From Sphingobacteriia bacterium 28-36-52 (GTDB taxonomy: Bacteria > Bacteroidota > Bacteroidia > Chitinophagales > Chitinophagaceae): DNA of 64,000 nucleotides. The stretch spans positions 186,001 through 250,000 of the forward strand of contig NCGN01000009.1 in the NCBI GenBank assembly GCA_002281575.1. Reading direction: 5' to 3'. The notes beneath the pieces were generated by a model. It was not told where the DNA came from. It worked only from the letters and a program-made list of their open reading frames with translations, and did not search any database. A program made the translations under genes and the position numbers. Below are positions 1 to 64,000 of this stretch, one piece after another. The first letter of the stretch is position 1. Every line of letters starts with the position of its first letter.

Positions 1-72
1 AACAATTTGCTTGCAAATGGCTTCATTGGTTAGGAAATGCTGACCCAGCGACTTTTTGAGCGTATATTGCAT
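1..72 (-). CDS. rsmA: 16S rRNA dimethyladenosine transferase RsmA, N-terminal fragment
   Basis: The first 72 bases, read on the minus strand, encode 24 residues starting MQYTLKKSLGQHFLTN. The KKSLGQHFL motif is the hallmark N-terminus of RsmA/KsgA, the S-adenosylmethionine-dependent enzyme that dimethylates two adjacent adenines near the 3' end of 16S rRNA during small-subunit maturation. Only the start is present; the rest lies beyond the left edge. It is divergent from pdxA, and a Bacteroidota -7 element (TACTTTTG, 78-85) sits five bases ahead of its ATG, implying an extremely short leader. The call rests on a short but highly characteristic motif. Confidence 0.85.
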   Translation of the reverse strand, partial: MQYTLKKSLGQHFLTNEAICKQIV

Positions 73-77
73 GACTG

Positions 78-85
78 CAAAAGTA
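78..85 (-). promoter_or_regulatory. -7 promoter element of rsmA
   Basis: Minus-strand TACTTTTG matches the Bacteroidota primary sigma factor -7 consensus TAnnTTTG, and the following bases (CAGTC) are identical to those after the prfA promoter at 59139-59146. It lies five bases from the rsmA ATG. I did not see a convincing -33 TTG at the usual spacing. Confidence 0.6.
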
Positions 86-112
86 GTATTTTAGCACCCT
101 AAAAAATGGCTC

Positions 113-1207
113 ATGAGTAATGAATTACAAAAACCCGTGATTGGCTTTACCTGCGGAGATTTAAATGGTATAGGGCTTGAACTGATAATCAAAACTTTAA
201 TGGATCAAAGAATACTCGATTTCTGCACACCCATTGTGTTTGCGAGTAATAAAAGCTTGAATTTTTATAGAAAAGCCATACCAGATTCTAATTTCAATTG
301 CACCAATATCAATAATTTCACCCGCATTAATCCCAAACAAGTCAATATTTTCAATGTATGGGAAGAAGAAGTGGTGATTACCCCTGGTGAATTAAACAAT
401 ACAGGTGGCCAATATGCACTAAAATCTTTAGAAGAAGCTACCAAAGCACTAAAAGAGGGTCATATTCATGGATTGGTAACCGCCCCTATTCACAAGAAAA
501 ATATTCAATCAGAAAGTTTTCAATACAGTGGACACACCCCCTACTTAAAAGCTTTTTTTGGAGTAAATGATGTAGTCATGTTAATGGTTGCAGAAAATAT
601 GCGAGTAGGATTAGTTACAGAACATGTAACGGTTGAAGAAGTGGCAAAGCATATCACTAAAGAAAATATTATCAGCAAATTGCAAATCATTCACCAATCA
701 TTGCAAAAAGATTTTGGTATAGACAAACCTAAAATTGCAGTATTGGCATTAAATCCGCACGCAGGAGACGAAGGTTTAATTGGTAAAGAAGAAATTGAAA
801 TCATAAAACCAGCCATCAAAGAAGCCAAAAACAAAATGTTGATTTTTGGGCCATATCCTGCTGATGCTTTTTTTGCTAGAGGTACGCATGAAAAATTTGA
901 TGCTGTATTAGCCATGTACCACGACCAAGGATTAATTCCGTTCAAATCATTGGCTTTTGGTGAAGGAGTCAATTATACTGCAGGTCTTCCCGCTGTAAGA
1001 ACCAGCCCCGATCATGGAACTGCATTTGACATTGCAGGTAAAGGAAAAGCAGACCATGCATCTTTTTTAGCAGCAACATTTGAATGCATTGATATTATTA
1101 ACAGACGCATGGGTTATGCAGAGAGAAATCGTAACCCATTGCGTAAGATTAGTGCAAGAATGTTGGCCAATGCTGTAGATGAAAGAATTGAAGAAAACGA
1201 AGGATAA
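113..1207 (+). CDS. pdxA: 4-hydroxythreonine-4-phosphate dehydrogenase
   Basis: PdxA oxidises 4-phosphohydroxy-L-threonine in the DXP-dependent pathway to pyridoxal 5'-phosphate. The 364-residue product is somewhat longer than the usual ~330 but has the family landmarks: TAPIHKK near residue 123, the metal-binding segment around SGHTPYL, ALNPHAGDEGLIG, GPYPADAFFARG, and AMYHDQGLIPFK followed by RTSPDHGTAFDIAGKG. The histidines in the HTPY, NPHAGD and YHDQG motifs are the expected metal ligands. An out-of-frame ATG at 106 is ignored. It is divergent from rsmA, a frequent arrangement in Bacteroidota, and only four bases separate it from the epimerase-like gene downstream, so they are probably cotranscribed. 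Confidence 0.95.
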   Translation: MSNELQKPVIGFTCGDLNGIGLELIIKTLMDQRILDFCTPIVFASNKSLNFYRKAIPDSNFNCTNINNFTRINPKQVNIFNVWEEEVVITPGELNNTGGQYALKSLEEATKALKEGHIHGLVTAPIHKKNIQSESFQYSGHTPYLKAFFGVNDVVMLMVAENMRVGLVTEHVTVEEVAKHITKENIISKLQIIHQSLQKDFGIDKPKIAVLALNPHAGDEGLIGKEEIEIIKPAIKEAKNKMLIFGPYPADAFFARGTHEKFDAVLAMYHDQGLIPFKSLAFGEGVNYTAGLPAVRTSPDHGTAFDIAGKGKADHASFLAATFECIDIINRRMGYAERNRNPLRKISARMLANAVDERIEENEG

Positions 1208-1211
1208 TACC

Positions 1212-2081
1212 ATGATTTATTTAGAAAACGACGAGCTTAAAATTGCCTTATCAGAAAAGGGTGCAGAACTCCAAAGCCTTTACAATAAAGCAACTCAATT
1301 AGAGTATTTATGGAGTGGCGACCCTGTTTTTTGGGGAAAGAAAAGTCCGGTATTATTTCCAATAGTAGGTACTTTAAAAAACAATCAATTTTTGCATAAC
1401 GGCGAAAGCTACTCATTAACCAGACATGGTTTTGCACGAGACAAAGACTTCAAGCTTACTGAGTCTAGCAATAATCGGGTTAGTTTAACCTTAGACGCAG
1501 ACGCTGAAACATTGGCACAATATCCATTCTTATTTAGGTTTACTGTTACATACGAAATCAATAAAAACAAACTTAGTTGCTCTTATCAAATATCCAATAT
1601 TGACGTTAAACCACTTTATTTTTCTGTTGGAGCTCATCCAGCATTTAAAGTGCCATTAGAAGATACTTACCAATTCAATGATTATTATCTTGAATTTGAC
1701 CAATCAGAATCTGGAGGAAAATGGCCTATCACATCAGAAGGACTTATTGACGAAAATCCGATTCCATTTTTTCATAGCAACAACAGAATTAATTTAAGCA
1801 AAGAGTTATTCTACGGAGATGCGTTGGTATTTAAACAATTGGAGTCTTCTTCCATTCGCTTATGCAATGATCAATCTAAACATGGATTTACCTTTTCATG
1901 GTCTGAATTTCCTTACATGGGAATTTGGAGTGCAAAAGACGCCCCATTTGTATGCCTCGAGCCATGGTGCGGAATAGCTGATTCTGTAAATGCTATTGGA
2001 GAGTTAAGAGAAAAAGAAGGCATGATCCTATTAACACCAGGACAAAATACGCATAGAACTTGGACTATTGAATTGTACTAA
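1212..2081 (+). CDS. Aldose 1-epimerase family protein (galactose mutarotase-like)
   Basis: This 289-residue cytoplasmic protein has the galactose mutarotase-like beta-sandwich signature: the N-terminal ELQSLYN segment, LFPIVGTLKNN, the RHGFARDKDF motif with its conserved Arg-His, SVGAHPAFKVP (catalytic-region His), and LEPWCGIADS near the C-terminus with the conserved glutamate before PW. Family members interconvert alpha and beta anomers of aldoses or of hexose 6-phosphates; the exact substrate cannot be read from sequence. A longer frame begins at 1179 inside pdxA, but the ATG at 1212 is preferred because it starts directly at the conserved IYLENDELK segment, clears pdxA and has AAGGA about nine bases upstream. 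Its stop abuts the stop of the convergent LolA-like gene with no spacer. Confidence 0.85.
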   Translation: MIYLENDELKIALSEKGAELQSLYNKATQLEYLWSGDPVFWGKKSPVLFPIVGTLKNNQFLHNGESYSLTRHGFARDKDFKLTESSNNRVSLTLDADAETLAQYPFLFRFTVTYEINKNKLSCSYQISNIDVKPLYFSVGAHPAFKVPLEDTYQFNDYYLEFDQSESGGKWPITSEGLIDENPIPFFHSNNRINLSKELFYGDALVFKQLESSSIRLCNDQSKHGFTFSWSEFPYMGIWSAKDAPFVCLEPWCGIADSVNAIGELREKEGMILLTPGQNTHRTWTIELY

Positions 2082-2777
2082 CTATTTAAAAATAGCATCG
2101 CTTAAACCAGTGTTTATAGTATAAGCAGTGTAATTAATTTCTACTCGTCCTTTTTTCCCTTTCATTTTGTCTTTAACTGCTTTGTCGGTATCATCAAATT
2201 CTAAAGTAATTCCTTTAGGCAATTTGTAGTCTTTGGCGTTGAAACTAAATAACACTTTATCTGGTAAACCATAAGACGCATATTTGCCATACTGTAATTC
2301 CATTTCATAAGTGCCATTTTCGCGGGTAGTAGTAACCGATTTACGTATTAATAAATTGGCTTCATCAATATATAAGGTTGATAAAATAATTTCACCTGCA
2401 TCGGCATCTGGTAATAGTTTTACTACTCTAACAGCAGTGCCGCCAACGGTACTCATTCCTGCATCAATAGCAACAAATCCAGTTTGCATGATCATGCTAC
2501 CAATATTGATACTTACGCCGCCTTTGGGTAATACAGAGATTCCCCCATCACGTTGCAGTTTAAACTTATCCGGGCTTTTGAAATACACTTTTACTTTACC
2601 AATTGGTGCTTTAATAAATGCAACATCCGTTTTCATTCTACCATCAGCAGTATAGTCTTTTACTTTCTCTAATTTGGCTTTTACTTTCATTACCAAGACA
2701 TTCATGTCTTGCGCATGGGTTGAACTTGAAAGTCCAAATACAAAAAGTAAACAGGTTAATTTATTGATTAGTTTCAT
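2082..2777 (-). CDS. LolA-like outer-membrane lipoprotein carrier family protein
   Basis: The 231-residue protein has a Sec signal peptide (MKLINKLTCLLFVFGLSSSTHAQ, cleavage after HAQ) and then a LolA/LolB-like fold: AKLEKVKDYTADGRM, FKSPDKFKL, an internal hydrophobic stretch and YIDEANLLIRKSV followed by a strand pattern typical of lipid-carrier half-barrels. LolA-like proteins shuttle lipoproteins across the periplasm; this one is more divergent than housekeeping LolA and could bind another hydrophobic ligand. It is 11 bases downstream of the ABC permease and on the same strand, suggesting one transcript and possibly one export pathway. Confidence 0.65.
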   Translation of the reverse strand: MKLINKLTCLLFVFGLSSSTHAQDMNVLVMKVKAKLEKVKDYTADGRMKTDVAFIKAPIGKVKVYFKSPDKFKLQRDGGISVLPKGGVSINIGSMIMQTGFVAIDAGMSTVGGTAVRVVKLLPDADAGEIILSTLYIDEANLLIRKSVTTTRENGTYEMELQYGKYASYGLPDKVLFSFNAKDYKLPKGITLEFDDTDKAVKDKMKGKKGRVEINYTAYTINTGLSDAIFK

Positions 2778-2788
2778 TGGGGTCTACT

Positions 2789-3664
2789 TTAACTAAGAAT
2801 ATCTTTTTTTCTAAATAACCAAACAGCACTTCCTACAAACAAAACGATATGAACGCCTAAAACAGTGGCAGATCGGATGATTTTATCAGGATATTGAATA
2901 CTCCCAATAATGGCTTCATTGGCATCATTTACTTTAAAATCAAAAAACTCTTTCCAGGTAATCATATGTGTAGTGAACAAGTAGGGCTTAATCAAATTAA
3001 ATAAGGGAATATTCATGGTACTAAGAATAGTACACACAATGATTACACTCATGGTTGCTACAATTGGACCAATTGAGTTTTCTGCAAAAAAAGATAAAAA
3101 GAAGCCCAATGCTGCAACGGTAACCATTGCCAAAGCAGCAAAACAAAAAGCCCCAGCATAACGCCAAAAAACATCCGACTCTTTTACAATTACTACATAG
3201 CTACTCTTCATTAAGAACAAATCATCTGTTCCAAAAATCAACATACTTAAAAACAACCCCATGATGGCTATCCAAATTAATAGCAGCAATGTATAAATTA
3301 CCGAAGCAATAAATTTTGCCATTACAATGGATGTTCTTGATTGTGGCTTGGTCAATAATATTCTCAAGGTACCCATATTGGCTTCTCCTGAAATCATATC
3401 AGCGGCAATTAATGCAATCAATAATGGCACATGCACCAACAGAAGTTGAAGAATTACGTAGCAAATAAAATAACCGTTCAATATTTTACCATCTACACTA
3501 AATGAATTGGCAAAATCGGCCATTACAAAGTCGGCATATTCTTTCCCATCCACCAATAGGCCCAATTGTATTACGCCAATTAAAGCAGTAATAGCAGCAA
3601 AAGACAAATAAGTTCTTGGTCTTTTAAATACTTTGTATAACTCAATTTGTAAATGTTCCCACAT
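2789..3664 (-). CDS. ABC transporter permease (ABC-2 type)
   Basis: The 291-residue membrane protein has six predicted hydrophobic segments (about residues 18-36, 65-90, 109-138, 166-195, 198-216, 266-284) and the ABC-2 permease layout, including the conserved MISGEANMGTLRILLTKPQSRTSI loop between TM2 and TM3, read here as two halves. It begins MWEHLQIELYKVFKRPRTYL, typical of NosY/YhfK-like permeases. It overlaps the ATPase gene upstream by 23 bases, so the two are translationally linked and form one exporter. The substrate is unknown. Confidence 0.85.
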   Translation of the reverse strand: MWEHLQIELYKVFKRPRTYLSFAAITALIGVIQLGLLVDGKEYADFVMADFANSFSVDGKILNGYFICYVILQLLLVHVPLLIALIAADMISGEANMGTLRILLTKPQSRTSIVMAKFIASVIYTLLLLIWIAIMGLFLSMLIFGTDDLFLMKSSYVVIVKESDVFWRYAGAFCFAALAMVTVAALGFFLSFFAENSIGPIVATMSVIIVCTILSTMNIPLFNLIKPYLFTTHMITWKEFFDFKVNDANEAIIGSIQYPDKIIRSATVLGVHIVLFVGSAVWLFRKKDILS

Positions 3665-4577
3665 GTTGTTTTCCTGCTGTTACTTGTAAAAAATAATCTT
3701 CCAGACTATGTCTTGCCTGCAAGGAATAAATATCAACGCCTGATGCTGCCAACATTCTATTGAAGTTGGGTATATCTTCTTTATTTAAACCAACCATAAT
3801 TTGTCCATCGCGTTCGGGCAATAAATTATTTGCCCAAGTAGAAGATTGTATGGTTTGAATAACCTTATTATTATTGGCCACACTTATTTGCAAGATGGTT
3901 TGCTGATCATTAAATAATTCAGCCGATGACCCCTCCACCAATTTCTGGCCTTTATCTATAATTAAAATTCGGGTAGCTATTTGCTCAATCTCATTTAACA
4001 AATGCGAGGAAACAATCACTGTTTTTTTCATCTCTCTAGATAAAATCAGAATCAAATTTCTAATATCTGCAATACCCTGCGGATCCAGTCCGTTTGTGGG
4101 TTCATCTAAAATGATTAATTGAGGATTGTGCACTAAAGCAATGCCTATTCCCAATCGTTGTTTCATTCCTTGAGAAAAGGTTTTTACTGTATCATGGGCC
4201 CTCGATGCAAGACCTACCATTTCCAATTGGTCCATCAACATTTTGTTGGAAGGCTTAACCCCACTCAACTTCGCAAACAACTTTAGGTTTTCATAAGCCG
4301 ATAAATACTTGTAAACGTCTGGCTTTTCAATGACAGCACCTATTTGTTGCAAAATTTCTTTGCGGTGCTTGTTTAAATCGTATCCAAATATGGATATATC
4401 GCCACTAGTTGGTGTAATGAGCGTCAATAACATTCGAATGGTGGTACTTTTTCCTGCGCCATTTTGACCCAGGAATCCATACACATCACCAGATTCAACC
4501 GAAAAGGAGAGTTGGTTGACCGCGGTGAGGCTATTGAACTGCTTGGTGAGTTGGGAAACTTTTACTATTTGTTGCAT
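3642..4577 (-). CDS. ABC transporter ATP-binding protein
   Basis: The product (311 residues from the chosen start) is an ABC-2 type ATPase with Walker A GQNGAGKST, a Q-loop around VIEKPDVY, signature SQGMKQRLGIG, Walker B LIILDEPTNGLDPQG and switch histidine in VSSHLLNEIE. The C-terminal ~90 residues form an accessory domain common in the NatA/BcrA class. An in-frame ATG lies at 4595, but the -7 element TAGTTTTG at 4593-4600 overlaps it, so the ATG at 4577 (MQQIVKVSQL) is preferred. The gene overlaps the permease, its partner. The small winged-helix gene upstream ends 16 bases before the promoter element. Confidence 0.88.
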   Translation of the reverse strand: MQQIVKVSQLTKQFNSLTAVNQLSFSVESGDVYGFLGQNGAGKSTTIRMLLTLITPTSGDISIFGYDLNKHRKEILQQIGAVIEKPDVYKYLSAYENLKLFAKLSGVKPSNKMLMDQLEMVGLASRAHDTVKTFSQGMKQRLGIGIALVHNPQLIILDEPTNGLDPQGIADIRNLILILSREMKKTVIVSSHLLNEIEQIATRILIIDKGQKLVEGSSAELFNDQQTILQISVANNNKVIQTIQSSTWANNLLPERDGQIMVGLNKEDIPNFNRMLAASGVDIYSLQARHSLEDYFLQVTAGKQHVGTFTN

Positions 4578-4592
4578 TGATTTGTATAACAA

Positions 4593-4600
4593 CAAAACTA
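4593..4600 (-). promoter_or_regulatory. -7 promoter element of the ABC exporter operon
   Basis: Minus-strand TAGTTTTG matches TAnnTTTG and lies 15 bases from the preferred ATG of the ABC ATPase gene. It overlaps the alternative upstream ATG, which argues against that start. Confidence 0.5.
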
Positions 4601-4610
4601 GTTAAGATGT

Positions 4611-4895
4611 TTAAACTTTTAGGTATTGCTGAAGCGCTTTCACATAATCTTCAAATGCCTTCAGACCTGCTGGGGTAACTTTACAGGTAGTTTGAGGGTA
4701 GTTGTCTTTGAATTGCTTTATTACTTCAATATAACCCGCATCTTTTAGTTTTTGGACTTGAACACTCAAATTACCCGCAGTAGCATTCGTTTTCTCCCTT
4801 ATAAAGGTAAATTCAGCTTCTTTAACACTAATGAGTAAACTCATTATGGCTAACCTTAACTGCGAATGTAATATGGGGTCTAATTCTTTAAACAT
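4611..4895 (-). CDS. Winged-helix transcriptional regulator (HTH_34-like)
   Basis: This 94-residue cytoplasmic protein is a minimal winged-helix domain: HSQLRLAIMSLL helix, EFTFIREKTNATAGNLSVQVQKLKDAGY recognition region (given in two parts: residues ~28-55), then a wing and a C-terminal helix (GLKAFEDYVKALQQYL) that likely dimerises. It matches small ArsR/MarR-like single-domain regulators common in Bacteroidota. Its start overlaps the end of the upstream membrane-protein gene by eight bases (ATGTTTAA), so it is translationally coupled to two paralogous membrane proteins. It probably controls its own operon, perhaps also the ABC exporter that follows; both are inference. Confidence 0.8.
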   Translation of the reverse strand: MFKELDPILHSQLRLAIMSLLISVKEAEFTFIREKTNATAGNLSVQVQKLKDAGYIEVIKQFKDNYPQTTCKVTPAGLKAFEDYVKALQQYLKV

Positions 4896-5571
4896 TGGGG
4901 CTAGTCTGAGCCAGATATTTTTTTCTTAATATAATTCCAGGAATAAACCAGCAAACTAACGCCGATGCTGAGCCGAGCAACATATCATATTTACTCTCAG
5001 TAAATAAACTAAAGATGAACAACCCATAAGTGATTATTGCTCCAATTTTCATGGGATTAAACTTTTTAACCATGCCTGTTACCATAGTTGGAAAAGCATA
5101 AATTAAAATATAAACAGAATATAAGGAGGGAGTAAAGGGTCTAATCACCTCATCGGGTCTTCCGTCCGAAAAATGTTTCATCATAGTCCATCCTTCTTCA
5201 GCAATAAGTCTTTCAGTTTGAACAGGAACTATATTTTGATAACAGCTTAAACCAAAAATACTGATGCCGAAAACCAACCAAACTGCATTCACTAGGTCAT
5301 CATCATATTGCTTTGCTTTAACATTATTCTTCTCTTTAATAGCAATATATACTTGAGGAACTATTGCCGCAAATACCAACCACCAAATATCAATTGCCAA
5401 AGTGAAATCATATTCTCTTTGCAAATAACTCATTAAAGAAGCTACTGAAACAACTGTGCCCCACAATAAAGAGCCAATACCCGTATCATGGTAACTGCCT
5501 TTTGCTTTTTTAATCATTTCAGCTATTAGCTGCAAACTTTCTTGTTCCGAAAATTTTGTTTCATTAGCCAT
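4888..5571 (-). CDS. Multipass membrane protein of unknown function, paralogue of the next gene
   Basis: I do not recognise a named family. The 227-residue product has a soluble N-terminal helix (ESLQLIAEMIKKAKGSY) followed by about five hydrophobic segments: ~38-50, 61-79, 100-115, 150-166, 175-190 and a last one near 198-216. The N-terminal motif SLQLI..MI.KAK..Y...G...LLWG recurs in the protein encoded directly upstream (SLALI..MI.KAQ..YSENG...LLWG), so the two arose by tandem duplication. Eight-base overlaps with both neighbours (ATGGCTAA upstream, ATGTTTAA downstream) indicate tight coupling with the winged-helix regulator. A sensory or anti-regulator role is possible but unproven. Confidence 0.7.
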   Translation of the reverse strand: MANETKFSEQESLQLIAEMIKKAKGSYHDTGIGSLLWGTVVSVASLMSYLQREYDFTLAIDIWWLVFAAIVPQVYIAIKEKNNVKAKQYDDDLVNAVWLVFGISIFGLSCYQNIVPVQTERLIAEEGWTMMKHFSDGRPDEVIRPFTPSLYSVYILIYAFPTMVTGMVKKFNPMKIGAIITYGLFIFSLFTESKYDMLLGSASALVCWFIPGIILRKKYLAQTSPNV

Positions 5572-6010
5572 TGAAAGAATTTTTAAACTTTGCTCTTAAT
5601 AAATATCCAGGAATAATCCAAGCACTAACCACTGCTGGAACAGACAATAACCAACAAATGATGCCGCCTATTTTTAGCGGTGTAAATCGCATGATGGCGC
5701 CAGTTAAAAAAGTAGGCATGCCATATAACAATAAAATGAGCGCATACATTAATTGCCAGCTTCCGAGCTTTGTTGATATAAACGAAACGACCCCCATACT
5801 TATACCAAACACCATCCAAACATATCCAGCATTTGCGCCCATAGAAGTATAGGTAAGCAAAGAATAATGAACCAATGAGCAAGTGAAAATAATCCATCCC
5901 CACAAAAGATACAATGTGCCATTTTCAGAATAACGATTTTGCGCTTTATTAATCATGCTTTCGATTAATGCAAGACTAGATTGGGCAGACAGTTGCGCTT
6001 GATTACTCAT
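5564..6010 (-). CDS. Small multipass membrane protein, paralogue of its neighbour
   Basis: This 148-residue protein starts with a soluble helix (SSLALIESMINKAQNRY), then LLWGWIIFTCSL and about three further hydrophobic segments, ending in LLRAKFKN. It is a shorter version of the downstream neighbour (227 residues), sharing the N-terminal helix, the LLWG motif and the final PGYLLR/PGIILR segment. It is the first gene of the three-gene unit ending in the winged-helix regulator. A one-mismatch -7-like element (TATCTTTA, 6029-6036) overlaps the terminator of the preceding operon. No function can be assigned. Confidence 0.68.
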   Translation of the reverse strand: MSNQAQLSAQSSLALIESMINKAQNRYSENGTLYLLWGWIIFTCSLVHYSLLTYTSMGANAGYVWMVFGISMGVVSFISTKLGSWQLMYALILLLYGMPTFLTGAIMRFTPLKIGGIICWLLSVPAVVSAWIIPGYLLRAKFKNSFNG

Positions 6011-6034
6011 ACTATCAGTTTAGAAATATAAAGA

Positions 6035-6060
6035 TACCCCTGCCAAATTTAGCAGGGGTA
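6035..6060 (-). terminator. Intrinsic terminator after the TPR-like gene
   Basis: A perfect 9-bp stem, TACCCCTGC / GCAGGGGTA, with an 8-base loop lies 15 bases past the stop of the 6076-6705 gene in the direction of transcription. On the minus strand it is followed by a moderately U-rich tract (TCTTTATATTTC). The U tract is not perfect, so efficiency is uncertain. Confidence 0.7.
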
Positions 6061-6075
6061 AAATAGATACACAAA

Positions 6076-6705
6076 TTACTGACAAGCAGCCAATAATTGT
6101 GCTGCTTGCTCTTTACCCCAACTTGGATGTAATACAGATGCAGGCTTAAAATTTTCGAATAATTCAACCGATTTTTCAAATAGTTTTTTGGCAACCGCTT
6201 TTCCCCCACCAAAAGCTTCTGGCACATTCATTAAGTATTGACCTTCTAATAAATAAGGTCTAGGATTATTCGGATCAATTACTTTTGCTTTTGCTATAGC
6301 TTCAGCAGCAATAGCACCATACGATTGCCATCTGCTCATTGGATCAACTACCAATTGCATTACCGCCACTTGTTGCTTTAAACAAAAGATTTCTGCATTA
6401 TTATTTTCAATTGCTTCTGCTTTTGTAATCAACTCATTTACTTTTTCAGCTACTTTGTCTTTATCTGAAGCAGGGTTCATGAATGCTGCAATGGTATAAT
6501 TTCTCGCAGCATAATAATAAGGCAGCCATTGGTTTTTCTCTGCATCGCCTACTCTTTCAAAAAACGAAGCAACAGCGCTCATTTCATCGGGTGTTTTACT
6601 TTCTTTCATTTTAGATAAGCCATTCTGCATAGCTGATTCATATTTACTTTGTGCATTTAATCCAAGAGTTGCAAAAAGTGCAAATGCCATTAATATCTTT
6701 TTCAT
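6076..6705 (-). CDS. Secreted TPR-like helical protein of unknown function
   Basis: The 209-residue product has a signal peptide (MKKILMAFALFATLGLNAQ) and a predominantly alpha-helical body: LPYYYAARNYTIAAF, ELITKAEAIENNNAEIFCLKQQ, and PYLLEGQYLMNVPEAFGGGKAVAKKLFEKSVELF (in parts, residues ~150-185). The spacing resembles TPR-type helical pairs. It lies 30 bases downstream of a TonB-dependent receptor gene and is followed by a terminator, so the two probably form one operon. It may be a periplasmic partner of the receptor; that is inferred from position only. Confidence 0.7.
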   Translation of the reverse strand: MKKILMAFALFATLGLNAQSKYESAMQNGLSKMKESKTPDEMSAVASFFERVGDAEKNQWLPYYYAARNYTIAAFMNPASDKDKVAEKVNELITKAEAIENNNAEIFCLKQQVAVMQLVVDPMSRWQSYGAIAAEAIAKAKVIDPNNPRPYLLEGQYLMNVPEAFGGGKAVAKKLFEKSVELFENFKPASVLHPSWGKEQAAQLLAACQ

Positions 6706-6735
6706 GTTTTAAAATTTAAGTGTTGATTTAATTTA

Positions 6736-8976
6736 TTAAAGATTGTTATTGATATTTTGTTGAGAACGATCTACACCCCAGCTAAGAAAAATGCCTAAGA
6801 AAAAGCTTCTATCTGCTGGTGGATTAATTTCTGAACGAATTAAATCGCCATTGGTATCTCTTAATCTACTACTGTAATTGTATCCAAAAATTTGTCTTTC
6901 ATTAAATACATTGTTTACACCTAGCACTACTACCGCATTGGCTTTTCCTATTTTGGGCAACCAATTCAGGCTGAAATTATTGGAACTATATGCAATGGTT
7001 CGATCTATTAAAAAGTCTTTGGAATTTCTGTTCGGATTAAAATAAGGCCTACCCGTACTCCAATTATAACTCCAGTTTACGCCAAACATATTTTTAACCC
7101 AGAACTTCTTCAAAACCACACTACCACTATGTGTTGCCGCAAATGTTGGTTGTACTAAAGCGGTGTAATTATTGTAATCTCTTTTGGTATCTAAGTAGGA
7201 ATAACTGATCCAATAGTCAAAGTTTTTAAAAGTCTTTTTATCTCTCCAAAACAATTCTATTCCTTTTGCATATCCTAATCCAGCATTACTCACTGTAGTT
7301 GGAAAATTATTTGAAGTCTTAAGCAAACTGACATAGTCTTTATAAAAAGCCTGAACACGGAAAGTATAACTACTCGAAATATGTTGATAGGTAAGAATAT
7401 AATGATCTGCTCTTAAAAAATTGACTGGAGGCTGATTAATCAAGTACCTCCTTTCAGGTGTTTGATAAAATATTCCATAGTCTGCAGTTACTTGACTATT
7501 CTTTCCCAATTTATAAGACAGCGCAGCTCTTGGTGCTACATTCATTTTATTTAATAAACTACTATGTTCTATTCGAACTCCAGGCCTAAAAGCCAATTCA
7601 TTGGTAATATATAAATCTGCTTCTGCAAATCCTGCTTTATAAAAATCATTTACACTAGAAGGAAATAATCCGTTCATACTTTGAAAACGGCTACTGTCGG
7701 CATTATTCCATACTTCTGCTCCAAATCGAATGGTATTAATTGCTCCAAATCTTTTATCTACCACCACTCTTCCTTGTAACATCCATTGATTTGCATTTAA
7801 GGAGTAACCAGTTTGATCAATTACAGAAATATTTGTAATAGGAACAGCTTGATATTGTTGATTTTGAACCTGTGTAAGAATTTCGTCTTTATTGTAACTA
7901 ACGCTGGCTGCGATATTTATTTTCCATCCATTTCCTAAAAATTGTCTGAAACTTAAATTGGTAAATAGGTTTTGATTTTTCAAACTAAAAGCATTCCATA
8001 AGCCAATGCTATCTAAAGAAGGGTTTCTGACACCCAATGTACCTGAGTTATAATAGGCATAGATTTTAAATACCCCATTCTTTTTTGTTTTAAAACGATA
8101 GTTCATGTCGGCCGTATGAAAATCAGGTACTTTAAAAAAGTCTGGAGCCTGTGGTACTAATTTTTGATATACAGCTAAATTGGTCCAATTGTAACTGAAA
8201 CCATAACTGGATTTTTTATTATTTGCAACTTGTTGTAAACCCACTGTTGCAAATAATGGGGAGAGTCCTACTTGTAATTCAGATTTTTCGGGAATATCTA
8301 AACTCTCTAAACTTAACACACTACTTAAAGCTTGTCCATATAAAGCAGAATAACCTCCACTGCTAAAAACAGTTCCACTAAATAAAAACGGTGAAAATCG
8401 GCCTCTTTGAGAAATTCCAGGAACACTGCTGTAAAAGAAATTATTCACTACAGTACCATCGATGATGATTTTAGCTTCTTCAGCAGAACCACCCCTGATA
8501 AATAATCCTTCTTGCTCGCCTACTTTTTGTGCCCCTGGCAATGTTTGAATGGTAGCAGAAATATCTGCATTTGCTCCAGCAGTGGTAGCAATATCCAATG
8601 CTTTTAACACAGTTCCTTTTTTCTTGTCGCTTGCTTCATAAGATCCTGCTGTGATGATGACTGCCTTTAATTCATTGATTTCCTCTTTTAAGATAAAGCT
8701 GATTACCACCGAATCAGTTCCCAAAACAACTGGAAGCTCCATGGTCTTATACCCAATATTACTAGCCACCAATAGCGCATTTCCTTTTTCGGTTGTTTTA
8801 AATGAGAAAGATCCAGTGGAATCAGACATGGTTCCATCATAGCTGTCTTTTAAGGCAATATTGGCCCCAGCTAGAATACGCCCTTTATTATCTTTTACGG
8901 TTCCTTTTACAAGTACTTGTGCTTTTAATAAGCCCGCCAATATCATCCCTGCAATAAATAGTAGAATTGCTTTCAT
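6736..8976 (-). CDS. TonB-dependent receptor with N-terminal carboxypeptidase-regulatory-like domain
   Basis: The 746-residue protein has a signal peptide (MKAILLFIAGMILAGLLKAQ), a beta-sandwich CarboxypepD-reg-like domain (~residues 20-100; VKGTVKDNKGRILAGANIAL), a plug domain (~115-220; AQKVGEQEGLFIRGGSAEEAKIIIDG in parts) and a ~500-residue outer-membrane beta-barrel ending near FFLGIFLSWG. Such receptors import large substrates with energy from TonB-ExbBD. No SusD-like partner is adjacent, so the substrate is open. An ATG at 8997 in the same frame overlaps the -7 element TATGTTTG (8995-9002), so the ATG at 8976, which opens the signal peptide, is chosen. It leads the operon with the TPR-like protein. 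Confidence 0.88.
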   Translation of the reverse strand: MKAILLFIAGMILAGLLKAQVLVKGTVKDNKGRILAGANIALKDSYDGTMSDSTGSFSFKTTEKGNALLVASNIGYKTMELPVVLGTDSVVISFILKEEINELKAVIITAGSYEASDKKKGTVLKALDIATTAGANADISATIQTLPGAQKVGEQEGLFIRGGSAEEAKIIIDGTVVNNFFYSSVPGISQRGRFSPFLFSGTVFSSGGYSALYGQALSSVLSLESLDIPEKSELQVGLSPLFATVGLQQVANNKKSSYGFSYNWTNLAVYQKLVPQAPDFFKVPDFHTADMNYRFKTKKNGVFKIYAYYNSGTLGVRNPSLDSIGLWNAFSLKNQNLFTNLSFRQFLGNGWKINIAASVSYNKDEILTQVQNQQYQAVPITNISVIDQTGYSLNANQWMLQGRVVVDKRFGAINTIRFGAEVWNNADSSRFQSMNGLFPSSVNDFYKAGFAEADLYITNELAFRPGVRIEHSSLLNKMNVAPRAALSYKLGKNSQVTADYGIFYQTPERRYLINQPPVNFLRADHYILTYQHISSSYTFRVQAFYKDYVSLLKTSNNFPTTVSNAGLGYAKGIELFWRDKKTFKNFDYWISYSYLDTKRDYNNYTALVQPTFAATHSGSVVLKKFWVKNMFGVNWSYNWSTGRPYFNPNRNSKDFLIDRTIAYSSNNFSLNWLPKIGKANAVVVLGVNNVFNERQIFGYNYSSRLRDTNGDLIRSEINPPADRSFFLGIFLSWGVDRSQQNINNNL

Positions 8977-8994
8977 TTTATTCGTTTGACAAAA

Positions 8995-9002
8995 CAAACA
9001 TA
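8995..9002 (-). promoter_or_regulatory. -7 promoter element of the TonB receptor operon
   Basis: Minus-strand TATGTTTG fits TAnnTTTG and lies 18 bases from the ATG at 8976. Its overlap with the alternative ATG at 8997 supports the shorter protein. Confidence 0.5.
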
Positions 9003-9102
9003 GACTAGTTTATTTTATAAACCAAATTATTTTATAAATTTTTTATGGGTCAGCCAACTTTTAAATGAACTATATTGTTTAAGTATTGATAATGAACAAT
9101 TT

Positions 9103-9828
9103 ATGAAAGAGAAAGCTGTCTTCCTTACTGCGCAATGGGAATACTTGGTGATGCTGAATTATCAAATTCCTCCTGAAATACTGGTTCCCCACCTTCCAAA
9201 AGGAACAGAATTAGACTTATTTGAAGGGAAAGCATTAGCGAGTGTTGTTGGCTTTCTTTTTAATAACACAAAAGTATTTGGTATGAAATGGCCATTCCAT
9301 ACCAATTTCGAAGAAGTTAACCTTCGGTTTTATGTAAAAAGATTTGACGGTGTAAATTGGAAAAGGGGTGTTGCATTTATTAGCGAAATTGTTCCTAAGC
9401 ATTTGATAGCATGGATTGCAAATGGATTATACAATGAACATTATAGCAGAATGCCCATGCAGCATCAAGCCCATCTCGAAAACGATTTTTTGCAACTGAA
9501 CTATGAATGGCAAAACAAACAACAATGGAATAGTTTAAAAGTGAAAGCACTTAACCGACCACAGTCAATTGCCCCAGATAGCAAAGAAGAATTTATTTTT
9601 GAACACTATTGGGGTTACAATCAACTCAATAAAAATACACTGATAGAATACGGAGTAGAACATCCACGTTGGGAAATTTATCCAGTTACTTACCATGAAC
9701 TTAATGCAGATATTGCTGGTTTATATGGACCTGCATTTGTACCCTATTTAACCGCAAATCCTGAAAGTGTAATGCTTGCAAAGGGTTCAGCTGTTACTAT
9801 TCGCAAACCAAGCTTTTTCAAAGTATAG
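9103..9828 (+). CDS. DUF2071 (YqjF-family) protein
   Basis: The 241-residue cytoplasmic protein begins with the DUF2071 pattern: FLTAQWEYLVMLNYQIPPEIL, HLPKGTELDLFEGKALASVVGFLF and FEEVNLRFYVKR (each a separate segment in the first ~90 residues), then IVPKHLIAWIAN and a later Tyr-rich half. Members are widespread, have an acetoacetate-decarboxylase-like beta fold and no established reaction. It stands alone on the plus strand and converges with the maleylpyruvate-isomerase-like gene with a 17-base gap. Confidence 0.8.
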   Translation: MKEKAVFLTAQWEYLVMLNYQIPPEILVPHLPKGTELDLFEGKALASVVGFLFNNTKVFGMKWPFHTNFEEVNLRFYVKRFDGVNWKRGVAFISEIVPKHLIAWIANGLYNEHYSRMPMQHQAHLENDFLQLNYEWQNKQQWNSLKVKALNRPQSIAPDSKEEFIFEHYWGYNQLNKNTLIEYGVEHPRWEIYPVTYHELNADIAGLYGPAFVPYLTANPESVMLAKGSAVTIRKPSFFKV

Positions 9829-9845
9829 AAAACTAAAGTGAAAAA

Positions 9846-10688
9846 TTATGCCATCACTGCAACTAAATGCAATAGCTGAGTAGCTATTGCTTGATTCCCT
9901 TCTAGCTTAATTTCATTCAATATCTCATTAGGTGTAACACCTTTGGTAAAAAGCTTCCAAGCAATAGTTGCTGGAATAATTGTTTTGGCATACAATTTAT
10001 CACCTGGTGATTCATCTAAAAAATTCCATTGTTGATTGTGGTATTGCAAATACCCAATCACTCCCATTGCTCCCGCAATTTCAATTGCAATAATAGCATG
10101 AGCTGGAGCAGTATGATTTCTTAATAAGTGCGGAAGTCCTACAAAAAATGTTTGGATAAAAGGTTTAAATAATTCAGGAGTGATGATGGCAGCTGTTTTA
10201 TTTACTGCCTCCCGAATTTGTATTTGATGATGGTATTTTTCTGTGTATTCTCTTGCAACATGAAACCAGTTTAAAGATTCTTTTTCCCCTGCCCATGCAA
10301 CGGAAAAAATTGCTTTCTCAAATGGATTTAAATCGGCTAATAGTTGCGTATGAACAGGGCCATACTGTTCTAATAATTCAATCAACAATTGCGGGCTCCA
10401 TCTTTTTGCGGTTAGAATAAATTGAGCATTAAGCTCATTAATATAATTTACCAACGTAGTATATTCCTCATTAACTGGACCACTGTATCCAAAATGACCA
10501 TCTCTAAGAATAGCAATTCCTCTAGTTGTTGTATCTAGTAAATGCGCAACAATGTCTTTTACCGTCCATTGTTTGGCCAATGTTGGCTTTTCCCAATCAC
10601 CTGGTTCTAGTTCTTTTAACACATTTATTAATGCATCATGAATAGGCTTAAACAGATGAATGGTCTCAATAAAGGGCTTTTGATGCAT
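9846..10688 (-). CDS. DinB / mycothiol-dependent maleylpyruvate isomerase N-terminal family protein
   Basis: This 280-residue protein has the four-helix-bundle start of the MDMPI_N/DinB superfamily: ALINVLKELEPGDWEKPT, WTVKDIVAHLLDTTTRG with the His expected to bind metal, and a second His-containing region (WFHVAREYTEKYHHQIQIREA, in two overlapping parts near residue 145-165). The family includes thiol-dependent S-transferases and isomerases. Bacteroidota do not make mycothiol, so the thiol cofactor, if any, would differ. It follows the atp operon on the same strand but is separated from it by a strong terminator. Confidence 0.7.
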   Translation of the reverse strand: MHQKPFIETIHLFKPIHDALINVLKELEPGDWEKPTLAKQWTVKDIVAHLLDTTTRGIAILRDGHFGYSGPVNEEYTTLVNYINELNAQFILTAKRWSPQLLIELLEQYGPVHTQLLADLNPFEKAIFSVAWAGEKESLNWFHVAREYTEKYHHQIQIREAVNKTAAIITPELFKPFIQTFFVGLPHLLRNHTAPAHAIIAIEIAGAMGVIGYLQYHNQQWNFLDESPGDKLYAKTIIPATIAWKLFTKGVTPNEILNEIKLEGNQAIATQLLHLVAVMA

Positions 10689-10731
10689 TTATTAAAATTA
10701 CATTATTATTGAAAAATCAAAAACCAAGTAC

Positions 10732-10766
10732 AAAAAAAAGAGGCTGCCTGTTAAGACAACCTCTTT
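10732..10766 (-). terminator. Strong intrinsic terminator of the atp operon
   Basis: Just beyond the atpA stop, the minus strand has a 13-bp stem (AAAGAGGTTGTCT pairing with AGGCAGCCTCTTT, including two G-U pairs), a four-base loop and a run of five further T residues after the stem. This is a textbook rho-independent terminator and places the end of the operon immediately after atpA. Confidence 0.9.
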
Positions 10767-10785
10767 CATATTTTTGAACTACACC

Positions 10786-12363
10786 TTATTTATACTGCTC
10801 GCCAATTCCTTTAGCAAGCTCGGTCATTTTCTTTAGACCATCTTCAGGTAAGTTTCCTTTCTTAAATTCTGCTAATACATCAGGTAATTTGTTTTCCATT
10901 TCCATTAAGAAATGAGCTTCAAATTCTTTTACTTTTTTAACTGCTACTTCTCGTAAAAGACCCAACGTACCCAAATAGATAATAGCAACCTGCTTTTCTA
11001 CAGACATTGGAGAATACTGCAATTGCTTTAAAATTTCTACGTTTCTAGCACCTTTATCAATTACTGATTTAGTTGCAGCATCTAAGTCTCCACCAAATTT
11101 AGAGAAAGCTTCTAGCTCACGGTAAAGGGCTTGGTCAAGTTTAAGTGTACCAGCCACTTTTTTCATAGACTTAATTTGCGCATTACCTCCCACACGGCTT
11201 ACAGAAATACCTACGTTAATTGCCGGACGAATACCTGCGTTAAACAAGTTACCTTCTAAGAAAATCTGTCCGTCGGTAATAGAAATTACGTTCGTAGGAA
11301 TATATGCAGATACGTCACCCGCTTGAGTTTCAATAATTGGCAATGCGGTTAAAGAACCACCACCTTTCACTAAATGCTTAATAGACTCTGGTAAGTCATT
11401 CATGTTTTTAGCTACATCATCATTGGCAATTACTTTTGCAGCTCTTTCCAATAAACGGCTATGCAAATAGAATACGTCTCCTGGATATGCTTCACGCCCT
11501 GGAGGTCTTCTTAACAACAATGAAACTTCACGGTAAGCAACTGCTTGCTTTGATAAATCATCAAATACAATCAATGCTGGTCTACCGGTATCTCTAAAGA
11601 ATTCACCTATAGCCGCACCAGCAAATGGAGCGTAGAATTGTAATGGAGCAGGATCAGATGCAGAAGCTGCAACTATGGTTGTGTAAGCCATTGCACCATT
11701 GTCTTCTAAGGTTTTCATTACCCCAGCAACAGTAGATGCTTTTTGACCAATCGCAACATATATACAATATACAGGCTTACCTGCGTCAAAAAATTCTTTT
11801 TGGTTAATAATGGTATCAATGCAAATAGCAGTTTTACCAGTTTGACGGTCACCAATTACCAACTCACGTTGACCACGACCAACTGGAATCATTGCATCAA
11901 TTGCTTTAATACCAGTTTGTAACGGTTCTTTTACTGGCTCACGATAAATTACCCCTGGTGCTTTACGCTCCAATGGCATTTCATACAATTCACCTTTGAT
12001 AGGACCTTTACCATCAATAGGTTCTCCTAAAGTATTGATAACACGACCAACTACTCCTTCACCTACTTTGATAGAAGCAATCTGTCCGGTTCTTTTTACT
12101 TTAGCACCTTCTTTAATACTTCCGCTTTCACCCATTAAAACCACACCCACATTGTCTTCTTCAAGGTTAAGGGCAATTGCTTTAACACCGTTTTCGAATA
12201 CTACCAGTTCACCGCTTCGTACACCGTTAAGGCCGTACACACGGGCAATACCATCACCCACCTGCAATACGGTTCCTACTTCTTCTAGTTCGGCAGAAGC
12301 ATTGAAATTGCTGAGTTGCTGTCTCAGTATCGCTGATATTTCATCTGGTTTAATATCTACCAT
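10786..12363 (-). CDS. atpA: F1Fo ATP synthase subunit alpha
   Basis: AtpA is the non-catalytic nucleotide-binding subunit of the F1 head. The 525-residue product has the P-loop GDRQTGKTA, the alpha-subunit motifs [50 protein letters not shown] (in parts, residues ~285-312) and [14 protein letters not shown] with the conserved visiting arginine. Length and motifs are normal. It is the last gene of the leftward atp operon, 35 bases after atpH, with a strong terminator directly following. atpG, which often follows atpA, is absent here. Confidence 0.98.
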
Positions 12364-12398
12364 TTTGTATGATTTAAAAGTTGATCTTAATGTATTGT

Positions 12399-12962
12399 TT
12401 ATCTAATATTGGCTACGTATTGATTCAGAAGGAATTGTTTTTTAATCTCACGCAAATCATTTGCAATACTTGCATCAACTTGCTTGTTATTAAATTCCAA
12501 CACAAACCCACCAATTAATTTTTGATCTACTACTGTTTCTAATTCTACAGTAATAAAATCATTGGCTTTTTGCACGCGTTCTTTGATTGAGTTTTTCAAC
12601 TCTTCAGAAACAGGTACAGCAGAAGTTAATTTTACTTGATGTATCCCTTTTAATGCATTGTATTGGTTAATAAAAGCATTGGCGATTTCTGGCAAATCAC
12701 TTTCTCTTCCTTTTCTTACCAATAAATTGCTAAATACGGCAGTTAATTCAGAAACCTTACCAGTCATTACAGCAACCAACATTTTTTCTTTTTGGTCTGC
12801 TTTAATAATTGGGCTACGAAGTACATTTACGAAATCGCGGCTTCCCTTGCAAAGTGCCTGAATATATTGCATATCTGTACGCACAGCATCTAATTGATTT
12901 CTTTCTGTTGAAAGATCAATTAGGCTTTTGGCATATCGGTCTGCTAATCTTGGGTTCGACAT
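12399..12962 (-). CDS. atpH: F1Fo ATP synthase subunit delta
   Basis: AtpH is the peripheral-stalk subunit (OSCP equivalent) that ties F1 to the b dimer. The 187-residue product starts [16 protein letters not shown], the family N-terminus, and ends in the diagnostic [30 protein letters not shown] region (residues ~152-181). It lies three bases after atpF and 35 before atpA, in the standard F-H-A order. Confidence 0.95.
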
Positions 12963-12965
12963 GTA

Positions 12966-13460
12966 TTAGTTCAGTTTAACGCCTTCAGCTAATTGTTTAA
13001 TATAATTTTCTTGATCGCCTCTGTTAGACAATTCTCTGTTCAACACTTTTTCTGCTACTTCAATTACCAATGCACCTACTTGATTTTTTACATCTGTTAA
13101 AGCTGCATTTTTTTGTTGCGTGATGGCAGTTTGCGCTTCTGCTACAATACGATCGTACTCAGACTTCGCTTTGTCTTTAGCGTCTGAAACCATTTTATCT
13201 GCTGTTTCCTTTGCTTCCTTAATCATCACCGCTCTTTCTTCACGAGCTTTAGCCATCATTGCTTCGTTCTCATTTTTAAGTGCAGCCATTTCAGCTTTCA
13301 CTTTATCTGCAGAAGCAATAGCATCAGCAATACCGGTTTCTCGTTCTTTCAATGAAGCTAAAATGGGCTTCCATGCAAAGCTTTTCAACAAGAAGAATAC
13401 AACAAGGAATGCTAGTAAAGTCCATACCAACAATCCTACTCCGGGGTTTAACAATTCCAT
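12966..13460 (-). CDS. atpF: F1Fo ATP synthase subunit b
   Basis: AtpF forms the peripheral stalk. The 164-residue protein has one N-terminal membrane helix (GLLVWTLLAFLVVFFLLKSFAW) and then a long charged coiled coil with repeating Lys/Ala/Glu heptads (KAEMAALKNENEAMMAKAREE). It starts with PGVGLLVWT, the usual Bacteroidota b-subunit N-terminus. It follows atpE after an 85-base gap that contains an 11-bp stem-loop. Confidence 0.95.
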   Translation of the reverse strand: MELLNPGVGLLVWTLLAFLVVFFLLKSFAWKPILASLKERETGIADAIASADKVKAEMAALKNENEAMMAKAREERAVMIKEAKETADKMVSDAKDKAKSEYDRIVAEAQTAITQQKNAALTDVKNQVGALVIEVAEKVLNRELSNRGDQENYIKQLAEGVKLN

Positions 13461-13495
13461 ATTATAAGTTTAAAACTTCAATGTTTAATTAAAGA

Positions 13496-13532
13496 TTACT
13501 GCATCGATTGCCCTGTGCGCACGATGCAGTAA
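13496..13532 (-). other. Intercistronic stem-loop between atpE and atpF
   Basis: A perfect 11-bp inverted repeat, TTACTGCATCG / CGATGCAGTAA, encloses a 15-base loop in the 85-base gap between atpE and atpF. It is not followed by a U run in the direction of transcription, so it does not look like a terminator. It could mark an RNA-processing site or protect the 3' end of an atpBE message and so raise the yield of the c subunit, which is needed in many copies per complex. That role is inference. Confidence 0.65.
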
Positions 13533-13545
13533 AAAGTTTGTGCAA

Positions 13546-14912
<1,367 letters not shown>

Positions 14913-14926
14913 CTCTAAATTTGCGG

Positions 14927-14934
14927 CAAAGATA
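14927..14934 (-). promoter_or_regulatory. -7 promoter element of the atp operon
   Basis: Minus-strand TATCTTTG matches the Bacteroidota -7 consensus exactly and is followed by CC; it lies 14 bases from the atpB ATG at 14912, in the 40-base gap behind the ABC transporter gene. Confidence 0.7.
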
Positions 14935-14952
14935 AGGGTAGATGGGGGAAAT

Positions 14953-16770
14953 TTACTGCAAAACAGCTTTCTTTTTCTCAAACTGCATTTCGTGTAATTG
15001 GGCATAGAATCCTCCTGCTGCCAATAAATTGGCATGACTCCCTTTTTCCTTCAATTCCCCCTTGTCTAACACAATTATTTGATTGGCTTTTCTTATTGTA
15101 CTTAGGCGATGGGCTATAACAATAGAAGTTCGGCCCGAAATAAGGGTGTCAATGGCTTTTTCTATCAATAGTTCGCTTTCGGTATCAATGGAAGAAGTGG
15201 CTTCATCTAAAATTAAAATAGCGGGATTGTACAATAGGGCCCTTATAAAAGAGATCAGTTGACGTTGACCCAAACTAAGCGTATTTCCGCGCTCCATTAC
15301 ATTGTACTGATAGCCCCCTGGCAATTGCATAATAAAATCGTGCACCCCTATCATTTTAGCTGCTTCTTCTACCTGAGCAAGCGTAATTACTGGATTTCGG
15401 AGGGTTATATTGTCCATAACCGTTCCCGAAAATAAAAAAACGTCTTGCAATACCACCCCTATCCCTTTACGCAGACAGTCTGTATCCCAGCGGCTTATAT
15501 CTACCCCATCAATAGCAACTTCCCCCTCTTGAATTTGATACAAACGGTTGAGTAAACTGATGATAGAGGTTTTTCCACTTCCAGTATGACCTACCAATGC
15601 AACTGTTTCTCCTGCTTTTACTTCAAAACTGATATCATGTAGCACATTTTGAGTGCCAGTATAAGAAAAACTCACGTTTTTAAATGAGATATCTCCTTTG
15701 ATATGCTTTGGGGCAAAAGCATCCGATGAAGTTGGCGGCAATTCATCGGTATTGTCTAGTACTTTCAACACCCTTTCCGCTGCAATCATTCCCATTTGCA
15801 GTACATTAAACTTGTCTGCAATTACGCGCAAAGGCCTGAAAATTTGGTTGAGATATAAAATAAAAGCAACCAACAAACCTGCATCCAAAGTTCGGTCGGC
15901 AATCCACCAAACTAAAATACCCATACTCACTGCCAACACCACTTCTACCACAGGGAAAAAAACAGAATAGGCAAAAATGGCATTGATATTAGCATCTCTA
16001 TGCTTCTCATTTATTTTTTTAAATGCACCTGCTTCTTTGTCTTCTGCAGCAAATACTTGTACTACTTGCATCCCGGTTATATGTTCTTGTACGAATGCGT
16101 TTAGCGCAGCCACTGCGTTTCGAACCTGCATAAAACTTTTGTTCACACTCTCTTTAAAATAGTAAGTGGCAATAATCATGATGGGGAATGGCGTTAAACT
16201 AACCAAAGTCAATTTCCAATCCATATAAAACATGGTGGCTAGGGTAATAATAATAGTGAGCAAATCGGCCACTATAGGGATTAAACCATCCGAAAAAATT
16301 TCGTTGATGCTTTCAATATCATTGATGGTTCTTGTTGTGAGCGTGCCAATAGGGGTTTGATCAAACTGCCTTAAGTTCAGGCCCAATACTTTTTTGTATA
16401 CGGTAACTCGCAAATCTTTCACCACATTTTGTCCCATCCAGGCAGTGATATAGGAAAATAAAAAACGGAAGGCGGTTTCAATAATTAAAAAGCTGATCTG
16501 AAAAATTGTAACAGCAATAATGAACCCACTCACATCGGACAAATCATTACCGAATAACACCCATTTTACCCAATCTGGAACCTGTGCTGCTTTCCCGATT
16601 GCCCCATTTACCGTTAGCTGAATCAAGTAAGGCCTTACTGGAGCGGCAATCGCCATAAAAATAGCGAGCACCAAACTCAAATAAAAATAGGAAGAATAAG
16701 GTCTTACAAAAAAGAAGATGCGCTTTAATAAACTGAAATCGAATATTTTCTTTTTAGCGGTAGCGGTCAT
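14953..16770 (-). CDS. ABC transporter, fused permease and ATPase (MsbA/lipid or multidrug exporter type)
   Basis: The 605-residue half-transporter has six membrane helices (~residues 18-300, type IV exporter fold) and a C-terminal ATPase: Walker A GHTGSGKTS, signature LSLGQRQLISF, Walker B AILILDEATSSIDTE and switch IVIAHRLSTIRKA. It should act as a homo- or heterodimer exporting lipids or hydrophobic compounds; the substrate cannot be read. The open frame begins at 16824 inside the neighbouring gene's end, but the ATG at 16770 (MTATAKKKIFDF) follows a clean -7 element (TACATTTG) by seven bases and is preferred. The signature is LSLGQ rather than LSGGQ, a change seen in some members. Confidence 0.9.
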   Translation of the reverse strand: MTATAKKKIFDFSLLKRIFFFVRPYSSYFYLSLVLAIFMAIAAPVRPYLIQLTVNGAIGKAAQVPDWVKWVLFGNDLSDVSGFIIAVTIFQISFLIIETAFRFLFSYITAWMGQNVVKDLRVTVYKKVLGLNLRQFDQTPIGTLTTRTINDIESINEIFSDGLIPIVADLLTIIITLATMFYMDWKLTLVSLTPFPIMIIATYYFKESVNKSFMQVRNAVAALNAFVQEHITGMQVVQVFAAEDKEAGAFKKINEKHRDANINAIFAYSVFFPVVEVVLAVSMGILVWWIADRTLDAGLLVAFILYLNQIFRPLRVIADKFNVLQMGMIAAERVLKVLDNTDELPPTSSDAFAPKHIKGDISFKNVSFSYTGTQNVLHDISFEVKAGETVALVGHTGSGKTSIISLLNRLYQIQEGEVAIDGVDISRWDTDCLRKGIGVVLQDVFLFSGTVMDNITLRNPVITLAQVEEAAKMIGVHDFIMQLPGGYQYNVMERGNTLSLGQRQLISFIRALLYNPAILILDEATSSIDTESELLIEKAIDTLISGRTSIVIAHRLSTIRKANQIIVLDKGELKEKGSHANLLAAGGFYAQLHEMQFEKKKAVLQ

Positions 16771-16777
16771 TGCAGCG

Positions 16778-16785
16778 CAAATGTA
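16778..16785 (-). promoter_or_regulatory. -7 promoter element of the ABC exporter gene
   Basis: Minus-strand TACATTTG, followed by CGCTGCA, lies seven bases from the ATG at 16770, implying a very short 5' leader. It is inside the frame of the longer open frame and therefore supports the shorter start. Confidence 0.6.
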
Positions 16786-16793
16786 AATAGAAA

Positions 16794-17765
16794 TTATTGT
16801 TGATTGGCTTTCCAGATTAACCAACTATTTAATCCAACATAAATCACTAAAAATACTTGGGCGGTTATCATATCAAATTTATTGGCCTCTGCCAGTTTCC
16901 CTTGCTTCTGCAATTTTAATGAGTAAATGGATAAACTCACTCCTGCAATGATGAATATTAAAGTAATTCCATGTAATAAATCTACCAAGGTAAATGTGGT
17001 AGACTCAGGCAAAGATGACTCTACTACATACTTATTCCCAATCACTGCAAATAAAGCACCCACACTTAATCCAAAACGGGAATCAATATTATCTGCATGA
17101 ATGAAAAAGCAGATATAGGTTATTAAGAAAGAGATGTACATTCCTAAAAACATTTTCCAAAATAAATCCCCTGCATCTCGGCTTAAACTAATTCTTGCTC
17201 TATAAGATCCATACTCTGTATGTGCTGTATCAATAGATGGATCTCCAAATGCAGACTCATACATCTTAACAGAAGTGCTTGTAACAAAACTGTCAATAAC
17301 CCAACCTCTTAAAGTGAAACGGGGATCATAGTTCTTTCCTAAAGTATCTCTTGCAAATACCAATTCGCTGGCATCAAATTGCGAATTCTCAATTGAAAAC
17401 CAAAGGCGTTGCCGATCGAATGGAAAGTTTTGTATACTCCAATTGTCTTTCATAATACACTGGAGTTTCATCTGCATAAAATAATCTCCACCAGAAGAGT
17501 CAATGGTAGAATACAGCTTGGTTACCGATTTGGCATTCGGTACTTCTAGGTATTTATCAAATTCAAAATCGCGGTTCTTGTAGCGCATCCAAAGCCATAA
17601 ATTGATGGTATATTCTTTCTGCTTGAAATCAATGTCGTGAATACTGGTAACGTAAATACCTGTTTTTACCGTATCGGGAACAAGGTTTTGGGCTTTTGTT
17701 TGTTGAAGACTTATAAACAAAAGAATAAAAGCAATTATACAAATATGAAAATAGATGGGCTTCAA
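16794..17765 (-). CDS. Prokaryotic pentameric ligand-gated ion channel homologue (Cys-loop receptor superfamily)
   Basis: The 323-residue protein has a signal peptide (~1-25), a beta-sandwich ligand-binding domain and four membrane helices. Diagnostic features are KTGIYVTSIHDIDFKQKEYT and LWLWMRY (beta1-beta2), FPFDRQRLWF at 114-123 (equivalent to the Cys-loop region but without the cysteines, as in bacterial members), M1 at ~204-222, M2 starting at RFGLSVGALFAVIG and ending YVVESSLPES, M3 at ~262-283 and M4 at ~299-318. The family includes GLIC and ELIC, which conduct cations, and eukaryotic acetylcholine and GABA receptors. Ion selectivity and ligand are unknown. It lies 23 bases upstream of the ABC exporter and is divergent from rel. 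Confidence 0.85.
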   Translation of the reverse strand: MKPIYFHICIIAFILLFISLQQTKAQNLVPDTVKTGIYVTSIHDIDFKQKEYTINLWLWMRYKNRDFEFDKYLEVPNAKSVTKLYSTIDSSGGDYFMQMKLQCIMKDNWSIQNFPFDRQRLWFSIENSQFDASELVFARDTLGKNYDPRFTLRGWVIDSFVTSTSVKMYESAFGDPSIDTAHTEYGSYRARISLSRDAGDLFWKMFLGMYISFLITYICFFIHADNIDSRFGLSVGALFAVIGNKYVVESSLPESTTFTLVDLLHGITLIFIIAGVSLSIYSLKLQKQGKLAEANKFDMITAQVFLVIYVGLNSWLIWKANQQ

Positions 17766-17835
17766 GAAAAAATTTTATTTAAGGTAAGCCATTCTTGAGC
17801 AGCGTCATAAAACAAATTCAAATGAAGCCTTTTCC

Positions 17836-17843
17836 TATCTTTG
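17836..17843 (+). promoter_or_regulatory. -7 promoter element of rel/spoT
   Basis: TATCTTTG matches the consensus exactly and is only six bases from the ATG at 17850, so transcription would start at or within a few bases of the start codon, suggesting a leaderless or near-leaderless message. Confidence 0.65.
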
Positions 17844-17849
17844 TAGGGT

Positions 17850-20111
17850 ATGGATTCAGCCCCAATTCAGTCAATAGAGCCTAGTTTAGCCAAATACACG
17901 CTGAACGAAGAACAGGAGAAAAAAGAAATCATTCGCCATTATCGCGCATTATTAAAAGCCTTGCGCCCTAAACTTAAAAAAGGGGATAAAGAATTACTAA
18001 GAACCGCTTTTGAAATGGCTGCCAATGCGCACAAAACGATGCGCAGAAAAAGTGGGGAGCCCTATATTCTTCACCCCATTGCAGTTGCCATGATTTGCGT
18101 GGAAGAAATTGGGTTGGGAGTAAGAAGTACCATTTGCGCTTTGTTACACGATACTGTTGAAGACACCGATATTTCCTTGGAAGATGTTGAAATGGAATTT
18201 GGTACGGAGATTGCCAAAATTGTAGATGGACTGACCAAAATTTCAGGAGTAATAGACACCAATACCAGTCAACAAGCAGAAAATTTTAAAAAAATTCTAT
18301 TAACCTTAACCGATGATCCTAGGGTTATTCTTATAAAGTTGGCCGACCGTTTGCACAATATGCGAACCCTAGACCATATGAAAAGAGAGAAGCAGTTAAA
18401 AATTGCTTCTGAAACGGTTTGGGTATATGCGCCTCTAGCGCATAGAATGGGGTTATACAGCATCAAAACCGAACTAGAAGACCTTTCCATGAAATACATG
18501 GAACCAGAGGCTTACAAAGACATTGCTAAAAAATTATCGGAAACCAAGCGCGAAAGAACCCGTTATATCAACGAATTCATTAGACCTATTCGCGAAAAAT
18601 TAGTTGCTGCCGATTTTGATTTTGAAATTTATGGCAGACCCAAAAGCATACATTCTATCTGGAATAAAATCAAGAAAAAATCGGTGGCTTTTGAAGAAGT
18701 GTACGATCTGTTTGCCATTCGGGTTATTTTGAATGCCCCACCCGAAAAAGAGAAAGAGCAGTGCTGGAAAGTGTACTCTATGATAACCGACGAGTACAAT
18801 CCCTCTCCTGAAAGATTAAGAGACTGGTTAAGCAACCCCAAAAGCAATGGTTACGAGGCTTTGCATACCACGGTAATGGGTCCGCAGGGTAAATGGGTGG
18901 AAGTTCAAATAAGAACCAAGCGAATGAATGAAATTGCCGAAAAAGGATTGGCGGCTCACTTCAAATACAAAGAAGGAAAAGATGGAAACGACGAAGACCG
19001 TTTTGATAAATGGTTTGGTCAAATTAGAGAAGTGTTGGGTGCGCCCGATACAGATGGGGTAGATTTTTTGCAAGACTTTAAAACTTCTTTTTTAGCAGAA
19101 GAAATTTATGTGTATACCCCAAAGGGGGAAGTGAAGATGTTGCCTACCGGTAGCACCGCGCTTGATTTTGCTTTCTCTATTCACTCTGCTATTGGCACCA
19201 AATGTATTGGAGCAAAAGTGCACCACAAACTGGTGCCAATTGGCCATAAACTAAGAAGTGGCGACCAAATAGAAATCATTACCAGCAATAAACAAAAGCC
19301 CTCAGAAGATTGGCTGAATATGGTAGTTACTGCCAAAGCCAAAAATAAAATCAAAGACAGTTTACGCGAAGAGAAAAGAAAAATAGCCGAGGATGGTAAA
19401 TATGTTTTACAAAGAAGATTGGAATCAATTGGGGCAGCTTATAGTCAACATAATATAGATGAACTAATGCAGTTTTATAAGTTAAACTCTGCATTAGACC
19501 TGAACTATAAAATTGCTACCAAAGCAATTGATTTAAGAGAACTAAAAGACTTTCAAATACTTGGAGATAAAATTGAAATTCCAAAACCCAAGCCTGTTTT
19601 TAATGATTTAATTGCTGATTCAACAAAAACGATTTCAAAAAAGGATTCCGAATTAATCATTTTTGGCGAAAGCAGTGATAAAATCATGTACACTTTGGCC
19701 AAATGCTGCAACCCAATTCCAGGGGATGACGTGTTTGGGTTTGTGAGTACAGGCAAAGGGTTAATTATACATAGAACCAGTTGTCCCAATGCTACTCAAC
19801 TGCTGGCCAACTATGGTCACCGGGTTGTTAAAACCAAATGGGCCAAGAATAAAGAAATTTCTTTCTTAACAGGGTTAAAGATTGTTGGGCTAGACGACGT
19901 AGGTGTTATTAATAAAATAACGAATGTAATCAGCGGAGATTTGCGCATCAATATTTCAGGATTAAGTATTGATTCACGAGAAGGATTATTTGAGGGAACT
20001 ATCAAAGTTTTTGTTCACGACAAAGAAGAATTAGAAGAGCTGGTAAATCGATTAAAATCGCTCAATGGAATTCAAACCGTTGATCGTTTTGATACGGAAA
20101 AAGAAGGTTAA
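17850..20111 (+). CDS. RelA/SpoT-family (p)ppGpp synthetase/hydrolase
   Basis: This long RSH enzyme controls the alarmone (p)ppGpp in the stringent response. In order, the 753 residues hold an HD hydrolase domain (~60-200, with YILHPIAVAMI and LLHDTVEDTD), a nucleotidyltransferase-like synthetase domain (~250-375, YGRPKSIHSIWNKI and NGYEALHTTVMGP), a TGS domain (~410-475, EIYVYTPKGEVKMLPTGSTALDFAF in parts), a conserved Cys/zinc-finger-like segment (LAKCCNPIPGDDVFGF) and a C-terminal ACT domain (~680-750). The intact HD motif predicts hydrolase activity, and the full synthetase region suggests a bifunctional enzyme. It has its own promoter and is followed by purA, whose product belongs to purine synthesis, a known target of ppGpp in other bacteria. 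Confidence 0.93.
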   Translation: MDSAPIQSIEPSLAKYTLNEEQEKKEIIRHYRALLKALRPKLKKGDKELLRTAFEMAANAHKTMRRKSGEPYILHPIAVAMICVEEIGLGVRSTICALLHDTVEDTDISLEDVEMEFGTEIAKIVDGLTKISGVIDTNTSQQAENFKKILLTLTDDPRVILIKLADRLHNMRTLDHMKREKQLKIASETVWVYAPLAHRMGLYSIKTELEDLSMKYMEPEAYKDIAKKLSETKRERTRYINEFIRPIREKLVAADFDFEIYGRPKSIHSIWNKIKKKSVAFEEVYDLFAIRVILNAPPEKEKEQCWKVYSMITDEYNPSPERLRDWLSNPKSNGYEALHTTVMGPQGKWVEVQIRTKRMNEIAEKGLAAHFKYKEGKDGNDEDRFDKWFGQIREVLGAPDTDGVDFLQDFKTSFLAEEIYVYTPKGEVKMLPTGSTALDFAFSIHSAIGTKCIGAKVHHKLVPIGHKLRSGDQIEIITSNKQKPSEDWLNMVVTAKAKNKIKDSLREEKRKIAEDGKYVLQRRLESIGAAYSQHNIDELMQFYKLNSALDLNYKIATKAIDLRELKDFQILGDKIEIPKPKPVFNDLIADSTKTISKKDSELIIFGESSDKIMYTLAKCCNPIPGDDVFGFVSTGKGLIIHRTSCPNATQLLANYGHRVVKTKWAKNKEISFLTGLKIVGLDDVGVINKITNVISGDLRINISGLSIDSREGLFEGTIKVFVHDKEELEELVNRLKSLNGIQTVDRFDTEKEG

Positions 20112-20143
20112 ATATTTAACCCCAAACTCTTATTCTTATCCCT

Positions 20144-20151
20144 TATTTTTG
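20144..20151 (+). promoter_or_regulatory. -7 promoter element of purA
   Basis: TATTTTTG followed by CGCC fits the consensus and lies 18 bases from the purA ATG, in the 58-base gap after rel. Confidence 0.55.
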
Positions 20152-20169
20152 CGCCTTAGACAATAAACT

Positions 20170-21432
20170 ATGGTTGACGTAATATTAGGCTTACAATGGG
20201 GCGACGAAGGAAAGGGTAAAATAGTAGATTATTTTGCTCCTAATTATGATATCGTAGCCCGTTTTCAAGGTGGTCCCAATGCTGGACACACACTTTATGT
20301 AGAAGGAAAGAAAATGGTATTACACCAAATTCCTTCAGGCATTTTTCATCAGGATAAAGTAAATATTATTGGTGGTGGTGTAGTATTAGATCCTGTTACG
20401 CTAAAAAGAGAATGTGATGCAGTTGCAGCACATGGAATTGATGTAAGAAAAAATTTATTTATTTCAGAGCGTACTAATATAATTATACCTACCCATAGAG
20501 CTTTAGATAAAGCATCAGAATTATCTAAAGGGGAAAGCAAAATTGGTTCAACCTTAAAAGGAATTGGACCTGCTTACATGGACAAGACCGGCAGAAATGC
20601 CTTAAGAGTAGGCGATTTATTAGACAAAAACTTTACCAGTCAATACATCAAACTTCGTTTAAAGCACCAGAAATTGTTGGATAATTTTCATTTTATTGAA
20701 GATATTTCAACTTGGGAAGAAGAGTTTTTTGAAGCCTTAGAGTTTTTGAAAACCTTGAATGTGATTAACTGCGAATACTTTGTGAATGACCAAATTACCA
20801 AAGGGAAAAAAGTATTGGCAGAAGGTGCTCAAGGAAGTATGCTAGACATCGATTTCGGCACATTCCCTTTTGTGACTTCATCTAATACCATTTCAGCGGG
20901 TGTTTGTACGGGCTTAGGCGTATCCCCTAAAAAAATAAACGATGTAATGGGTGTATCTAAAGCCTATTGCACTAGAGTAGGAAGTGGTCCTTTCCCTACA
21001 GAATTAGAAGATGCAACTGGTGAAGAATTAAGAAGAATTGGCAGCGAATTTGGCGCTACTACAGGTAGACCAAGACGTTGTGGCTGGATAGATTTAGTAG
21101 CATTAAAATACACTTGTATGATTAATGGTGTTACTAAAATTATCATGACCAAAGCAGATGTTTTAGATAGTTTTAAAGATTTGGAAGTTTGCACAGCTTA
21201 CGATGTAAATGGAAAAATCACAGAAGAAGTACCTTATCAAATTTCCAGAGCTAAGATCAGCCCTGTGCTTCAATCTTTTAAAGGCTGGAATACAGATACT
21301 TCTAACATCAAAACTGCAGCTGCTTTACCAGCAGAAATGAATACTTATATTGATTTCATCAACAATTATGTGGGTGCACCTGTTAAGTATGTTTCTAATG
21401 GCCCAGGAAGAGAGCAGATAGTTAGCTTGTAG
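20170..21432 (+). CDS. purA: Adenylosuccinate synthetase
   Basis: PurA condenses IMP and aspartate with GTP to make adenylosuccinate, the first committed step to AMP. The 420-residue protein has the N-terminal GTP-binding loop GLQWGDEGKGKIVD with catalytic Asp, GGPNAGHT with catalytic His, the IMP-binding segment KGIGPAYMDKTGRNALRVGDL (in parts), TRVGSGPFPTEL and TTGRPRRCGWID. Length is typical. It has its own promoter between it and rel and is followed by an acidic low-complexity protein. Confidence 0.97.
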   Translation: MVDVILGLQWGDEGKGKIVDYFAPNYDIVARFQGGPNAGHTLYVEGKKMVLHQIPSGIFHQDKVNIIGGGVVLDPVTLKRECDAVAAHGIDVRKNLFISERTNIIIPTHRALDKASELSKGESKIGSTLKGIGPAYMDKTGRNALRVGDLLDKNFTSQYIKLRLKHQKLLDNFHFIEDISTWEEEFFEALEFLKTLNVINCEYFVNDQITKGKKVLAEGAQGSMLDIDFGTFPFVTSSNTISAGVCTGLGVSPKKINDVMGVSKAYCTRVGSGPFPTELEDATGEELRRIGSEFGATTGRPRRCGWIDLVALKYTCMINGVTKIIMTKADVLDSFKDLEVCTAYDVNGKITEEVPYQISRAKISPVLQSFKGWNTDTSNIKTAAALPAEMNTYIDFINNYVGAPVKYVSNGPGREQIVSL

Positions 21433-21518
21433 TTTTGGCATTTGATTTGATATTGAAAAATTTATTTGGTTAATACAATTTTGCGTACAAATTTTACGCT
21501 CTAAATCTTATTAGAAAT

Positions 21519-21968
21519 ATGGCAGCGAAGTCTGATAAGGATAAGAAATCCTCTACCCCAAAAGTACCGGCAAAAGTAGCCGCAAGTAAACCGTCTCCTA
21601 AAGCAAAGAAAAAGGACGACGACGACGATGATGATGATTTGGAAGACGATGAACCCATTGTGAAGTCTTCTGCTAAAAAAGCAGGCGCAAAATCATCTGC
21701 TAAAAAAACTGCGGATGATGACGACGAAGACTTAGATGATGAAGCAGATGAAACTGCAGATGACTGGGAGGCTTCTGAAGAAGACGACAGTTGGGATCCT
21801 GATTTTGATGAATTTGACTTACCAAAGAGTAAGGGTAAAAAAGCGACTGGCGGAAAGAAAAAAGAAGAAGAAGAGGAAGACTTTAAAGTAGATGAAGACT
21901 TTAAAGAGTTTGATCTTTTTAATGACAAGAGCGGTGGCTTTGATGATGACGAGGACGACGATTTTTAA
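21519..21968 (+). CDS. Low-complexity Lys/Asp/Glu-rich protein of unknown function
   Basis: I do not recognise a domain. The 149 residues begin with a Lys/Ala/Pro/Ser-rich segment (residues 1-35), then a run of eight aspartates after KAKKK, a second Lys/Ala/Ser segment (50-66), a long acidic stretch (67-105) and a C-terminal half with DPDFDEFDLPKSKGKK and VDEDFKEFDLFND, ending in Asp/Phe. It is likely intrinsically disordered, with alternating basic and acidic blocks; a nucleic-acid or chaperone-like role is only a guess. The codons fit a real gene, and the Ser-rich frame on the opposite strand is its mirror. It is 14 bases ahead of pabB. Confidence 0.7.
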   Translation: MAAKSDKDKKSSTPKVPAKVAASKPSPKAKKKDDDDDDDDLEDDEPIVKSSAKKAGAKSSAKKTADDDDEDLDDEADETADDWEASEEDDSWDPDFDEFDLPKSKGKKATGGKKKEEEEEDFKVDEDFKEFDLFNDKSGGFDDDEDDDF

Positions 21969-21982
21969 AAGTTCATACCATT

Positions 21983-23257
21983 TTGAAAAGAACTAAAAAG
22001 GTATACCCTGTAAAGGACATACCTAATATAAAAGAGCAAATACTGCATTGGGTTAACCAGTTCAGTGTTTGCTCTTTTTTAGATAACCACCAATATGATT
22101 CTATTCACCATTCAGTAGAATGTATTGCTGCAGCTGGTGAAATATGCAGAATTACAGGCCCTGACACAGCTGAAGCAATTGATGCCTTTTATACAACCAA
22201 TCAAGATTGGCTTTTCGGACATTTTTCATATGAATACAATGCCAAACATTTAGATGGTACTCAAAAGAAGAATCCAATTCATTTTAGTGATGCCTTCTTT
22301 TTTAGACCAGATCACATTTTAACGCTCAACAATGAATGGCTAACTATTGAAAGCTATTCATTATTACCTGAAGCAATTTTTGAAGAATTAATTTCAACTA
22401 AAAGAGCAATAAGCAATATTGATCCTATCAGCATTACTGCTGGCATGACCAAAGAAAAATATATTGCTACTATTCAACAATTACAAGCCCATATTCAAAA
22501 AGGTGATTGTTATGAAATTAATTTTTGTCAAGAATTTCATTCGCAGAATGCAAGAGTTAACCCCATTGCATTGTACCAGAAATTAACTGAATTGTCCCCT
22601 ACTCCATTTGCCTGTTATTACAAAGAGAATAATGCCCATCTAATTTGCGCGAGCCCCGAACGTTGGTTAAAAAAACAGGGGACTAAGATGATTTCTCAAC
22701 CCATTAAAGGAACTGTAAAAAGAGCACTTAATGATGAAGTAAAAGATGCTCAGCTTAAAAATGAACTTTTTCAAAGTAGCAAAGACAGAAGCGAGAATGT
22801 AATGGTAGTAGACTTGGTCAGAAACGACTTTAGTAGGGTGTGCCAAGCAGGAACCGTAAAAGTTGAAGAATTGTATGGCATTTACAGCTTCCCTCAAGTA
22901 CACCAAATGATTTCGACCATCAGTGGACAACTAATGGATAATATAGGTGTAAATGAATTGGTAGAAACCGGATTCCCAATGGGTAGTATGACTGGTGCTC
23001 CTAAGAAAAAAGTAATGGAATTGATTCATCAATATGAACCAATTGAAAGAGGCATTTTTTCTGGAGCAGTAGGCTATATCAACCCAAATAAAGACTTTGA
23101 CTTTAATGTGGTTATCAGAAGCTTACTGTACAATACGCAAACACAATATTTAAGTTATTTAGTTGGTAGCGGCATTACTATTTATAGTAATCCTGAATTG
23201 GAATATGAAGAATGTTTGCTCAAAGCAAAAGCAATGGAAACTGTTCTAGGCAATTGA
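21983..23257 (+). CDS. pabB: Aminodeoxychorismate synthase component I
   Basis: PabB converts chorismate and ammonia to 4-amino-4-deoxychorismate for folate synthesis. The 424 residues show the chorismate-binding fold: GDCYEINFCQEF, CASPERWLK, PIKGTVKRA (Lys in PIKGT is the PabB-type residue; anthranilate synthases have PIAGT), RSENVMVVDLVRND, YSFPQVHQMISTI and TGFPMGSMTGAPKKKVME. The N-terminus is shorter than in full-length PabB, as in other Bacteroidota. The start codon is TTG; no suitable ATG exists until about residue 150, so TTG (or an ATT one codon before) must be used. The amidotransferase PabA is not in the window. Its 3' end overlaps the convergent engB by 12 bases. Confidence 0.88.
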   Translation: MKRTKKVYPVKDIPNIKEQILHWVNQFSVCSFLDNHQYDSIHHSVECIAAAGEICRITGPDTAEAIDAFYTTNQDWLFGHFSYEYNAKHLDGTQKKNPIHFSDAFFFRPDHILTLNNEWLTIESYSLLPEAIFEELISTKRAISNIDPISITAGMTKEKYIATIQQLQAHIQKGDCYEINFCQEFHSQNARVNPIALYQKLTELSPTPFACYYKENNAHLICASPERWLKKQGTKMISQPIKGTVKRALNDEVKDAQLKNELFQSSKDRSENVMVVDLVRNDFSRVCQAGTVKVEELYGIYSFPQVHQMISTISGQLMDNIGVNELVETGFPMGSMTGAPKKKVMELIHQYEPIERGIFSGAVGYINPNKDFDFNVVIRSLLYNTQTQYLSYLVGSGITIYSNPELEYEECLLKAKAMETVLGN

Positions 23258-23872
23258 TTCATTTTTCATTTGAATAAATGCCAATATCTCCTCTCTCCCT
23301 TGGTGTTTTTCGGCACTGGTAACAAAGTGCTGTGGCAAAAATTGCCAACTGCTTCTAAGGATATCAAAAAAAGCTTGAATATTGTTTGCAACAACTGCAG
23401 GCTTTTCCTTATCTGTTTTAGTAAAGACTAAACTAAAAGGAATTTGCCACTTGTCTAATTGGCTAATAAATTCCAAATCAATTTTTTGTGGTTTATGTCT
23501 ACTGTCTATTAAAACAAAAACATTCACTAGGTTTTCTCTTTTACGCAAATAATTTTCAATCATTTGCTCCCATCTTCTTCTGCTACTTTGAGCAACTTTA
23601 GCAAAACCATAACCAGGCAAGTCTACTAAATACCACTTCTTAAACCCTTGATTCAATTTAATACTGCTCTCAATTTCAAAATGATTAATCAGTTGGGTTT
23701 TACCAGGTGCAGATGAAGTTTTAGCTAGCTTATTATTCTTGCACAACATATTGATTAAAGAAGATTTGCCCACGTTACTTCTGCCAATAAAAGCAAATTC
23801 AGGTCTATCCGGTGTTGGGCAGGCTTTATAATCGGCATTAGAGATAACGTATGCAGCTTTCTTAATTTCCAT
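23246..23872 (-). CDS. engB: Ribosome biogenesis GTP-binding protein EngB/YsxC
   Basis: EngB is an essential GTPase acting in 50S subunit assembly. The 208-residue product has G1 GRSNVGKSSLIN, G2/switch region GKTQLINHFE, G3 DLPGYGFAKV, G4 TKTDK and the C-terminal TSAEKHQGREEIL. The open frame extends to 23926, but MEIKKAAYVISNADY at 23872 is the conserved family start, and TTTAATTTGCAGG just ahead is a near-match to the -7 promoter element. It converges with pabB, overlapping it by 12 bases. Confidence 0.93.
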   Translation of the reverse strand: MEIKKAAYVISNADYKACPTPDRPEFAFIGRSNVGKSSLINMLCKNNKLAKTSSAPGKTQLINHFEIESSIKLNQGFKKWYLVDLPGYGFAKVAQSSRRRWEQMIENYLRKRENLVNVFVLIDSRHKPQKIDLEFISQLDKWQIPFSLVFTKTDKEKPAVVANNIQAFFDILRSSWQFLPQHFVTSAEKHQGREEILAFIQMKNESIA

Positions 23873-23943
23873 CCTGCAAATTAAACAAAAGCCTTCACCT
23901 TTATCCATTTGGCCAAGGCTAAGCATAAATATTAATTTAAAAA

Positions 23944-26157
23944 TTAAAATGCTGCCCTTAAAGAGAGGGATAAATTTCTTCCAGGAGCAGAAATTCCACT
24001 AGCAAAATATCGATAATTAAGGTCAAAGATATTTTCAAGGTTAATTTGCAATTGAACTTGCTTTTTCAAATGAAAAGACGACCTGAAATTAAGGGTATAC
24101 CAAGCAGGCATGCCATCTGGGGTAGCATATTGTAAATTATCCTCACCATTTAAATTATATGCTGCCAATCTTTTCCAACCATTGAATAATACAGATAAAT
24201 CTGCATTCCATTTTAGGCCTTGGCGTTTTAAAGCAAATCTGCCATAGGTTGGTGGAACATGATCCAAGGGGGTTTTACCGTTTATTGCATCCCTGAATTG
24301 CCCTTTAGTAAAATTAATTACACCTTCTACTGAAAAAGTTTGATCCATCTGTACAGATGCATTTAAACTAAGCCCATATAAACCTGCCTTGGCTTTATTT
24401 TGCAAAGCAAATACGGCACTTTTTATACCACTGTAAAAAATACTGTCTTGACCATTAAATAAATATCGATCCAATACCAATGCATTATCAAAAGCGGTAT
24501 AAAATACAGCTACTCCATAATTAAATGATTTGCTGTATTTATTTAAATTAAACTCAATATTATAGGTGTACTCAGGTTTAATATTGGTATTGGGAACAAC
24601 AACTAAACCAGTTCTTGAATCAAAAACTTTAGCTAAATCGTCCACATTGGGAGCCCTAAAACCTGTGCTCAATATGAACGCTGCTCTTAAATTATTTTTT
24701 GTGGCATATACAAGACCAAAATTTCCAGTAATTGATTGATTGATTTGCTTAGCTTTTGTAAATGGAAATCCGGTTAAAGCGGTATCTACAAATTGAGCAT
24801 TTAGTTGTACCAGATTAAAACGGAGCCCATCGTTGATGGTTAATTGATCTGAAATTTTATACGTATGCTGCGCAAAAATAGCATGCGTACCCATTGTTGT
24901 TGGTCCATCAGCGTACCTAGTAGTAATCCTGGTTTTTGCACCAGAAGTAATATGCACTCGTTCAGCTGTTGACTTTACATAATTACTGTAAGACTCTGCC
25001 CCAATATGCAATTCATGTTTTCCATAATAATGCTTGGCGTCAATATTTAATCCAAAAACATTGATCCGTTCCCACCTGAAATCTTTGTTAGTGCTTTGAA
25101 ATCTGCGAGATATTCTGCTTTCTTCCAAGTCTTGAAAACTAGCAGTTATTTTGATGTCTTTAAAAAACCCAACTTGGTTTTTAGCTGTTAAATGATAAGC
25201 AGCCATATTTCTAATTTGCGGTCCATAATACCATTCTGCAAAAACTGGTACTGTTCCATTCATTTCTGATAGCCGATCATAACGCGGTATATCGTTGGTA
25301 TTAGAGAATTGCAAGTTCAATACATGTTGTATATTTTTACTTGCTTGGAACAAAAACTTCTGTGTTATATCTACTTGCTTATAGCCAGAACCTATTTGTT
25401 TATTGGGGTTAGAATTAGGTACAACAATATCAATATTTCCAACTCTTTCTACATAAATATTTCTTTTCCCAAAATTGGGATATTCCGGTCGTCTATTACT
25501 GCCCTGAATTAAGTCACCAAAACTTCCATAACTAACAGAAGTAAAAGAAGCCCATTTTTGTCCCCCAATATTCAGTTGAATATTGCCCCTGTTTTCTTGC
25601 ATTGCGCTTGAATAACGAAGTGTAGCAGCACCGGAAAATTGAGTTTTATAGGTGCTAGACAAATTAGGCTCTTTGGTACTTAAACTAATTACGCCTCCTA
25701 ATGCATCGCTACCAAATAACGTAGAAGAAGGACCATACAATATCTCCATACGATCCAAAACCATATTATCTACCGTGATGATATTTTGTAAATGACCTGC
25801 ACGGTAGATGGCATTGTTCATTCTTACCCCATCCACCACCATTAAAATTCGACTAGCTTCAAAGCCCCTAATTACTGGGCTACCTCCGCCCTGCTGACTT
25901 TTTTGTACAAATAACTTACCTGAGTTTATAAGCGCATCAGCCGTATTGAGTTGAAAATTAAGTTGCTCTTTTGTTTTTAAAACATCAATCGTTTGTGCTA
26001 CTCGCTTAAACTTTTCTGCAAAACGACTTGAATACACAACAACATCATCTAGTAAAGTAGAGTTTGTTTTTATGGTATCCCTAAGTTGGTGTTGCGCGTT
26101 TACACCAAGAGCATTCAACAGCATCAAAATGCTTGAAAATATTATCTTTCTACACAT
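23944..26157 (-). CDS. TonB-dependent receptor (haem/siderophore-like class)
   Basis: The 737-residue outer-membrane receptor has a signal peptide (MCRKIIFSSILMLLNALGVNAQ), a plug domain (~40-160) with the classic pattern SPVIRGFEASRILMVVDGVRM, NAIYRAGHLQNIITVD and EILYGPSSTLFGSDALGGVI, and a beta-barrel ending LSLSLRAAF with terminal phenylalanine. The VIRGFEASR-DGVRMNNA pattern is closest to receptors for haemoglobin, haem and catecholates. The gene directly upstream encodes a haem-binding-domain protein, supporting a link with haem uptake, but that remains inference. An in-frame ATG four codons upstream (26169) gives an acidic N-terminus and is less likely. Confidence 0.85.
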   Translation of the reverse strand: MCRKIIFSSILMLLNALGVNAQHQLRDTIKTNSTLLDDVVVYSSRFAEKFKRVAQTIDVLKTKEQLNFQLNTADALINSGKLFVQKSQQGGGSPVIRGFEASRILMVVDGVRMNNAIYRAGHLQNIITVDNMVLDRMEILYGPSSTLFGSDALGGVISLSTKEPNLSSTYKTQFSGAATLRYSSAMQENRGNIQLNIGGQKWASFTSVSYGSFGDLIQGSNRRPEYPNFGKRNIYVERVGNIDIVVPNSNPNKQIGSGYKQVDITQKFLFQASKNIQHVLNLQFSNTNDIPRYDRLSEMNGTVPVFAEWYYGPQIRNMAAYHLTAKNQVGFFKDIKITASFQDLEESRISRRFQSTNKDFRWERINVFGLNIDAKHYYGKHELHIGAESYSNYVKSTAERVHITSGAKTRITTRYADGPTTMGTHAIFAQHTYKISDQLTINDGLRFNLVQLNAQFVDTALTGFPFTKAKQINQSITGNFGLVYATKNNLRAAFILSTGFRAPNVDDLAKVFDSRTGLVVVPNTNIKPEYTYNIEFNLNKYSKSFNYGVAVFYTAFDNALVLDRYLFNGQDSIFYSGIKSAVFALQNKAKAGLYGLSLNASVQMDQTFSVEGVINFTKGQFRDAINGKTPLDHVPPTYGRFALKRQGLKWNADLSVLFNGWKRLAAYNLNGEDNLQYATPDGMPAWYTLNFRSSFHLKKQVQLQINLENIFDLNYRYFASGISAPGRNLSLSLRAAF

Positions 26158-26193
26158 GCAATCATCCACCTTTAAAATAACAACCCACTTAGA

Positions 26194-26679
26194 TTATTTC
26201 TTCTTCATAATTAAACTATCGGCAGGAAAACGGGCTTTCATCGAATCTCTAACTGCAACAGACCAATCCATCAAAATATTTCTTTCTGCTACGGTAAGTT
26301 TGGCATCCCTATGTACAACAGTATAAGATTCTAAAGGCATTTCTCCCCCTTTAACTTCATCAAAAACTTCTTCTAATTTATGGAATTGCTTAGCTAATTT
26401 GTAAGTTGCAAATTCATTGAAATTCAGGTGCTTTTTCCCGTCCTTTACATGGTCGTTTAACCACCAAGCAATTGGCTGAACTTCTGCATACCAAGGATAA
26501 ACAGTGCTATTACTATGACAGTCATTACAAGCTTTCACTAAAATTTGTTCTACATTATCAGGCACAGGATACAAGGAACTGATGTCATTTTCTTTATAAC
26601 CTGAATTGTTTTTTTCTGGTCTAAAAGCTTGTAGAACAAGTAAAACAACTAATAATGCTAAGAGCAATTTTTTAAACAT
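26194..26679 (-). CDS. Haem-binding domain-containing protein (c-type CxxCH)
   Basis: The 161-residue protein has an N-terminal membrane or signal helix (LLLALLVVLLVLQAF) and the Haem_bd family pattern: CNDCHSNSTVYPWYAEV at 51-67, with the CxxCH haem-attachment motif, WWLNDHVKDGKKHLNFNEF and KGGEMPLESY with a conserved Met before the C-terminal helix. Such proteins bind c-type haem on the periplasmic side and are common in Bacteroidota. It is 36 bases upstream of the TonB receptor and 10 bases downstream of gpmI, all on one strand. Confidence 0.85.
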   Translation of the reverse strand: MFKKLLLALLVVLLVLQAFRPEKNNSGYKENDISSLYPVPDNVEQILVKACNDCHSNSTVYPWYAEVQPIAWWLNDHVKDGKKHLNFNEFATYKLAKQFHKLEEVFDEVKGGEMPLESYTVVHRDAKLTVAERNILMDWSVAVRDSMKARFPADSLIMKKK

Positions 26680-26689
26680 GTTTTGCTTT

Positions 26690-28213
26690 TTAATTGATTA
26701 AAATATTTCCAGTCATTTGTGCTGGTATAGGAACTTCCATAAACGTTAAGATGGTTGGGGCTATATCGGCAAGTTTTCCGTGAATAAGGTTGCCCTTCCA
26801 TTCTTTATCTATAACAAATAGGGGCACAGGATTTAATGTATGCGCGGTATTAGGAGAGCCATCTTCATTAATTAAATAATCGGCATTGCCATGATCTGCT
26901 GTTAAGAAAATAGTATACCCATGTTCAATAGCGAGCGTTACAATTTTTGCAACACATGCATCAACGGTTTCCACAGCTTTTACAACTGCACTAAAAACAC
27001 CTGTATGACCAACCATATCGGCGTTGGCGAAATTTAAACAAATAAAATCAGCTGACTCAGCTGCAATTTCAGGTAAAATTTTTTCAGTCAGTTCAGCAGC
27101 ACTCATTTCTGGTTGCAAATCGTAAGTGGCAACTTTTGGCGATGGCGCCATAATTCTAGACTCCCCAGTAAAAGGCTCTTCCCTGCCACCACTAAAGAAA
27201 AATGTTACGTGAGGATATTTCTCTGTTTCTGCAATTCTAATTTGCTTTTTGCCATGAGCGGCCAACACTTCACCAATGGTATTGGTTAAATTGTCATTTT
27301 CAAAAATCACGTTTACCCCTTTAAATTTCTGGTCATACATGGTCATTGTGGTATAATGCAAATTCAAAGGGTGCATATTCTGTTCAGGAAAAGCTTGTTG
27401 TGTAAGCACTTCGGTAATTTCTCTGCAACGGTCTGTTCTGAAGTTAAATGCTATAACTACATCCCCTTCTTCAATTTTTGCAACAGGGGCTCCATCGGCT
27501 TTAATTATAACTGTAGGTAAAATAAATTCATCGGTTACTCCTGCACCATAACTAGATTGAATAGCATGTTCTGCTGAAACAGCAGTATTTCCCTTTGCAT
27601 TAACCAAGCAATGATAAGCCTGCGCTACTCTTTCCCATCTTTTGTCTCTATCCATGGCATAATACCTTCCACTAACTGTTGCAATAGTTCCTGTTGTCTT
27701 TTTTAAATGCGCTTCTACATCTTGTATATATCCCAATCCACTTTTAGGATCGGTATCTCTACCATCAGTAAATGCATGTACAAAAACATTATTTAAACCT
27801 TGATCATGACATATAGAACAAATTGCTTTTAAATGACTGGTATGAGAATGTACCCCTCCATCGCTTACTAATCCTAACAAATGCAGCTTTTTGCCAGATT
27901 GCTTAGCCAGGTCAATCGCATTTATTAATACTTGATTTTGAGCTAGGGATCCTTCTCTTACAGCAACATTTATTCTTTGCAGTTCTTGGTATACAATTCT
28001 TCCAGCTCCCAAATTTAAATGCCCAACTTCACTATTCCCCATTTGCCCTTCGGGTAAACCTACCTGTTCGCCACAAGTGATTAAAGTAGTATTTGGATAT
28101 TGTGAATATAAAGAACTTACAAATGGCACATTCGCATTTTGGATGGCATCAGCAGACTTCACTTGTCCTAAACCCCAGCCATCCATGATAATTAATATTA
28201 CTTTTTTACTCAT
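26690..28213 (-). CDS. gpmI: 2,3-bisphosphoglycerate-independent phosphoglycerate mutase
   Basis: GpmI interconverts 3- and 2-phosphoglycerate in glycolysis and gluconeogenesis, using Mn2+ and a phosphoserine intermediate. The 507 residues show IIMDGWGLG (metal Asp), MGNSEVGHLNLGAGR with the catalytic serine, HSHTSHLKAIC, DGRDTDPKSG, SGRYYAMDRDKRWER, NFANADMVGHTG and TADHGNADYL. Length is typical. It is unrelated to the cofactor-dependent mutase. A one-mismatch -7 element (TAACTTTA, 28218-28225) lies four bases from the ATG. Confidence 0.97.
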   Translation of the reverse strand: MSKKVILIIMDGWGLGQVKSADAIQNANVPFVSSLYSQYPNTTLITCGEQVGLPEGQMGNSEVGHLNLGAGRIVYQELQRINVAVREGSLAQNQVLINAIDLAKQSGKKLHLLGLVSDGGVHSHTSHLKAICSICHDQGLNNVFVHAFTDGRDTDPKSGLGYIQDVEAHLKKTTGTIATVSGRYYAMDRDKRWERVAQAYHCLVNAKGNTAVSAEHAIQSSYGAGVTDEFILPTVIIKADGAPVAKIEEGDVVIAFNFRTDRCREITEVLTQQAFPEQNMHPLNLHYTTMTMYDQKFKGVNVIFENDNLTNTIGEVLAAHGKKQIRIAETEKYPHVTFFFSGGREEPFTGESRIMAPSPKVATYDLQPEMSAAELTEKILPEIAAESADFICLNFANADMVGHTGVFSAVVKAVETVDACVAKIVTLAIEHGYTIFLTADHGNADYLINEDGSPNTAHTLNPVPLFVIDKEWKGNLIHGKLADIAPTILTFMEVPIPAQMTGNILIN

Positions 28214-28324
28214 GCGTTAAAGTTAACTTATTTCTCATTCAGCTTTTGGCTGTACATTTATCAAATCGGTAAAAATGACCAATTTTGGCATGATTATAGC
28301 ACATTTTAAGTTTAAATGGATTTT

Positions 28325-28708
28325 ATGAAGAATTTGATTTTAGTAATTGGTTTTGTTTTGGGCGGATTCTTTAATGCCCAGGCCCAATCTGAAACAGATA
28401 TGGTTATAAGGGCGTTAAAATTGGCTAACCCAGATATGATTACTACATATTTAGATGATTATGTAGACCTGAAATTATTGGATAAGGATGAAGTAAAAAA
28501 TATGAGCAAAAACCAAGCTGCTTTAGCTTTAAAATCATTTTATCTTGAAAAAGGAATAAAAGGATTTGAAAAGGTTTCTGATGGTGGAAAGGGTACACTA
28601 GTTTATATATTGGGAAAATTAACCACTTCGGGTAAAAGCTATAGCATTACTGTACAATTAAAGCAAAAAAACGGGACCTTGTATATTATAACCATGAGAA
28701 TTAGCTAA
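28325..28708 (+). CDS. DUF4783 secreted protein
   Basis: The 127-residue protein has a signal peptide (MKNLILVIGFVLGGFFNAQAQ) and a small NTF2-like body: MVIRALKLANPDMITTYLDD, VDLKLLDKDE, MSKNQAALALKSFYLE and a final beta pair (YSITVQLKQKNGTLYIITMRI in parts). It matches the DUF4783 family, which in Bacteroidota often lies beside nadC, as here (seven bases upstream). Function is unknown. An ATG three codons upstream (28316) would add MDF before the signal peptide; the later one gives the normal Lys-started signal. Confidence 0.8.
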   Translation: MKNLILVIGFVLGGFFNAQAQSETDMVIRALKLANPDMITTYLDDYVDLKLLDKDEVKNMSKNQAALALKSFYLEKGIKGFEKVSDGGKGTLVYILGKLTTSGKSYSITVQLKQKNGTLYIITMRIS

Positions 28709-28715
28709 AAGTCGC

Positions 28716-29579
28716 ATGAATTCATTTGATATTGCATTGGCTACCCTAGTGGATGCTGCACTAAAAGAAGATATTGGGAGTGGAGATCATTCCACTTTAA
28801 GCTGCATCCCTGCCACAAAACAAGGTAAAGCAATTCTCAAAATAAAAGAGGATGGTATACTTGCAGGGGTTGAAGTAGCAAAAACCATTTTCAACTTTAT
28901 AGAACCAGATTGTGAATTTGTTTCATTTAAAAAGGATGGAGATAAAATGCAAGTTGGAGACATTGCATTTGAAATCACCGCTTCTGTGCATGCAATTTTA
29001 AAAGGGGAAAGACTGGTTCTAAATTGCATGCAAAGAATGAGTGGCATTGCCACATTAACGAACCGTTATACACAATTATTAAAAGGATACCATACCCGTT
29101 TATTAGACACTAGAAAAACAACCCCTAATTTTAGGCTTCTTGAAAAGGAAGCCGTAAAAATTGGAGGTGGTATTAATCATCGATTTGGTTTATACGATAT
29201 GATCATGCTCAAAGACAATCATATTGACTATTGCGGGGGAATAATTGAAGCAATTAATCAAGCTTATACCTATTCCAAACAATTAGAACAACACTTAAAA
29301 ATTGAAGTAGAAACAAGAAATTTGGCAGATGTTCTATTGGTATGTAATCAGGCCTTGAATAAAGTAGATCGAATCATGTTAGACAATTTTTCTCCTGAGG
29401 AAGTTTCTGAAGCTTTGTCAATTATTCAAGGAAGGGTAGAAACCGAAGCAAGTGGTGGAATAAGCTTAACAACCATTGAATCATTTGCAAAAACAGGAGT
29501 AGATTTTGTTAGCGTAGGAGGACTTATTCACCAAGCCCAAAGCTTAGATTTGAGCTTAAAAGCAAGTTTCGTGAAATAA
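28716..29579 (+). CDS. nadC: Nicotinate-nucleotide pyrophosphorylase (quinolinate phosphoribosyltransferase)
   Basis: NadC turns quinolinate and PRPP into nicotinate mononucleotide, releasing CO2, in de novo NAD synthesis. The 287 residues contain LKEDIGSGDHST, LNCMQRMSGIATLT, LLDTRKTTPNFRLLEK with the PRPP/quinolinate arginines, GGGINHRFGLYDMIMLKDNHI (in parts) and ETEASGGISL. Length is typical. It follows the DUF4783 gene by seven bases. nadA and nadB are not in the window; nadE is at 39882. Confidence 0.95.
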   Translation: MNSFDIALATLVDAALKEDIGSGDHSTLSCIPATKQGKAILKIKEDGILAGVEVAKTIFNFIEPDCEFVSFKKDGDKMQVGDIAFEITASVHAILKGERLVLNCMQRMSGIATLTNRYTQLLKGYHTRLLDTRKTTPNFRLLEKEAVKIGGGINHRFGLYDMIMLKDNHIDYCGGIIEAINQAYTYSKQLEQHLKIEVETRNLADVLLVCNQALNKVDRIMLDNFSPEEVSEALSIIQGRVETEASGGISLTTIESFAKTGVDFVSVGGLIHQAQSLDLSLKASFVK

Positions 29580-29650
29580 ATGACCAGATTGGCAAAGTTT
29601 TTTACCTATAGCTTATTGTTTTTTGTAATTTTCCAGCATATACTCTATTC

Positions 29651-31558
29651 ATGAAAAATGAATATAAAAAGACAGCAGTCCTTTTTTGCATTGCTTTCTT
29701 TTTTTTAGGAAAATCTACTTTATCCGCACAAACTTTTGCAAAAGACAGTATTGATTTGTTGCTTGCTGCAAAGGGACCAGGAATTGAACGTATACAATTT
29801 CTAAATAATATTGCAGAAACATTATCAGATAAAAATACCCAGCTAGCATTTGATTATGCCAAACTAGCTTTAACAGAATCCGAAAAAAATAAACAACCAA
29901 AAGAAAAAGGCTTTGCGCTGAACAATTTAGCTTGGATTAAATACAGAAAAGGAGATTTTACAGCTGCATTTGAATACGGCACAAAAGCCTTGAAATGGAA
30001 TGATTCTATACAAAACCTGCCAGCGCTTGCTGCTTCATATAGGTGCATGGGATCTGTTTATAATTCTCAAGACAATGCCACAAAGTCTATTGAGTACTTT
30101 TTAAAAGACCTCACACTTCATACCCAATTGAATGACCAGAAAAGTATTGGAAGGGCTTTAAATAACCTGTCTTTTACTTTTTTAAGAGGAAAAATGTATG
30201 ATAGTGCATTGTTATATACATCAAAAGCACTTGTATTTAATTTAACCCTAAAAGACGATTATTTAATTGCATTTGCCTACAGGAATGCAGGTGATTTATC
30301 AGAAGTAAGAAAATTATCGGATAGTGCTAAATACTATTTTAACCTTTCGGTGCAATATGCAAAAAAGATAAAAAGCTTACAGCTTCAACTAACCGCTTTA
30401 TACAGAATTGGTAGAATACTGAATAGTGAATTAAAATACAAGGAATCTATCCCTTATTTAGAAAATGCACTCCAATTGGGCATGCTAATGGGTGCGAAAT
30501 CTGAAACAGCTTTAGTTTATAATTTATTAGGAAGAGCTTACGAAGGTATAGGTAATTATAAAGAAGCCTATTTAGTTCAAAAGAAATCAAGCCAATTAAA
30601 TGATTCATTGTACCAGGAAAGGAGTAGGTCTAAATTGGCAGAAATGCAAGCTAAATTTGAGGCAGAGAGAAAAGAATCAGAAATAAATGAACTTAAAAAA
30701 GAAAAAGAAAAAGAAATAGAGGATAGCCAAAAAAAGACCATTCTTAATTTTTCTTTAATGATTACTATGATTGTAGTAATTGTTTTGCTAATAAATATCT
30801 GGAGAAAAAATAAATTTAAAACTGCCACCAATATTTTATTACAATCACAAAAAGAAGAATTAGAAGAAACACTCTTATTAAAAGACAAGGTTTTCTCTAT
30901 TATTTCCCATGATTTACGCTCCCCCATAGCATCATTAAATGCAGTTCTTCCAATGTTGGATCCAGATTCATTAGATCATGAAACTTATCATCAATTAAAA
31001 TTGAATCTAACTAAACAGGTTCAAAACTTAAATTACGTGCTTGAGAATCTCCTTATATGGTCTAGGTCTAGAATGAAGGGAGTAGATACGCCAGAATTGA
31101 AAGATATAAATTTAAATAAACAGGCATCTAGTTCAATCGGCTTATTAAAAGGCTTGGCCGATCAGAAGAAAATTACCATCCAAAATCAGATTAATACAAG
31201 TTTAAGTATAAAGGCAGACCCACAACATTTTGACATCATTATCCGTAATATTTTGTTGAATTCCATCAAATTTACAAATGAACAAGGTTCTATTAACTTG
31301 TACAGCAAAATCGAAAACGATCAATTGGCAATCTGTATAGAAGACAACGGTGTTGGTATGAACCCAGCGCAAATTGATCGATTATTCCAATTAAGAACAC
31401 ATTTTACAACCCCAGGAACACAAAAGGAAAAAGGTACAGGTTTGGGCTTATTAATTTGTGCAGAATACGCTGCAGCTAATAATTGGGAAATAAAAGTAGA
31501 AAGCCAAATTGGAAAGGGTACTATTTTTACGATTATTTTATCAAAAACAAATAAATGA
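29651..31558 (+). CDS. TPR-repeat sensor histidine kinase
   Basis: This 635-residue kinase has a signal peptide (~1-27), about six tetratricopeptide-like helix pairs facing the periplasm (~50-335, e.g. ALNNLAWIKYRKGDFTAAFEYG), a coiled coil (ESEINELKKEKEKEIE), one membrane helix (~363-381), a second coiled coil, a HisKA domain with phospho-accepting His420 in SIISHDLRSPIASL, and a HATPase_c domain (NILLNSIKFTN N-box, EDNGVGM, GTGLGLLICAEY). It lacks a receiver domain and no response regulator is adjacent. Its stop overlaps the start of the SUI1 gene (ATGA), an odd pairing that suggests translational coupling. Confidence 0.88.
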   Translation: MKNEYKKTAVLFCIAFFFLGKSTLSAQTFAKDSIDLLLAAKGPGIERIQFLNNIAETLSDKNTQLAFDYAKLALTESEKNKQPKEKGFALNNLAWIKYRKGDFTAAFEYGTKALKWNDSIQNLPALAASYRCMGSVYNSQDNATKSIEYFLKDLTLHTQLNDQKSIGRALNNLSFTFLRGKMYDSALLYTSKALVFNLTLKDDYLIAFAYRNAGDLSEVRKLSDSAKYYFNLSVQYAKKIKSLQLQLTALYRIGRILNSELKYKESIPYLENALQLGMLMGAKSETALVYNLLGRAYEGIGNYKEAYLVQKKSSQLNDSLYQERSRSKLAEMQAKFEAERKESEINELKKEKEKEIEDSQKKTILNFSLMITMIVVIVLLINIWRKNKFKTATNILLQSQKEELEETLLLKDKVFSIISHDLRSPIASLNAVLPMLDPDSLDHETYHQLKLNLTKQVQNLNYVLENLLIWSRSRMKGVDTPELKDINLNKQASSSIGLLKGLADQKKITIQNQINTSLSIKADPQHFDIIIRNILLNSIKFTNEQGSINLYSKIENDQLAICIEDNGVGMNPAQIDRLFQLRTHFTTPGTQKEKGTGLGLLICAEYAAANNWEIKVESQIGKGTIFTIILSKTNK

Positions 31559-31899
31559 GCAAGAAAAATATAGCTGACCAAGCCGGATTTGTTTACAGCA
31601 CTGACCCTAACTTTCAATTTAATAGATCCCAAAACGAAGCATTGGAAACAGTAGAACCGGCTAAACAAAATCTACTCATACAATTAGACAGGAAACAAAG
31701 AGGGGGTAAAACAGTAACATTGGTAACTGGTTTTATTGGAAAGGAAAACGACCTTGAAGCATTGTCAAAACAATTAAAGAATTTTTGTGGAACTGGTGGA
31801 AGTGCCAAAGACGGGGAGGCCATTGTGCAAGGAGATCAGCGAGACAAAGTCTTGCTTTGGTTGCAAAAAAACGGCTACAGTAAAAGCAAAAAAAAATAG
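31555..31899 (+). CDS. SUI1/YciH-family translation initiation factor
   Basis: The 114-residue protein has an N-terminal tail and a SUI1 (eIF1-like) domain: LDRKQRGGKTVTLVTGFIG, LEALSKQLKNFCGTGGSAKDGEAIVQGDQRDKV in parts, and a Lys-rich end. In E. coli YciH can influence initiation fidelity; it is not essential in bacteria that have it. Its start overlaps the stop of the TPR histidine kinase by four bases. The H1-like gene follows after 82 bases. Confidence 0.9.
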   Translation: MSKKNIADQAGFVYSTDPNFQFNRSQNEALETVEPAKQNLLIQLDRKQRGGKTVTLVTGFIGKENDLEALSKQLKNFCGTGGSAKDGEAIVQGDQRDKVLLWLQKNGYSKSKKK

Positions 31900-31981
31900 G
31901 CTAGCATGAAATTAAATTATATTGAAAAAAATATTCTAACTTACTGTCTTTCTAAAACTTTTCATTCAAACTAATACCATC

Positions 31982-32536
31982 ATGGCAAAAGCAAGTAAAA
32001 AGAAAGCCGCTAAAAAAGCAGCTCCTAAAAAAGCAGCCAAAAAAGTCGCCCCTAAAAAAGCTGCTAAGAAAGCTGCTCCTGCAAAAAAAGCAGCACCTAA
32101 AAAGGCTGTAAAAAAGGCTGCTCCTGCAAAAAAAGCAGCACCTAAAAAGGCTGTAAAAAAGGCTGCCCCAGCAAAAAAGGCCGCTCCTAAAAAAGCTGCT
32201 AAGAAAGCTGCCCCTGCAAAAAAAGCAGCACCTAAAAAAGCTACTAAGAAAGCTGCTCCTGCAAAAAAAGCAGCACCTAAGAAAGCTGCTCCTGCAAAAA
32301 AAGTAGCACCTAAAAAAGCTACTAAGAAAGCTGCTCCTGCAAAAAAAGTAGCACCTAAAAAGGCTGCCCCTGCAAAGAAGGCTGCTCCAACAAAAAAACC
32401 AGCTGTTAAAAAACCAGTAAAGAAAGTAACTACTCCAGCTCCTGTAGCTCCAGTGGTTCCTGCTGCTGAACCAGTAGTAGTAGAAGCTCCAACGCTTTTT
32501 ACTCCTGAAACTCCAAGTTCAGAAAACAACGGTTAA
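31982..32536 (+). CDS. Histone H1-like Lys/Ala/Pro repeat protein
   Basis: The 184-residue protein is built almost entirely from Lys, Ala and Pro. After MAKASKKKAAKKAAPKK, 15- and 11-residue repeats of the type AAPAKKAAPKKAVKK follow from residue 31 to about 138, and the C-terminal ~40 residues are acidic/Pro-rich (VAPVVPAAEPVVVEAP). It resembles the disordered tail of histone H1 and bacterial H1-like proteins (AlgP/HC2 class) that bind and compact DNA without sequence specificity. The tandem structure makes copy-number variation likely. The Ala/Phe-rich frame on the opposite strand is its mirror. A terminator follows. Confidence 0.85.
   Translation: MAKASKKKAAKKAAPKKAAKKVAPKKAAKKAAPAKKAAPKKAVKKAAPAKKAAPKKAVKKAAPAKKAAPKKAAKKAAPAKKAAPKKATKKAAPAKKAAPKKAAPAKKVAPKKATKKAAPAKKVAPKKAAPAKKAAPTKKPAVKKPVKKVTTPAPVAPVVPAAEPVVVEAPTLFTPETPSSENNG
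32072..32395 (+). repeat. Tandem coding repeat, 45-bp and 33-bp units
   Basis: Within the H1-like gene, units encoding AAPAKKAAPKK with or without a trailing (A/T/V)KK-type tetrapeptide recur about eight times: four 15-residue units, an 11-, a 15- and another 11-residue unit, then a degenerate one. DNA identity between units is high, including long A runs, so slippage or recombination between units is expected. Confidence 0.85.
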
Positions 32537-32558
32537 GTTTTATCAGTTTAAATAATAT

Positions 32559-32595
32559 GACCCTGTTTTTATTATAAGAGCAGGGTCTTTTATTT
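32559..32595 (+). terminator. Intrinsic terminator after the H1-like gene
   Basis: A 7-bp stem, GACCCTG / CAGGGTC, with a 15-base AT-rich loop is followed by TTTTATTTTG on the plus strand, 22 bases after the stop of the H1-like gene. Confidence 0.75.
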
Positions 32596-32627
32596 TGTAT
32601 TCACCCCAACGATTTAAAATAGTTCTT

Positions 32628-35033
32628 ATGAAAAAATGGAGCTTTCTTTTTGTTTGTTTTTTTGCAGTTGCTGTTCATGCCCAGAATAACGCAAGTATTG
32701 CCGAAAAAACAAAATCCATGAAAAAAATGGATGGCTATTTCCCTTTTTGGTACGACAACAATAATGGAAAAATTTGGCTACTAGTAAACCAGTTAAACAC
32801 AGAGTTTCTATACGTCAATAGCTTACCCGCAGGCCTAGGATCCAATGATATTGGGTTAGACAGAGGACAAATAGGAAATACCCGTATTGTCTATTTTCAT
32901 AAAGTAGGAAAAAAAATATTACTCATACAACCCAATTATGATTATAGAGCAAGTTCAAAAGATGTGCAGGAACAGAAAGCCGTAGCAGAATCATTTGCAT
33001 CATCAGCCATTGCATCATTCAATATTGAAGCAGAAGAGAATGGAACTTATCTAATAGACCTAAATGCATTTTTAATAAGAGACGCACACGGTGTTGCAGA
33101 TAAAATCAGAAGCATGCGTCAAGGAAGTTATACTTTTAATGAAGCAAGATCTGCCATTTACATCAACAATACCAGAAACTTTCCGTTGAATTCAGAGTTT
33201 GAAGCAATGATTAGTTTTATTGGAGGAGCAGATGCAGGCAGATTGATAAGAACTGTAAGCCCTTCTTCAGAGGCAATTACATTAAGAATGCATCACTCTT
33301 TTGTGCAATTACCCGACAATCAATTTAAGCCGCGTAAATACGATATCAGAAGCGGTTATTTTGGAAAAACTTATTACGATTATAGTAGTGATTTTACAGA
33401 ACCAATTCAACAAATGGTGATAGCCAAACATCGCTTATTTAAAAAAGATCCTAACGCTGCAATAAGTGAGCCCGTAAAGCCAATTGTATACTATCTAGAT
33501 AATGGAACTCCGGAACCCATTCGCTCTGCTTTATTAGATGGAGCTAAATGGTGGAACCAGGCTTATGAAGCAGCCGGATTTAAAAATGCATTTATCGTGA
33601 AAGTATTGCCCGATTCTGCAGACCCGATGGACATTCGTTACAATATGATTAACTGGGTGCATCGATCTACCAGAGGTTGGAGTTATGGCGCTTCCGTTAC
33701 CGATCCCCGCACGGGAGAAATCATTAAAGGACAAGTTACGCTAGGGTCATTAAGGGTAAGACAAGACTATTTAATTTTTACTGGATTACTCTCGCCGTAT
33801 GAAACAGGAAAGCCTGTTCCGGCAACCATGAAAGAAGCGGCATTGCAAAGATTAAGACAATTGTCTGCGCACGAAATAGGCCATACGCTTGGCTTACAGC
33901 ATAATTACGCATCTAGTGTAAACAATCGTGCATCAGTAATGGATTATCCACATCCTGCAGTTTTTATTAATGCAAAAGGTGCAATTGATTTTAGTAAAGT
34001 ATATACCAATGAAATAGGTGAATGGGATAAACGTGCCATCATGTATGGATATAGTCAGTTTCCAAATGATACCGATGAAACGATAGCACTAAATAAATTA
34101 TTAGAAGAAAATCAACAAAAAGGATTGCTCTTTATTGCAGATGCAGACGCTAGAGCAGTGAGTGGTTTTCATCCAGATGCCCATTTATGGGATAACGATA
34201 GCGACCCAGTTACAGAACTCAATAATGTATTGGCGGTAAGGCAAAAAGCATTAGATCAGTTTACTGAATCAGCCATTCGCCCCAATACACCAATGAGTAC
34301 TTTAGAAGATGCATTGGTTCCAGTTTATAATTATCACCGCTATCAAGCCGAAGCGGTTAGCAAATTAATTGGAGGCATGTATTATAGTTACAATGTTAGA
34401 GGAGATAAGCAGGTTCAACCAACCGTTCTACCAGCAGCTACTCAACTTAAGGCATTGAATGCAATGCTTAAAACACTATCTCCAAGTGTATTAACCTTAC
34501 CCAATAGAATTGTTCAACTGATACCACCAAGACCACCCATGTATAATGGTGTTGGGGAAGTTTTTTCTAAAAGAACAGGAATGAGCTTTGACCCATTGGC
34601 AGCCGCTGAAGCACTTACCCATTTTGAATTATCCTTTTTATTTAATGCAGAGCGTGCCAATCGTTTAGTACAATTAAAAGCAATGGCAGGTACACCAGGA
34701 TGGGATGATGTTTTAGATGCCATTATTAATGCTACTTGGAAAGCCTCACCAGAAAAGGGTTTAGCCAGAGAGGTTCAAAAGCAAACACAACAAATGGTGT
34801 TGACTTGGTTACTAGCTTTAAGCCAAAATGAACAGTCTAATTATGCTGTTCAATCCATCAGCTATAACCGCTTAATACAACTAAAAAAATATGCAGAAAC
34901 CATGGTAAAAGCTGGAACAGATGCAGCACATTTTGGCTATACCATTGAAAGAATTAATAATCCCAAAGAAATCAGTTTACCACAACACAAAGAGATACCG
35001 CCGGGCGCACCCATTGGTTGTGATTGGGACTAA
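32628..35033 (+). CDS. Secreted zinc-dependent metalloprotease (DUF5117/DUF4953 type)
   Basis: The 801-residue exoenzyme has a signal peptide (MKKWSFLFVCFFAVAVHAQ), an N-terminal beta-rich DUF5117-type region (~30-330; MDGYFPFWYDNNNGKIWLLV in parts), then a metzincin-like catalytic domain with SAHEIGHTLGLQHNYASS (HExxHxxGxxH zinc site) and ASVMDYPHP, a Met-turn-like segment. The C-terminal ~350 residues are helical (DUF4953). Members are common in Bacteroidota; substrates are not well defined. The frame extends upstream to 32595, but the ATG at 32628 starts the signal peptide. A bidirectional terminator separates it from pdhC. Confidence 0.88.
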   Translation: MKKWSFLFVCFFAVAVHAQNNASIAEKTKSMKKMDGYFPFWYDNNNGKIWLLVNQLNTEFLYVNSLPAGLGSNDIGLDRGQIGNTRIVYFHKVGKKILLIQPNYDYRASSKDVQEQKAVAESFASSAIASFNIEAEENGTYLIDLNAFLIRDAHGVADKIRSMRQGSYTFNEARSAIYINNTRNFPLNSEFEAMISFIGGADAGRLIRTVSPSSEAITLRMHHSFVQLPDNQFKPRKYDIRSGYFGKTYYDYSSDFTEPIQQMVIAKHRLFKKDPNAAISEPVKPIVYYLDNGTPEPIRSALLDGAKWWNQAYEAAGFKNAFIVKVLPDSADPMDIRYNMINWVHRSTRGWSYGASVTDPRTGEIIKGQVTLGSLRVRQDYLIFTGLLSPYETGKPVPATMKEAALQRLRQLSAHEIGHTLGLQHNYASSVNNRASVMDYPHPAVFINAKGAIDFSKVYTNEIGEWDKRAIMYGYSQFPNDTDETIALNKLLEENQQKGLLFIADADARAVSGFHPDAHLWDNDSDPVTELNNVLAVRQKALDQFTESAIRPNTPMSTLEDALVPVYNYHRYQAEAVSKLIGGMYYSYNVRGDKQVQPTVLPAATQLKALNAMLKTLSPSVLTLPNRIVQLIPPRPPMYNGVGEVFSKRTGMSFDPLAAAEALTHFELSFLFNAERANRLVQLKAMAGTPGWDDVLDAIINATWKASPEKGLAREVQKQTQQMVLTWLLALSQNEQSNYAVQSISYNRLIQLKKYAETMVKAGTDAAHFGYTIERINNPKEISLPQHKEIPPGAPIGCDWD

Positions 35034-35060
35034 TCAACTAAACGTTTCGTTGCCAAAATA

Positions 35061-35088
35061 AAAAACCTCACTAAACGTGAGGTTTTTT
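35061..35088. terminator. Bidirectional terminator between convergent genes
   Basis: An 11-bp stem, AAAAACCTCAC / GTGAGGTTTTT, with loop TAAAC has T runs on the 3' side of both strands. It lies between the metalloprotease and the E2 gene, which converge, and can serve both. Confidence 0.85.
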
Positions 35089-35133
35089 ATTTATTTCAAA
35101 TTTTTGATTTTCATGTATCATACTTCTGTAAAA

Positions 35134-36798
35134 TTACACAAGCATTCTAACAGGCTCTTCTAATAATTGTTTCAAAGTTTGTAAGAACGCAGACCCAGTT
35201 GCACCGTCTACAACACGGTGATCGCAACTCAAGGTTAACTTCATAATATTTCCAGGAACTACTTGACCATTTTTCACTACAGGTTCTTGTGAAATCCCGC
35301 CCACAGCCAATATACAAGCATCCGGTGGATTAATAATAGCTGTAAATTGGTCAATACCAAACATGCCTAAATTAGAAATAGTGAATGTGCTTCCTTCCCA
35401 ATCGGACGGCTGTAATTTTTTATCTTTTGCCCTCTGTGCAAAATCTTTTACTTCAGCACCAATTTGGCTCAATGATTTTCCATCTGCAAATCTTACCACT
35501 GGAACCAGTAAACCTTCGTCTACCGCTACTGCAACGCCAATATTGATATGGTCGTTATAGCGGATAAAATCTCCCATCCAACTACTATTAATTTTCGGAT
35601 GCTTCTTTAATGCCATTGCAGTTGCTTTCACAACTAAATCATTGAAACTTACTTTAACTGAAGCCACTTCATTGATTTTGGTTCTTGCAGCAATTGCAGC
35701 GTCCATATCAATTTGCATGGTCAAGTAAAAATGTGGAGCAGTAAATAAGCTTTCACTTAAACGCTTCGCAATTACTTTGCGCATTTGAGAAACAGGAACA
35801 TCGGTAAAGCTTACCTGACCTGCAACAGCATTGCTTACAACAGGGGCTACAGATTGAGCAGCAGGCGCTGTTGATGCAGCAGGAGCAGCTGCTGGTGTAT
35901 ATTGATCAATATCAATTTTGGTAATTCTACCATTATCGCCTGAGCCCTTTACATATTTTAAATCAATACCCTTTTCAGCAGCAATTCTTTTTGCTAATGG
36001 AGACGCAAAAATTCTACCACTGTTTACTACTGCTTGTTCAACAACAGGTGCAGCAGCAACTACAGGCGCTACTGGAGCAATAGCTGATGGTGCAGCTGGG
36101 GTTTCCGCTGGAGCAGATGCGCCTGAACCTGCTTTTACAGCAGCTACTATTGCAGCAACATCCAATCCCTCCTTACCAATAATGCATAGTAAATCGTTTA
36201 CCAATATTTTTTCTCCCGCTTTAGCTCCTTGATACAGTAAAATACCATCCTTGTAGCTTTCCAACTCCATGGTGGCTTTATCGGTTTCTATATCGGCCAA
36301 AACCTCTCCCTTCTTAACTGCGTCACCCACATTTTTTTGCCAAGAAGCAATTACCCCTTCGGTCATGGTATCGCTTAATCGCGGCATTAAAACCACTTCA
36401 TCCATTGCAGCAATATCAACGGCGGCAATTTTTTCCGATGGGATTGAAGCCGTTGCTGGTGCAGTAGGCTCAACAGGAGCAGGTGCTGCTGATGCAGCGG
36501 TTGGAATGGGGGCTATAGCACCACTTCCATGAACTTTTACTAATTCGGTTATATCTTCTCCTGGCTTTCCAAAAATGGCCAATAAATCGTTCACCTGTAA
36601 TTTTCCTCCATCAGGTGTACCTATATGAAGTAAAACGCCATCCTGGTAACTTTCCAGTTCCATTGTAGCTTTATCCGTCTCAATTTCAGCCAGTAAGTCG
36701 CCCTTCTGTACTGTATCTCCTACCCTTTTATGCCAAGCGGCAATTACCCCTTCGGTCATGGTATCACTTAATCGGGGCATTAAAATCACTTCAGCCAT
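35134..36798 (-). CDS. pdhC: Dihydrolipoamide acetyltransferase (E2) of the pyruvate dehydrogenase complex
   Basis: E2 passes acetyl groups from lipoyl-lysine to CoA and forms the core of the complex. The 554 residues contain two lipoyl domains (~1-80 and ~130-210), each with ETDKATMELESY around the lipoylated lysine, Ala/Pro-rich linkers, a peripheral-subunit-binding domain (FASPLAKRIAAEKGIDL, GSGDNGRITKIDID) and a catalytic acyltransferase domain with CDHRVVDGATGSAFL near the C-terminus. The duplicated lipoyl domain and linker are intact. No E1 or E3 gene is adjacent. Other 2-oxoacid dehydrogenase E2s are related, but the two-lipoyl architecture and MPRLSDTMTEG motif favour pyruvate. Confidence 0.92.
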   Translation of the reverse strand: MAEVILMPRLSDTMTEGVIAAWHKRVGDTVQKGDLLAEIETDKATMELESYQDGVLLHIGTPDGGKLQVNDLLAIFGKPGEDITELVKVHGSGAIAPIPTAASAAPAPVEPTAPATASIPSEKIAAVDIAAMDEVVLMPRLSDTMTEGVIASWQKNVGDAVKKGEVLADIETDKATMELESYKDGILLYQGAKAGEKILVNDLLCIIGKEGLDVAAIVAAVKAGSGASAPAETPAAPSAIAPVAPVVAAAPVVEQAVVNSGRIFASPLAKRIAAEKGIDLKYVKGSGDNGRITKIDIDQYTPAAAPAASTAPAAQSVAPVVSNAVAGQVSFTDVPVSQMRKVIAKRLSESLFTAPHFYLTMQIDMDAAIAARTKINEVASVKVSFNDLVVKATAMALKKHPKINSSWMGDFIRYNDHINIGVAVAVDEGLLVPVVRFADGKSLSQIGAEVKDFAQRAKDKKLQPSDWEGSTFTISNLGMFGIDQFTAIINPPDACILAVGGISQEPVVKNGQVVPGNIMKLTLSCDHRVVDGATGSAFLQTLKQLLEEPVRMLV

Positions 36799-36849
36799 TG
36801 TACTATATGCTTTAAATGAGCCGTGAAATTACGTTAAAAATCAACTCAA

Positions 36850-38304
36850 TTACTGCCCCTGTGCAAGACTATAGGCTTTTTTGTCTCCCCACATGTTTAA
36901 TAACTCTGTAGAGCAAACTTTGAAATCTGCCGTAAGTCTTTTATAGAGCTCAATAATATCAATTTGTGTAAGCGGAATATCACCCACACTTTCGAATCTG
37001 CAACGGTATTGATTCACCAAATTGGTATAAACTGATCCGGTAGGCCAAACTTGTGTTCCTCTATTGCTGATGGTAACCAATTTGAATAAATCTAATGTAT
37101 GTTTCAAACATTTGTCTGCTACTACATTGGGTTGTTCATTGCTTTCAATGAACATGTCTACCCCCACAATAAATTCATTATTGGTATCGGTTGTTTCCAA
37201 CATTGGATTGTTCTCTAAAGCAAATATGGTAGGTGTTACAGAAACATCTTGCATAGCTGGCTTTGGATTGTTTGCAGGCTTTTGACCAAAATTGGCAATG
37301 ATGGCATTTGCAAACTCAGTGGTGTTTAAATTGGTAGTTCCTTTTTCACCAAAATCTCCTGTATGCTTGCCGCTTTCTAGAGTATACAACAATGCATTCT
37401 CAATAGTACCAGCAGATTGCATCATACCTAAATGCCTTAACATACCAATACCACTTAATAATAAAGCAGTAGGATTGGCAATATTTTTGCCCGCAATATC
37501 AGGGGCAGTTCCGTGCACAGCTTCAAAAATAGAGATATGGTCTCCAATATTGGCAGAAGGTGCAAAGCCCAATCCACCTACCAATCCAGCACATAAATCA
37601 CTCACAATATCACCTTGCAAATTGGTTAACACTACCACGTCAAAAAGGTCGGGCTTGCTAACCAATTTCATACATAAGTCGTCTACAATAACATCATCGG
37701 CTTTTAATTCTGGATATTCCTTTGCTATTTCATAAAACACTTCTAGAAACAAGCCATCAGTCAATTTCATAATATTGGCCTTGTGTCCGCAAGTGATTCT
37801 TTTACAGCCCTTTTTCTTGGCCATTTCAAACGCATATTTAATCACTTGCATACTTCCCGGACGTGTAATAAATCTTCTGCTTAATGCCACATCATTGGTA
37901 AGCATATGTTCAATACCCCCATAAGTATCTTCAATATTTTCTCTAACTATGGTAATATCAATAGGAATACCAGCTTTACTAAATACTGTGTCTACGCCAT
38001 GTAAGGTTTGAAAAGTTCTCTTGTTGGCGTAAGTATTCCAAGTTTTACGTGCTGTTACGTTTACACTTTTTACCCCCTTTCCTTTGGGTGTTTCCATTGG
38101 CCCTTTAAAAAGAATACCTAAAGTTTCAATGGTTTGCTTTGCCTCTGGGGTCATGCCATTACTATAACCTTTATCAAATACCCATTTACCCATGTCTACT
38201 ACTTCGTAAGTCAATGGCACTTTTGCAGCATCAAATATGGACAAAACAGCATCCATAATTTCTGGGCCAATCCCATCCCCCTTAGCAACAGCAATTTTAG
38301 TCAT
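36850..38304 (-). CDS. icd: Isocitrate dehydrogenase (isopropylmalate-dehydrogenase fold)
   Basis: This 484-residue enzyme oxidises isocitrate to 2-oxoglutarate in the TCA cycle. It starts AVAKGDGIGPEIMDAVL and has KGPMETPKGKGVKSVNVTARK, VRENIEDTYGGIEHM, DDLCMKLVSKPDLFDVVVLTNLQGDIVSDL (in parts) and EAVHGTAPDIAGKNIANPTALLLS. A C-terminal extension of ~140 residues (from about 345) matches the longer Thermus-type enzymes. NADP is the usual cofactor for this subfamily, but I cannot prove it from motifs. It lies 51 bases upstream of the E2 gene on the same strand. Confidence 0.92.
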   Translation of the reverse strand: MTKIAVAKGDGIGPEIMDAVLSIFDAAKVPLTYEVVDMGKWVFDKGYSNGMTPEAKQTIETLGILFKGPMETPKGKGVKSVNVTARKTWNTYANKRTFQTLHGVDTVFSKAGIPIDITIVRENIEDTYGGIEHMLTNDVALSRRFITRPGSMQVIKYAFEMAKKKGCKRITCGHKANIMKLTDGLFLEVFYEIAKEYPELKADDVIVDDLCMKLVSKPDLFDVVVLTNLQGDIVSDLCAGLVGGLGFAPSANIGDHISIFEAVHGTAPDIAGKNIANPTALLLSGIGMLRHLGMMQSAGTIENALLYTLESGKHTGDFGEKGTTNLNTTEFANAIIANFGQKPANNPKPAMQDVSVTPTIFALENNPMLETTDTNNEFIVGVDMFIESNEQPNVVADKCLKHTLDLFKLVTISNRGTQVWPTGSVYTNLVNQYRCRFESVGDIPLTQIDIIELYKRLTADFKVCSTELLNMWGDKKAYSLAQGQ

Positions 38305-38324
38305 AAACGTCTTTTTTTGTGGTG

Positions 38325-38332
38325 CAAAAGTA
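38325..38332 (-). promoter_or_regulatory. -7 promoter element of icd
   Basis: Minus-strand TACTTTTG followed by CACC matches the consensus and lies 20 bases from the icd ATG; the first ten bases (TACTTTTGCA) also occur at the rsmA and prfA promoters. Confidence 0.6.
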
Positions 38333-38437
38333 CAGCCGATTCAACTATTTTAAGCATTTATTCACATGATTATTTGATGAAATAACCCTTATAGAATGTT
38401 AATTTACCTACATTTACAATGACTAATCATTATAAAT

Positions 38438-38824
38438 ATGGTTTCTAAAATTTCAGCAGGAATCGAAATCACTGTAGAGGTATTCTATCAGTCCGATTAT
38501 AGCAATCCGCTGAAAGGAGAATTCATGTTTGCCTACCGCATTACCATAGAAAATCACAATAAGTTTGCAGTACAATTATTAAGAAGACATTGGTTTATTT
38601 TTGACAGCAATGCAGAACATAGAGAGGTAGAAGGAGAAGGGGTTGTAGGCGTTCAACCAGTGCTTGCACCAGGCGAACAATATACTTATGTGAGTGGTTG
38701 TAATTTAAAAACAGAAATGGGCAGAATGCAAGGGACTTACACTTTGCAAAATCAACATTCCAAACAAAGTTTTACTGTTCCAATTCCATCTTTTGATTTG
38801 GTTGCTCCTTCTAAAATGAATTAA
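38438..38824 (+). CDS. apaG: ApaG-family protein
   Basis: The 128-residue product is a single ApaG/FN3-like beta-sandwich domain: FAYRITIENHNKFAVQLLRRHW, VEGEGVVGVQPVLAPGEQYTYVSGC (in parts) and GRMQGTYTL. Named for its location in the E. coli apaGH operon, its biochemical function is not settled (Co2+/Mg2+ effects reported; eukaryotic homologues are in F-box proteins). It converges with gldB, the stops overlapping by four bases (TTAA). Confidence 0.9.
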   Translation: MVSKISAGIEITVEVFYQSDYSNPLKGEFMFAYRITIENHNKFAVQLLRRHWFIFDSNAEHREVEGEGVVGVQPVLAPGEQYTYVSGCNLKTEMGRMQGTYTLQNQHSKQSFTVPIPSFDLVAPSKMN

Positions 38825-39825
38825 CTGGGCTTGTACTTAGCTTCTTCAAACAATTGTACTGGATTTTTTTTCATTAATGCTTCAAAGCCTAATTGCTTGT
38901 TTTTATTCATCCACTTTTTTACAATTTGCCATCCTAAAAATTGGCCAATATTACCTGGAGACTCCTTCCCAAAAGCTTGAGTAAAAGGCCCATCAGTAAC
39001 ATATTCCCTTATTAGTTGCGGATCAGATTTATACAATAGGTCGTTTTGAATAAAAAAGCTCCAAATATTTTTTTCGTTGTTAAGGCAAGCATCCAGTTGA
39101 TTTAAAGAATAACCAGTAATTAAAGTATCGGAAAGCTGAGGAAGCAAATGATCTACTACATACATCCTTTTACCTAATTCAACCATTTGGGCAATGAGGG
39201 GTTTGCCAGACATTTGTTCAGGATACATGTCTAAAACAATATTATTCATTGCACTTACAGGAATATACCTTGGTTCAAATTTCCTGGAGATATATGCAGG
39301 ATACAAAGCCTGTCCTTCTTCACTGGTATATAACGGATGATCTTTCCCCATAAATAGCTGCAAGCCCATAGCAATTGCGTCTTCCGTTAAAATAGACCCA
39401 AAACTATTTATTGGGCCAATAAACGTGATGAGTTTAGTAGGCAATTGATATGTAGGAAAATAATATTTAACAAATTTTAATCCTTCTAGAATTTTCTGTG
39501 CCTCTTTCTCTTGTTCTTTAAAAATAGTGTTAGACTGTTTGTACAGTGGCTGATAGGCCCGATAAAAGCTTTTCAAATCGGCCGATTCCGATTGCGGCAT
39601 TAAAGCAAGAATATTAGATAAAAAAATGGTAGTAAACCCAGGATACTTTTTATCTAATGCAGTAATTGACTTTTCTAATTGATTGGTATCAACTGCAAAA
39701 AAATCTTGTTCAAAATGCTGCTGCTTCAATGGAACTTTAATTCCAGAAACATTGGGTACTTCTTCGTTTGAATTACAAGCTCCCAAGCCCAATAGCAAAA
39801 ACAAAGCAATAATCCTTGTAATCAT
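38821..39825 (-). CDS. gldB: Gliding motility lipoprotein GldB
   Basis: The 334-residue protein begins MITRIIALFLLLGLGAC, a lipoprotein signal with lipobox LGAC and lipidated Cys17, followed by a GldB-type domain: KQQHFEQDFFAVDTNQL, KKYPGFTTIFLSNIL, YYFPTYQLPTKLITFIGP, YPAYISRKFEPRYIP and FLGWQIVKKWM. GldB is needed for gliding and type IX secretion in flavobacteria but is also kept by non-gliders, where it resembles a DUF2268-like predicted Zn protease. The open frame reaches 39855, but the ATG at 39825 starts the lipoprotein signal. It is divergent from nadE, a neighbour seen in other Bacteroidota. Confidence 0.85.
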   Translation of the reverse strand: MITRIIALFLLLGLGACNSNEEVPNVSGIKVPLKQQHFEQDFFAVDTNQLEKSITALDKKYPGFTTIFLSNILALMPQSESADLKSFYRAYQPLYKQSNTIFKEQEKEAQKILEGLKFVKYYFPTYQLPTKLITFIGPINSFGSILTEDAIAMGLQLFMGKDHPLYTSEEGQALYPAYISRKFEPRYIPVSAMNNIVLDMYPEQMSGKPLIAQMVELGKRMYVVDHLLPQLSDTLITGYSLNQLDACLNNEKNIWSFFIQNDLLYKSDPQLIREYVTDGPFTQAFGKESPGNIGQFLGWQIVKKWMNKNKQLGFEALMKKNPVQLFEEAKYKPS

Positions 39826-39881
39826 AAGCGAATTAACGGAAAGGATTGCAATCATGTTGTTAAATTGATGAAATTTGTTTC

Positions 39882-41564
39882 ATGAAAATATTCATAGCCC
39901 AACAAAACTATCATATTGGCAATTTTGAGTTAAACACACAAAAAATAATTGAAGCAATTAAAACGGCTAAAGAAGCCGGCGGAGATTTGATTCTTTTTAG
40001 TGAAATGACAGTATCTGGGTACCCTGCTCGAGATTTTGTTGAATTTGAAGACTTTATAGAAAAATGCACGGCGGCAGTACATATAATTAAAGAACATGCC
40101 GATAATATTGGGGTGCTGATAGGTAGCCCTGTAAAAAATAAGCACTTAAAAGGAAAGGACCTGTTTAATGCAGCTTATTTTTTACATGAAAAAGAGGTGA
40201 AAGCAATTATTCATAAAACCTTATTGCCTACTTATGATGTGTTTGATGAGTACAGATATTTTGAACCAGCTTATGAATGGAATATTGTAGAATTTAAGGG
40301 GAAAAAACTGGCCATCACTATTTGTGAAGACATTTGGAATTTGGGAGACAACCCACTTTATCGCATTTGCCCCATGGATGAATTGATGAAATTTAATCCA
40401 GACATCATGCTTAATTTAAGTGCATCTCCATTTGATTACACCCATGATGAAGACCGAAAAGCAGTAATTAAATCGAATGTTTTAAAATACAAGATTCCAT
40501 TGTTTTATTGCAATGCGGTAGGCAGTCAAACAGAAATTGTTTTCGATGGTGCATCCTTGGTGTTTGATAAAGATGCCAATTTAATGAAAGCCCTCCCCAT
40601 GTTTGAAGAAGCTTTAGATTGGGTTGAATTAAACGATGACGGTTTAATGAATGGTCCCATTTTAGAACCAGCTAGTAGAATACCTGAAAAAGAATTAAAT
40701 CCTGCAACACTTGATCCACAATTAAATATTGAACAAGTTTACCAGGCATTGGTTTCGGGCATTAAAGATTATTTTGGAAAAATGGGTTTTACCAAAGCTA
40801 TTCTTGGCTCTTCCGGGGGGATTGATTCCGCTGTAACATTGGCCCTTGCTTGTGATGCATTGGGAGCAGAAAATGTTAGAGCTATTTTAATGCCTTCTCC
40901 TTACTCTACCGATCACTCTGTAAATGATGCAGTAACACTAAGCAAAAACTTAAATAACCCATACGATATTGTTCGAATAGACCAAGTATACAATAGTTTT
41001 TTAGAAACACTACAACCGCTTTTCAACGGACTTCCCTTTTCATTAGCAGAAGAAAATATTCAAAGTAGAAGTAGGGGAAATATATTAATGGCTATTGCCA
41101 ATAAATTTGGTTATGTATTATTAAATACTTCTAATAAAAGTGAATTGGCTACAGGTTATGGCACTCTTTACGGCGATATGGCAGGAGGACTTGGAGTACT
41201 CGGTGATTGTTATAAATTACAAGTGTATGAACTGGCTAGATTCATCAACAGAACATCTGAAATTATTCCTCATAATATTATTAATAAGCCGCCTAGTGCA
41301 GAATTAAGGCCTAATCAAAAAGACAGTGATAGTTTACCAGACTACGCAGTATTAGACAAATTATTATTTCAATACATAGAGAAAAGGCAAAGCCCTACTA
41401 ATATTAAAGAACAAGGCTTTGATGCTGCATTAGTAGACCGCACGATTAAAATGGTTAACAACAACGAATACAAACGCAATCAATTTTGCCCCATCATTCG
41501 CATTTCGCCAAAAGCATTTGGGGTAGGAAGGAGAATGCCGATTGTTGGTAAATATTTAAGTTAA
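39882..41564 (+). CDS. nadE: Glutamine-dependent NAD+ synthetase
   Basis: NadE amidates nicotinate adenine dinucleotide to NAD+. The 560 residues comprise an N-terminal nitrilase-type glutaminase domain (~1-260) with the Glu-Lys-Cys triad in LFSEMTVSGYPARD, HKTLLPTYDVFDE and ITICEDIWN, and a C-terminal synthetase (~285-560) with the P-loop SSGGIDSAV, RSRGNILMAIANKFG and NTSNKSELATGYGTLYGD. The fused amidase means it can use glutamine. It converges with a universal stress gene, stops overlapping by four bases (TTAA). Confidence 0.96.
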   Translation: MKIFIAQQNYHIGNFELNTQKIIEAIKTAKEAGGDLILFSEMTVSGYPARDFVEFEDFIEKCTAAVHIIKEHADNIGVLIGSPVKNKHLKGKDLFNAAYFLHEKEVKAIIHKTLLPTYDVFDEYRYFEPAYEWNIVEFKGKKLAITICEDIWNLGDNPLYRICPMDELMKFNPDIMLNLSASPFDYTHDEDRKAVIKSNVLKYKIPLFYCNAVGSQTEIVFDGASLVFDKDANLMKALPMFEEALDWVELNDDGLMNGPILEPASRIPEKELNPATLDPQLNIEQVYQALVSGIKDYFGKMGFTKAILGSSGGIDSAVTLALACDALGAENVRAILMPSPYSTDHSVNDAVTLSKNLNNPYDIVRIDQVYNSFLETLQPLFNGLPFSLAEENIQSRSRGNILMAIANKFGYVLLNTSNKSELATGYGTLYGDMAGGLGVLGDCYKLQVYELARFINRTSEIIPHNIINKPPSAELRPNQKDSDSLPDYAVLDKLLFQYIEKRQSPTNIKEQGFDAALVDRTIKMVNNNEYKRNQFCPIIRISPKAFGVGRRMPIVGKYLS

Positions 41565-42415
41565 TTGCTTTTGCTTAAAACCAAAATTGGAACATGGCTG
41601 TGAAAAGCCAATTTCTTTGTATGACTTGAAGCAAACAATTGTGCAAAGAAATTATGTTCTTTGGGCACAGTTATAACTAAGTCTATTTGCTGTTCATCTA
41701 CAAAATGATTCACCCCTTCAATAAAATTTTCATCGTGCGAGAAATGATAAGTAGGATTTAATTTTTCTAAGACTGTATGCACTGCAAAACTTTCGCCCAT
41801 AACAGTACCTGGAAAAGTTTCTTCAAATTCATCTGGTTCTGCTTCAATATTGAATACCATCAATGCTGCTCCAGTTAACTGTTGCATCATTTCAATTTGA
41901 CTAACAGGAATGTATTTTTCCGCATCATTAAAGTCGCAAGCGAATAGTAGTTTTTGAATTGGCTTAAAACTAGATTTGGCAGGCACAATAATTAAAGGGA
42001 TATGGCTATGCTCCGCAATATGAACAGTGTTGCTACCAATCAATGTTTCTTCTAAGGCACCACCACCAGTAATTCCCATAACAACCAATTCAATGGGGTT
42101 ATTTTCGGCAAAATCTTCTAAAGCTGATAATATAGATCCATATACTGCATGTATATCAAAAACTAACCCAATATTTGAATACTTTAATAATAAATCGGAT
42201 CTAAATTGATACAACCTTTTTTCTGCTGATTCTCGGAAGCCGTCAATTTCAGGAATTTGAATTCCCGGCATCATAGGATCAATGGCTACTGGTATTTCAT
42301 AAGCATGCAATAAAACAATTCGCTCCGCTTTTACTTGTTGTGCAAAATGTACAGCATAATCTGCAGCATTGCTGGCCGTTGTTGAAAAATCGGTAGGTAC
42401 AATGATGGTTTTCAT
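41561..42415 (-). CDS. Tandem-domain universal stress protein (UspA family)
   Basis: The 284-residue protein has two UspA-like domains. The first (~1-145) starts IIVPTDFSTTASNAADYAV, contains VLLHAYEI and ends VMGITGGGALEETLIGSNTVHIAEHSHIPLIIVPAK (in parts), with the ATP-binding Gx2Gx9G(S/T) pattern in partial form. The second (~150-284) is more degenerate, with DLVITVPKEHNFF and HSHVPILVL. Such proteins respond to stress or nutrient limitation, often by nucleotide binding. It stands between nadE and the thiolase gene. Confidence 0.88.
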   Translation of the reverse strand: MKTIIVPTDFSTTASNAADYAVHFAQQVKAERIVLLHAYEIPVAIDPMMPGIQIPEIDGFRESAEKRLYQFRSDLLLKYSNIGLVFDIHAVYGSILSALEDFAENNPIELVVMGITGGGALEETLIGSNTVHIAEHSHIPLIIVPAKSSFKPIQKLLFACDFNDAEKYIPVSQIEMMQQLTGAALMVFNIEAEPDEFEETFPGTVMGESFAVHTVLEKLNPTYHFSHDENFIEGVNHFVDEQQIDLVITVPKEHNFFAQLFASSHTKKLAFHSHVPILVLSKSN

Positions 42416-42479
42416 AATCCTTTTATTTTGTATGAAGTTCCGTTAAAAGATCAACACAAAAAATGAAAAAAATCATGAA

Positions 42480-43655
42480 TTAGAGGTTTTCGATAATTCC
42501 TGCAATTCCTTGACCACCGCCCACACATGCAGTTACCATACCATATTTTTTATTTAAACGCTTCATATCGTTCAACAACTGTACAGTCAATTTGCAACCA
42601 GTACATCCTAATGGATGCCCTAAAGCAATAGCCCCTCCATTGATATTCACTTTAGAAGTATCTAGGCCTAATTCTCTAATTACCGCTAAAGATTGAGAGG
42701 CGAAAGCCTCGTTTAATTCAAATAAATCAATATCGCCTAAATTCATTCCTGCTTGCTTCAACACTTTTGGTATAGCCGCAACAGGTCCAATTCCCATAAT
42801 TCTTGGATGTACGCCAGCAGATGCACAGTTCACCAGTCTCCCAATAGGTGTTAAACCCAACGACAACATCATTCGCTCGCTCATCACTAAAGCAAATGCT
42901 GCGCCATCACTGGTTTGTGAAGAATTTCCAGCAGTTACCGATCCACCAATAGCAAAAGCCGCTTTAAGCTTAGACAATCCTTCAACTGTTGTATCAGCCC
43001 TTAATCCTTCATCAGTATCTACCGTATAAGATCGTACTGCTTTTTTACCTTTGTCATTTACATAGGTTTCTTCTACGGAAATAGGTAATATACCTGATTT
43101 GAAATAACCATTTTCTATGGCCGTTTTGGCTTTCATATGAGAAGCATACGCAAAAGCGTCTTGGTCTTCTCTTGAAATATTGAATTCTTTGGCAACTGCT
43201 TCTGCAGTTAATCCCATACTTAAATAATAATCTGGTTCTTCTTTAGTTATTGCATAAGAGGGAACGGTCTTCCATCCAGCTGTAGGCACTAAGCTCATAC
43301 TCTCCGTTCCACCCGCAATAATGCATTCCGCCATGCCCGACCTAATTTTAGCCGTTGCCGTTGCTATACTCTCTAATCCACTTGCACAATACCTATTGAT
43401 TGTTATACCTGCTACTTCAATTCCCAAAGCTTTTGCTGCAATGATTCTTCCAAATTGTAATCCCTGTTCTGCTTCAGGTACCGCATTTCCTACAATTACG
43501 TCGTCTACTAATTTCGAGTCTAGCTGTGGCACAGACGCCATTAATCCTTTGATTACTTCAACAGCTAAATCATCGGGTCTAAAAAATCGGAATCCACCTT
43601 TTTTACTTTTAGTAACTGCGGTTCTATATCCCGCTACTATATAGGCTTCTTGCAT
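42480..43655 (-). CDS. Acetyl-CoA C-acyltransferase (thiolase)
   Basis: The 391-residue thiolase has the catalytic cysteine in NRYCASGLESIATA (~Cys89), AECIIAGGTESMS, GNSSQTSDGAA, NEAFASQSLAV, the His in NINGGAIALGHPLGCTG and the second Cys in TACVGGGQGIAG. It acts either in fatty-acid beta-oxidation (3-ketoacyl-CoA thiolysis) or in acetoacetyl-CoA formation; the LSMGLTAEAVAKEFNISREDQD region is typical of FadA-like enzymes. No fadB-like gene lies adjacent in this window. The -7 element TACATTTG lies 18 bases from the ATG. Confidence 0.92.
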   Translation of the reverse strand: MQEAYIVAGYRTAVTKSKKGGFRFFRPDDLAVEVIKGLMASVPQLDSKLVDDVIVGNAVPEAEQGLQFGRIIAAKALGIEVAGITINRYCASGLESIATATAKIRSGMAECIIAGGTESMSLVPTAGWKTVPSYAITKEEPDYYLSMGLTAEAVAKEFNISREDQDAFAYASHMKAKTAIENGYFKSGILPISVEETYVNDKGKKAVRSYTVDTDEGLRADTTVEGLSKLKAAFAIGGSVTAGNSSQTSDGAAFALVMSERMMLSLGLTPIGRLVNCASAGVHPRIMGIGPVAAIPKVLKQAGMNLGDIDLFELNEAFASQSLAVIRELGLDTSKVNINGGAIALGHPLGCTGCKLTVQLLNDMKRLNKKYGMVTACVGGGQGIAGIIENL

Positions 43656-43673
43656 AAACTTAATTTAATCTAC

Positions 43674-43681
43674 CAAATGTA
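43674..43681 (-). promoter_or_regulatory. -7 promoter element of the thiolase gene
   Basis: Minus-strand TACATTTG fits TAnnTTTG and lies 18 bases ahead of the thiolase ATG. Confidence 0.5.
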
Positions 43682-43736
43682 GTAAAAATGATTAAAAGTT
43701 GTTTATGCAACTAAATTTTAAATGAGGCTTTCGGGG

Positions 43737-43744
43737 TATTTTCG
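43737..43744 (+). promoter_or_regulatory. Probable -7 promoter element of pyrD (variant)
   Basis: TATTTTCG followed by CAAAAA differs from TAnnTTTG at one position and lies 14 bases from the TTG start of pyrD. The same variant with CG then CA occurs ahead of the DUF47 gene (53802-53809). Confidence 0.4.
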
Positions 43745-43758
43745 CAAAAAATAACACA

Positions 43759-44814
43759 TTGTATACTGTACTCAGAAACTTACTATTTAAAGCCCCACCC
43801 GAAAAAGTACATTATTTTTCGATGAATTGCCTAAAAATAGCCACTGCTTTAGGTATTGGGGAAACCATTGTTAAAAATTTATTTCAATATAAGCCTACCA
43901 ACTTAGCAAAAGAAGTGATGGGTTTACATTTTCCAAATCCGGTAGGATTGGGTGCAGGCTTCGACAAAAATGCAGCCTACTTGCATGAGTTAGAAGCACT
44001 TGGGTTTGGATTTGTTGAAATAGGAACCGTTACGCCAAAAGGCCAGCCCGGTAATGATTTGCCAAGGCTATTCAGACTGCCTGCTGATAAAGCCTTGATT
44101 AATCGAATGGGATTTAATAATGAAGGAGTAGCTGCTGTAAAAGAACGTTTGATTAATTGGAATAGCAGAGGAAAATCAGTTGGCGACTTAATTATCGGCG
44201 GAAACATTGGTAAAAATAAAATTACACCCAATGAAGATGCATGGAAAGACTACAGCATCTGCTTTAAGGAATTACATGATCAGGTAGATTATTTTGTAGT
44301 AAACGTAAGCTCACCAAACACACCAGGGCTTAGGGCTTTACAAGAAAAAGATGCCCTAACCAAAATTTTTAGTGAATTGCAGCACCATAACGCTGGAAAA
44401 ACGAACCCAAAACCTTTGCTATTAAAAATTGCTCCTGATCTTACCAAAGAGCAATTAGATGATATTATTGAGCTTTCTTTATCAATGAATTTAAGTGGTT
44501 TAGTTGCAACCAATACCACATTAGATCGATCTAATTTAAGTGCTGCTTCTACTTTACTAAGTGAGTCAATAGGAATGGGTGGCTTAAGCGGGAAACCAGT
44601 GCAGCAAAAGTCTACAGAAATAGTACAATATATTTCATCACTAACAGGAGGTAAAGTTCCAATTATTGCAAGTGGGGGAATTTTTACTGGTGCAGATGCA
44701 GAAGAAAAATTAAAAGCAGGGGCTTCCTTGGTGCAAGTTTGGACAGGATTTGTTTATGAGGGCCCGTCTATTGTTAAAAATATTTGTAAATACTTAGCTG
44801 AAAAAAATAATTAA
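43759..44814 (+). CDS. pyrD: Dihydroorotate dehydrogenase (quinone, class 2)
   Basis: PyrD oxidises dihydroorotate to orotate in pyrimidine synthesis and passes electrons to quinone. The 351 residues have the class-2 N-terminal membrane-association helix region (LLFKAPPEKVHYFSM), GLGAGFDKNAAYL, INRMGFNNEG, NIGKNKIT, YFVVNVSSPNTPGLR with the catalytic serine, and VQVWTGFVYEGP at the FMN phosphate site. The start codon is TTG; the next ATG would remove 21 conserved residues. Its stop shares a base with the terC start (TAATG), so the two genes are coupled. Confidence 0.93.
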   Translation: MYTVLRNLLFKAPPEKVHYFSMNCLKIATALGIGETIVKNLFQYKPTNLAKEVMGLHFPNPVGLGAGFDKNAAYLHELEALGFGFVEIGTVTPKGQPGNDLPRLFRLPADKALINRMGFNNEGVAAVKERLINWNSRGKSVGDLIIGGNIGKNKITPNEDAWKDYSICFKELHDQVDYFVVNVSSPNTPGLRALQEKDALTKIFSELQHHNAGKTNPKPLLLKIAPDLTKEQLDDIIELSLSMNLSGLVATNTTLDRSNLSAASTLLSESIGMGGLSGKPVQQKSTEIVQYISSLTGGKVPIIASGGIFTGADAEEKLKAGASLVQVWTGFVYEGPSIVKNICKYLAEKNN

Positions 44815-45608
44815 TGGAACATTTATTAACTACCGAAAGCTTAATTAGTTTTTTAATCCTAACCATTCTAGAAGTGGTATTGGGAATTGATAATGTCATA
44901 TTCGTGAGCATCATCATGAATAGGATGCCCAAAGCATTTCAAAAGAATGCCAGACTAATTTGGATGTTTACTGGCATTATCACTAGAACCATTTTGTTAT
45001 TTGGTTTGAGTTGGCTTTTGACTCAAAAAGGAAAGCCTGTTTTTAGTTTATTTAGTAAAGATTTTGATTTAGCAAGCCTGGTAATGTTGGGTGGTGGACT
45101 GTTTTTGATTTATAAAACCGTAAAAGAAATCCACCATAAATTAGAAGGGGAAGAAGATGCATTAGCAGGTAGAAAGACCAAGGAATTGGGTATTGCCAGT
45201 GGTATTGCTCAAATTATAATGATAGATATGGTCTTTAGTTTTGACAGCATCATTACTGCTGGAGGTACAGCGAAGCATTTAGAAGTAATGATTGCTGCTG
45301 TTGTAATTGCCATGATTATCATGTTTTTATTTAGTTCTAATATTTCCTCTTTTATTCACAAGCACCCAACTTTAAAAATGTTGGCATTGTCATTCCTAGT
45401 TATGATTGGAATGGTATTATTGGTAGAGGGATGGAATGCTGAAAAGGCACATGAACTCCATTTAAAGCATTATGTCTATTTCGCAATGGCTTTTTCTTTC
45501 ACAGTAGAGCTGCTAAATATGAAAGCAAGAAAAAAATCAGCTCCGGTAGTATTGAGAGAACCATATTTCGAAGTACCCAATGAAGGGTACTCCGATCAGG
45601 CCAAATAA
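44814..45608 (+). CDS. TerC-family integral membrane protein
   Basis: The 264-residue protein has about seven membrane helices and the TerC pattern: EVVLGIDNVIFVSIIM in the first helix pair and IIMIDMVFSFDSIITAGG in a later one, each with conserved acidic residues in the membrane. Related proteins (TerC, Alx, YceF/MeeF) export manganese and help load exoenzymes with Mn2+ in other bacteria, or accompany tellurium resistance. Substrate here is not proven. It is coupled to pyrD (TAATG) and converges with the large barrel gene at a 9-base gap. Confidence 0.9.
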   Translation: MEHLLTTESLISFLILTILEVVLGIDNVIFVSIIMNRMPKAFQKNARLIWMFTGIITRTILLFGLSWLLTQKGKPVFSLFSKDFDLASLVMLGGGLFLIYKTVKEIHHKLEGEEDALAGRKTKELGIASGIAQIIMIDMVFSFDSIITAGGTAKHLEVMIAAVVIAMIIMFLFSSNISSFIHKHPTLKMLALSFLVMIGMVLLVEGWNAEKAHELHLKHYVYFAMAFSFTVELLNMKARKKSAPVVLREPYFEVPNEGYSDQAK

Positions 45609-45617
45609 ATTGTTCAA

Positions 45618-48600
45618 TTAGAAATCAAATCCTAATGCAAAATAGTAAACTGGTGCGCCTTTGAAGATTCCCTTCATTGGCCAACCAGCGTCAAACTTCA
45701 TGAAGTAACCCAATAAAGTGCTTCTAACACCAAAGCCATATCCACCTGCAAAAGGCCCTAATCCACCAGCGTCAATTTTAACCACAACTGGTGTTTGATT
45801 ATTAGTAATCACTTCGCCAGGACGCTTTATTCCATTGTACTTACCATTCCATGCAGTTCCCAAGTCTAGAAATTGTACCAATTGAAAATTGCGTAAGAAT
45901 GCATTATTAATGGGTCTATCGAATATGGTTGCAAAAAGCGGCAATCTAAATTCACTATTGATTACAAAAGCATTGTTGCCATTGGCAATATTTTGTCTAT
46001 ACCCACGCATATTCACAGCTAAAGATTGGAATGCATAATTTTGATCTGCCGCGGGTTGATTCCCATTGTTGAACTTAGGTCCAATCCATCCATCAACACC
46101 TCCTAGGTAATAAATTAATTTTTGGTTGCCCCAAGAGAAGTCTGCCGCAACCCTTCCTGCCCAAATAAAATTGCGATAAATTTTATGGTAATACCTTCCA
46201 TCAAATCCAAAATTCATGGTAGGCTTACCATTATTGATAGCCGTTTTTAAGGTTGGCATATTTACATCTAAGTAAACTTTATATCGTAAGCCATTCCAAA
46301 TATTCTGGGTTGGGTTAATGGTATTATCGTGAACATATTCAATTCTTGAAAGAATAAACTTTGAAACAGTATCCTGAAAAGCCAATGCATTTGGATTTGG
46401 CTGTCCAGCAATATTGTCAAAAGACTTCAGAACGCCTCTATCCGAGCGCAAACCAATGGTTGCTCTAATGCTTTTAACTTCATTTATAGGATAAGTTGCA
46501 TTCACCTGATACAAATTGGTGTACAACATATTATTAAACTGTGTATTAAAGAAGTTGGTAACATTACTTCTATAATAAGTAAAGCCCCAATCTAATTTTT
46601 TACGCATATTTTGGAATGAGAACATGAGGTCTTTGTCGGCCAAATTGGTTCCAAAACGCATTCCAGCAACAAACTTGACGTCTTCCATTAAATCACTTAC
46701 CCCTACTCTGAAAGTGAAATTGAAATCGTTTCCATTATTTAATTGAATAGGACCAGACCCACCAGCATATGGTTGATAACGATTGATTAAAACATTGTTG
46801 CTAAACCCACCTAATAAATAATCAGAACTAAACTTTAAGCGATAATCGAACAGTTTAGATTTTGATAAGCTACTTTGTCTTTGTTGATTGAAAGGAATTA
46901 ACAAAGCAGCATTATTTGAACTAGTATCGGGGAGCTCATCAGCAAATTCATTTTGAAATACTACCACTTTTTTTGCAGTATCATTGGCAGGTTTATTATT
47001 GTTGTATTGGATGGCTTTTCCTTCTGCTATTTTTTTATCGTCCAATACTTTCTTTACGTATTCTGTGTTGCGGGCATTTATATTTCTTCTAGCCAATGCA
47101 AGTTCATCTACTTTCAATTTGTATACAAACTTAAAATCACCCTCTCTTCTTACTTCACTTACCTGTCCGTTGTTTCCAGCAATTCTTGTTTCTAATAATG
47201 AACTTTGGTAATTGGTGATTGGGAAAGTATAGGTTGAATCTTTGTACACTTGAAAATAACTAACACTGTCGGGCTCTTGTTTTTGCCATGCTATTAAAGT
47301 AGAATCAAACTCTTTCGGCGCTGGATTTCTAAGTACTTCTTCTCCAATATAATACAATGTATCTAAGCCATTTCTTTGAGTAGAAAAGAACCCAGCCCAC
47401 CTATTTCCAATACCATTTTCATCGGAAACAAATGTAAAGTGATTGGTATTGTATTGCATGGGGAAACGTGCATTTCCCATTTTAACATTGGTTAATTGGG
47501 CAACCTGCTTTTCCTTACCGTCATTCAAAATATCTACCATGTAAATATTGAATGGATACCTACTAGGTAATACTGTGTCTTTATTGGGAGCATTATTACC
47601 AGGCCTATTCGAAGAAAAAATAATGCCTACTCTATTAGGGAACGACACCATCGTTGGATCTAGGTCATCGTAAATATCATTGGTAATTTGTGTTGCTTTC
47701 TGTTCTTCTATTTTATAGGTGTAAATATCGGAGTGCCCATTTTTAACCGCACTCAATACAAGGGTATTTGCATCAAGCATAAAGCTTGCATCTAAAATTT
47801 GATCAAAGCCTTCAATGGTTTGCTTAAATCGTTTATAACGGGCAATTAAGTCGTAAACAAACATGTTAATTTTGCCTTTCTCCCAATAAATCACCAATAA
47901 TCTAGATCCCTTCCCATCCCATGCCATTATAGGATAATTGGGATTCACATCGTGCATATTAGTAAGCACCCCACTCTTTAAAAGTACTTTCTCATCATAA
48001 AAATTTTCCATGAGCTTAACCGTGTAGATGCCCTTTTTAAATTCTAACACAGAATAAGTATTGCTTCTAGGATTGGGGTTGGCCTGAAATCTGAAATAAT
48101 CTATTTTTCCAATTTCTTCTGTAACTGTTAATTGGCCCTTTAATTGGTTTCTTCTTTGTCGAATATCTTTAATGTAACGATCTTGCTGGAACTGCATAAA
48201 ATCGGCCAATACGTCTTTGAATTTTTTCTTACAAATTCTTAAACAGGCATTGTTGATATTTTTATACATTCTAGCCAAATACAATAAGTAAGTAATATTT
48301 TCTTTCCGATACTTTTCTCCTATATAATTCCAAAATGCATGACCAGCCAATAAAGGCTTTTCAAATGCAAATTGATAAAATGAATTATATCGTCCACTTA
48401 ATATGGCACTTTTTAATTCGTCGTCTTTTTCTGTACTCCAAGACTGGCCTGCATATGCAACATATCCGTCTACCATCCATTTAGGTAAATCCAACAAAGC
48501 TTGGTTGCTTGCAAACTCCCCAATGTCGTCACCAAAAAGCAAGTTATCTGTTAGTACTTTAGCAATTCCTTCTCTTACTTGGTTTTTTAGCTTGGTATGG

Positions 48601-48992
48601 TTGCCATTAAAATAAACGATGATTTTATTGTTTACCAATTTAGTAACACCGCCTGAATTTTGCCAATCAGAACCAAGTCCAATATTGCTGCTTTTATAGT
48701 CGTTGTAATTATTATACACAACAATATTTGCCCGACGTTGTAAAGAATACTCAATAAAATTTTCAATAGATTTTAATTCTTCTTCTGCAACCTGACTTAC
48801 AAATTTGCCCAATTCCACACCTCCTTGAGTTACATAGGTATTGAAATTGGGAGATTGGTAAAACTTCCAATTAAATTTCTGGTGTTGAATTCTGTTTTTA
48901 CCAAATTCAACACTATTAACCTGCGCACTTAAAGCAGCAGAACTTAATAAACCAAGAAAAAAAATTACTTTACTAATACTATTCAATTGCAT
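45618..48992 (-). CDS. Large exported protein: peptidase-like N-terminus, beta-propeller and outer-membrane barrel
   Basis: The 1124-residue protein has a signal peptide (MQLNSISKVIFFLGLLSSAALSAQ). An N-terminal ~270-residue alpha/beta region resembles peptidase-MA-type domains without an HExxH motif (NFNTYVTQGGVELGKFV, DLPKWMVDGYVAYAGQSW). A TolB/WD40-like propeller follows (~310-600; YPIMAWDGKGSRLLVIYWEK, VGIIFSSNRPGNN). The C-terminal ~400 residues show alternating strands of a Bam/Omp85-type barrel ending FALGFDF with a terminal aromatic. It is probably anchored in the outer membrane by its own barrel. I do not recognise a named family. The frame starts at 49022, but the ATG at 48992 opens the signal peptide. 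Confidence 0.72.
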   Translation of the reverse strand: MQLNSISKVIFFLGLLSSAALSAQVNSVEFGKNRIQHQKFNWKFYQSPNFNTYVTQGGVELGKFVSQVAEEELKSIENFIEYSLQRRANIVVYNNYNDYKSSNIGLGSDWQNSGGVTKLVNNKIIVYFNGNHTKLKNQVREGIAKVLTDNLLFGDDIGEFASNQALLDLPKWMVDGYVAYAGQSWSTEKDDELKSAILSGRYNSFYQFAFEKPLLAGHAFWNYIGEKYRKENITYLLYLARMYKNINNACLRICKKKFKDVLADFMQFQQDRYIKDIRQRRNQLKGQLTVTEEIGKIDYFRFQANPNPRSNTYSVLEFKKGIYTVKLMENFYDEKVLLKSGVLTNMHDVNPNYPIMAWDGKGSRLLVIYWEKGKINMFVYDLIARYKRFKQTIEGFDQILDASFMLDANTLVLSAVKNGHSDIYTYKIEEQKATQITNDIYDDLDPTMVSFPNRVGIIFSSNRPGNNAPNKDTVLPSRYPFNIYMVDILNDGKEKQVAQLTNVKMGNARFPMQYNTNHFTFVSDENGIGNRWAGFFSTQRNGLDTLYYIGEEVLRNPAPKEFDSTLIAWQKQEPDSVSYFQVYKDSTYTFPITNYQSSLLETRIAGNNGQVSEVRREGDFKFVYKLKVDELALARRNINARNTEYVKKVLDDKKIAEGKAIQYNNNKPANDTAKKVVVFQNEFADELPDTSSNNAALLIPFNQQRQSSLSKSKLFDYRLKFSSDYLLGGFSNNVLINRYQPYAGGSGPIQLNNGNDFNFTFRVGVSDLMEDVKFVAGMRFGTNLADKDLMFSFQNMRKKLDWGFTYYRSNVTNFFNTQFNNMLYTNLYQVNATYPINEVKSIRATIGLRSDRGVLKSFDNIAGQPNPNALAFQDTVSKFILSRIEYVHDNTINPTQNIWNGLRYKVYLDVNMPTLKTAINNGKPTMNFGFDGRYYHKIYRNFIWAGRVAADFSWGNQKLIYYLGGVDGWIGPKFNNGNQPAADQNYAFQSLAVNMRGYRQNIANGNNAFVINSEFRLPLFATIFDRPINNAFLRNFQLVQFLDLGTAWNGKYNGIKRPGEVITNNQTPVVVKIDAGGLGPFAGGYGFGVRSTLLGYFMKFDAGWPMKGIFKGAPVYYFALGFDF

Positions 48993-49051
48993 ATCCGAAC
49001 TTTGGTATTTAAAATTAGTCATTTACCGTTAAAAGCAGGTAAAATACGTAT

Positions 49052-49690
49052 ATGATAAAGGTTAAGGTTTTCACATTCAGTCCAATTCAGGAAAATACCT
49101 ATGTATTATACAATGAACATAAAAAAGCCATTGTTATAGACCCTGGTTGTTATTTCCCCGCAGAAAAAGAACAATTGCTTCAATTTATTGAATCAACTGG
49201 GCTTGAAGTGGTTCAATTATTAAACACACATTGCCATTTGGACCATGTTTTTGGAAACAAATGGGTATATGAAACTTTCAAAACACCCCTTTGTATTCAT
49301 CCAGACGAAGAGCCAATGTTAAAATTGGCCCCTTTATCAGGTGAAAAATGGGGATTGCCTTTTGAAAATTACAATGGACCAATACAATACCTGCATCCGG
49401 GAGATACCATTTTGTTGGGAAATGATGCCCTGAAAGTGATTTTTGCCCCAGGCCATTCTCCAGCAAGTATTTGTTTTTACAGTGAATTTGAAAGCTTTCT
49501 TATTGGCGGAGATGTATTATTTAGGGAAAGTATTGGCAGAACAGATTTACCAGGTGGCAATCACGAACAACTGTTAAAAAGCATTCAAGAACAGCTTTTT
49601 ACGCTACCCAACGATGTTAAAGTATACCCAGGTCATGGGCTTACTACCACTATTGGGCACGAAAAGAGGCACAATCCATTTTTGCAATAA
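49052..49690 (+). CDS. MBL-fold metallo-hydrolase (glyoxalase II-like)
   Basis: The 212-residue enzyme has the metallo-beta-lactamase zinc motif NTHCHLDHVFGN (HxHxDH), a third ligand in APGHSPAS, DVLFRESIGRTDLPGGNH and the last ligand in VYPGHGLTTTIGHEKRHNPF. These residues fit the glyoxalase II-like, YcbL-type subfamily, which hydrolyses thioesters such as S-lactoylglutathione or related conjugates. Substrate cannot be confirmed. It starts divergently from the large barrel gene and converges with the 723-residue secreted gene with two bases between stops. Confidence 0.9.
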   Translation: MIKVKVFTFSPIQENTYVLYNEHKKAIVIDPGCYFPAEKEQLLQFIESTGLEVVQLLNTHCHLDHVFGNKWVYETFKTPLCIHPDEEPMLKLAPLSGEKWGLPFENYNGPIQYLHPGDTILLGNDALKVIFAPGHSPASICFYSEFESFLIGGDVLFRESIGRTDLPGGNHEQLLKSIQEQLFTLPNDVKVYPGHGLTTTIGHEKRHNPFLQ

Positions 49691-49692
49691 AA

Positions 49693-51864
49693 CTATTCAG
49701 GTTCTTGCTGCATGTAAGTATTAAATGCTGTAATAAAAATGGCACCTAAGTTTTTGTAAGGAGGAACATAGTCGTCAAACTTTTCTTTGGCTGTTCCACT
49801 AAATCGAATGGCCAAACTATTCCATAAAGCTGGCCATTTTAAGTTCTTTCCCAACCTTAATTCTTCACTAATCACATTAATTAATCCTTGATTAATAATA
49901 CCTGTGCCAATTTGTTTAGAAGAAATGATATGTGCGCCTGGAGCTATTTCTAACACTTCGTTTAAGCTTTGATAACCACCACAGCTTCCTAACAAAACCA
50001 GTTTGGCCGAAGATGGCATTTTATGAACAGTTTGTTTTAAATAGTAACTATGCCCTCGATGAATAACAATAGATGGGTGCAATTTTTCTTCATGCAAATA
50101 AGCAATCAAGCTATCCTGAGATGCAGCATCCAATTCTTCTGTTTCGTCTAATGGAAGGTTTGCATAAATAGTAATAGGTGTCCCTTTTCTAGAACTCACT
50201 TCTACCCATTGAGACTTCTTAGTTATTTTCCAATTGGCATTTCTGAATTTATTTAAAAATGCATTGAACACAACCATTCCATCTTTATCACCATAAAAAA
50301 ACTGTTGCATCACAACTCTCCCATTTTCTTTGTCTTTCAAATAAGTATTGGGCAATTCATAAATAGGCATGATGCCCAATTTTGCAGATAGGTCAATTTT
50401 ATTAGAAGGCTCCAAGGAAGAAAAAATAGTTTCAAGTAATTCATAAATCACTTGCCCTCGCTTATTTTTAATTCCGATACATCTTTTGAGTTCCAATTGA
50501 ACCTGAGACAACATTAGTTTTTTTAGTGCTGAATTGTAAACACTAGCATAAGAATCTGCCACGTCTACCGCATCTTCTAAAGAATTGGTTTTCTCTAGTC
50601 CATTTACAAAACCCCTCATCAATTGTTCCGCATCTTTCTTATCCATTTTAGACAGAAAGTCGTCTAACTTATTATACGCTGCAGTTATTTTAATGAATTT
50701 TTTGTATTGGTCATTATTTACCAATGCCAGCAAAGAATCAGAACGAGGGCTTTTCATTCCTGAAAAAATTCTTGGATAAACTCCATTTACAAAACTAGAT
50801 GTATACATTTCCTCTTCGCCTGTAACAGCCAAATAATACAATTCTTGAGGACTTAGTTTGCTAATACTTTTAAATCTTACAAAATCACTTTTTTCGTTGT
50901 GTAATGCATTGATTTCATTAATGTACAATTCAATGCTTTTGGCTTTTAATTTATTGTACAACACTTTTGCAGCCATTGGCGTATCGCCCATTTGTATTCT
51001 TTTAGCATAATCAATTCTAGTTCTTACTAATAAACTAAAATAACCTGCAGAAGTATCATTCCCAACAAATTTGGTAATGGAATCCATTTTCAATTTGCCC
51101 GTATACAATTGATCTAAAAAAGGAAAATACATTCTTCCAGTACTGGTTAAGGAGAGCCTTGAAACCAATTTCACAAACGGATGATTAACCGATTGAATTT
51201 TTTTACCCAATGCATTTGGCGCTGCAGCATAACTATACAATTCTTCTGGATTTCTAAAAGCGGCTAATACAATTAAGGAGTCTGCAGAAGCTGTTGATGG
51301 ACTTCTAAATAAAATGGGTAAAATTTTATCGGGATTACGATTGCATTGCTTTACCAAAATACTATCCTTTGCTGCAGACATCCCTCTATTAGAGGCAAGC
51401 ACAAAATTGTCGGTCAAAATAATTGCTGACTCTACATCTAGTTGCTTCATTAATGGTGCAATTGACCCTCCAGTTAATTGCTCATTCATAGCAGATTGAT
51501 AAGTATTCAATAAACTAGACAAAGGAGTGCCTGTAACTTTAGTACTTTGGTAATTCGCAAGATACCCTTGCAATAAATCATTAACCCCTCTTAACCAAGT
51601 ATATTTTGCATTATTATCTATTTCAGTACTAAGTTCTATTTTGCTTCTTAAGCTGGTAATAATATTGGCGACCTTTGCAAGTTCTCCATCAGACAATTTA
51701 TTATCTATTGCTGGGTATGCTTTGATTGAACTAAAGGTTCTTATTATGTACTCGTGATGCAATTGACGCATTGCAGGAATTGGAGGAATAGAGTCCATTT
51801 GTTGAGCTGTCAGGACCCCGTTAAAAGCAAATATTAAAAAGAGTGTATGTATTAGTTTATTCAT
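49693..51864 (-). CDS. Exported protein of unknown function with a possible caspase-fold C-terminus
   Basis: The 723-residue product starts with a signal peptide (MNKLIHTLFLIFAFNGVLTAQ) and a long, mainly helical body (~25-540) that I cannot assign. The C-terminal ~170 residues look like an alpha/beta domain: PITIYANLPLDETEELD, HPSIVIHRGHSYYL, KLVLLGSCGGYQSL, GAHIISSKQIGTGIINQGL. The order strand-HxGH-strand-SCGG resembles clan CD cysteine peptidases (caspase, gingipain, CHAT), with His602 or His605 and Cys628 as candidate dyad. The separation (23-26 residues) is shorter than usual, so this is tentative. The frame extends to 51900, but the ATG at 51864 opens the signal peptide. Confidence 0.6.
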   Translation of the reverse strand: MNKLIHTLFLIFAFNGVLTAQQMDSIPPIPAMRQLHHEYIIRTFSSIKAYPAIDNKLSDGELAKVANIITSLRSKIELSTEIDNNAKYTWLRGVNDLLQGYLANYQSTKVTGTPLSSLLNTYQSAMNEQLTGGSIAPLMKQLDVESAIILTDNFVLASNRGMSAAKDSILVKQCNRNPDKILPILFRSPSTASADSLIVLAAFRNPEELYSYAAAPNALGKKIQSVNHPFVKLVSRLSLTSTGRMYFPFLDQLYTGKLKMDSITKFVGNDTSAGYFSLLVRTRIDYAKRIQMGDTPMAAKVLYNKLKAKSIELYINEINALHNEKSDFVRFKSISKLSPQELYYLAVTGEEEMYTSSFVNGVYPRIFSGMKSPRSDSLLALVNNDQYKKFIKITAAYNKLDDFLSKMDKKDAEQLMRGFVNGLEKTNSLEDAVDVADSYASVYNSALKKLMLSQVQLELKRCIGIKNKRGQVIYELLETIFSSLEPSNKIDLSAKLGIMPIYELPNTYLKDKENGRVVMQQFFYGDKDGMVVFNAFLNKFRNANWKITKKSQWVEVSSRKGTPITIYANLPLDETEELDAASQDSLIAYLHEEKLHPSIVIHRGHSYYLKQTVHKMPSSAKLVLLGSCGGYQSLNEVLEIAPGAHIISSKQIGTGIINQGLINVISEELRLGKNLKWPALWNSLAIRFSGTAKEKFDDYVPPYKNLGAIFITAFNTYMQQEPE

Positions 51865-51943
51865 ATTCAATGTAAAAATAGGCAAACAGTCAGTTAACAA
51901 TTAGATAATAATGCAAAAAGAGCTAATTGCGAGTGAATGAAAT

Positions 51944-51951
51944 TAACTTTG
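51944..51951 (+). promoter_or_regulatory. -7 promoter element of the PhoB-like operon
   Basis: TAACTTTG fits TAnnTTTG and lies 18 bases ahead of the ATG at 51970. It is within the frame that would begin at 51937, so the later start is preferred. Confidence 0.5.
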
Positions 51952-51969
51952 TGTAAACAGAATGTTACC

Positions 51970-52650
51970 ATGGAAGGGAAGGCCAAACAGATATTAATTG
52001 CAGACGACGAGCCAGATATTTTAGAAATCATCCGATACAACCTAGAAAAAGAAGGCTATGAAGTTCATACAGCCAAGGATGGTAACGAAGCAATTGAGAA
52101 AGCCAAACAGCTCTATCCCGATTTAATTATTCTTGACATCATGATGCCCCGTAAAAATGGCGTTGAAGTTTGTCAGATTCTAAGAACACAGCCCAGCTTT
52201 CAAGATACCCTTATCATTTTTTTAACTGCAATGAGCGATGAAAGCTCTCAAATAAAAGGACTTGAAACTGGGGCAGACGATTATATAAGTAAGCCAATTA
52301 GCCCTAAAGTATTGGTAAGCAGAGTAAATGCCCTATTCAGAAGAGTTACAAGCAAAGAAGCTGGAAAAACATTACAAATTGGCAATATTGCAATAGATCC
52401 AGTTAAATTTTTGGTTTCTGTTGATGGAAATGAAGTGATTTTGGCAAAGAAAGAATTTGAATTAATTTATTTATTGGCTTCTAAACCAGGCAGAGTCTTT
52501 TTAAGAAACGAAATACTAACCCAAGTTTGGGGCAATGAAGTAATTGTGGGCGACAGAACCATTGACGTACATGTTAGAAAAGTAAGACAAAAATTAGGTA
52601 TAGATTGCATCACCACCGTAAAAGGGGTAGGTTACAAATTTGAGATTTGA
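51970..52650 (+). CDS. OmpR/PhoB-family response regulator
   Basis: The 226-residue regulator has a receiver domain (~6-122) with acidic pocket IADDEPD, phospho-acceptor Asp56 in LIILDIMMPRKNG, LTAMSDE and SKPISPK, then a winged-helix DNA-binding domain (~132-226) with EFELIYLLASKPGRVFLRNE and DVHVRKVRQKLG. It is 36 bases ahead of its probable partner kinase, and a DUF47 and Pit phosphate transporter follow. The layout resembles PhoB-PhoR of phosphate regulation, but specificity is inferred from neighbours. The start chosen (51970) follows a -7 element; an upstream in-frame ATG at 51937 overlaps the promoter. Confidence 0.92.
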   Translation: MEGKAKQILIADDEPDILEIIRYNLEKEGYEVHTAKDGNEAIEKAKQLYPDLIILDIMMPRKNGVEVCQILRTQPSFQDTLIIFLTAMSDESSQIKGLETGADDYISKPISPKVLVSRVNALFRRVTSKEAGKTLQIGNIAIDPVKFLVSVDGNEVILAKKEFELIYLLASKPGRVFLRNEILTQVWGNEVIVGDRTIDVHVRKVRQKLGIDCITTVKGVGYKFEI

Positions 52651-52686
52651 ACACTCAGTTCAGCAGCAAAAATGTAAATTGCCACT

Positions 52687-53733
52687 ATGCTGAACACTAA
52701 AAATCTTTCCCCTAAGCAGCTTTCGGCCTTTACAGCAGCCATTTTAGCTATCCCAATTTCGATAGGCATTTGGTTTATTAAACCAGATTTGATTATAGCC
52801 ATTGTATCATTAATTCTAACATTTATAGGTAGTTATTTATTAATTGGATTTGTTTTAGAATCTTTTATATATAGAAAGATTAAATTGATATATAAATTCA
52901 TCTATCAAACAAAAGCATCAAAAAGAGAAGAGACTTATTACAAATACATTTTACCACAAAAGGGTATTGATGAAGTAAGAGAAGATGTGGAAAAGTGGGC
53001 AGAACAAAGAAGTGCAGAAATTGAAATCTTAAAACAAAATGAAGTCTTTAGAAAAGAGTTCCTACAAAATTTAGCCCATGAATTTAAAACACCCATTTTT
53101 GCCATACAAGGCTATATTGATACCTTAAGAGATGGGGCAATAGATAATAGAGAAATCAGTATTCGTTTTTTAGAGAATACTGCTAAGAACGTAGATAGAA
53201 TGGTTAACCTAGTTAAAGACCTAGATGCTATTTCTAGACTAGAAAGCGGGGAACAACCATTACACAAAGAGTCATTCATTATTCAAGATTTAATAAAAGA
53301 AATCTATGAGACCCTCTCTATTAAAATTGATGCTAAAAAAATAAATACTAGTATTAAAAAAGGATGTGAGTTTCCTGTTACTGTTTTTGCAGATAAAGAA
53401 AAAATTAGACAAGTCATTAATAATTTGGTTATTAACGCTATTAAGTATGGCAAAGAAGGAGGTCATATTATTGCAAGCATCTATAAAACCGATGAAGAAC
53501 ACGTTTTGGTAGAACTCAGCGATGATGGTATTGGCATTGCTGAAGAGCACATACCAAGGGTATTTGAAAGATTCTATAGAACGGATCGAGGTAGGAGCAG
53601 AGATGTGGGCGGTACAGGTTTGGGCTTGGCCATTTGCAAACATATCATTGAAGCACATGGACAAACAATGCATATCCGATCTAAAATTGACGTTGGAACA
53701 TCAGTCGGTTTCACTTTAGATGGAAAGCAATAG
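52687..53733 (+). CDS. PhoR-like sensor histidine kinase
   Basis: The 348-residue kinase has two N-terminal membrane helices (~14-30, 35-57) with almost no periplasmic loop, a linker, a HisKA domain with His131 in LQNLAHEFKTPIFAI, and HATPase_c (VINNLVINAIKYG, LSDDGIGIAEEHIPRVFERFYR, GTGLGLAICKHII). The tiny external loop is like PhoR, which senses through a membrane complex rather than by direct ligand binding. It lacks the PAS domain of E. coli PhoR. It is cotranscribed with the PhoB-like regulator. Confidence 0.9.
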   Translation: MLNTKNLSPKQLSAFTAAILAIPISIGIWFIKPDLIIAIVSLILTFIGSYLLIGFVLESFIYRKIKLIYKFIYQTKASKREETYYKYILPQKGIDEVREDVEKWAEQRSAEIEILKQNEVFRKEFLQNLAHEFKTPIFAIQGYIDTLRDGAIDNREISIRFLENTAKNVDRMVNLVKDLDAISRLESGEQPLHKESFIIQDLIKEIYETLSIKIDAKKINTSIKKGCEFPVTVFADKEKIRQVINNLVINAIKYGKEGGHIIASIYKTDEEHVLVELSDDGIGIAEEHIPRVFERFYRTDRGRSRDVGGTGLGLAICKHIIEAHGQTMHIRSKIDVGTSVGFTLDGKQ

Positions 53734-53801
53734 ATTTTTTATTTTCAATATTATCGAATTATTAATTTTTTGTAACACGCGAACATCCGAAAGCATTAAG
53801 G

Positions 53802-53809
53802 TAAATTCG
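53802..53809 (+). promoter_or_regulatory. Probable -7 promoter element of the DUF47-pit operon (variant)
   Basis: TAAATTCG followed by CACAA is a one-mismatch version of TAnnTTTG, 16 bases from the DUF47 ATG, and resembles the pyrD element at 43737-43744. Confidence 0.35.
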
Positions 53810-53825
53810 CACAAATTTTAAGAAC

Positions 53826-54473
53826 ATGGGTGTCAATAACATCGGCCGCTTTTTCATGCCAAAGAATAAAGTTTTTTACGAACTTTTTGAAGACGTTGCT
53901 GAAAAAGGGCACGAAATGGGTATCAAATTAAAAGAAATGGTTGGTGAGCCAGACGAAGATAAACGAAGAGCCATTTTAGCAATTATCGAAGATTTAGAAC
54001 ACAAGAATGACGATAATACTCACAGAGTTTTTACTGAACTAGGAAGAAATTTTATTACTCCATTTGACAGAGAAGATATTCATTACTTAGCAACAGCTTT
54101 AGATGATATTGCAGACTATATTTTTGCTTCTGCAAAAAAAATAAATTTCTACAGCGTTAACCCCAACGATACCGGAATTCAAAAAATGGCCGACTTGATT
54201 TTGCAGGGCACTATTGAAATTAAAAAAGCGGTATTTGGTTTGAGGGATATGAAAAACCTTCGTGAAATGACTGAAGCCATGGTTAAAGTAAACAGTATTG
54301 AGAACCAAGCAGACGATGTGTTTGACATGAGTATTGAAATGTTGTTTCAGAAGGAAAACGATTTCAAGGAAGTAATTAAAAAAAGAGAGATTTATCAAGT
54401 GATGGAAATAGCAACAGATAAATGTGAAGACGCAGCTAACGTAATTGAGTCTATCATAATTAAATACGCTTAA
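53826..54473 (+). CDS. DUF47 (PhoU-like) phosphate transport regulator
   Basis: The 215-residue cytoplasmic protein is an all-helical PhoU-like bundle of the DUF47 family: FYELFEDVAEKGHEMGIKL, EDLEHKNDDNTHRVFTELG, TPFDREDIHYLATALDDIADYI (in parts) and EIATDKCEDAANVIESII. The conserved E/D-xxxD acidic pairs in the helices bind metal clusters in PhoU. DUF47 genes usually precede pit and modulate the transporter. Here the pit gene follows after 21 bases. Confidence 0.92.
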   Translation: MGVNNIGRFFMPKNKVFYELFEDVAEKGHEMGIKLKEMVGEPDEDKRRAILAIIEDLEHKNDDNTHRVFTELGRNFITPFDREDIHYLATALDDIADYIFASAKKINFYSVNPNDTGIQKMADLILQGTIEIKKAVFGLRDMKNLREMTEAMVKVNSIENQADDVFDMSIEMLFQKENDFKEVIKKREIYQVMEIATDKCEDAANVIESIIIKYA

Positions 54474-54494
54474 TCAGCATCATCAACTTGATTT

Positions 54495-55538
54495 ATGTTT
54501 ACATTACTGGTAATCATCATAGTATTAGCTTTTATTTTTGACTACATCAATGGATTCCATGATGCAGCAAATTCAATTGCAACAATTGTTTCCACCAAAG
54601 TATTGACGCCTTTTCAAGCTGTAGTTTGGGCAGCTTTTTTTAATTTTACTGCATTCTTTATTTCAAAATATATTTTCAAAGAATTTGGAATTGGTAATAC
54701 CGTTGCTAAATGGGTGAATGCAGACTTTATTACTTTAGAAGTTTTAATGGCAGGAATTATGGCAGCCATCACCTGGAATTTAATCACTTGGTGGTTTGGA
54801 ATACCATCTAGTTCCTCTCATACCTTAATGGGTGGATTCATAGGCGCAGCATTAGCACATGCAGGTGGATTAACAGGGGAAGCGGGCGATGTAATTAACT
54901 ACGCTAAAGTTGTACCTACTTTTCTTTTCATCTTCTTTGCACCATTAATTGGAATGTTCATAGCATTTATAATTACCATTATCATTGTGCATTTATGCAA
55001 ACGATCCAATCCGTACAAAGCAGAGAATTGGTTTAAGAAATTACAATTGGTTTCTTCGGCAGCATTTAGTATAGGCCATGGAGGAAACGATGCGCAAAAA
55101 GTGATGGGAATCATTGGAGCTGCCATCATATTCTATGAAAAAAATACCAACGGAGTTGTCATGGATTTCAACACATTCGTGAACGCATACCCTTGGGTTC
55201 CATTCACCAGCTTTTTGTGTATTGGTATTGGTACCATGAGTGGTGGTTGGAAGATTGTAAAAACAATGGGAACAAAAATTACTAAGGTAACCCCGCTAGA
55301 AGGCGTTGCTGCAGAAACGGCGGGTGCAATTACATTATTTTTAACGGAGCACTTTAAAATACCTGTATCAACTACGCATACCATAACAGGAGCCATTATA
55401 GGTGTGGGTGCAACCAAACGTTTAAGTGCAGTAAGGTGGGGCGTTACCGTTAACTTACTTTGGGCATGGATCCTAACTATTCCTATTTCAGCATTTATTG
55501 CCGCTATTTTTTATGCAATTATTAAATTGATTGTATAA
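54495..55538 (+). CDS. pit: Inorganic phosphate transporter, Pit/PHO4 family
   Basis: The 347-residue membrane protein has about ten helices and the two inverted PHO4 repeats: FDYINGFHDAANSIATIVSTKVLTP (in parts) in the first half and IGHGGNDAQKVMGIIGAAI in the second, both with the GxND/GFHDxxN signatures; SSHTLMGGFIGAALAH and VSTTHTITGAIIGVG follow each. Pit imports metal-phosphate with protons or sodium. It is coupled to DUF47 and lies in the same direction as the PhoB/PhoR-like pair. Confidence 0.94.
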   Translation: MFTLLVIIIVLAFIFDYINGFHDAANSIATIVSTKVLTPFQAVVWAAFFNFTAFFISKYIFKEFGIGNTVAKWVNADFITLEVLMAGIMAAITWNLITWWFGIPSSSSHTLMGGFIGAALAHAGGLTGEAGDVINYAKVVPTFLFIFFAPLIGMFIAFIITIIIVHLCKRSNPYKAENWFKKLQLVSSAAFSIGHGGNDAQKVMGIIGAAIIFYEKNTNGVVMDFNTFVNAYPWVPFTSFLCIGIGTMSGGWKIVKTMGTKITKVTPLEGVAAETAGAITLFLTEHFKIPVSTTHTITGAIIGVGATKRLSAVRWGVTVNLLWAWILTIPISAFIAAIFYAIIKLIV

Positions 55539-55597
55539 AAATTTAAGCTTCTACAGTTGGCTTTTGCAGTATATTGCAGTAAAGAATAAACTTCAAT

Positions 55598-56638
55598 ATG
55601 GCAAAAATTTTGGTGACCGGTGGAACCGGATTTATTGGCTCACATACCATTGTAGATTTAATTGAAAATGGCTACGATGTAATCTCTATAGATAACTTTG
55701 CAAGGTCTACCACTATTGCCCTAGCTGGAATAGAAAAAATCACTGGTAAGAAAATCAAAAACTACACTGTCGATTTAAAAAACTTTGACGAAACAAGAGC
55801 TGTTTTCCAAGAAAATACAGATATCGCTGGAATTATTCATTTTGCTGCATACAAAGCCGTGGGCGAATCTGTTGAAGAACCATTAAGGTATTACGAGAAC
55901 AATATGTTTGGACTAATTAACCTACTAAAATGTGTTCAGGAGTTTTCGGTACCCAATTTTGTATTCTCTTCATCTTGTACAGTTTATGGCAATCCAGATG
56001 TAATTCCCGTTACCGAAAACACAGCAATTAAACCTGCAGAGTCTCCTTATGGAGCCACTAAACAAATGGGCGAAGTGGTTATTAAAGACTTTTCTAAAGT
56101 AGTTAATACCAACACTATTCTATTAAGGTACTTTAATCCGGTGGGAGCACATCCGTCTTGTTTAATTGGTGAACTACCTGTAGGTAAGCCTCAAAATTTG
56201 GTTCCTGCAATTACACAAACTGCAATAGGAAAGCTGCCGAAAATGTGGGTACACGGAAGTGATTACCCAACTAAAGACGGCTCTTGCGTAAGAGATTATA
56301 TACATGTGTCAGATATAGCACATGCACATACATTGGCCATACAATATTTATTGAATGGGAAAAATGAAACCAAATGCGACGTATTTAATTTGGGAACTGG
56401 AGATGGGGTAAGTGTGTTAGAAGCTATCCATACATTCGAGGAAGTAAGTAATGTAAAATTGAATTATGAAATAGGACCTCGCAGAGCTGGTGATGTAGTA
56501 GCTATTTATGCAAATAATGATGCAGCAGTTACTAAGCTAGGCTGGAAAATCAAATACGGAATAAAAGAAATGATGGAAACGGCTTGGAAATGGGAACTAA
56601 AATTGAAACAAGAAGCCGATCAAATTATCAATAACTAG
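55598..56638 (+). CDS. galE: UDP-glucose 4-epimerase
   Basis: GalE interconverts UDP-glucose and UDP-galactose. The 346-residue short-chain dehydrogenase/reductase has the NAD-binding GGTGFIGSH, IDNFARS, HFAAYKAVGESV, FSSSCTVYGNP, the YGATK catalytic Tyr-Lys, RYFNPVGAHPSCLIGE and DGSCVRDYIHVSDIAHAH. It provides precursors for surface polysaccharides. It is 60 bases after pit, probably a separate unit. Its stop overlaps that of the next convergent gene by four bases (CTAG). Confidence 0.95.
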   Translation: MAKILVTGGTGFIGSHTIVDLIENGYDVISIDNFARSTTIALAGIEKITGKKIKNYTVDLKNFDETRAVFQENTDIAGIIHFAAYKAVGESVEEPLRYYENNMFGLINLLKCVQEFSVPNFVFSSSCTVYGNPDVIPVTENTAIKPAESPYGATKQMGEVVIKDFSKVVNTNTILLRYFNPVGAHPSCLIGELPVGKPQNLVPAITQTAIGKLPKMWVHGSDYPTKDGSCVRDYIHVSDIAHAHTLAIQYLLNGKNETKCDVFNLGTGDGVSVLEAIHTFEEVSNVKLNYEIGPRRAGDVVAIYANNDAAVTKLGWKIKYGIKEMMETAWKWELKLKQEADQIINN

Positions 56639-57354
56639 GGCTGCTGTTCCGTTTTATTTAACAAAGCCAAACTATTATAAAAGGAAACAATTTTAACCAA
56701 ATCTGTTTCCTTTCTTATTTTAAGCCCTTCCCTACCAATATAACCTTTTACTTCATTTATCCAATCAGGGAACATCAATACCAAATCATCCACTTTTTTA
56801 ATCTGGTGCATTTCGTTATTAGCGAAAATATAAAAGTAGAATTGAGGTTCAAGCTTAAAGCTAACCCCTTGACCGTATTGCATTCGATCAGAAAAAGTGT
56901 AGTGTATATATTTAAGCAGCTTAGCATTCCCTTCAGCTAATACCTGATAAAAACTATTCCATCTCTGTTTATCAATTCTTGGAAATCCTGCTTGAAAAAC
57001 AGCCGCTTTTTTCCCTTCATTTAAAAATTCTATTCGCTTAACAGCGGCTGTTAAAACAATTAATTGTTGCTTTTCATTTTCAGTAAAAAGTTGGCTGTTG
57101 TATAAATTAAGTTTAAACTGATTCCCCTCAGTTACTTCCCCATTAAACAGTGTAATTCGTGCAGGAATAAAGTTGGAATTAAACCAAGGACTTCCTTCAT
57201 AAGGAATACCAGTAAAATTTCCATCAGAAAAATAGGAAGGATCCATATTAAAGCGGAAATAATAAACATTATAAGCACCTGCTAGCTGGGCGTTTGCAAA
57301 CTTGGGGAAACAAAAAAGAATAGCAATAAATATAAAAGTGACAACTAATCTCAT
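56635..57354 (-). CDS. Secreted protein of unknown function, paralogue of the neighbouring upstream gene
   Basis: The 239-residue product has a signal peptide (MRLVVTFIFIAILFCFPKFANAQ) and a globular domain I cannot name. It shares with the protein encoded upstream (57363-58034) the patterns GF..ID...WNSFYQVLAEGNAKLLKY versus FYQVLSDGKAKLL, RMQYGQG versus KMVYGTG, and a C-terminal LVKIVSFYNSLA versus LEKLFNYYNQLV. They are separated by eight bases, a tandem duplication that has diverged. It is likely periplasmic or attached at the cell surface. Confidence 0.68.
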   Translation of the reverse strand: MRLVVTFIFIAILFCFPKFANAQLAGAYNVYYFRFNMDPSYFSDGNFTGIPYEGSPWFNSNFIPARITLFNGEVTEGNQFKLNLYNSQLFTENEKQQLIVLTAAVKRIEFLNEGKKAAVFQAGFPRIDKQRWNSFYQVLAEGNAKLLKYIHYTFSDRMQYGQGVSFKLEPQFYFYIFANNEMHQIKKVDDLVLMFPDWINEVKGYIGREGLKIRKETDLVKIVSFYNSLALLNKTEQQP

Positions 57355-57362
57355 GAAAATAA

Positions 57363-58034
57363 CTACTTAACTAGTTGATTGTAATAATTAAATAATTTTT
57401 CTAAATCGGCCTGCCTTTTAAACTTAGTTTTCTCTTTTTTAATAAAAGCAGCCATTTCTGCAGACTTATCTTCCATTAAAGCCAAGAGATTTTCTTCTTT
57501 AGATACTTTAGTAATTTTAGAGCCGATTGATCCATAATAATTAATCAACTTATCAGTAGTAGTTACTGCTCCAGTGCCGTAGACCATTTTGGTTTCTGTT
57601 GCAAACTTGGTATCCATTAATAATTTGGCCTTGCCATCAGACAAAACCTGATAAAAATTATTTTGATTTAAATTATCTATTACATCAAACCCTTTTTCAA
57701 AAACAGTAATACTACCGTTGGGCATTTCAAATTCTATGCGATAAATAGGACTCACCACTTCCATATCAGCCCCGTCGGCCTCCATATAAAACAACCTGTT
57801 TTCTTGTAAAATCAGCTTATACTTTGCATCGCTCTTTAATTTTCCAGCTTTGGTATATAAAGAGGCTTTTAAATAGTCGGGATGAAATAAATAACTTGCA
57901 TTTTCAATACTAGCCGATTTAGACCGAATATCTAATCCATTAGCGTCTCTCAAGAAAATTCTAGTACCCACTTCTTGAGACATTATTGTATTGCTAACAA
58001 TTATGGAAGTAATTAAAAACAGTATTTTTTTCAT
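57363..58034 (-). CDS. Secreted protein of unknown function, paralogue of the neighbouring downstream gene
   Basis: The 223-residue product has a signal peptide (MKKILFLITSIIVSNTIMSQ) and the same fold as its neighbour: YLFHPDYLKASLYTKAGKL, IYRIEFEMPNGSITVFEKGF, NNFYQVLSDGKAKLL, MVYGTGAVTTTDKLI and EEKLFNYYNQLV-type end (residues ~208-222). The FYQVL-G-AKLL and YGxG motifs recur in both. I do not recognise a catalytic motif. It lies 19 bases after prfA on the same strand. Confidence 0.68.
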   Translation of the reverse strand: MKKILFLITSIIVSNTIMSQEVGTRIFLRDANGLDIRSKSASIENASYLFHPDYLKASLYTKAGKLKSDAKYKLILQENRLFYMEADGADMEVVSPIYRIEFEMPNGSITVFEKGFDVIDNLNQNNFYQVLSDGKAKLLMDTKFATETKMVYGTGAVTTTDKLINYYGSIGSKITKVSKEENLLALMEDKSAEMAAFIKKEKTKFKRQADLEKLFNYYNQLVK

Positions 58035-58053
58035 ACTGTTAAGTTAAGAAAGT

Positions 58054-59115
58054 TTATTGATTCGTCATCTTTTCTGCATTTTCTGCCATTTGCAATGCCT
58101 CAATAAATTCTTCTATTTCACCATTAATAACCGCGTCTAAATTATAAGAGGTAAGTCCAATTCTATGATCGGTAACCCTACCTTGCGGCCAATTATACGT
58201 TCTAATTTTAGCACTACGGTCTCCCGTACTCACCAATGTTTTACGTTGCCTTGAAATTTCATCCTCATGCTTTCGAACCTGTTCTTCGTATAATTTAGAA
58301 CGAAGCATGGTCATTGCTTTCTCTCTATTCCCCAACTGGGAACGCTCCGTTTGACAAACCACTACAACCCCTGTAGGAATATGGGTTAAGAAAACTTTCG
58401 TTTCAACTTTATTAACGTTTTGACCACCTGCTCCCCCGCTTCGAGCAGTTTCCATTTTCACATCACTTTCTTTCAATTCAAAATCAATTTCATCGGCTTC
58501 GGGCATAACAGCAACAGTAGCTGCTGAAGTGTGCACTCGACCTTGTGTTTCTGTATTGGGAACTCTTTGTACACGGTGTACGCCACTTTCAAATTTTAAA
58601 GTACCATATACATCTTCGCCTGTAACTTCTACTATTACTTCTTTATAACCGCCCACAGTGCCTTCACTTTCTGTAACGATGGCGGTTTTCCAACCTTTTT
58701 TAGAACAATAACGTAAGTACATCCCCAATAAATCACCTGCAAATAAACTGGCTTCGTCTCCACCAGTTCCAGCCCTGATTTCTAAAATGGCATTTTTATC
58801 GTCTTGAGGATCTTTAGGAATTAGTAGCTTGGTTAATTCCTTTTCCAATTCTTCTTTGCGTACTTCTAAATCAGGCAACTCCATTTTAGCCAACTCGCGC
58901 ATATCTTCATCTGAGCTATTTAAGCCCTCTTTGGCATATTTATGATCGGCCAATACCCTAATATATTCTTCATAAGGTTTTACAATCTTCTCAAGAGAAC
59001 GATACTCTTTGCTATAAACCCCAAATTCCTTTTGATTATTGATAATTTCAGGGTTGGTGAGCGCAATACCCACTTGATCAAATCTTGCTTTTATGGCTTC
59101 TAGCTTATTCAGCAT
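58054..59115 (-). CDS. prfA: Peptide chain release factor 1
   Basis: RF1 reads UAA and UAG stop codons and hydrolyses peptidyl-tRNA. The 353 residues contain an N-terminal helical domain, the tripeptide anticodon region with [21 protein letters not shown] (residues ~180-200, in parts; PNT is the PxT-type stop-recognition motif) and the catalytic [13 protein letters not shown] with GGQ. The PxT motif distinguishes it from RF2 (SPF), and no frameshift is present. The -7 element TACTTTTG lies 23 bases ahead. Confidence 0.96.
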
Positions 59116-59138
59116 ATACTAAATTCATTTTCGGACTG

Positions 59139-59146
59139 CAAAAGTA
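59139..59146 (-). promoter_or_regulatory. -7 promoter element of prfA
   Basis: Minus-strand TACTTTTG followed by CAGTCC is identical over 13 bases to the rsmA promoter region (78-85 and the five bases after it), and lies 23 bases from the prfA ATG. Confidence 0.6.
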
Positions 59147-59169
59147 CGGTTTTAGAAGGGTTTATACGC

Positions 59170-62130
59170 CTAGAAACGAAAGCTTATTCGGGTTCCTTTT
59201 CCCAATTCTGATATGATTTTAGCATCTAATCCAGCTTCACTAGCTCTATCTTGCATATTTTGCAGCCCGTATCCATCAGAGCTTTTTTTCATATCAAAGC
59301 CAATTCCATTGTCTTCAATAACCACTAATATAGGGTCATTAATAGCTATTTTTATGAAAATTTGAGTGCATTGAGCATGTTTCAAAGAGTTGGTTAATGC
59401 TTCTTGCATCATTCGCAACAAATGAATACTAACCCCAGGGCTCATCATTTTCTCTTGAATTATTTCTTCCTTAACGTCAATTTGAATAGAGGGATAATTG
59501 GGGGCAATTCTGTTTATTAAATTTTTAAACCGATCACTCAACGAAGTCATACTAATTTGTTGGTACTGCATTACCCAAATAGTTTCTCTAAGGGCACTAA
59601 CCATATCTTCTGCATTCCCTTTTAATTGATACATAGTTTCTGAACTATTGGAATCCATTTTTTCTAACTGGATAATATTTGATTTTATAGCTGCAGCATA
59701 AGCCCCTAAATGATCATGTAAGTCTCTAGAAATTCTTTCTCTTTCTTTATAAATCCCTTGTTCAACGGCAGCTTTTCGAAGCTGTTCTTGTATTTTTCTT
59801 TTAGTCAAAAATCGAATGAAAAAAACAATTCCCAACAATAAAAGAATACTAGCCGGAATAATGAAAAAGCTATTTTGCCAAATGGGAGGTTCCCGACTAA
59901 TATATAGCGTGCTTATTGATCCAAATTTCATTAAGGCAATATTTTCCGCTGCTCTAAATTCTAATTGCAATTTTTTATATGGCAAATTGGTAAAACTAAT
60001 TCTTCTATTGTTAGGTTGTAATGTTACCCACTGGTCAACTATTCCTAAACACCTATATTGATAAACAACTTTATCAGCATTGATAAAGCAAGGCGCAGAA
60101 ATTTCTAAAGAAATAGACTTGTCGTCAGCATCTAGTTGAAAGTGTTTGGTTATACTAACTGGTGAATAATTTATTGCTGCATCTGTAACAAAACATTTTA
60201 ACTGAATTGGAATTGGCCAAACGGTATTTGGATTAATCATTACCAATCCCTCAGAACTACCTAATAGTATATGACCCTTATTATTTTTAGCAATACTAGC
60301 CAATAAATAATCAGATGCAGGAACTCCGTTTTGTTCTGTTATTACATCTATTCTACCAGATTGTTGATTCAGCAAATTCATACCACTTGTAGTTGCTACC
60401 CAAATTCTATTATATGAATCTGCCATAATACCTGAAACAATATTACCAGATAACCCATTGGATTGATTATAAGAAGTGAATTTCCCATTGTCCCATTTAT
60501 AAATTCCATTACTTAAAGTAGCAATCCAAATATTACCTCTTTTATCTTCGGCACACCCAGTGATAATGGTTCTTTTGATATAAGGACTTTGATCGCTATC
60601 TGTTTTATAATGTATAATTCTAATCCCATTCTGGTCAAATACATCTATTCCTGCATTCGTGCTTACCCAAGTTCGTCCCTTACTATCAGTAAATGAATGA
60701 AGCACGTAAGAACCAGTGATTTGATTATTTACCAAAGAAGCTTCTGCATAATAACGAACAATTTGATTATTTATTAAATTCAAAATTATTAAACCAGATT
60801 TGGTAGCTATAAATAATTGGTTGCTCTTTTGATTAATATTTAAATGAAAAATGGTATTGTCTACCAATTTTTTATTTTGAACACTTGCCACTAATTCTGG
60901 AGCAGAAGAAGGATCAATTTTATAAAGTCCTTCATTTTCTATTGCAGCCCAAATACGTCCATTTTCACCCACCGCAAGTGCCCTAACTTTTTTTCGCACT
61001 ATTAATTTTGTTTGTTGGGTAATTGCAGTCTTTTTGTATAAACCAGAAATGGAAGCTACCCAGTCATTACCCAATGAATCTTGGGCATAAGCAAAAACTG
61101 TTTCCCGTTTATTTTCAGGTTGAAATAATTGAAAAGAGGATGAAGCAGGATTATAAAGTAAAGCACCATTATTGGCAAAACCAATCCAACTTAATCCAAA
61201 TGTATCATGATAAGTACACAAAACAGCATTAGATTGATTTAGCGATAAAGGCAATTGGCTAGATTTCCAAAAAAAAGGCTTAAAAGTCGAATCAATTTTA
61301 ATAATACCAGACAAACTAGAAACCCAAGCAATATTCTTTTGATCAAAAGAAATCTGGTTTATTTTTTCATTCAAAACAATACTATCCTTCAACCAACGGA
61401 ATTTTTTTGTGTCAAAAACCTGAATGGTTGGTTTTGATTCATTGGTTTCATTAACCACCCAAATTGCTTGATTTTGGTCATGGTATAAAGCAGTTGCAAC
61501 AAATGGTTGTTGATTATTTTGATGAGTGTCAAATATTTCTAAAAGCTTACCTGTGCTTGGGTGATATAAGTAGAATTGACCTTTGGAATATTTCCAAATA
61601 CCTTTTGCATTGGCAGTATAACAAGCATGATTATCTACATTTCCTGTTAACTTTTTAAAATACTTTGAGCGATGTTCCCATATAAAAAGTTGGCCCTCCA
61701 CTACTATAGCTAGATTGCCATTGCCAATTGGATAAATTTGATCAAATACATATTGAATTACTTTTTTCTTAGAAGGATCTGGGTGAATTCTTTCGAACTT
61801 TCCTTTGTTTAAATCCAATTTATTCAACCCATTTCTAGTACCTACCCAAATAGTTCCAGATCCATCCTCAGAAATAGCTGTAATATACTGATCGCTCAAA
61901 CTACTAGAGTCTGTTGGATTATGCTTGTACTGTTTAAATGACAACCCATCAAATCGATTCAAACCATCTTGCGTGCCCATCCAAACAAGGCCTTTGCTAT
62001 CTCTAAATATGGTCGTTACAGCATTTTGAGTCAGCCCATTTTTAATGGAATAAGGTAAAAATCCAGATTGACTATACCCCAAAAGGGCAAGTAATAATGG
62101 GATAATTAAACCGAATACCTTAAACTGCAT
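59170..62130 (-). CDS. Propeller-type sensor histidine kinase (HisKA_3)
   Basis: The 986-residue sensor has a signal peptide (MQFKVFGLIIPLLLALLGYSQ), about a dozen propeller repeats with the GLVWMGTQDGLNRFD / GTIWVGTRNGLNKLD pattern (~25-630), a Y_Y_Y-like Ig domain (~640-735; VVYQYRCLGIVDQWV), a membrane helix (FFIIPASILLLLGIVFFI), then a NarX-type dimerisation domain with the phospho-accepting His in SRDLHDHLGAYAAAIKS and HATPase_c (ALTNSLKHAQCTQI, EDNGIGFD, YGLQNMQDRA). It has no fused receiver or AraC domain, unlike hybrid sensors of polysaccharide loci. It is divergent from its LuxR-type regulator with a near-palindrome between. Confidence 0.92.
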   Translation of the reverse strand: MQFKVFGLIIPLLLALLGYSQSGFLPYSIKNGLTQNAVTTIFRDSKGLVWMGTQDGLNRFDGLSFKQYKHNPTDSSSLSDQYITAISEDGSGTIWVGTRNGLNKLDLNKGKFERIHPDPSKKKVIQYVFDQIYPIGNGNLAIVVEGQLFIWEHRSKYFKKLTGNVDNHACYTANAKGIWKYSKGQFYLYHPSTGKLLEIFDTHQNNQQPFVATALYHDQNQAIWVVNETNESKPTIQVFDTKKFRWLKDSIVLNEKINQISFDQKNIAWVSSLSGIIKIDSTFKPFFWKSSQLPLSLNQSNAVLCTYHDTFGLSWIGFANNGALLYNPASSSFQLFQPENKRETVFAYAQDSLGNDWVASISGLYKKTAITQQTKLIVRKKVRALAVGENGRIWAAIENEGLYKIDPSSAPELVASVQNKKLVDNTIFHLNINQKSNQLFIATKSGLIILNLINNQIVRYYAEASLVNNQITGSYVLHSFTDSKGRTWVSTNAGIDVFDQNGIRIIHYKTDSDQSPYIKRTIITGCAEDKRGNIWIATLSNGIYKWDNGKFTSYNQSNGLSGNIVSGIMADSYNRIWVATTSGMNLLNQQSGRIDVITEQNGVPASDYLLASIAKNNKGHILLGSSEGLVMINPNTVWPIPIQLKCFVTDAAINYSPVSITKHFQLDADDKSISLEISAPCFINADKVVYQYRCLGIVDQWVTLQPNNRRISFTNLPYKKLQLEFRAAENIALMKFGSISTLYISREPPIWQNSFFIIPASILLLLGIVFFIRFLTKRKIQEQLRKAAVEQGIYKERERISRDLHDHLGAYAAAIKSNIIQLEKMDSNSSETMYQLKGNAEDMVSALRETIWVMQYQQISMTSLSDRFKNLINRIAPNYPSIQIDVKEEIIQEKMMSPGVSIHLLRMMQEALTNSLKHAQCTQIFIKIAINDPILVVIEDNGIGFDMKKSSDGYGLQNMQDRASEAGLDAKIISELGKGTRISFRF

Positions 62131-62172
62131 ATAAGCTTTAAATTAATACATTTATTTTGAAGAACATTACAA

Positions 62173-62190
62173 ATACAGCATATGCAGTAT
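62173..62190. promoter_or_regulatory. Near-palindromic operator between the kinase and regulator genes
   Basis: ATACAGCATATGCAGTAT is symmetrical about its centre except for one mismatched pair (A/A). It sits 43 bases from the kinase ATG and 20 bases ahead of the first ATG of the regulator frame. Its 15-base core and flank, AAATACAGCATATGC (62171-62185), recurs exactly at 62897-62911. A LuxR-type dimer operator is the natural reading. Confidence 0.65.
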
Positions 62191-62225
62191 AGACTATTAG
62201 TATAATTAGGATGAACTTTAATTAC

Positions 62226-62897
62226 ATGATTCAAATTGGCATAGTAGACGACAAATCCCTTAATCGAAAAATGATTAGACAGAATTTGTATGGAATACCC
62301 AATATTGAAATTGTAATTGAAGCTGTAAACGGATTAGACTTTTTAGATAAAATAAAAGAAAAGCCTTCCAATCATTTACCCCAAGTAGTTTTGATAGATT
62401 TAGATATGCCAATATTGAATGGCATTGAAACCATTGCCATTGCTACCATACGTTTCCCATTGATTAAATTTATAGTATTAACTGTATTTGATGATGATGA
62501 AAAAATATTTGAAGCCATTAAAGCCGGTGCAGCTGGTTATTTATTAAAAGATGATGCTCCCGACATGTTAATTGATGCCATCAACAATGCATTCCATTTA
62601 AATGGAGCCCCAATGAGCCCTGCAATAGCTAGAAAAACACTAAAATGGTTAAAGCAAAGTAACCAACCATTTCCATCGAATCATTCAGCTTCAGATAATG
62701 TATTAAATGTTCTAACAGAACGTGAACAAGAAATTCTTAAACTTTTAGTAGAAGGTCAGGATTATAAAAAAATTGCAAGCACATTATTTATAAGCCCTCA
62801 AACGGTGCGAACTCATATCAGTAGAATCTATGAGAAACTGCATATCAATTCAAAAGCTCAGGCCATACAATTAGCCAACAAGTATAACCGGAACTAA
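62226..62897 (+). CDS. NarL/FixJ-type (LuxR-family) response regulator
   Basis: The 223-residue regulator has a receiver domain (~1-120) with IGIVDDKSLNRK, phospho-acceptor Asp in VLIDLDMPILNG (Asp58 by this start), VLTVFDDDE and LLKDDAPD, then a LuxR helix-turn-helix (~155-220) with LTEREQEILKLLVEG, KKIASTLFISPQTVRTHISRIYEKL in parts. An in-frame ATG at 62211 adds five residues; the later one matches family starts. It pairs with the divergent kinase. The palindrome at 62173 could be its autoregulatory site, that at 62898 a site for the downstream gene. Confidence 0.92.
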   Translation: MIQIGIVDDKSLNRKMIRQNLYGIPNIEIVIEAVNGLDFLDKIKEKPSNHLPQVVLIDLDMPILNGIETIAIATIRFPLIKFIVLTVFDDDEKIFEAIKAGAAGYLLKDDAPDMLIDAINNAFHLNGAPMSPAIARKTLKWLKQSNQPFPSNHSASDNVLNVLTEREQEILKLLVEGQDYKKIASTLFISPQTVRTHISRIYEKLHINSKAQAIQLANKYNRN

Positions 62898-62917
62898 AAT
62901 ACAGCATATGCTGTATT
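62898..62917. promoter_or_regulatory. Perfect 20-bp palindrome, candidate regulator operator
   Basis: AATACAGCATATGCTGTATT starts at the base after the regulator's stop codon and lies 46 bases ahead of the ATG of the following secreted-protein gene. It shares 15 bases with the near-palindrome upstream of the regulator. It lacks a U run and has no unpaired loop, which argues against a terminator, though it could also form a weak hairpin. Confidence 0.7.
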
Positions 62918-62963
62918 GTTTACCGCGTTCGACTACAATAGCTTCATTCAAAAATAATCAATC

Positions 62964-64000
62964 ATGAAAAAGCTAGCAATTTATGCAATACTACTTTTGT
63001 GCTGCAACAACTTATTTGCTCAAACAATAGGCGAAGTTGATCTTAAAGACATTAATAACTATGGTTTGAGAAAACTAAAAGATGCTCCTAAAAAAGTTTT
63101 CATCAGCCAATTCAGGGTAAATTTTCAAACAATGTATTTGGATACAGAAAAAAAATCAGGTGGATTTAGAGGTGGTAGTGATTATACAAGGAGTTATAAA
63201 AGTGCTGTTAGTGCAAGTTTATCGTTAGGTCTTAAAGGCGTACAAGAAAATGATTTGATAGATATTACAGATGAACTGTATAAAAACTTGATTGATCAAT
63301 TAAAAGCAGAAGGTTTTGAAATAGTTACAGCAGAACAAGCATTAGCAGCCGAAGAATTGCAAGACTGGGTTAAAAGAACAGGGGGAAGTTTAAGCCAAGC
63401 CCAATTTGATGGTTATGTATCTGTTTCGCCAAGAGGTTTTGATTATTTAGTAAAAGGCGTAAAAGATGATGGTAAAGAAAAAAATTCATTCTTTAGTAAA
63501 GCGCCAAAAATTTCCCAACAATTAGGGGGGACAATGGTATTGATGGTAAATATAGCAGTGCCTTTTGCCAAAGAGGCTGAATCAGGTGGAAGTAAACTAT
63601 TGGGTAGACTAGGTGGTGGTGCAAAAGTAGTTGCAGAAACCAATTTAATGATTGGTAGCGATGCATTAGACTATAGTGGAACAACAGGATTTTATGCCAA
63701 TGGGAGTTCTGTCATTGGTTTCAATATCAAACAAAGCATGTCTAATATTAGTGTAGGTAACTGGTTGTTAAAAAAGCCAATCACCATTGATGGTGTGCTT
63801 GAAAAGAAAAAATACAAAGCAGAAGAACAAGCTAAAGTGGATATGTGGGGAACAGATGCAGGATTATTCAGGGTATTTGATGTAGACGATCGATTCATGA
63901 AAAATGTACAAGCCATTCCAGTAGAGTCAAGTAAATACAAAGCTGGTGTTGCAGCAGCTGCAAATAAATACCTCAATGCAGTAATGGATGAAATCAGGAG
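62964..64000 (+). CDS. Secreted protein of unknown function, cut by the window end
   Basis: From ATG 62964 the frame stays open for 345 codons to the window end. It begins with a signal peptide (MKKLAIYAILLLCCNNLFAQ), then LKDINNYGLRKLKDAPKKVF, a Gly-rich segment (KSGGFRGGSDYTRSYKS), FEIVTAEQALAAEELQDW, a strand-rich region (GGTMVLMVNIAVPFAKEAE, LGGGAKVVAETNLMI) and DMWGTDAGLFRVFDVDDRF. I do not recognise the family. A perfect palindrome 46 bases upstream suggests control by the LuxR-type regulator. The 3' end is missing. Confidence 0.75.
   Translation, partial: MKKLAIYAILLLCCNNLFAQTIGEVDLKDINNYGLRKLKDAPKKVFISQFRVNFQTMYLDTEKKSGGFRGGSDYTRSYKSAVSASLSLGLKGVQENDLIDITDELYKNLIDQLKAEGFEIVTAEQALAAEELQDWVKRTGGSLSQAQFDGYVSVSPRGFDYLVKGVKDDGKEKNSFFSKAPKISQQLGGTMVLMVNIAVPFAKEAESGGSKLLGRLGGGAKVVAETNLMIGSDALDYSGTTGFYANGSSVIGFNIKQSMSNISVGNWLLKKPITIDGVLEKKKYKAEEQAKVDMWGTDAGLFRVFDVDDRFMKNVQAIPVESSKYKAGVAAAANKYLNAVMDEIR

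Follow-up and report, generated by a model that had tools for sequence, protein, structure and literature searches.

Gene content of the locus

The window (the whole stretch of DNA that was analysed, 64,000 nucleotides) carries toward its right-hand edge a sensor histidine kinase gene, a divergently oriented response regulator gene, and a gene for an exported protein. A palindrome lies on either side of the regulator gene, and each is followed by a predicted promoter element.

59170..62130, minus strand: sensor histidine kinase, 986 amino acids, with signal peptide, propeller, partial Y_Y_Y, membrane span, HisKA_3, and HATPase_c
62173..62190, no strand: putative operator 1, ATACAGCATATGCAGTAT, 7-2-7 palindrome with centre at 62181.5 and one mismatched pair; also assigned from its conservation in orthologues and a position typical of the family
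62213..62220, plus strand: predicted -7 box of the regulator promoter, GAACTTTA (consensus TAnnTTTG), predicted transcript start 62225
62226..62897, plus strand: NarL-family response regulator, 223 amino acids from the revised start (228 amino acids from 62211)
62898..62917, no strand: putative operator 2, AATACAGCATATGCTGTATT, perfect 20-bp palindrome with centre at 62907.5
62939..62946, plus strand: predicted -7 box of the exported-protein promoter, TAGCTTCA, predicted transcript start 62951
62964..64000, plus strand: open reading frame of the exported protein, 349 amino acids, signal peptide, running past the window edge to ~64013 (L063:3965-5014)

In Pfam, the kinase matches Reg_prop (2.2e-23), HisKA_3 (3e-6), and HATPase_c (8.9e-11), as well as Y_Y_Y below the cut-off of that family (4.7e-5). 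The regulator combines a receiver (Response_reg, 8.2e-17) with a GerE-type HTH domain (GerE, 5.9e-20), and its closest solved chains are VraR and NarL. In the numbering of the 228-residue open reading frame, the translation contains the canonical phosphorylation residues D13/D14, D63, T91, and K113, and the recognition helix lies around T201, S204, and R205. Together with the HisKA_3 partner kinase, these features place the protein in the NarL/FixJ family. A quorum-sensing LuxR identity was rejected, because the N-terminal domain is Response_reg and an autoinducer-binding domain was not found in Pfam; the domains identify the protein as a response regulator of a two-component system. Its start is most likely ATG 62226 (MIQIGIV...) and not 62211, because the orthologues begin there and the predicted -7 box spans 62213-62220.

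The exported protein has no match in Pfam, NCBIfam, or the PDB. An AlphaFold model built from 7 sequences reached a mean pLDDT of 54, and a PDB fold search with this model returned nothing, so the model was not informative. Distant homologues, 25-31% identical to the exported protein, are encoded at most ~3 kb from a NarL-type regulator and a kinase in four of five other genera, and at one such locus (G244) sites are found before both genes, with the boxes where expected. Elsewhere in the window, two adjacent minus-strand genes (56635-57354 and 57363-58034) encode signal-peptide proteins of similar size without a Pfam match; this pair adjoins a peptide chain release factor gene.

Palindromes and promoter geometry

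The sequence-only reading had described a repeated 15-mer as part of two palindromes. A string search locates the two copies of AAATACAGCATATGC exactly where they had been placed (62171-62185 and 62897-62911), and the palindromes themselves are as described, one of 18 bp with a single mismatched pair (62173-62190) and one of 20 bp without any (62898-62917), which begins immediately 3' of the regulator stop codon. Both share the layout TACAGCA-TA-TGCTGTA, i.e. inverted 7-base half-sites separated by a 2-bp spacer, with one changed base in operator 1. The 18-mer ATACAGCATATGCTGTAT accordingly matches at 62173-62190 with one mismatch and at 62899-62916 with none, where 0.04 matches with up to three mismatches are expected in the window.

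None of 2000 dinucleotide shuffles of the operator 2 intergenic stretch contained a perfect 20-bp palindrome. The longest word common to both intergenic stretches comprises 14 bases (15 including the last base of the stop codon), whereas 2000 shuffles reached no more than 12. Neither the perfect palindrome nor a shared word of this length is expected by chance. The palindrome of operator 1 (8/9 pairs) is by itself not beyond chance, because 98 of 2000 shuffles equal it.

Throughout the 3.18-Mb Sediminibacterium genome, the two palindromes are the only two good matches. The search for further copies that had been proposed along with the palindromes yielded no other site within two mismatches of the 18-mer; the sole site with three mismatches lies inside an open reading frame, as do 14 of the 16 additional matches to a looser consensus. 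When a larger regulon was sought in the same genome by consensus and composite patterns, chance-like matches alone were obtained. The wider regulon in this genome appears to be empty, with weak sites possible, which is consistent with a self-contained circuit.

Palindromes in such positions could also be RNA hairpins or terminators, as operator 2 directly follows the regulator stop codon and its RNA folds with -11.1 kcal/mol (z = -2.8). However, a U run is absent 3' of operator 2, and operator 1 lies in a promoter and forms an RNA fold no better than that of shuffles. The terminator or hairpin reading was rejected on the missing U run and the shuffle-like fold, and it becomes scarcely conceivable given that the spacing to a -7 box is fixed at both sites and that the site of co-directional relatives overlaps the kinase stop codon directly before the regulator.

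Primary-sigma promoters of Bacteroidota are characterized by TTTG at -33 and TAnnTTTG at -7 (PMC7366714, PMC9723704). In the window, the centre of either operator lies 31.5 bp upstream of a predicted -7 box. These boxes match TAnnTTTG only partially and were assigned from the conservation of the A..TT columns at fixed spacing, together with the published position rule. At the exported-protein promoter, the spacing is kept in orthologues (e.g. TAGTTTCA and TAGCTTTG). The -7 box of Flavobacterium occupies -12 to -5 (PMC9723704); by this rule, the operators would lie at about -43.5, and transcription would begin at 62225 and 62951.

A spacing of 31.5 bp and a predicted position of -43.5 agree with a class II-like arrangement, in which an activator site near -42 is fixed to the core promoter. 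E. coli promoters can be activated from one NarL 7-2-7 site alone, at -44.5 and 32 bp from the -10 element (PMC9314961). By analogy, the operators occupy the position of an activator, from which we infer activation itself. The regulator mRNA is predicted to be near-leaderless (start 62225, ATG 62226), and the -7 box and the ATG are tightly packed in many relatives, although leaderless mRNAs are rare in Bacteroidota.

Sites, spacing, and recognition helix in related loci

When the same regions are aligned in related genomes, both sites are found to be conserved beside the orthologues and not lost. Orthologues from Sediminibacterium have both sites at constant positions. At a locus from another genus (L095, regulator 67% identical), both sites read TACAGCATTTGCTGTA, and this same changed sequence in both indicates that the sites changed together. 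Other relatives show changes that compensate each other and preserve the palindrome (e.g. TAAGGCA-AA-TGCCTTA in L100). In L094, the regulator-side site is degraded and the site of the exported-protein gene is a perfect palindrome.

An EM motif search detected a 7-2-7 site in 72 of 95 non-redundant regulator upstream regions and no comparable motif in shuffled input. Anchoring these 72 sites reveals two conserved blocks, namely the 7-2-7 site ending TATTG and the A..TT of the -7 box, the TT of which (bases 44-45 of the anchored alignment) is 97-99% conserved. The 20 bp between site and box are random, and the flanks are nearly without information. The spacing from site to box is fixed, unlike the variable distance to the start codon, indicating a constraint on the promoter and not merely shared ancestry of the stretch. 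Among held-out loci, A..TT is found exactly at the predicted offset in 24 of 30. The 7-2-7 rule is not universal, because a confident site is missing from 23 of the 95 loci used for training and from 34 of the 64 that were held out.

The two operators border on the -33 region or reach into it, and the regulator might therefore bind them and yet repress, by blocking polymerase at the -33 element. This is improbable, since the 31.5 bp to the -7 box are fixed in ~100 loci with varying start-codon distance, as would fit a contact-dependent activator, whereas repressors tolerate variable positions. In addition, a NarL site at a nearly identical position activates in E. coli (PMC9314961).

The regulator had initially been proposed to control its own gene, the exported-protein gene, and the propeller kinase gene. 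The first two assignments hold up in the comparison of related loci, but the third does not, because the kinase-side distance from site to promoter shifts by up to ~6 bp among relatives and most of them have another gene order. That operator 1, read in reverse, also serves the kinase gene in addition to the two promoters is rather unlikely. The kinase start is indeed divergent and only ~43 bp from operator 1, with a conserved GTATTAATTTA block in between, but orthologues differ by up to ~6 bp in the distance from operator 1 to this block, and most relatives lack the divergent arrangement, their kinase gene lying upstream of the regulator gene and co-directional with it.

A second site within three mismatches of the locus's own site, with a -7 box at equal spacing, is present in 36 of the 72 loci (five shuffled-site controls: 0, 0, 0, 0, and 1). 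Loci of the window type have it 3' of the regulator; in many TACTACA-type loci it is ~2 kb distant and precedes a gene that diverges from the kinase gene. A simple signal-peptide rule marks the products of 22 of 29 predicted target genes as apparently exported, compared with 40 of 164 background open reading frames (p = 1.8e-7). The kinases of twin-site loci vary (propeller type, TPR type, and shorter types), indicating that the twin-site layout is independent of the type of sensor.

Some loci show other targets or motifs. The predicted second-site target in L141 and L159 starts MSTxIERFVIRHTAGSK, and resembles an FHA-domain protein rather than an exported one; another predicted target, in L103, is a WG-repeat-like gene. 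In L242 (G475) and L243 (G306), the regulator gene and the exported-protein gene are each preceded by a motif that starts with TACTACTTTTTT; the two match and form a twin arrangement, here of another motif that is not palindromic. Four Sediminibacterium relatives carry an ATACCGC...GCGGTAT palindrome (L174:5321-5338 in G060, L209:3359-3376 in G093, L208:2360-2377 in G016, and L207:2368-2385 in G070) with TAnnTT at the equal 31.5-bp spacing, which in G060 lies before the gene of a WG-repeat exported protein.

The sequence of the site appears to track the recognition-helix residues of the adjacent regulator. Of ~223 regulator columns, the one most informative about half-site position 3 is residue 201, in the left as in the right half; for left-half positions 4 and 5 it is residue 204. 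In the alignment, these two residues correspond to NarL residues 189 and 192 of the recognition helix, which contact DNA in NarL. All four held-out N201 loci have TAG or a TAG-type half-site (G at position 3 in at least one half-site), compared with 1 of 26 others (hypergeometric p ~2e-4, hand-computed and without tree correction); the link between residue 204 and position 5 is weaker in the held-out loci. Because a tree-aware count gives only 3-5 independent changes, which are concordant for residue 201 and not significant alone, the link is suggestive, and best for residue 201.

Another, perhaps global, transcription factor could bind the palindromes, in which case their link with the regulator would be coincidental. 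Paralogous NarL-type regulators are encoded in the genome, and in relatives a ATACCGCATATGCGGTAT site precedes a WG-repeat gene at equal spacing. Nevertheless, another factor is very improbable, given that good sites number only two genome-wide, that the site subtype matches the adjacent regulator and varies with its recognition helix, and that the motif upstream of one paralogue in this genome is a different one. Conservation in orthologues, fixed promoter spacing, and helix covariation all point to the palindromes as sites of the NarL/LuxR-type regulator, as originally proposed, and with the subtype-matched second sites they also argue for the local circuit.

Proposed circuit and related systems

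The palindromes are very probably the operators of the regulator whose gene they flank, which in its phosphorylated form would activate its own gene and one exported-protein gene. We infer phosphorylation, binding, activation rather than repression, and a periplasmic signal. The propeller kinase would phosphorylate the regulator, and a regulator dimer would bind each 7-2-7 site at about -43.5, adjoining the -33 element, and activate transcription from 31.5 bp away from the -7 box. Operator 1 would drive the regulator gene, resulting in positive autoregulation through a near-leaderless mRNA, and operator 2 would drive the adjacent exported-protein gene, so that the regulon in this genome would essentially consist of two promoters.

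From sequence, we assign the operators with high confidence to a system of an ordinary type, an autoregulated NarL-type two-component circuit. The new part would be the family-wide, precisely spaced twin-operator plan, together with a possible recognition code. Chitinophagaceae may even harbor a large radiation of insulated circuits, in each of which a NarL-type regulator and twin 7-2-7 operators 31.5 bp upstream of the -7 box drive the regulator itself and an exported protein, and operator base 3 is set largely by residue 201 (N for TAG, K or T for TAC/TAA); we consider this generalization evenly balanced between true and false.

If it is true, the targets and the specificity of such circuits could be read from sequence. 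Bacteroidota possess very many two-component systems without a known target, and the paired, precisely spaced layout in dozens of related circuits suggests that the targets of otherwise uncharacterized sensor systems are readable from DNA. A composite signature beside a regulator (matched 7-2-7 site, 31.5 bp, and -7 box) would point to them directly and, in a phylum whose promoters are unusual, would also predict where transcripts start. The diverged regulators and their matched operators further provide a natural series on which the recognition of DNA by NarL-type proteins can be studied. Neither the site nor the architecture is described in the literature that was searched, and absence from it is weak evidence.

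Among known systems, the circuit resembles the NarL promoters of E. coli (ogt derivatives and yeaR), which share the receiver and GerE-type HTH regulator and the inverted 7-2-7 half-sites, and at which one site is enough for activation, placed ~32 bp upstream of the -10 element (PMC9314961). It differs from them in the half-site sequence, in the Bacteroidota -7/-33 promoter, and in a propeller kinase that takes the place of NarX/NarQ, and it is autoregulated and apparently confined to two promoters. The boxes and their positions fit the primary-sigma promoters of Bacteroidota, except that the -33 element is here adjoined or replaced by the regulator site. Some two-component systems regulate themselves and act locally, on an adjacent target gene. 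The circuit shares with them the set of kinase, regulator, and one neighboring target, whereas its twin operators, their identical spacing, and the several gene orders across one family set it apart.
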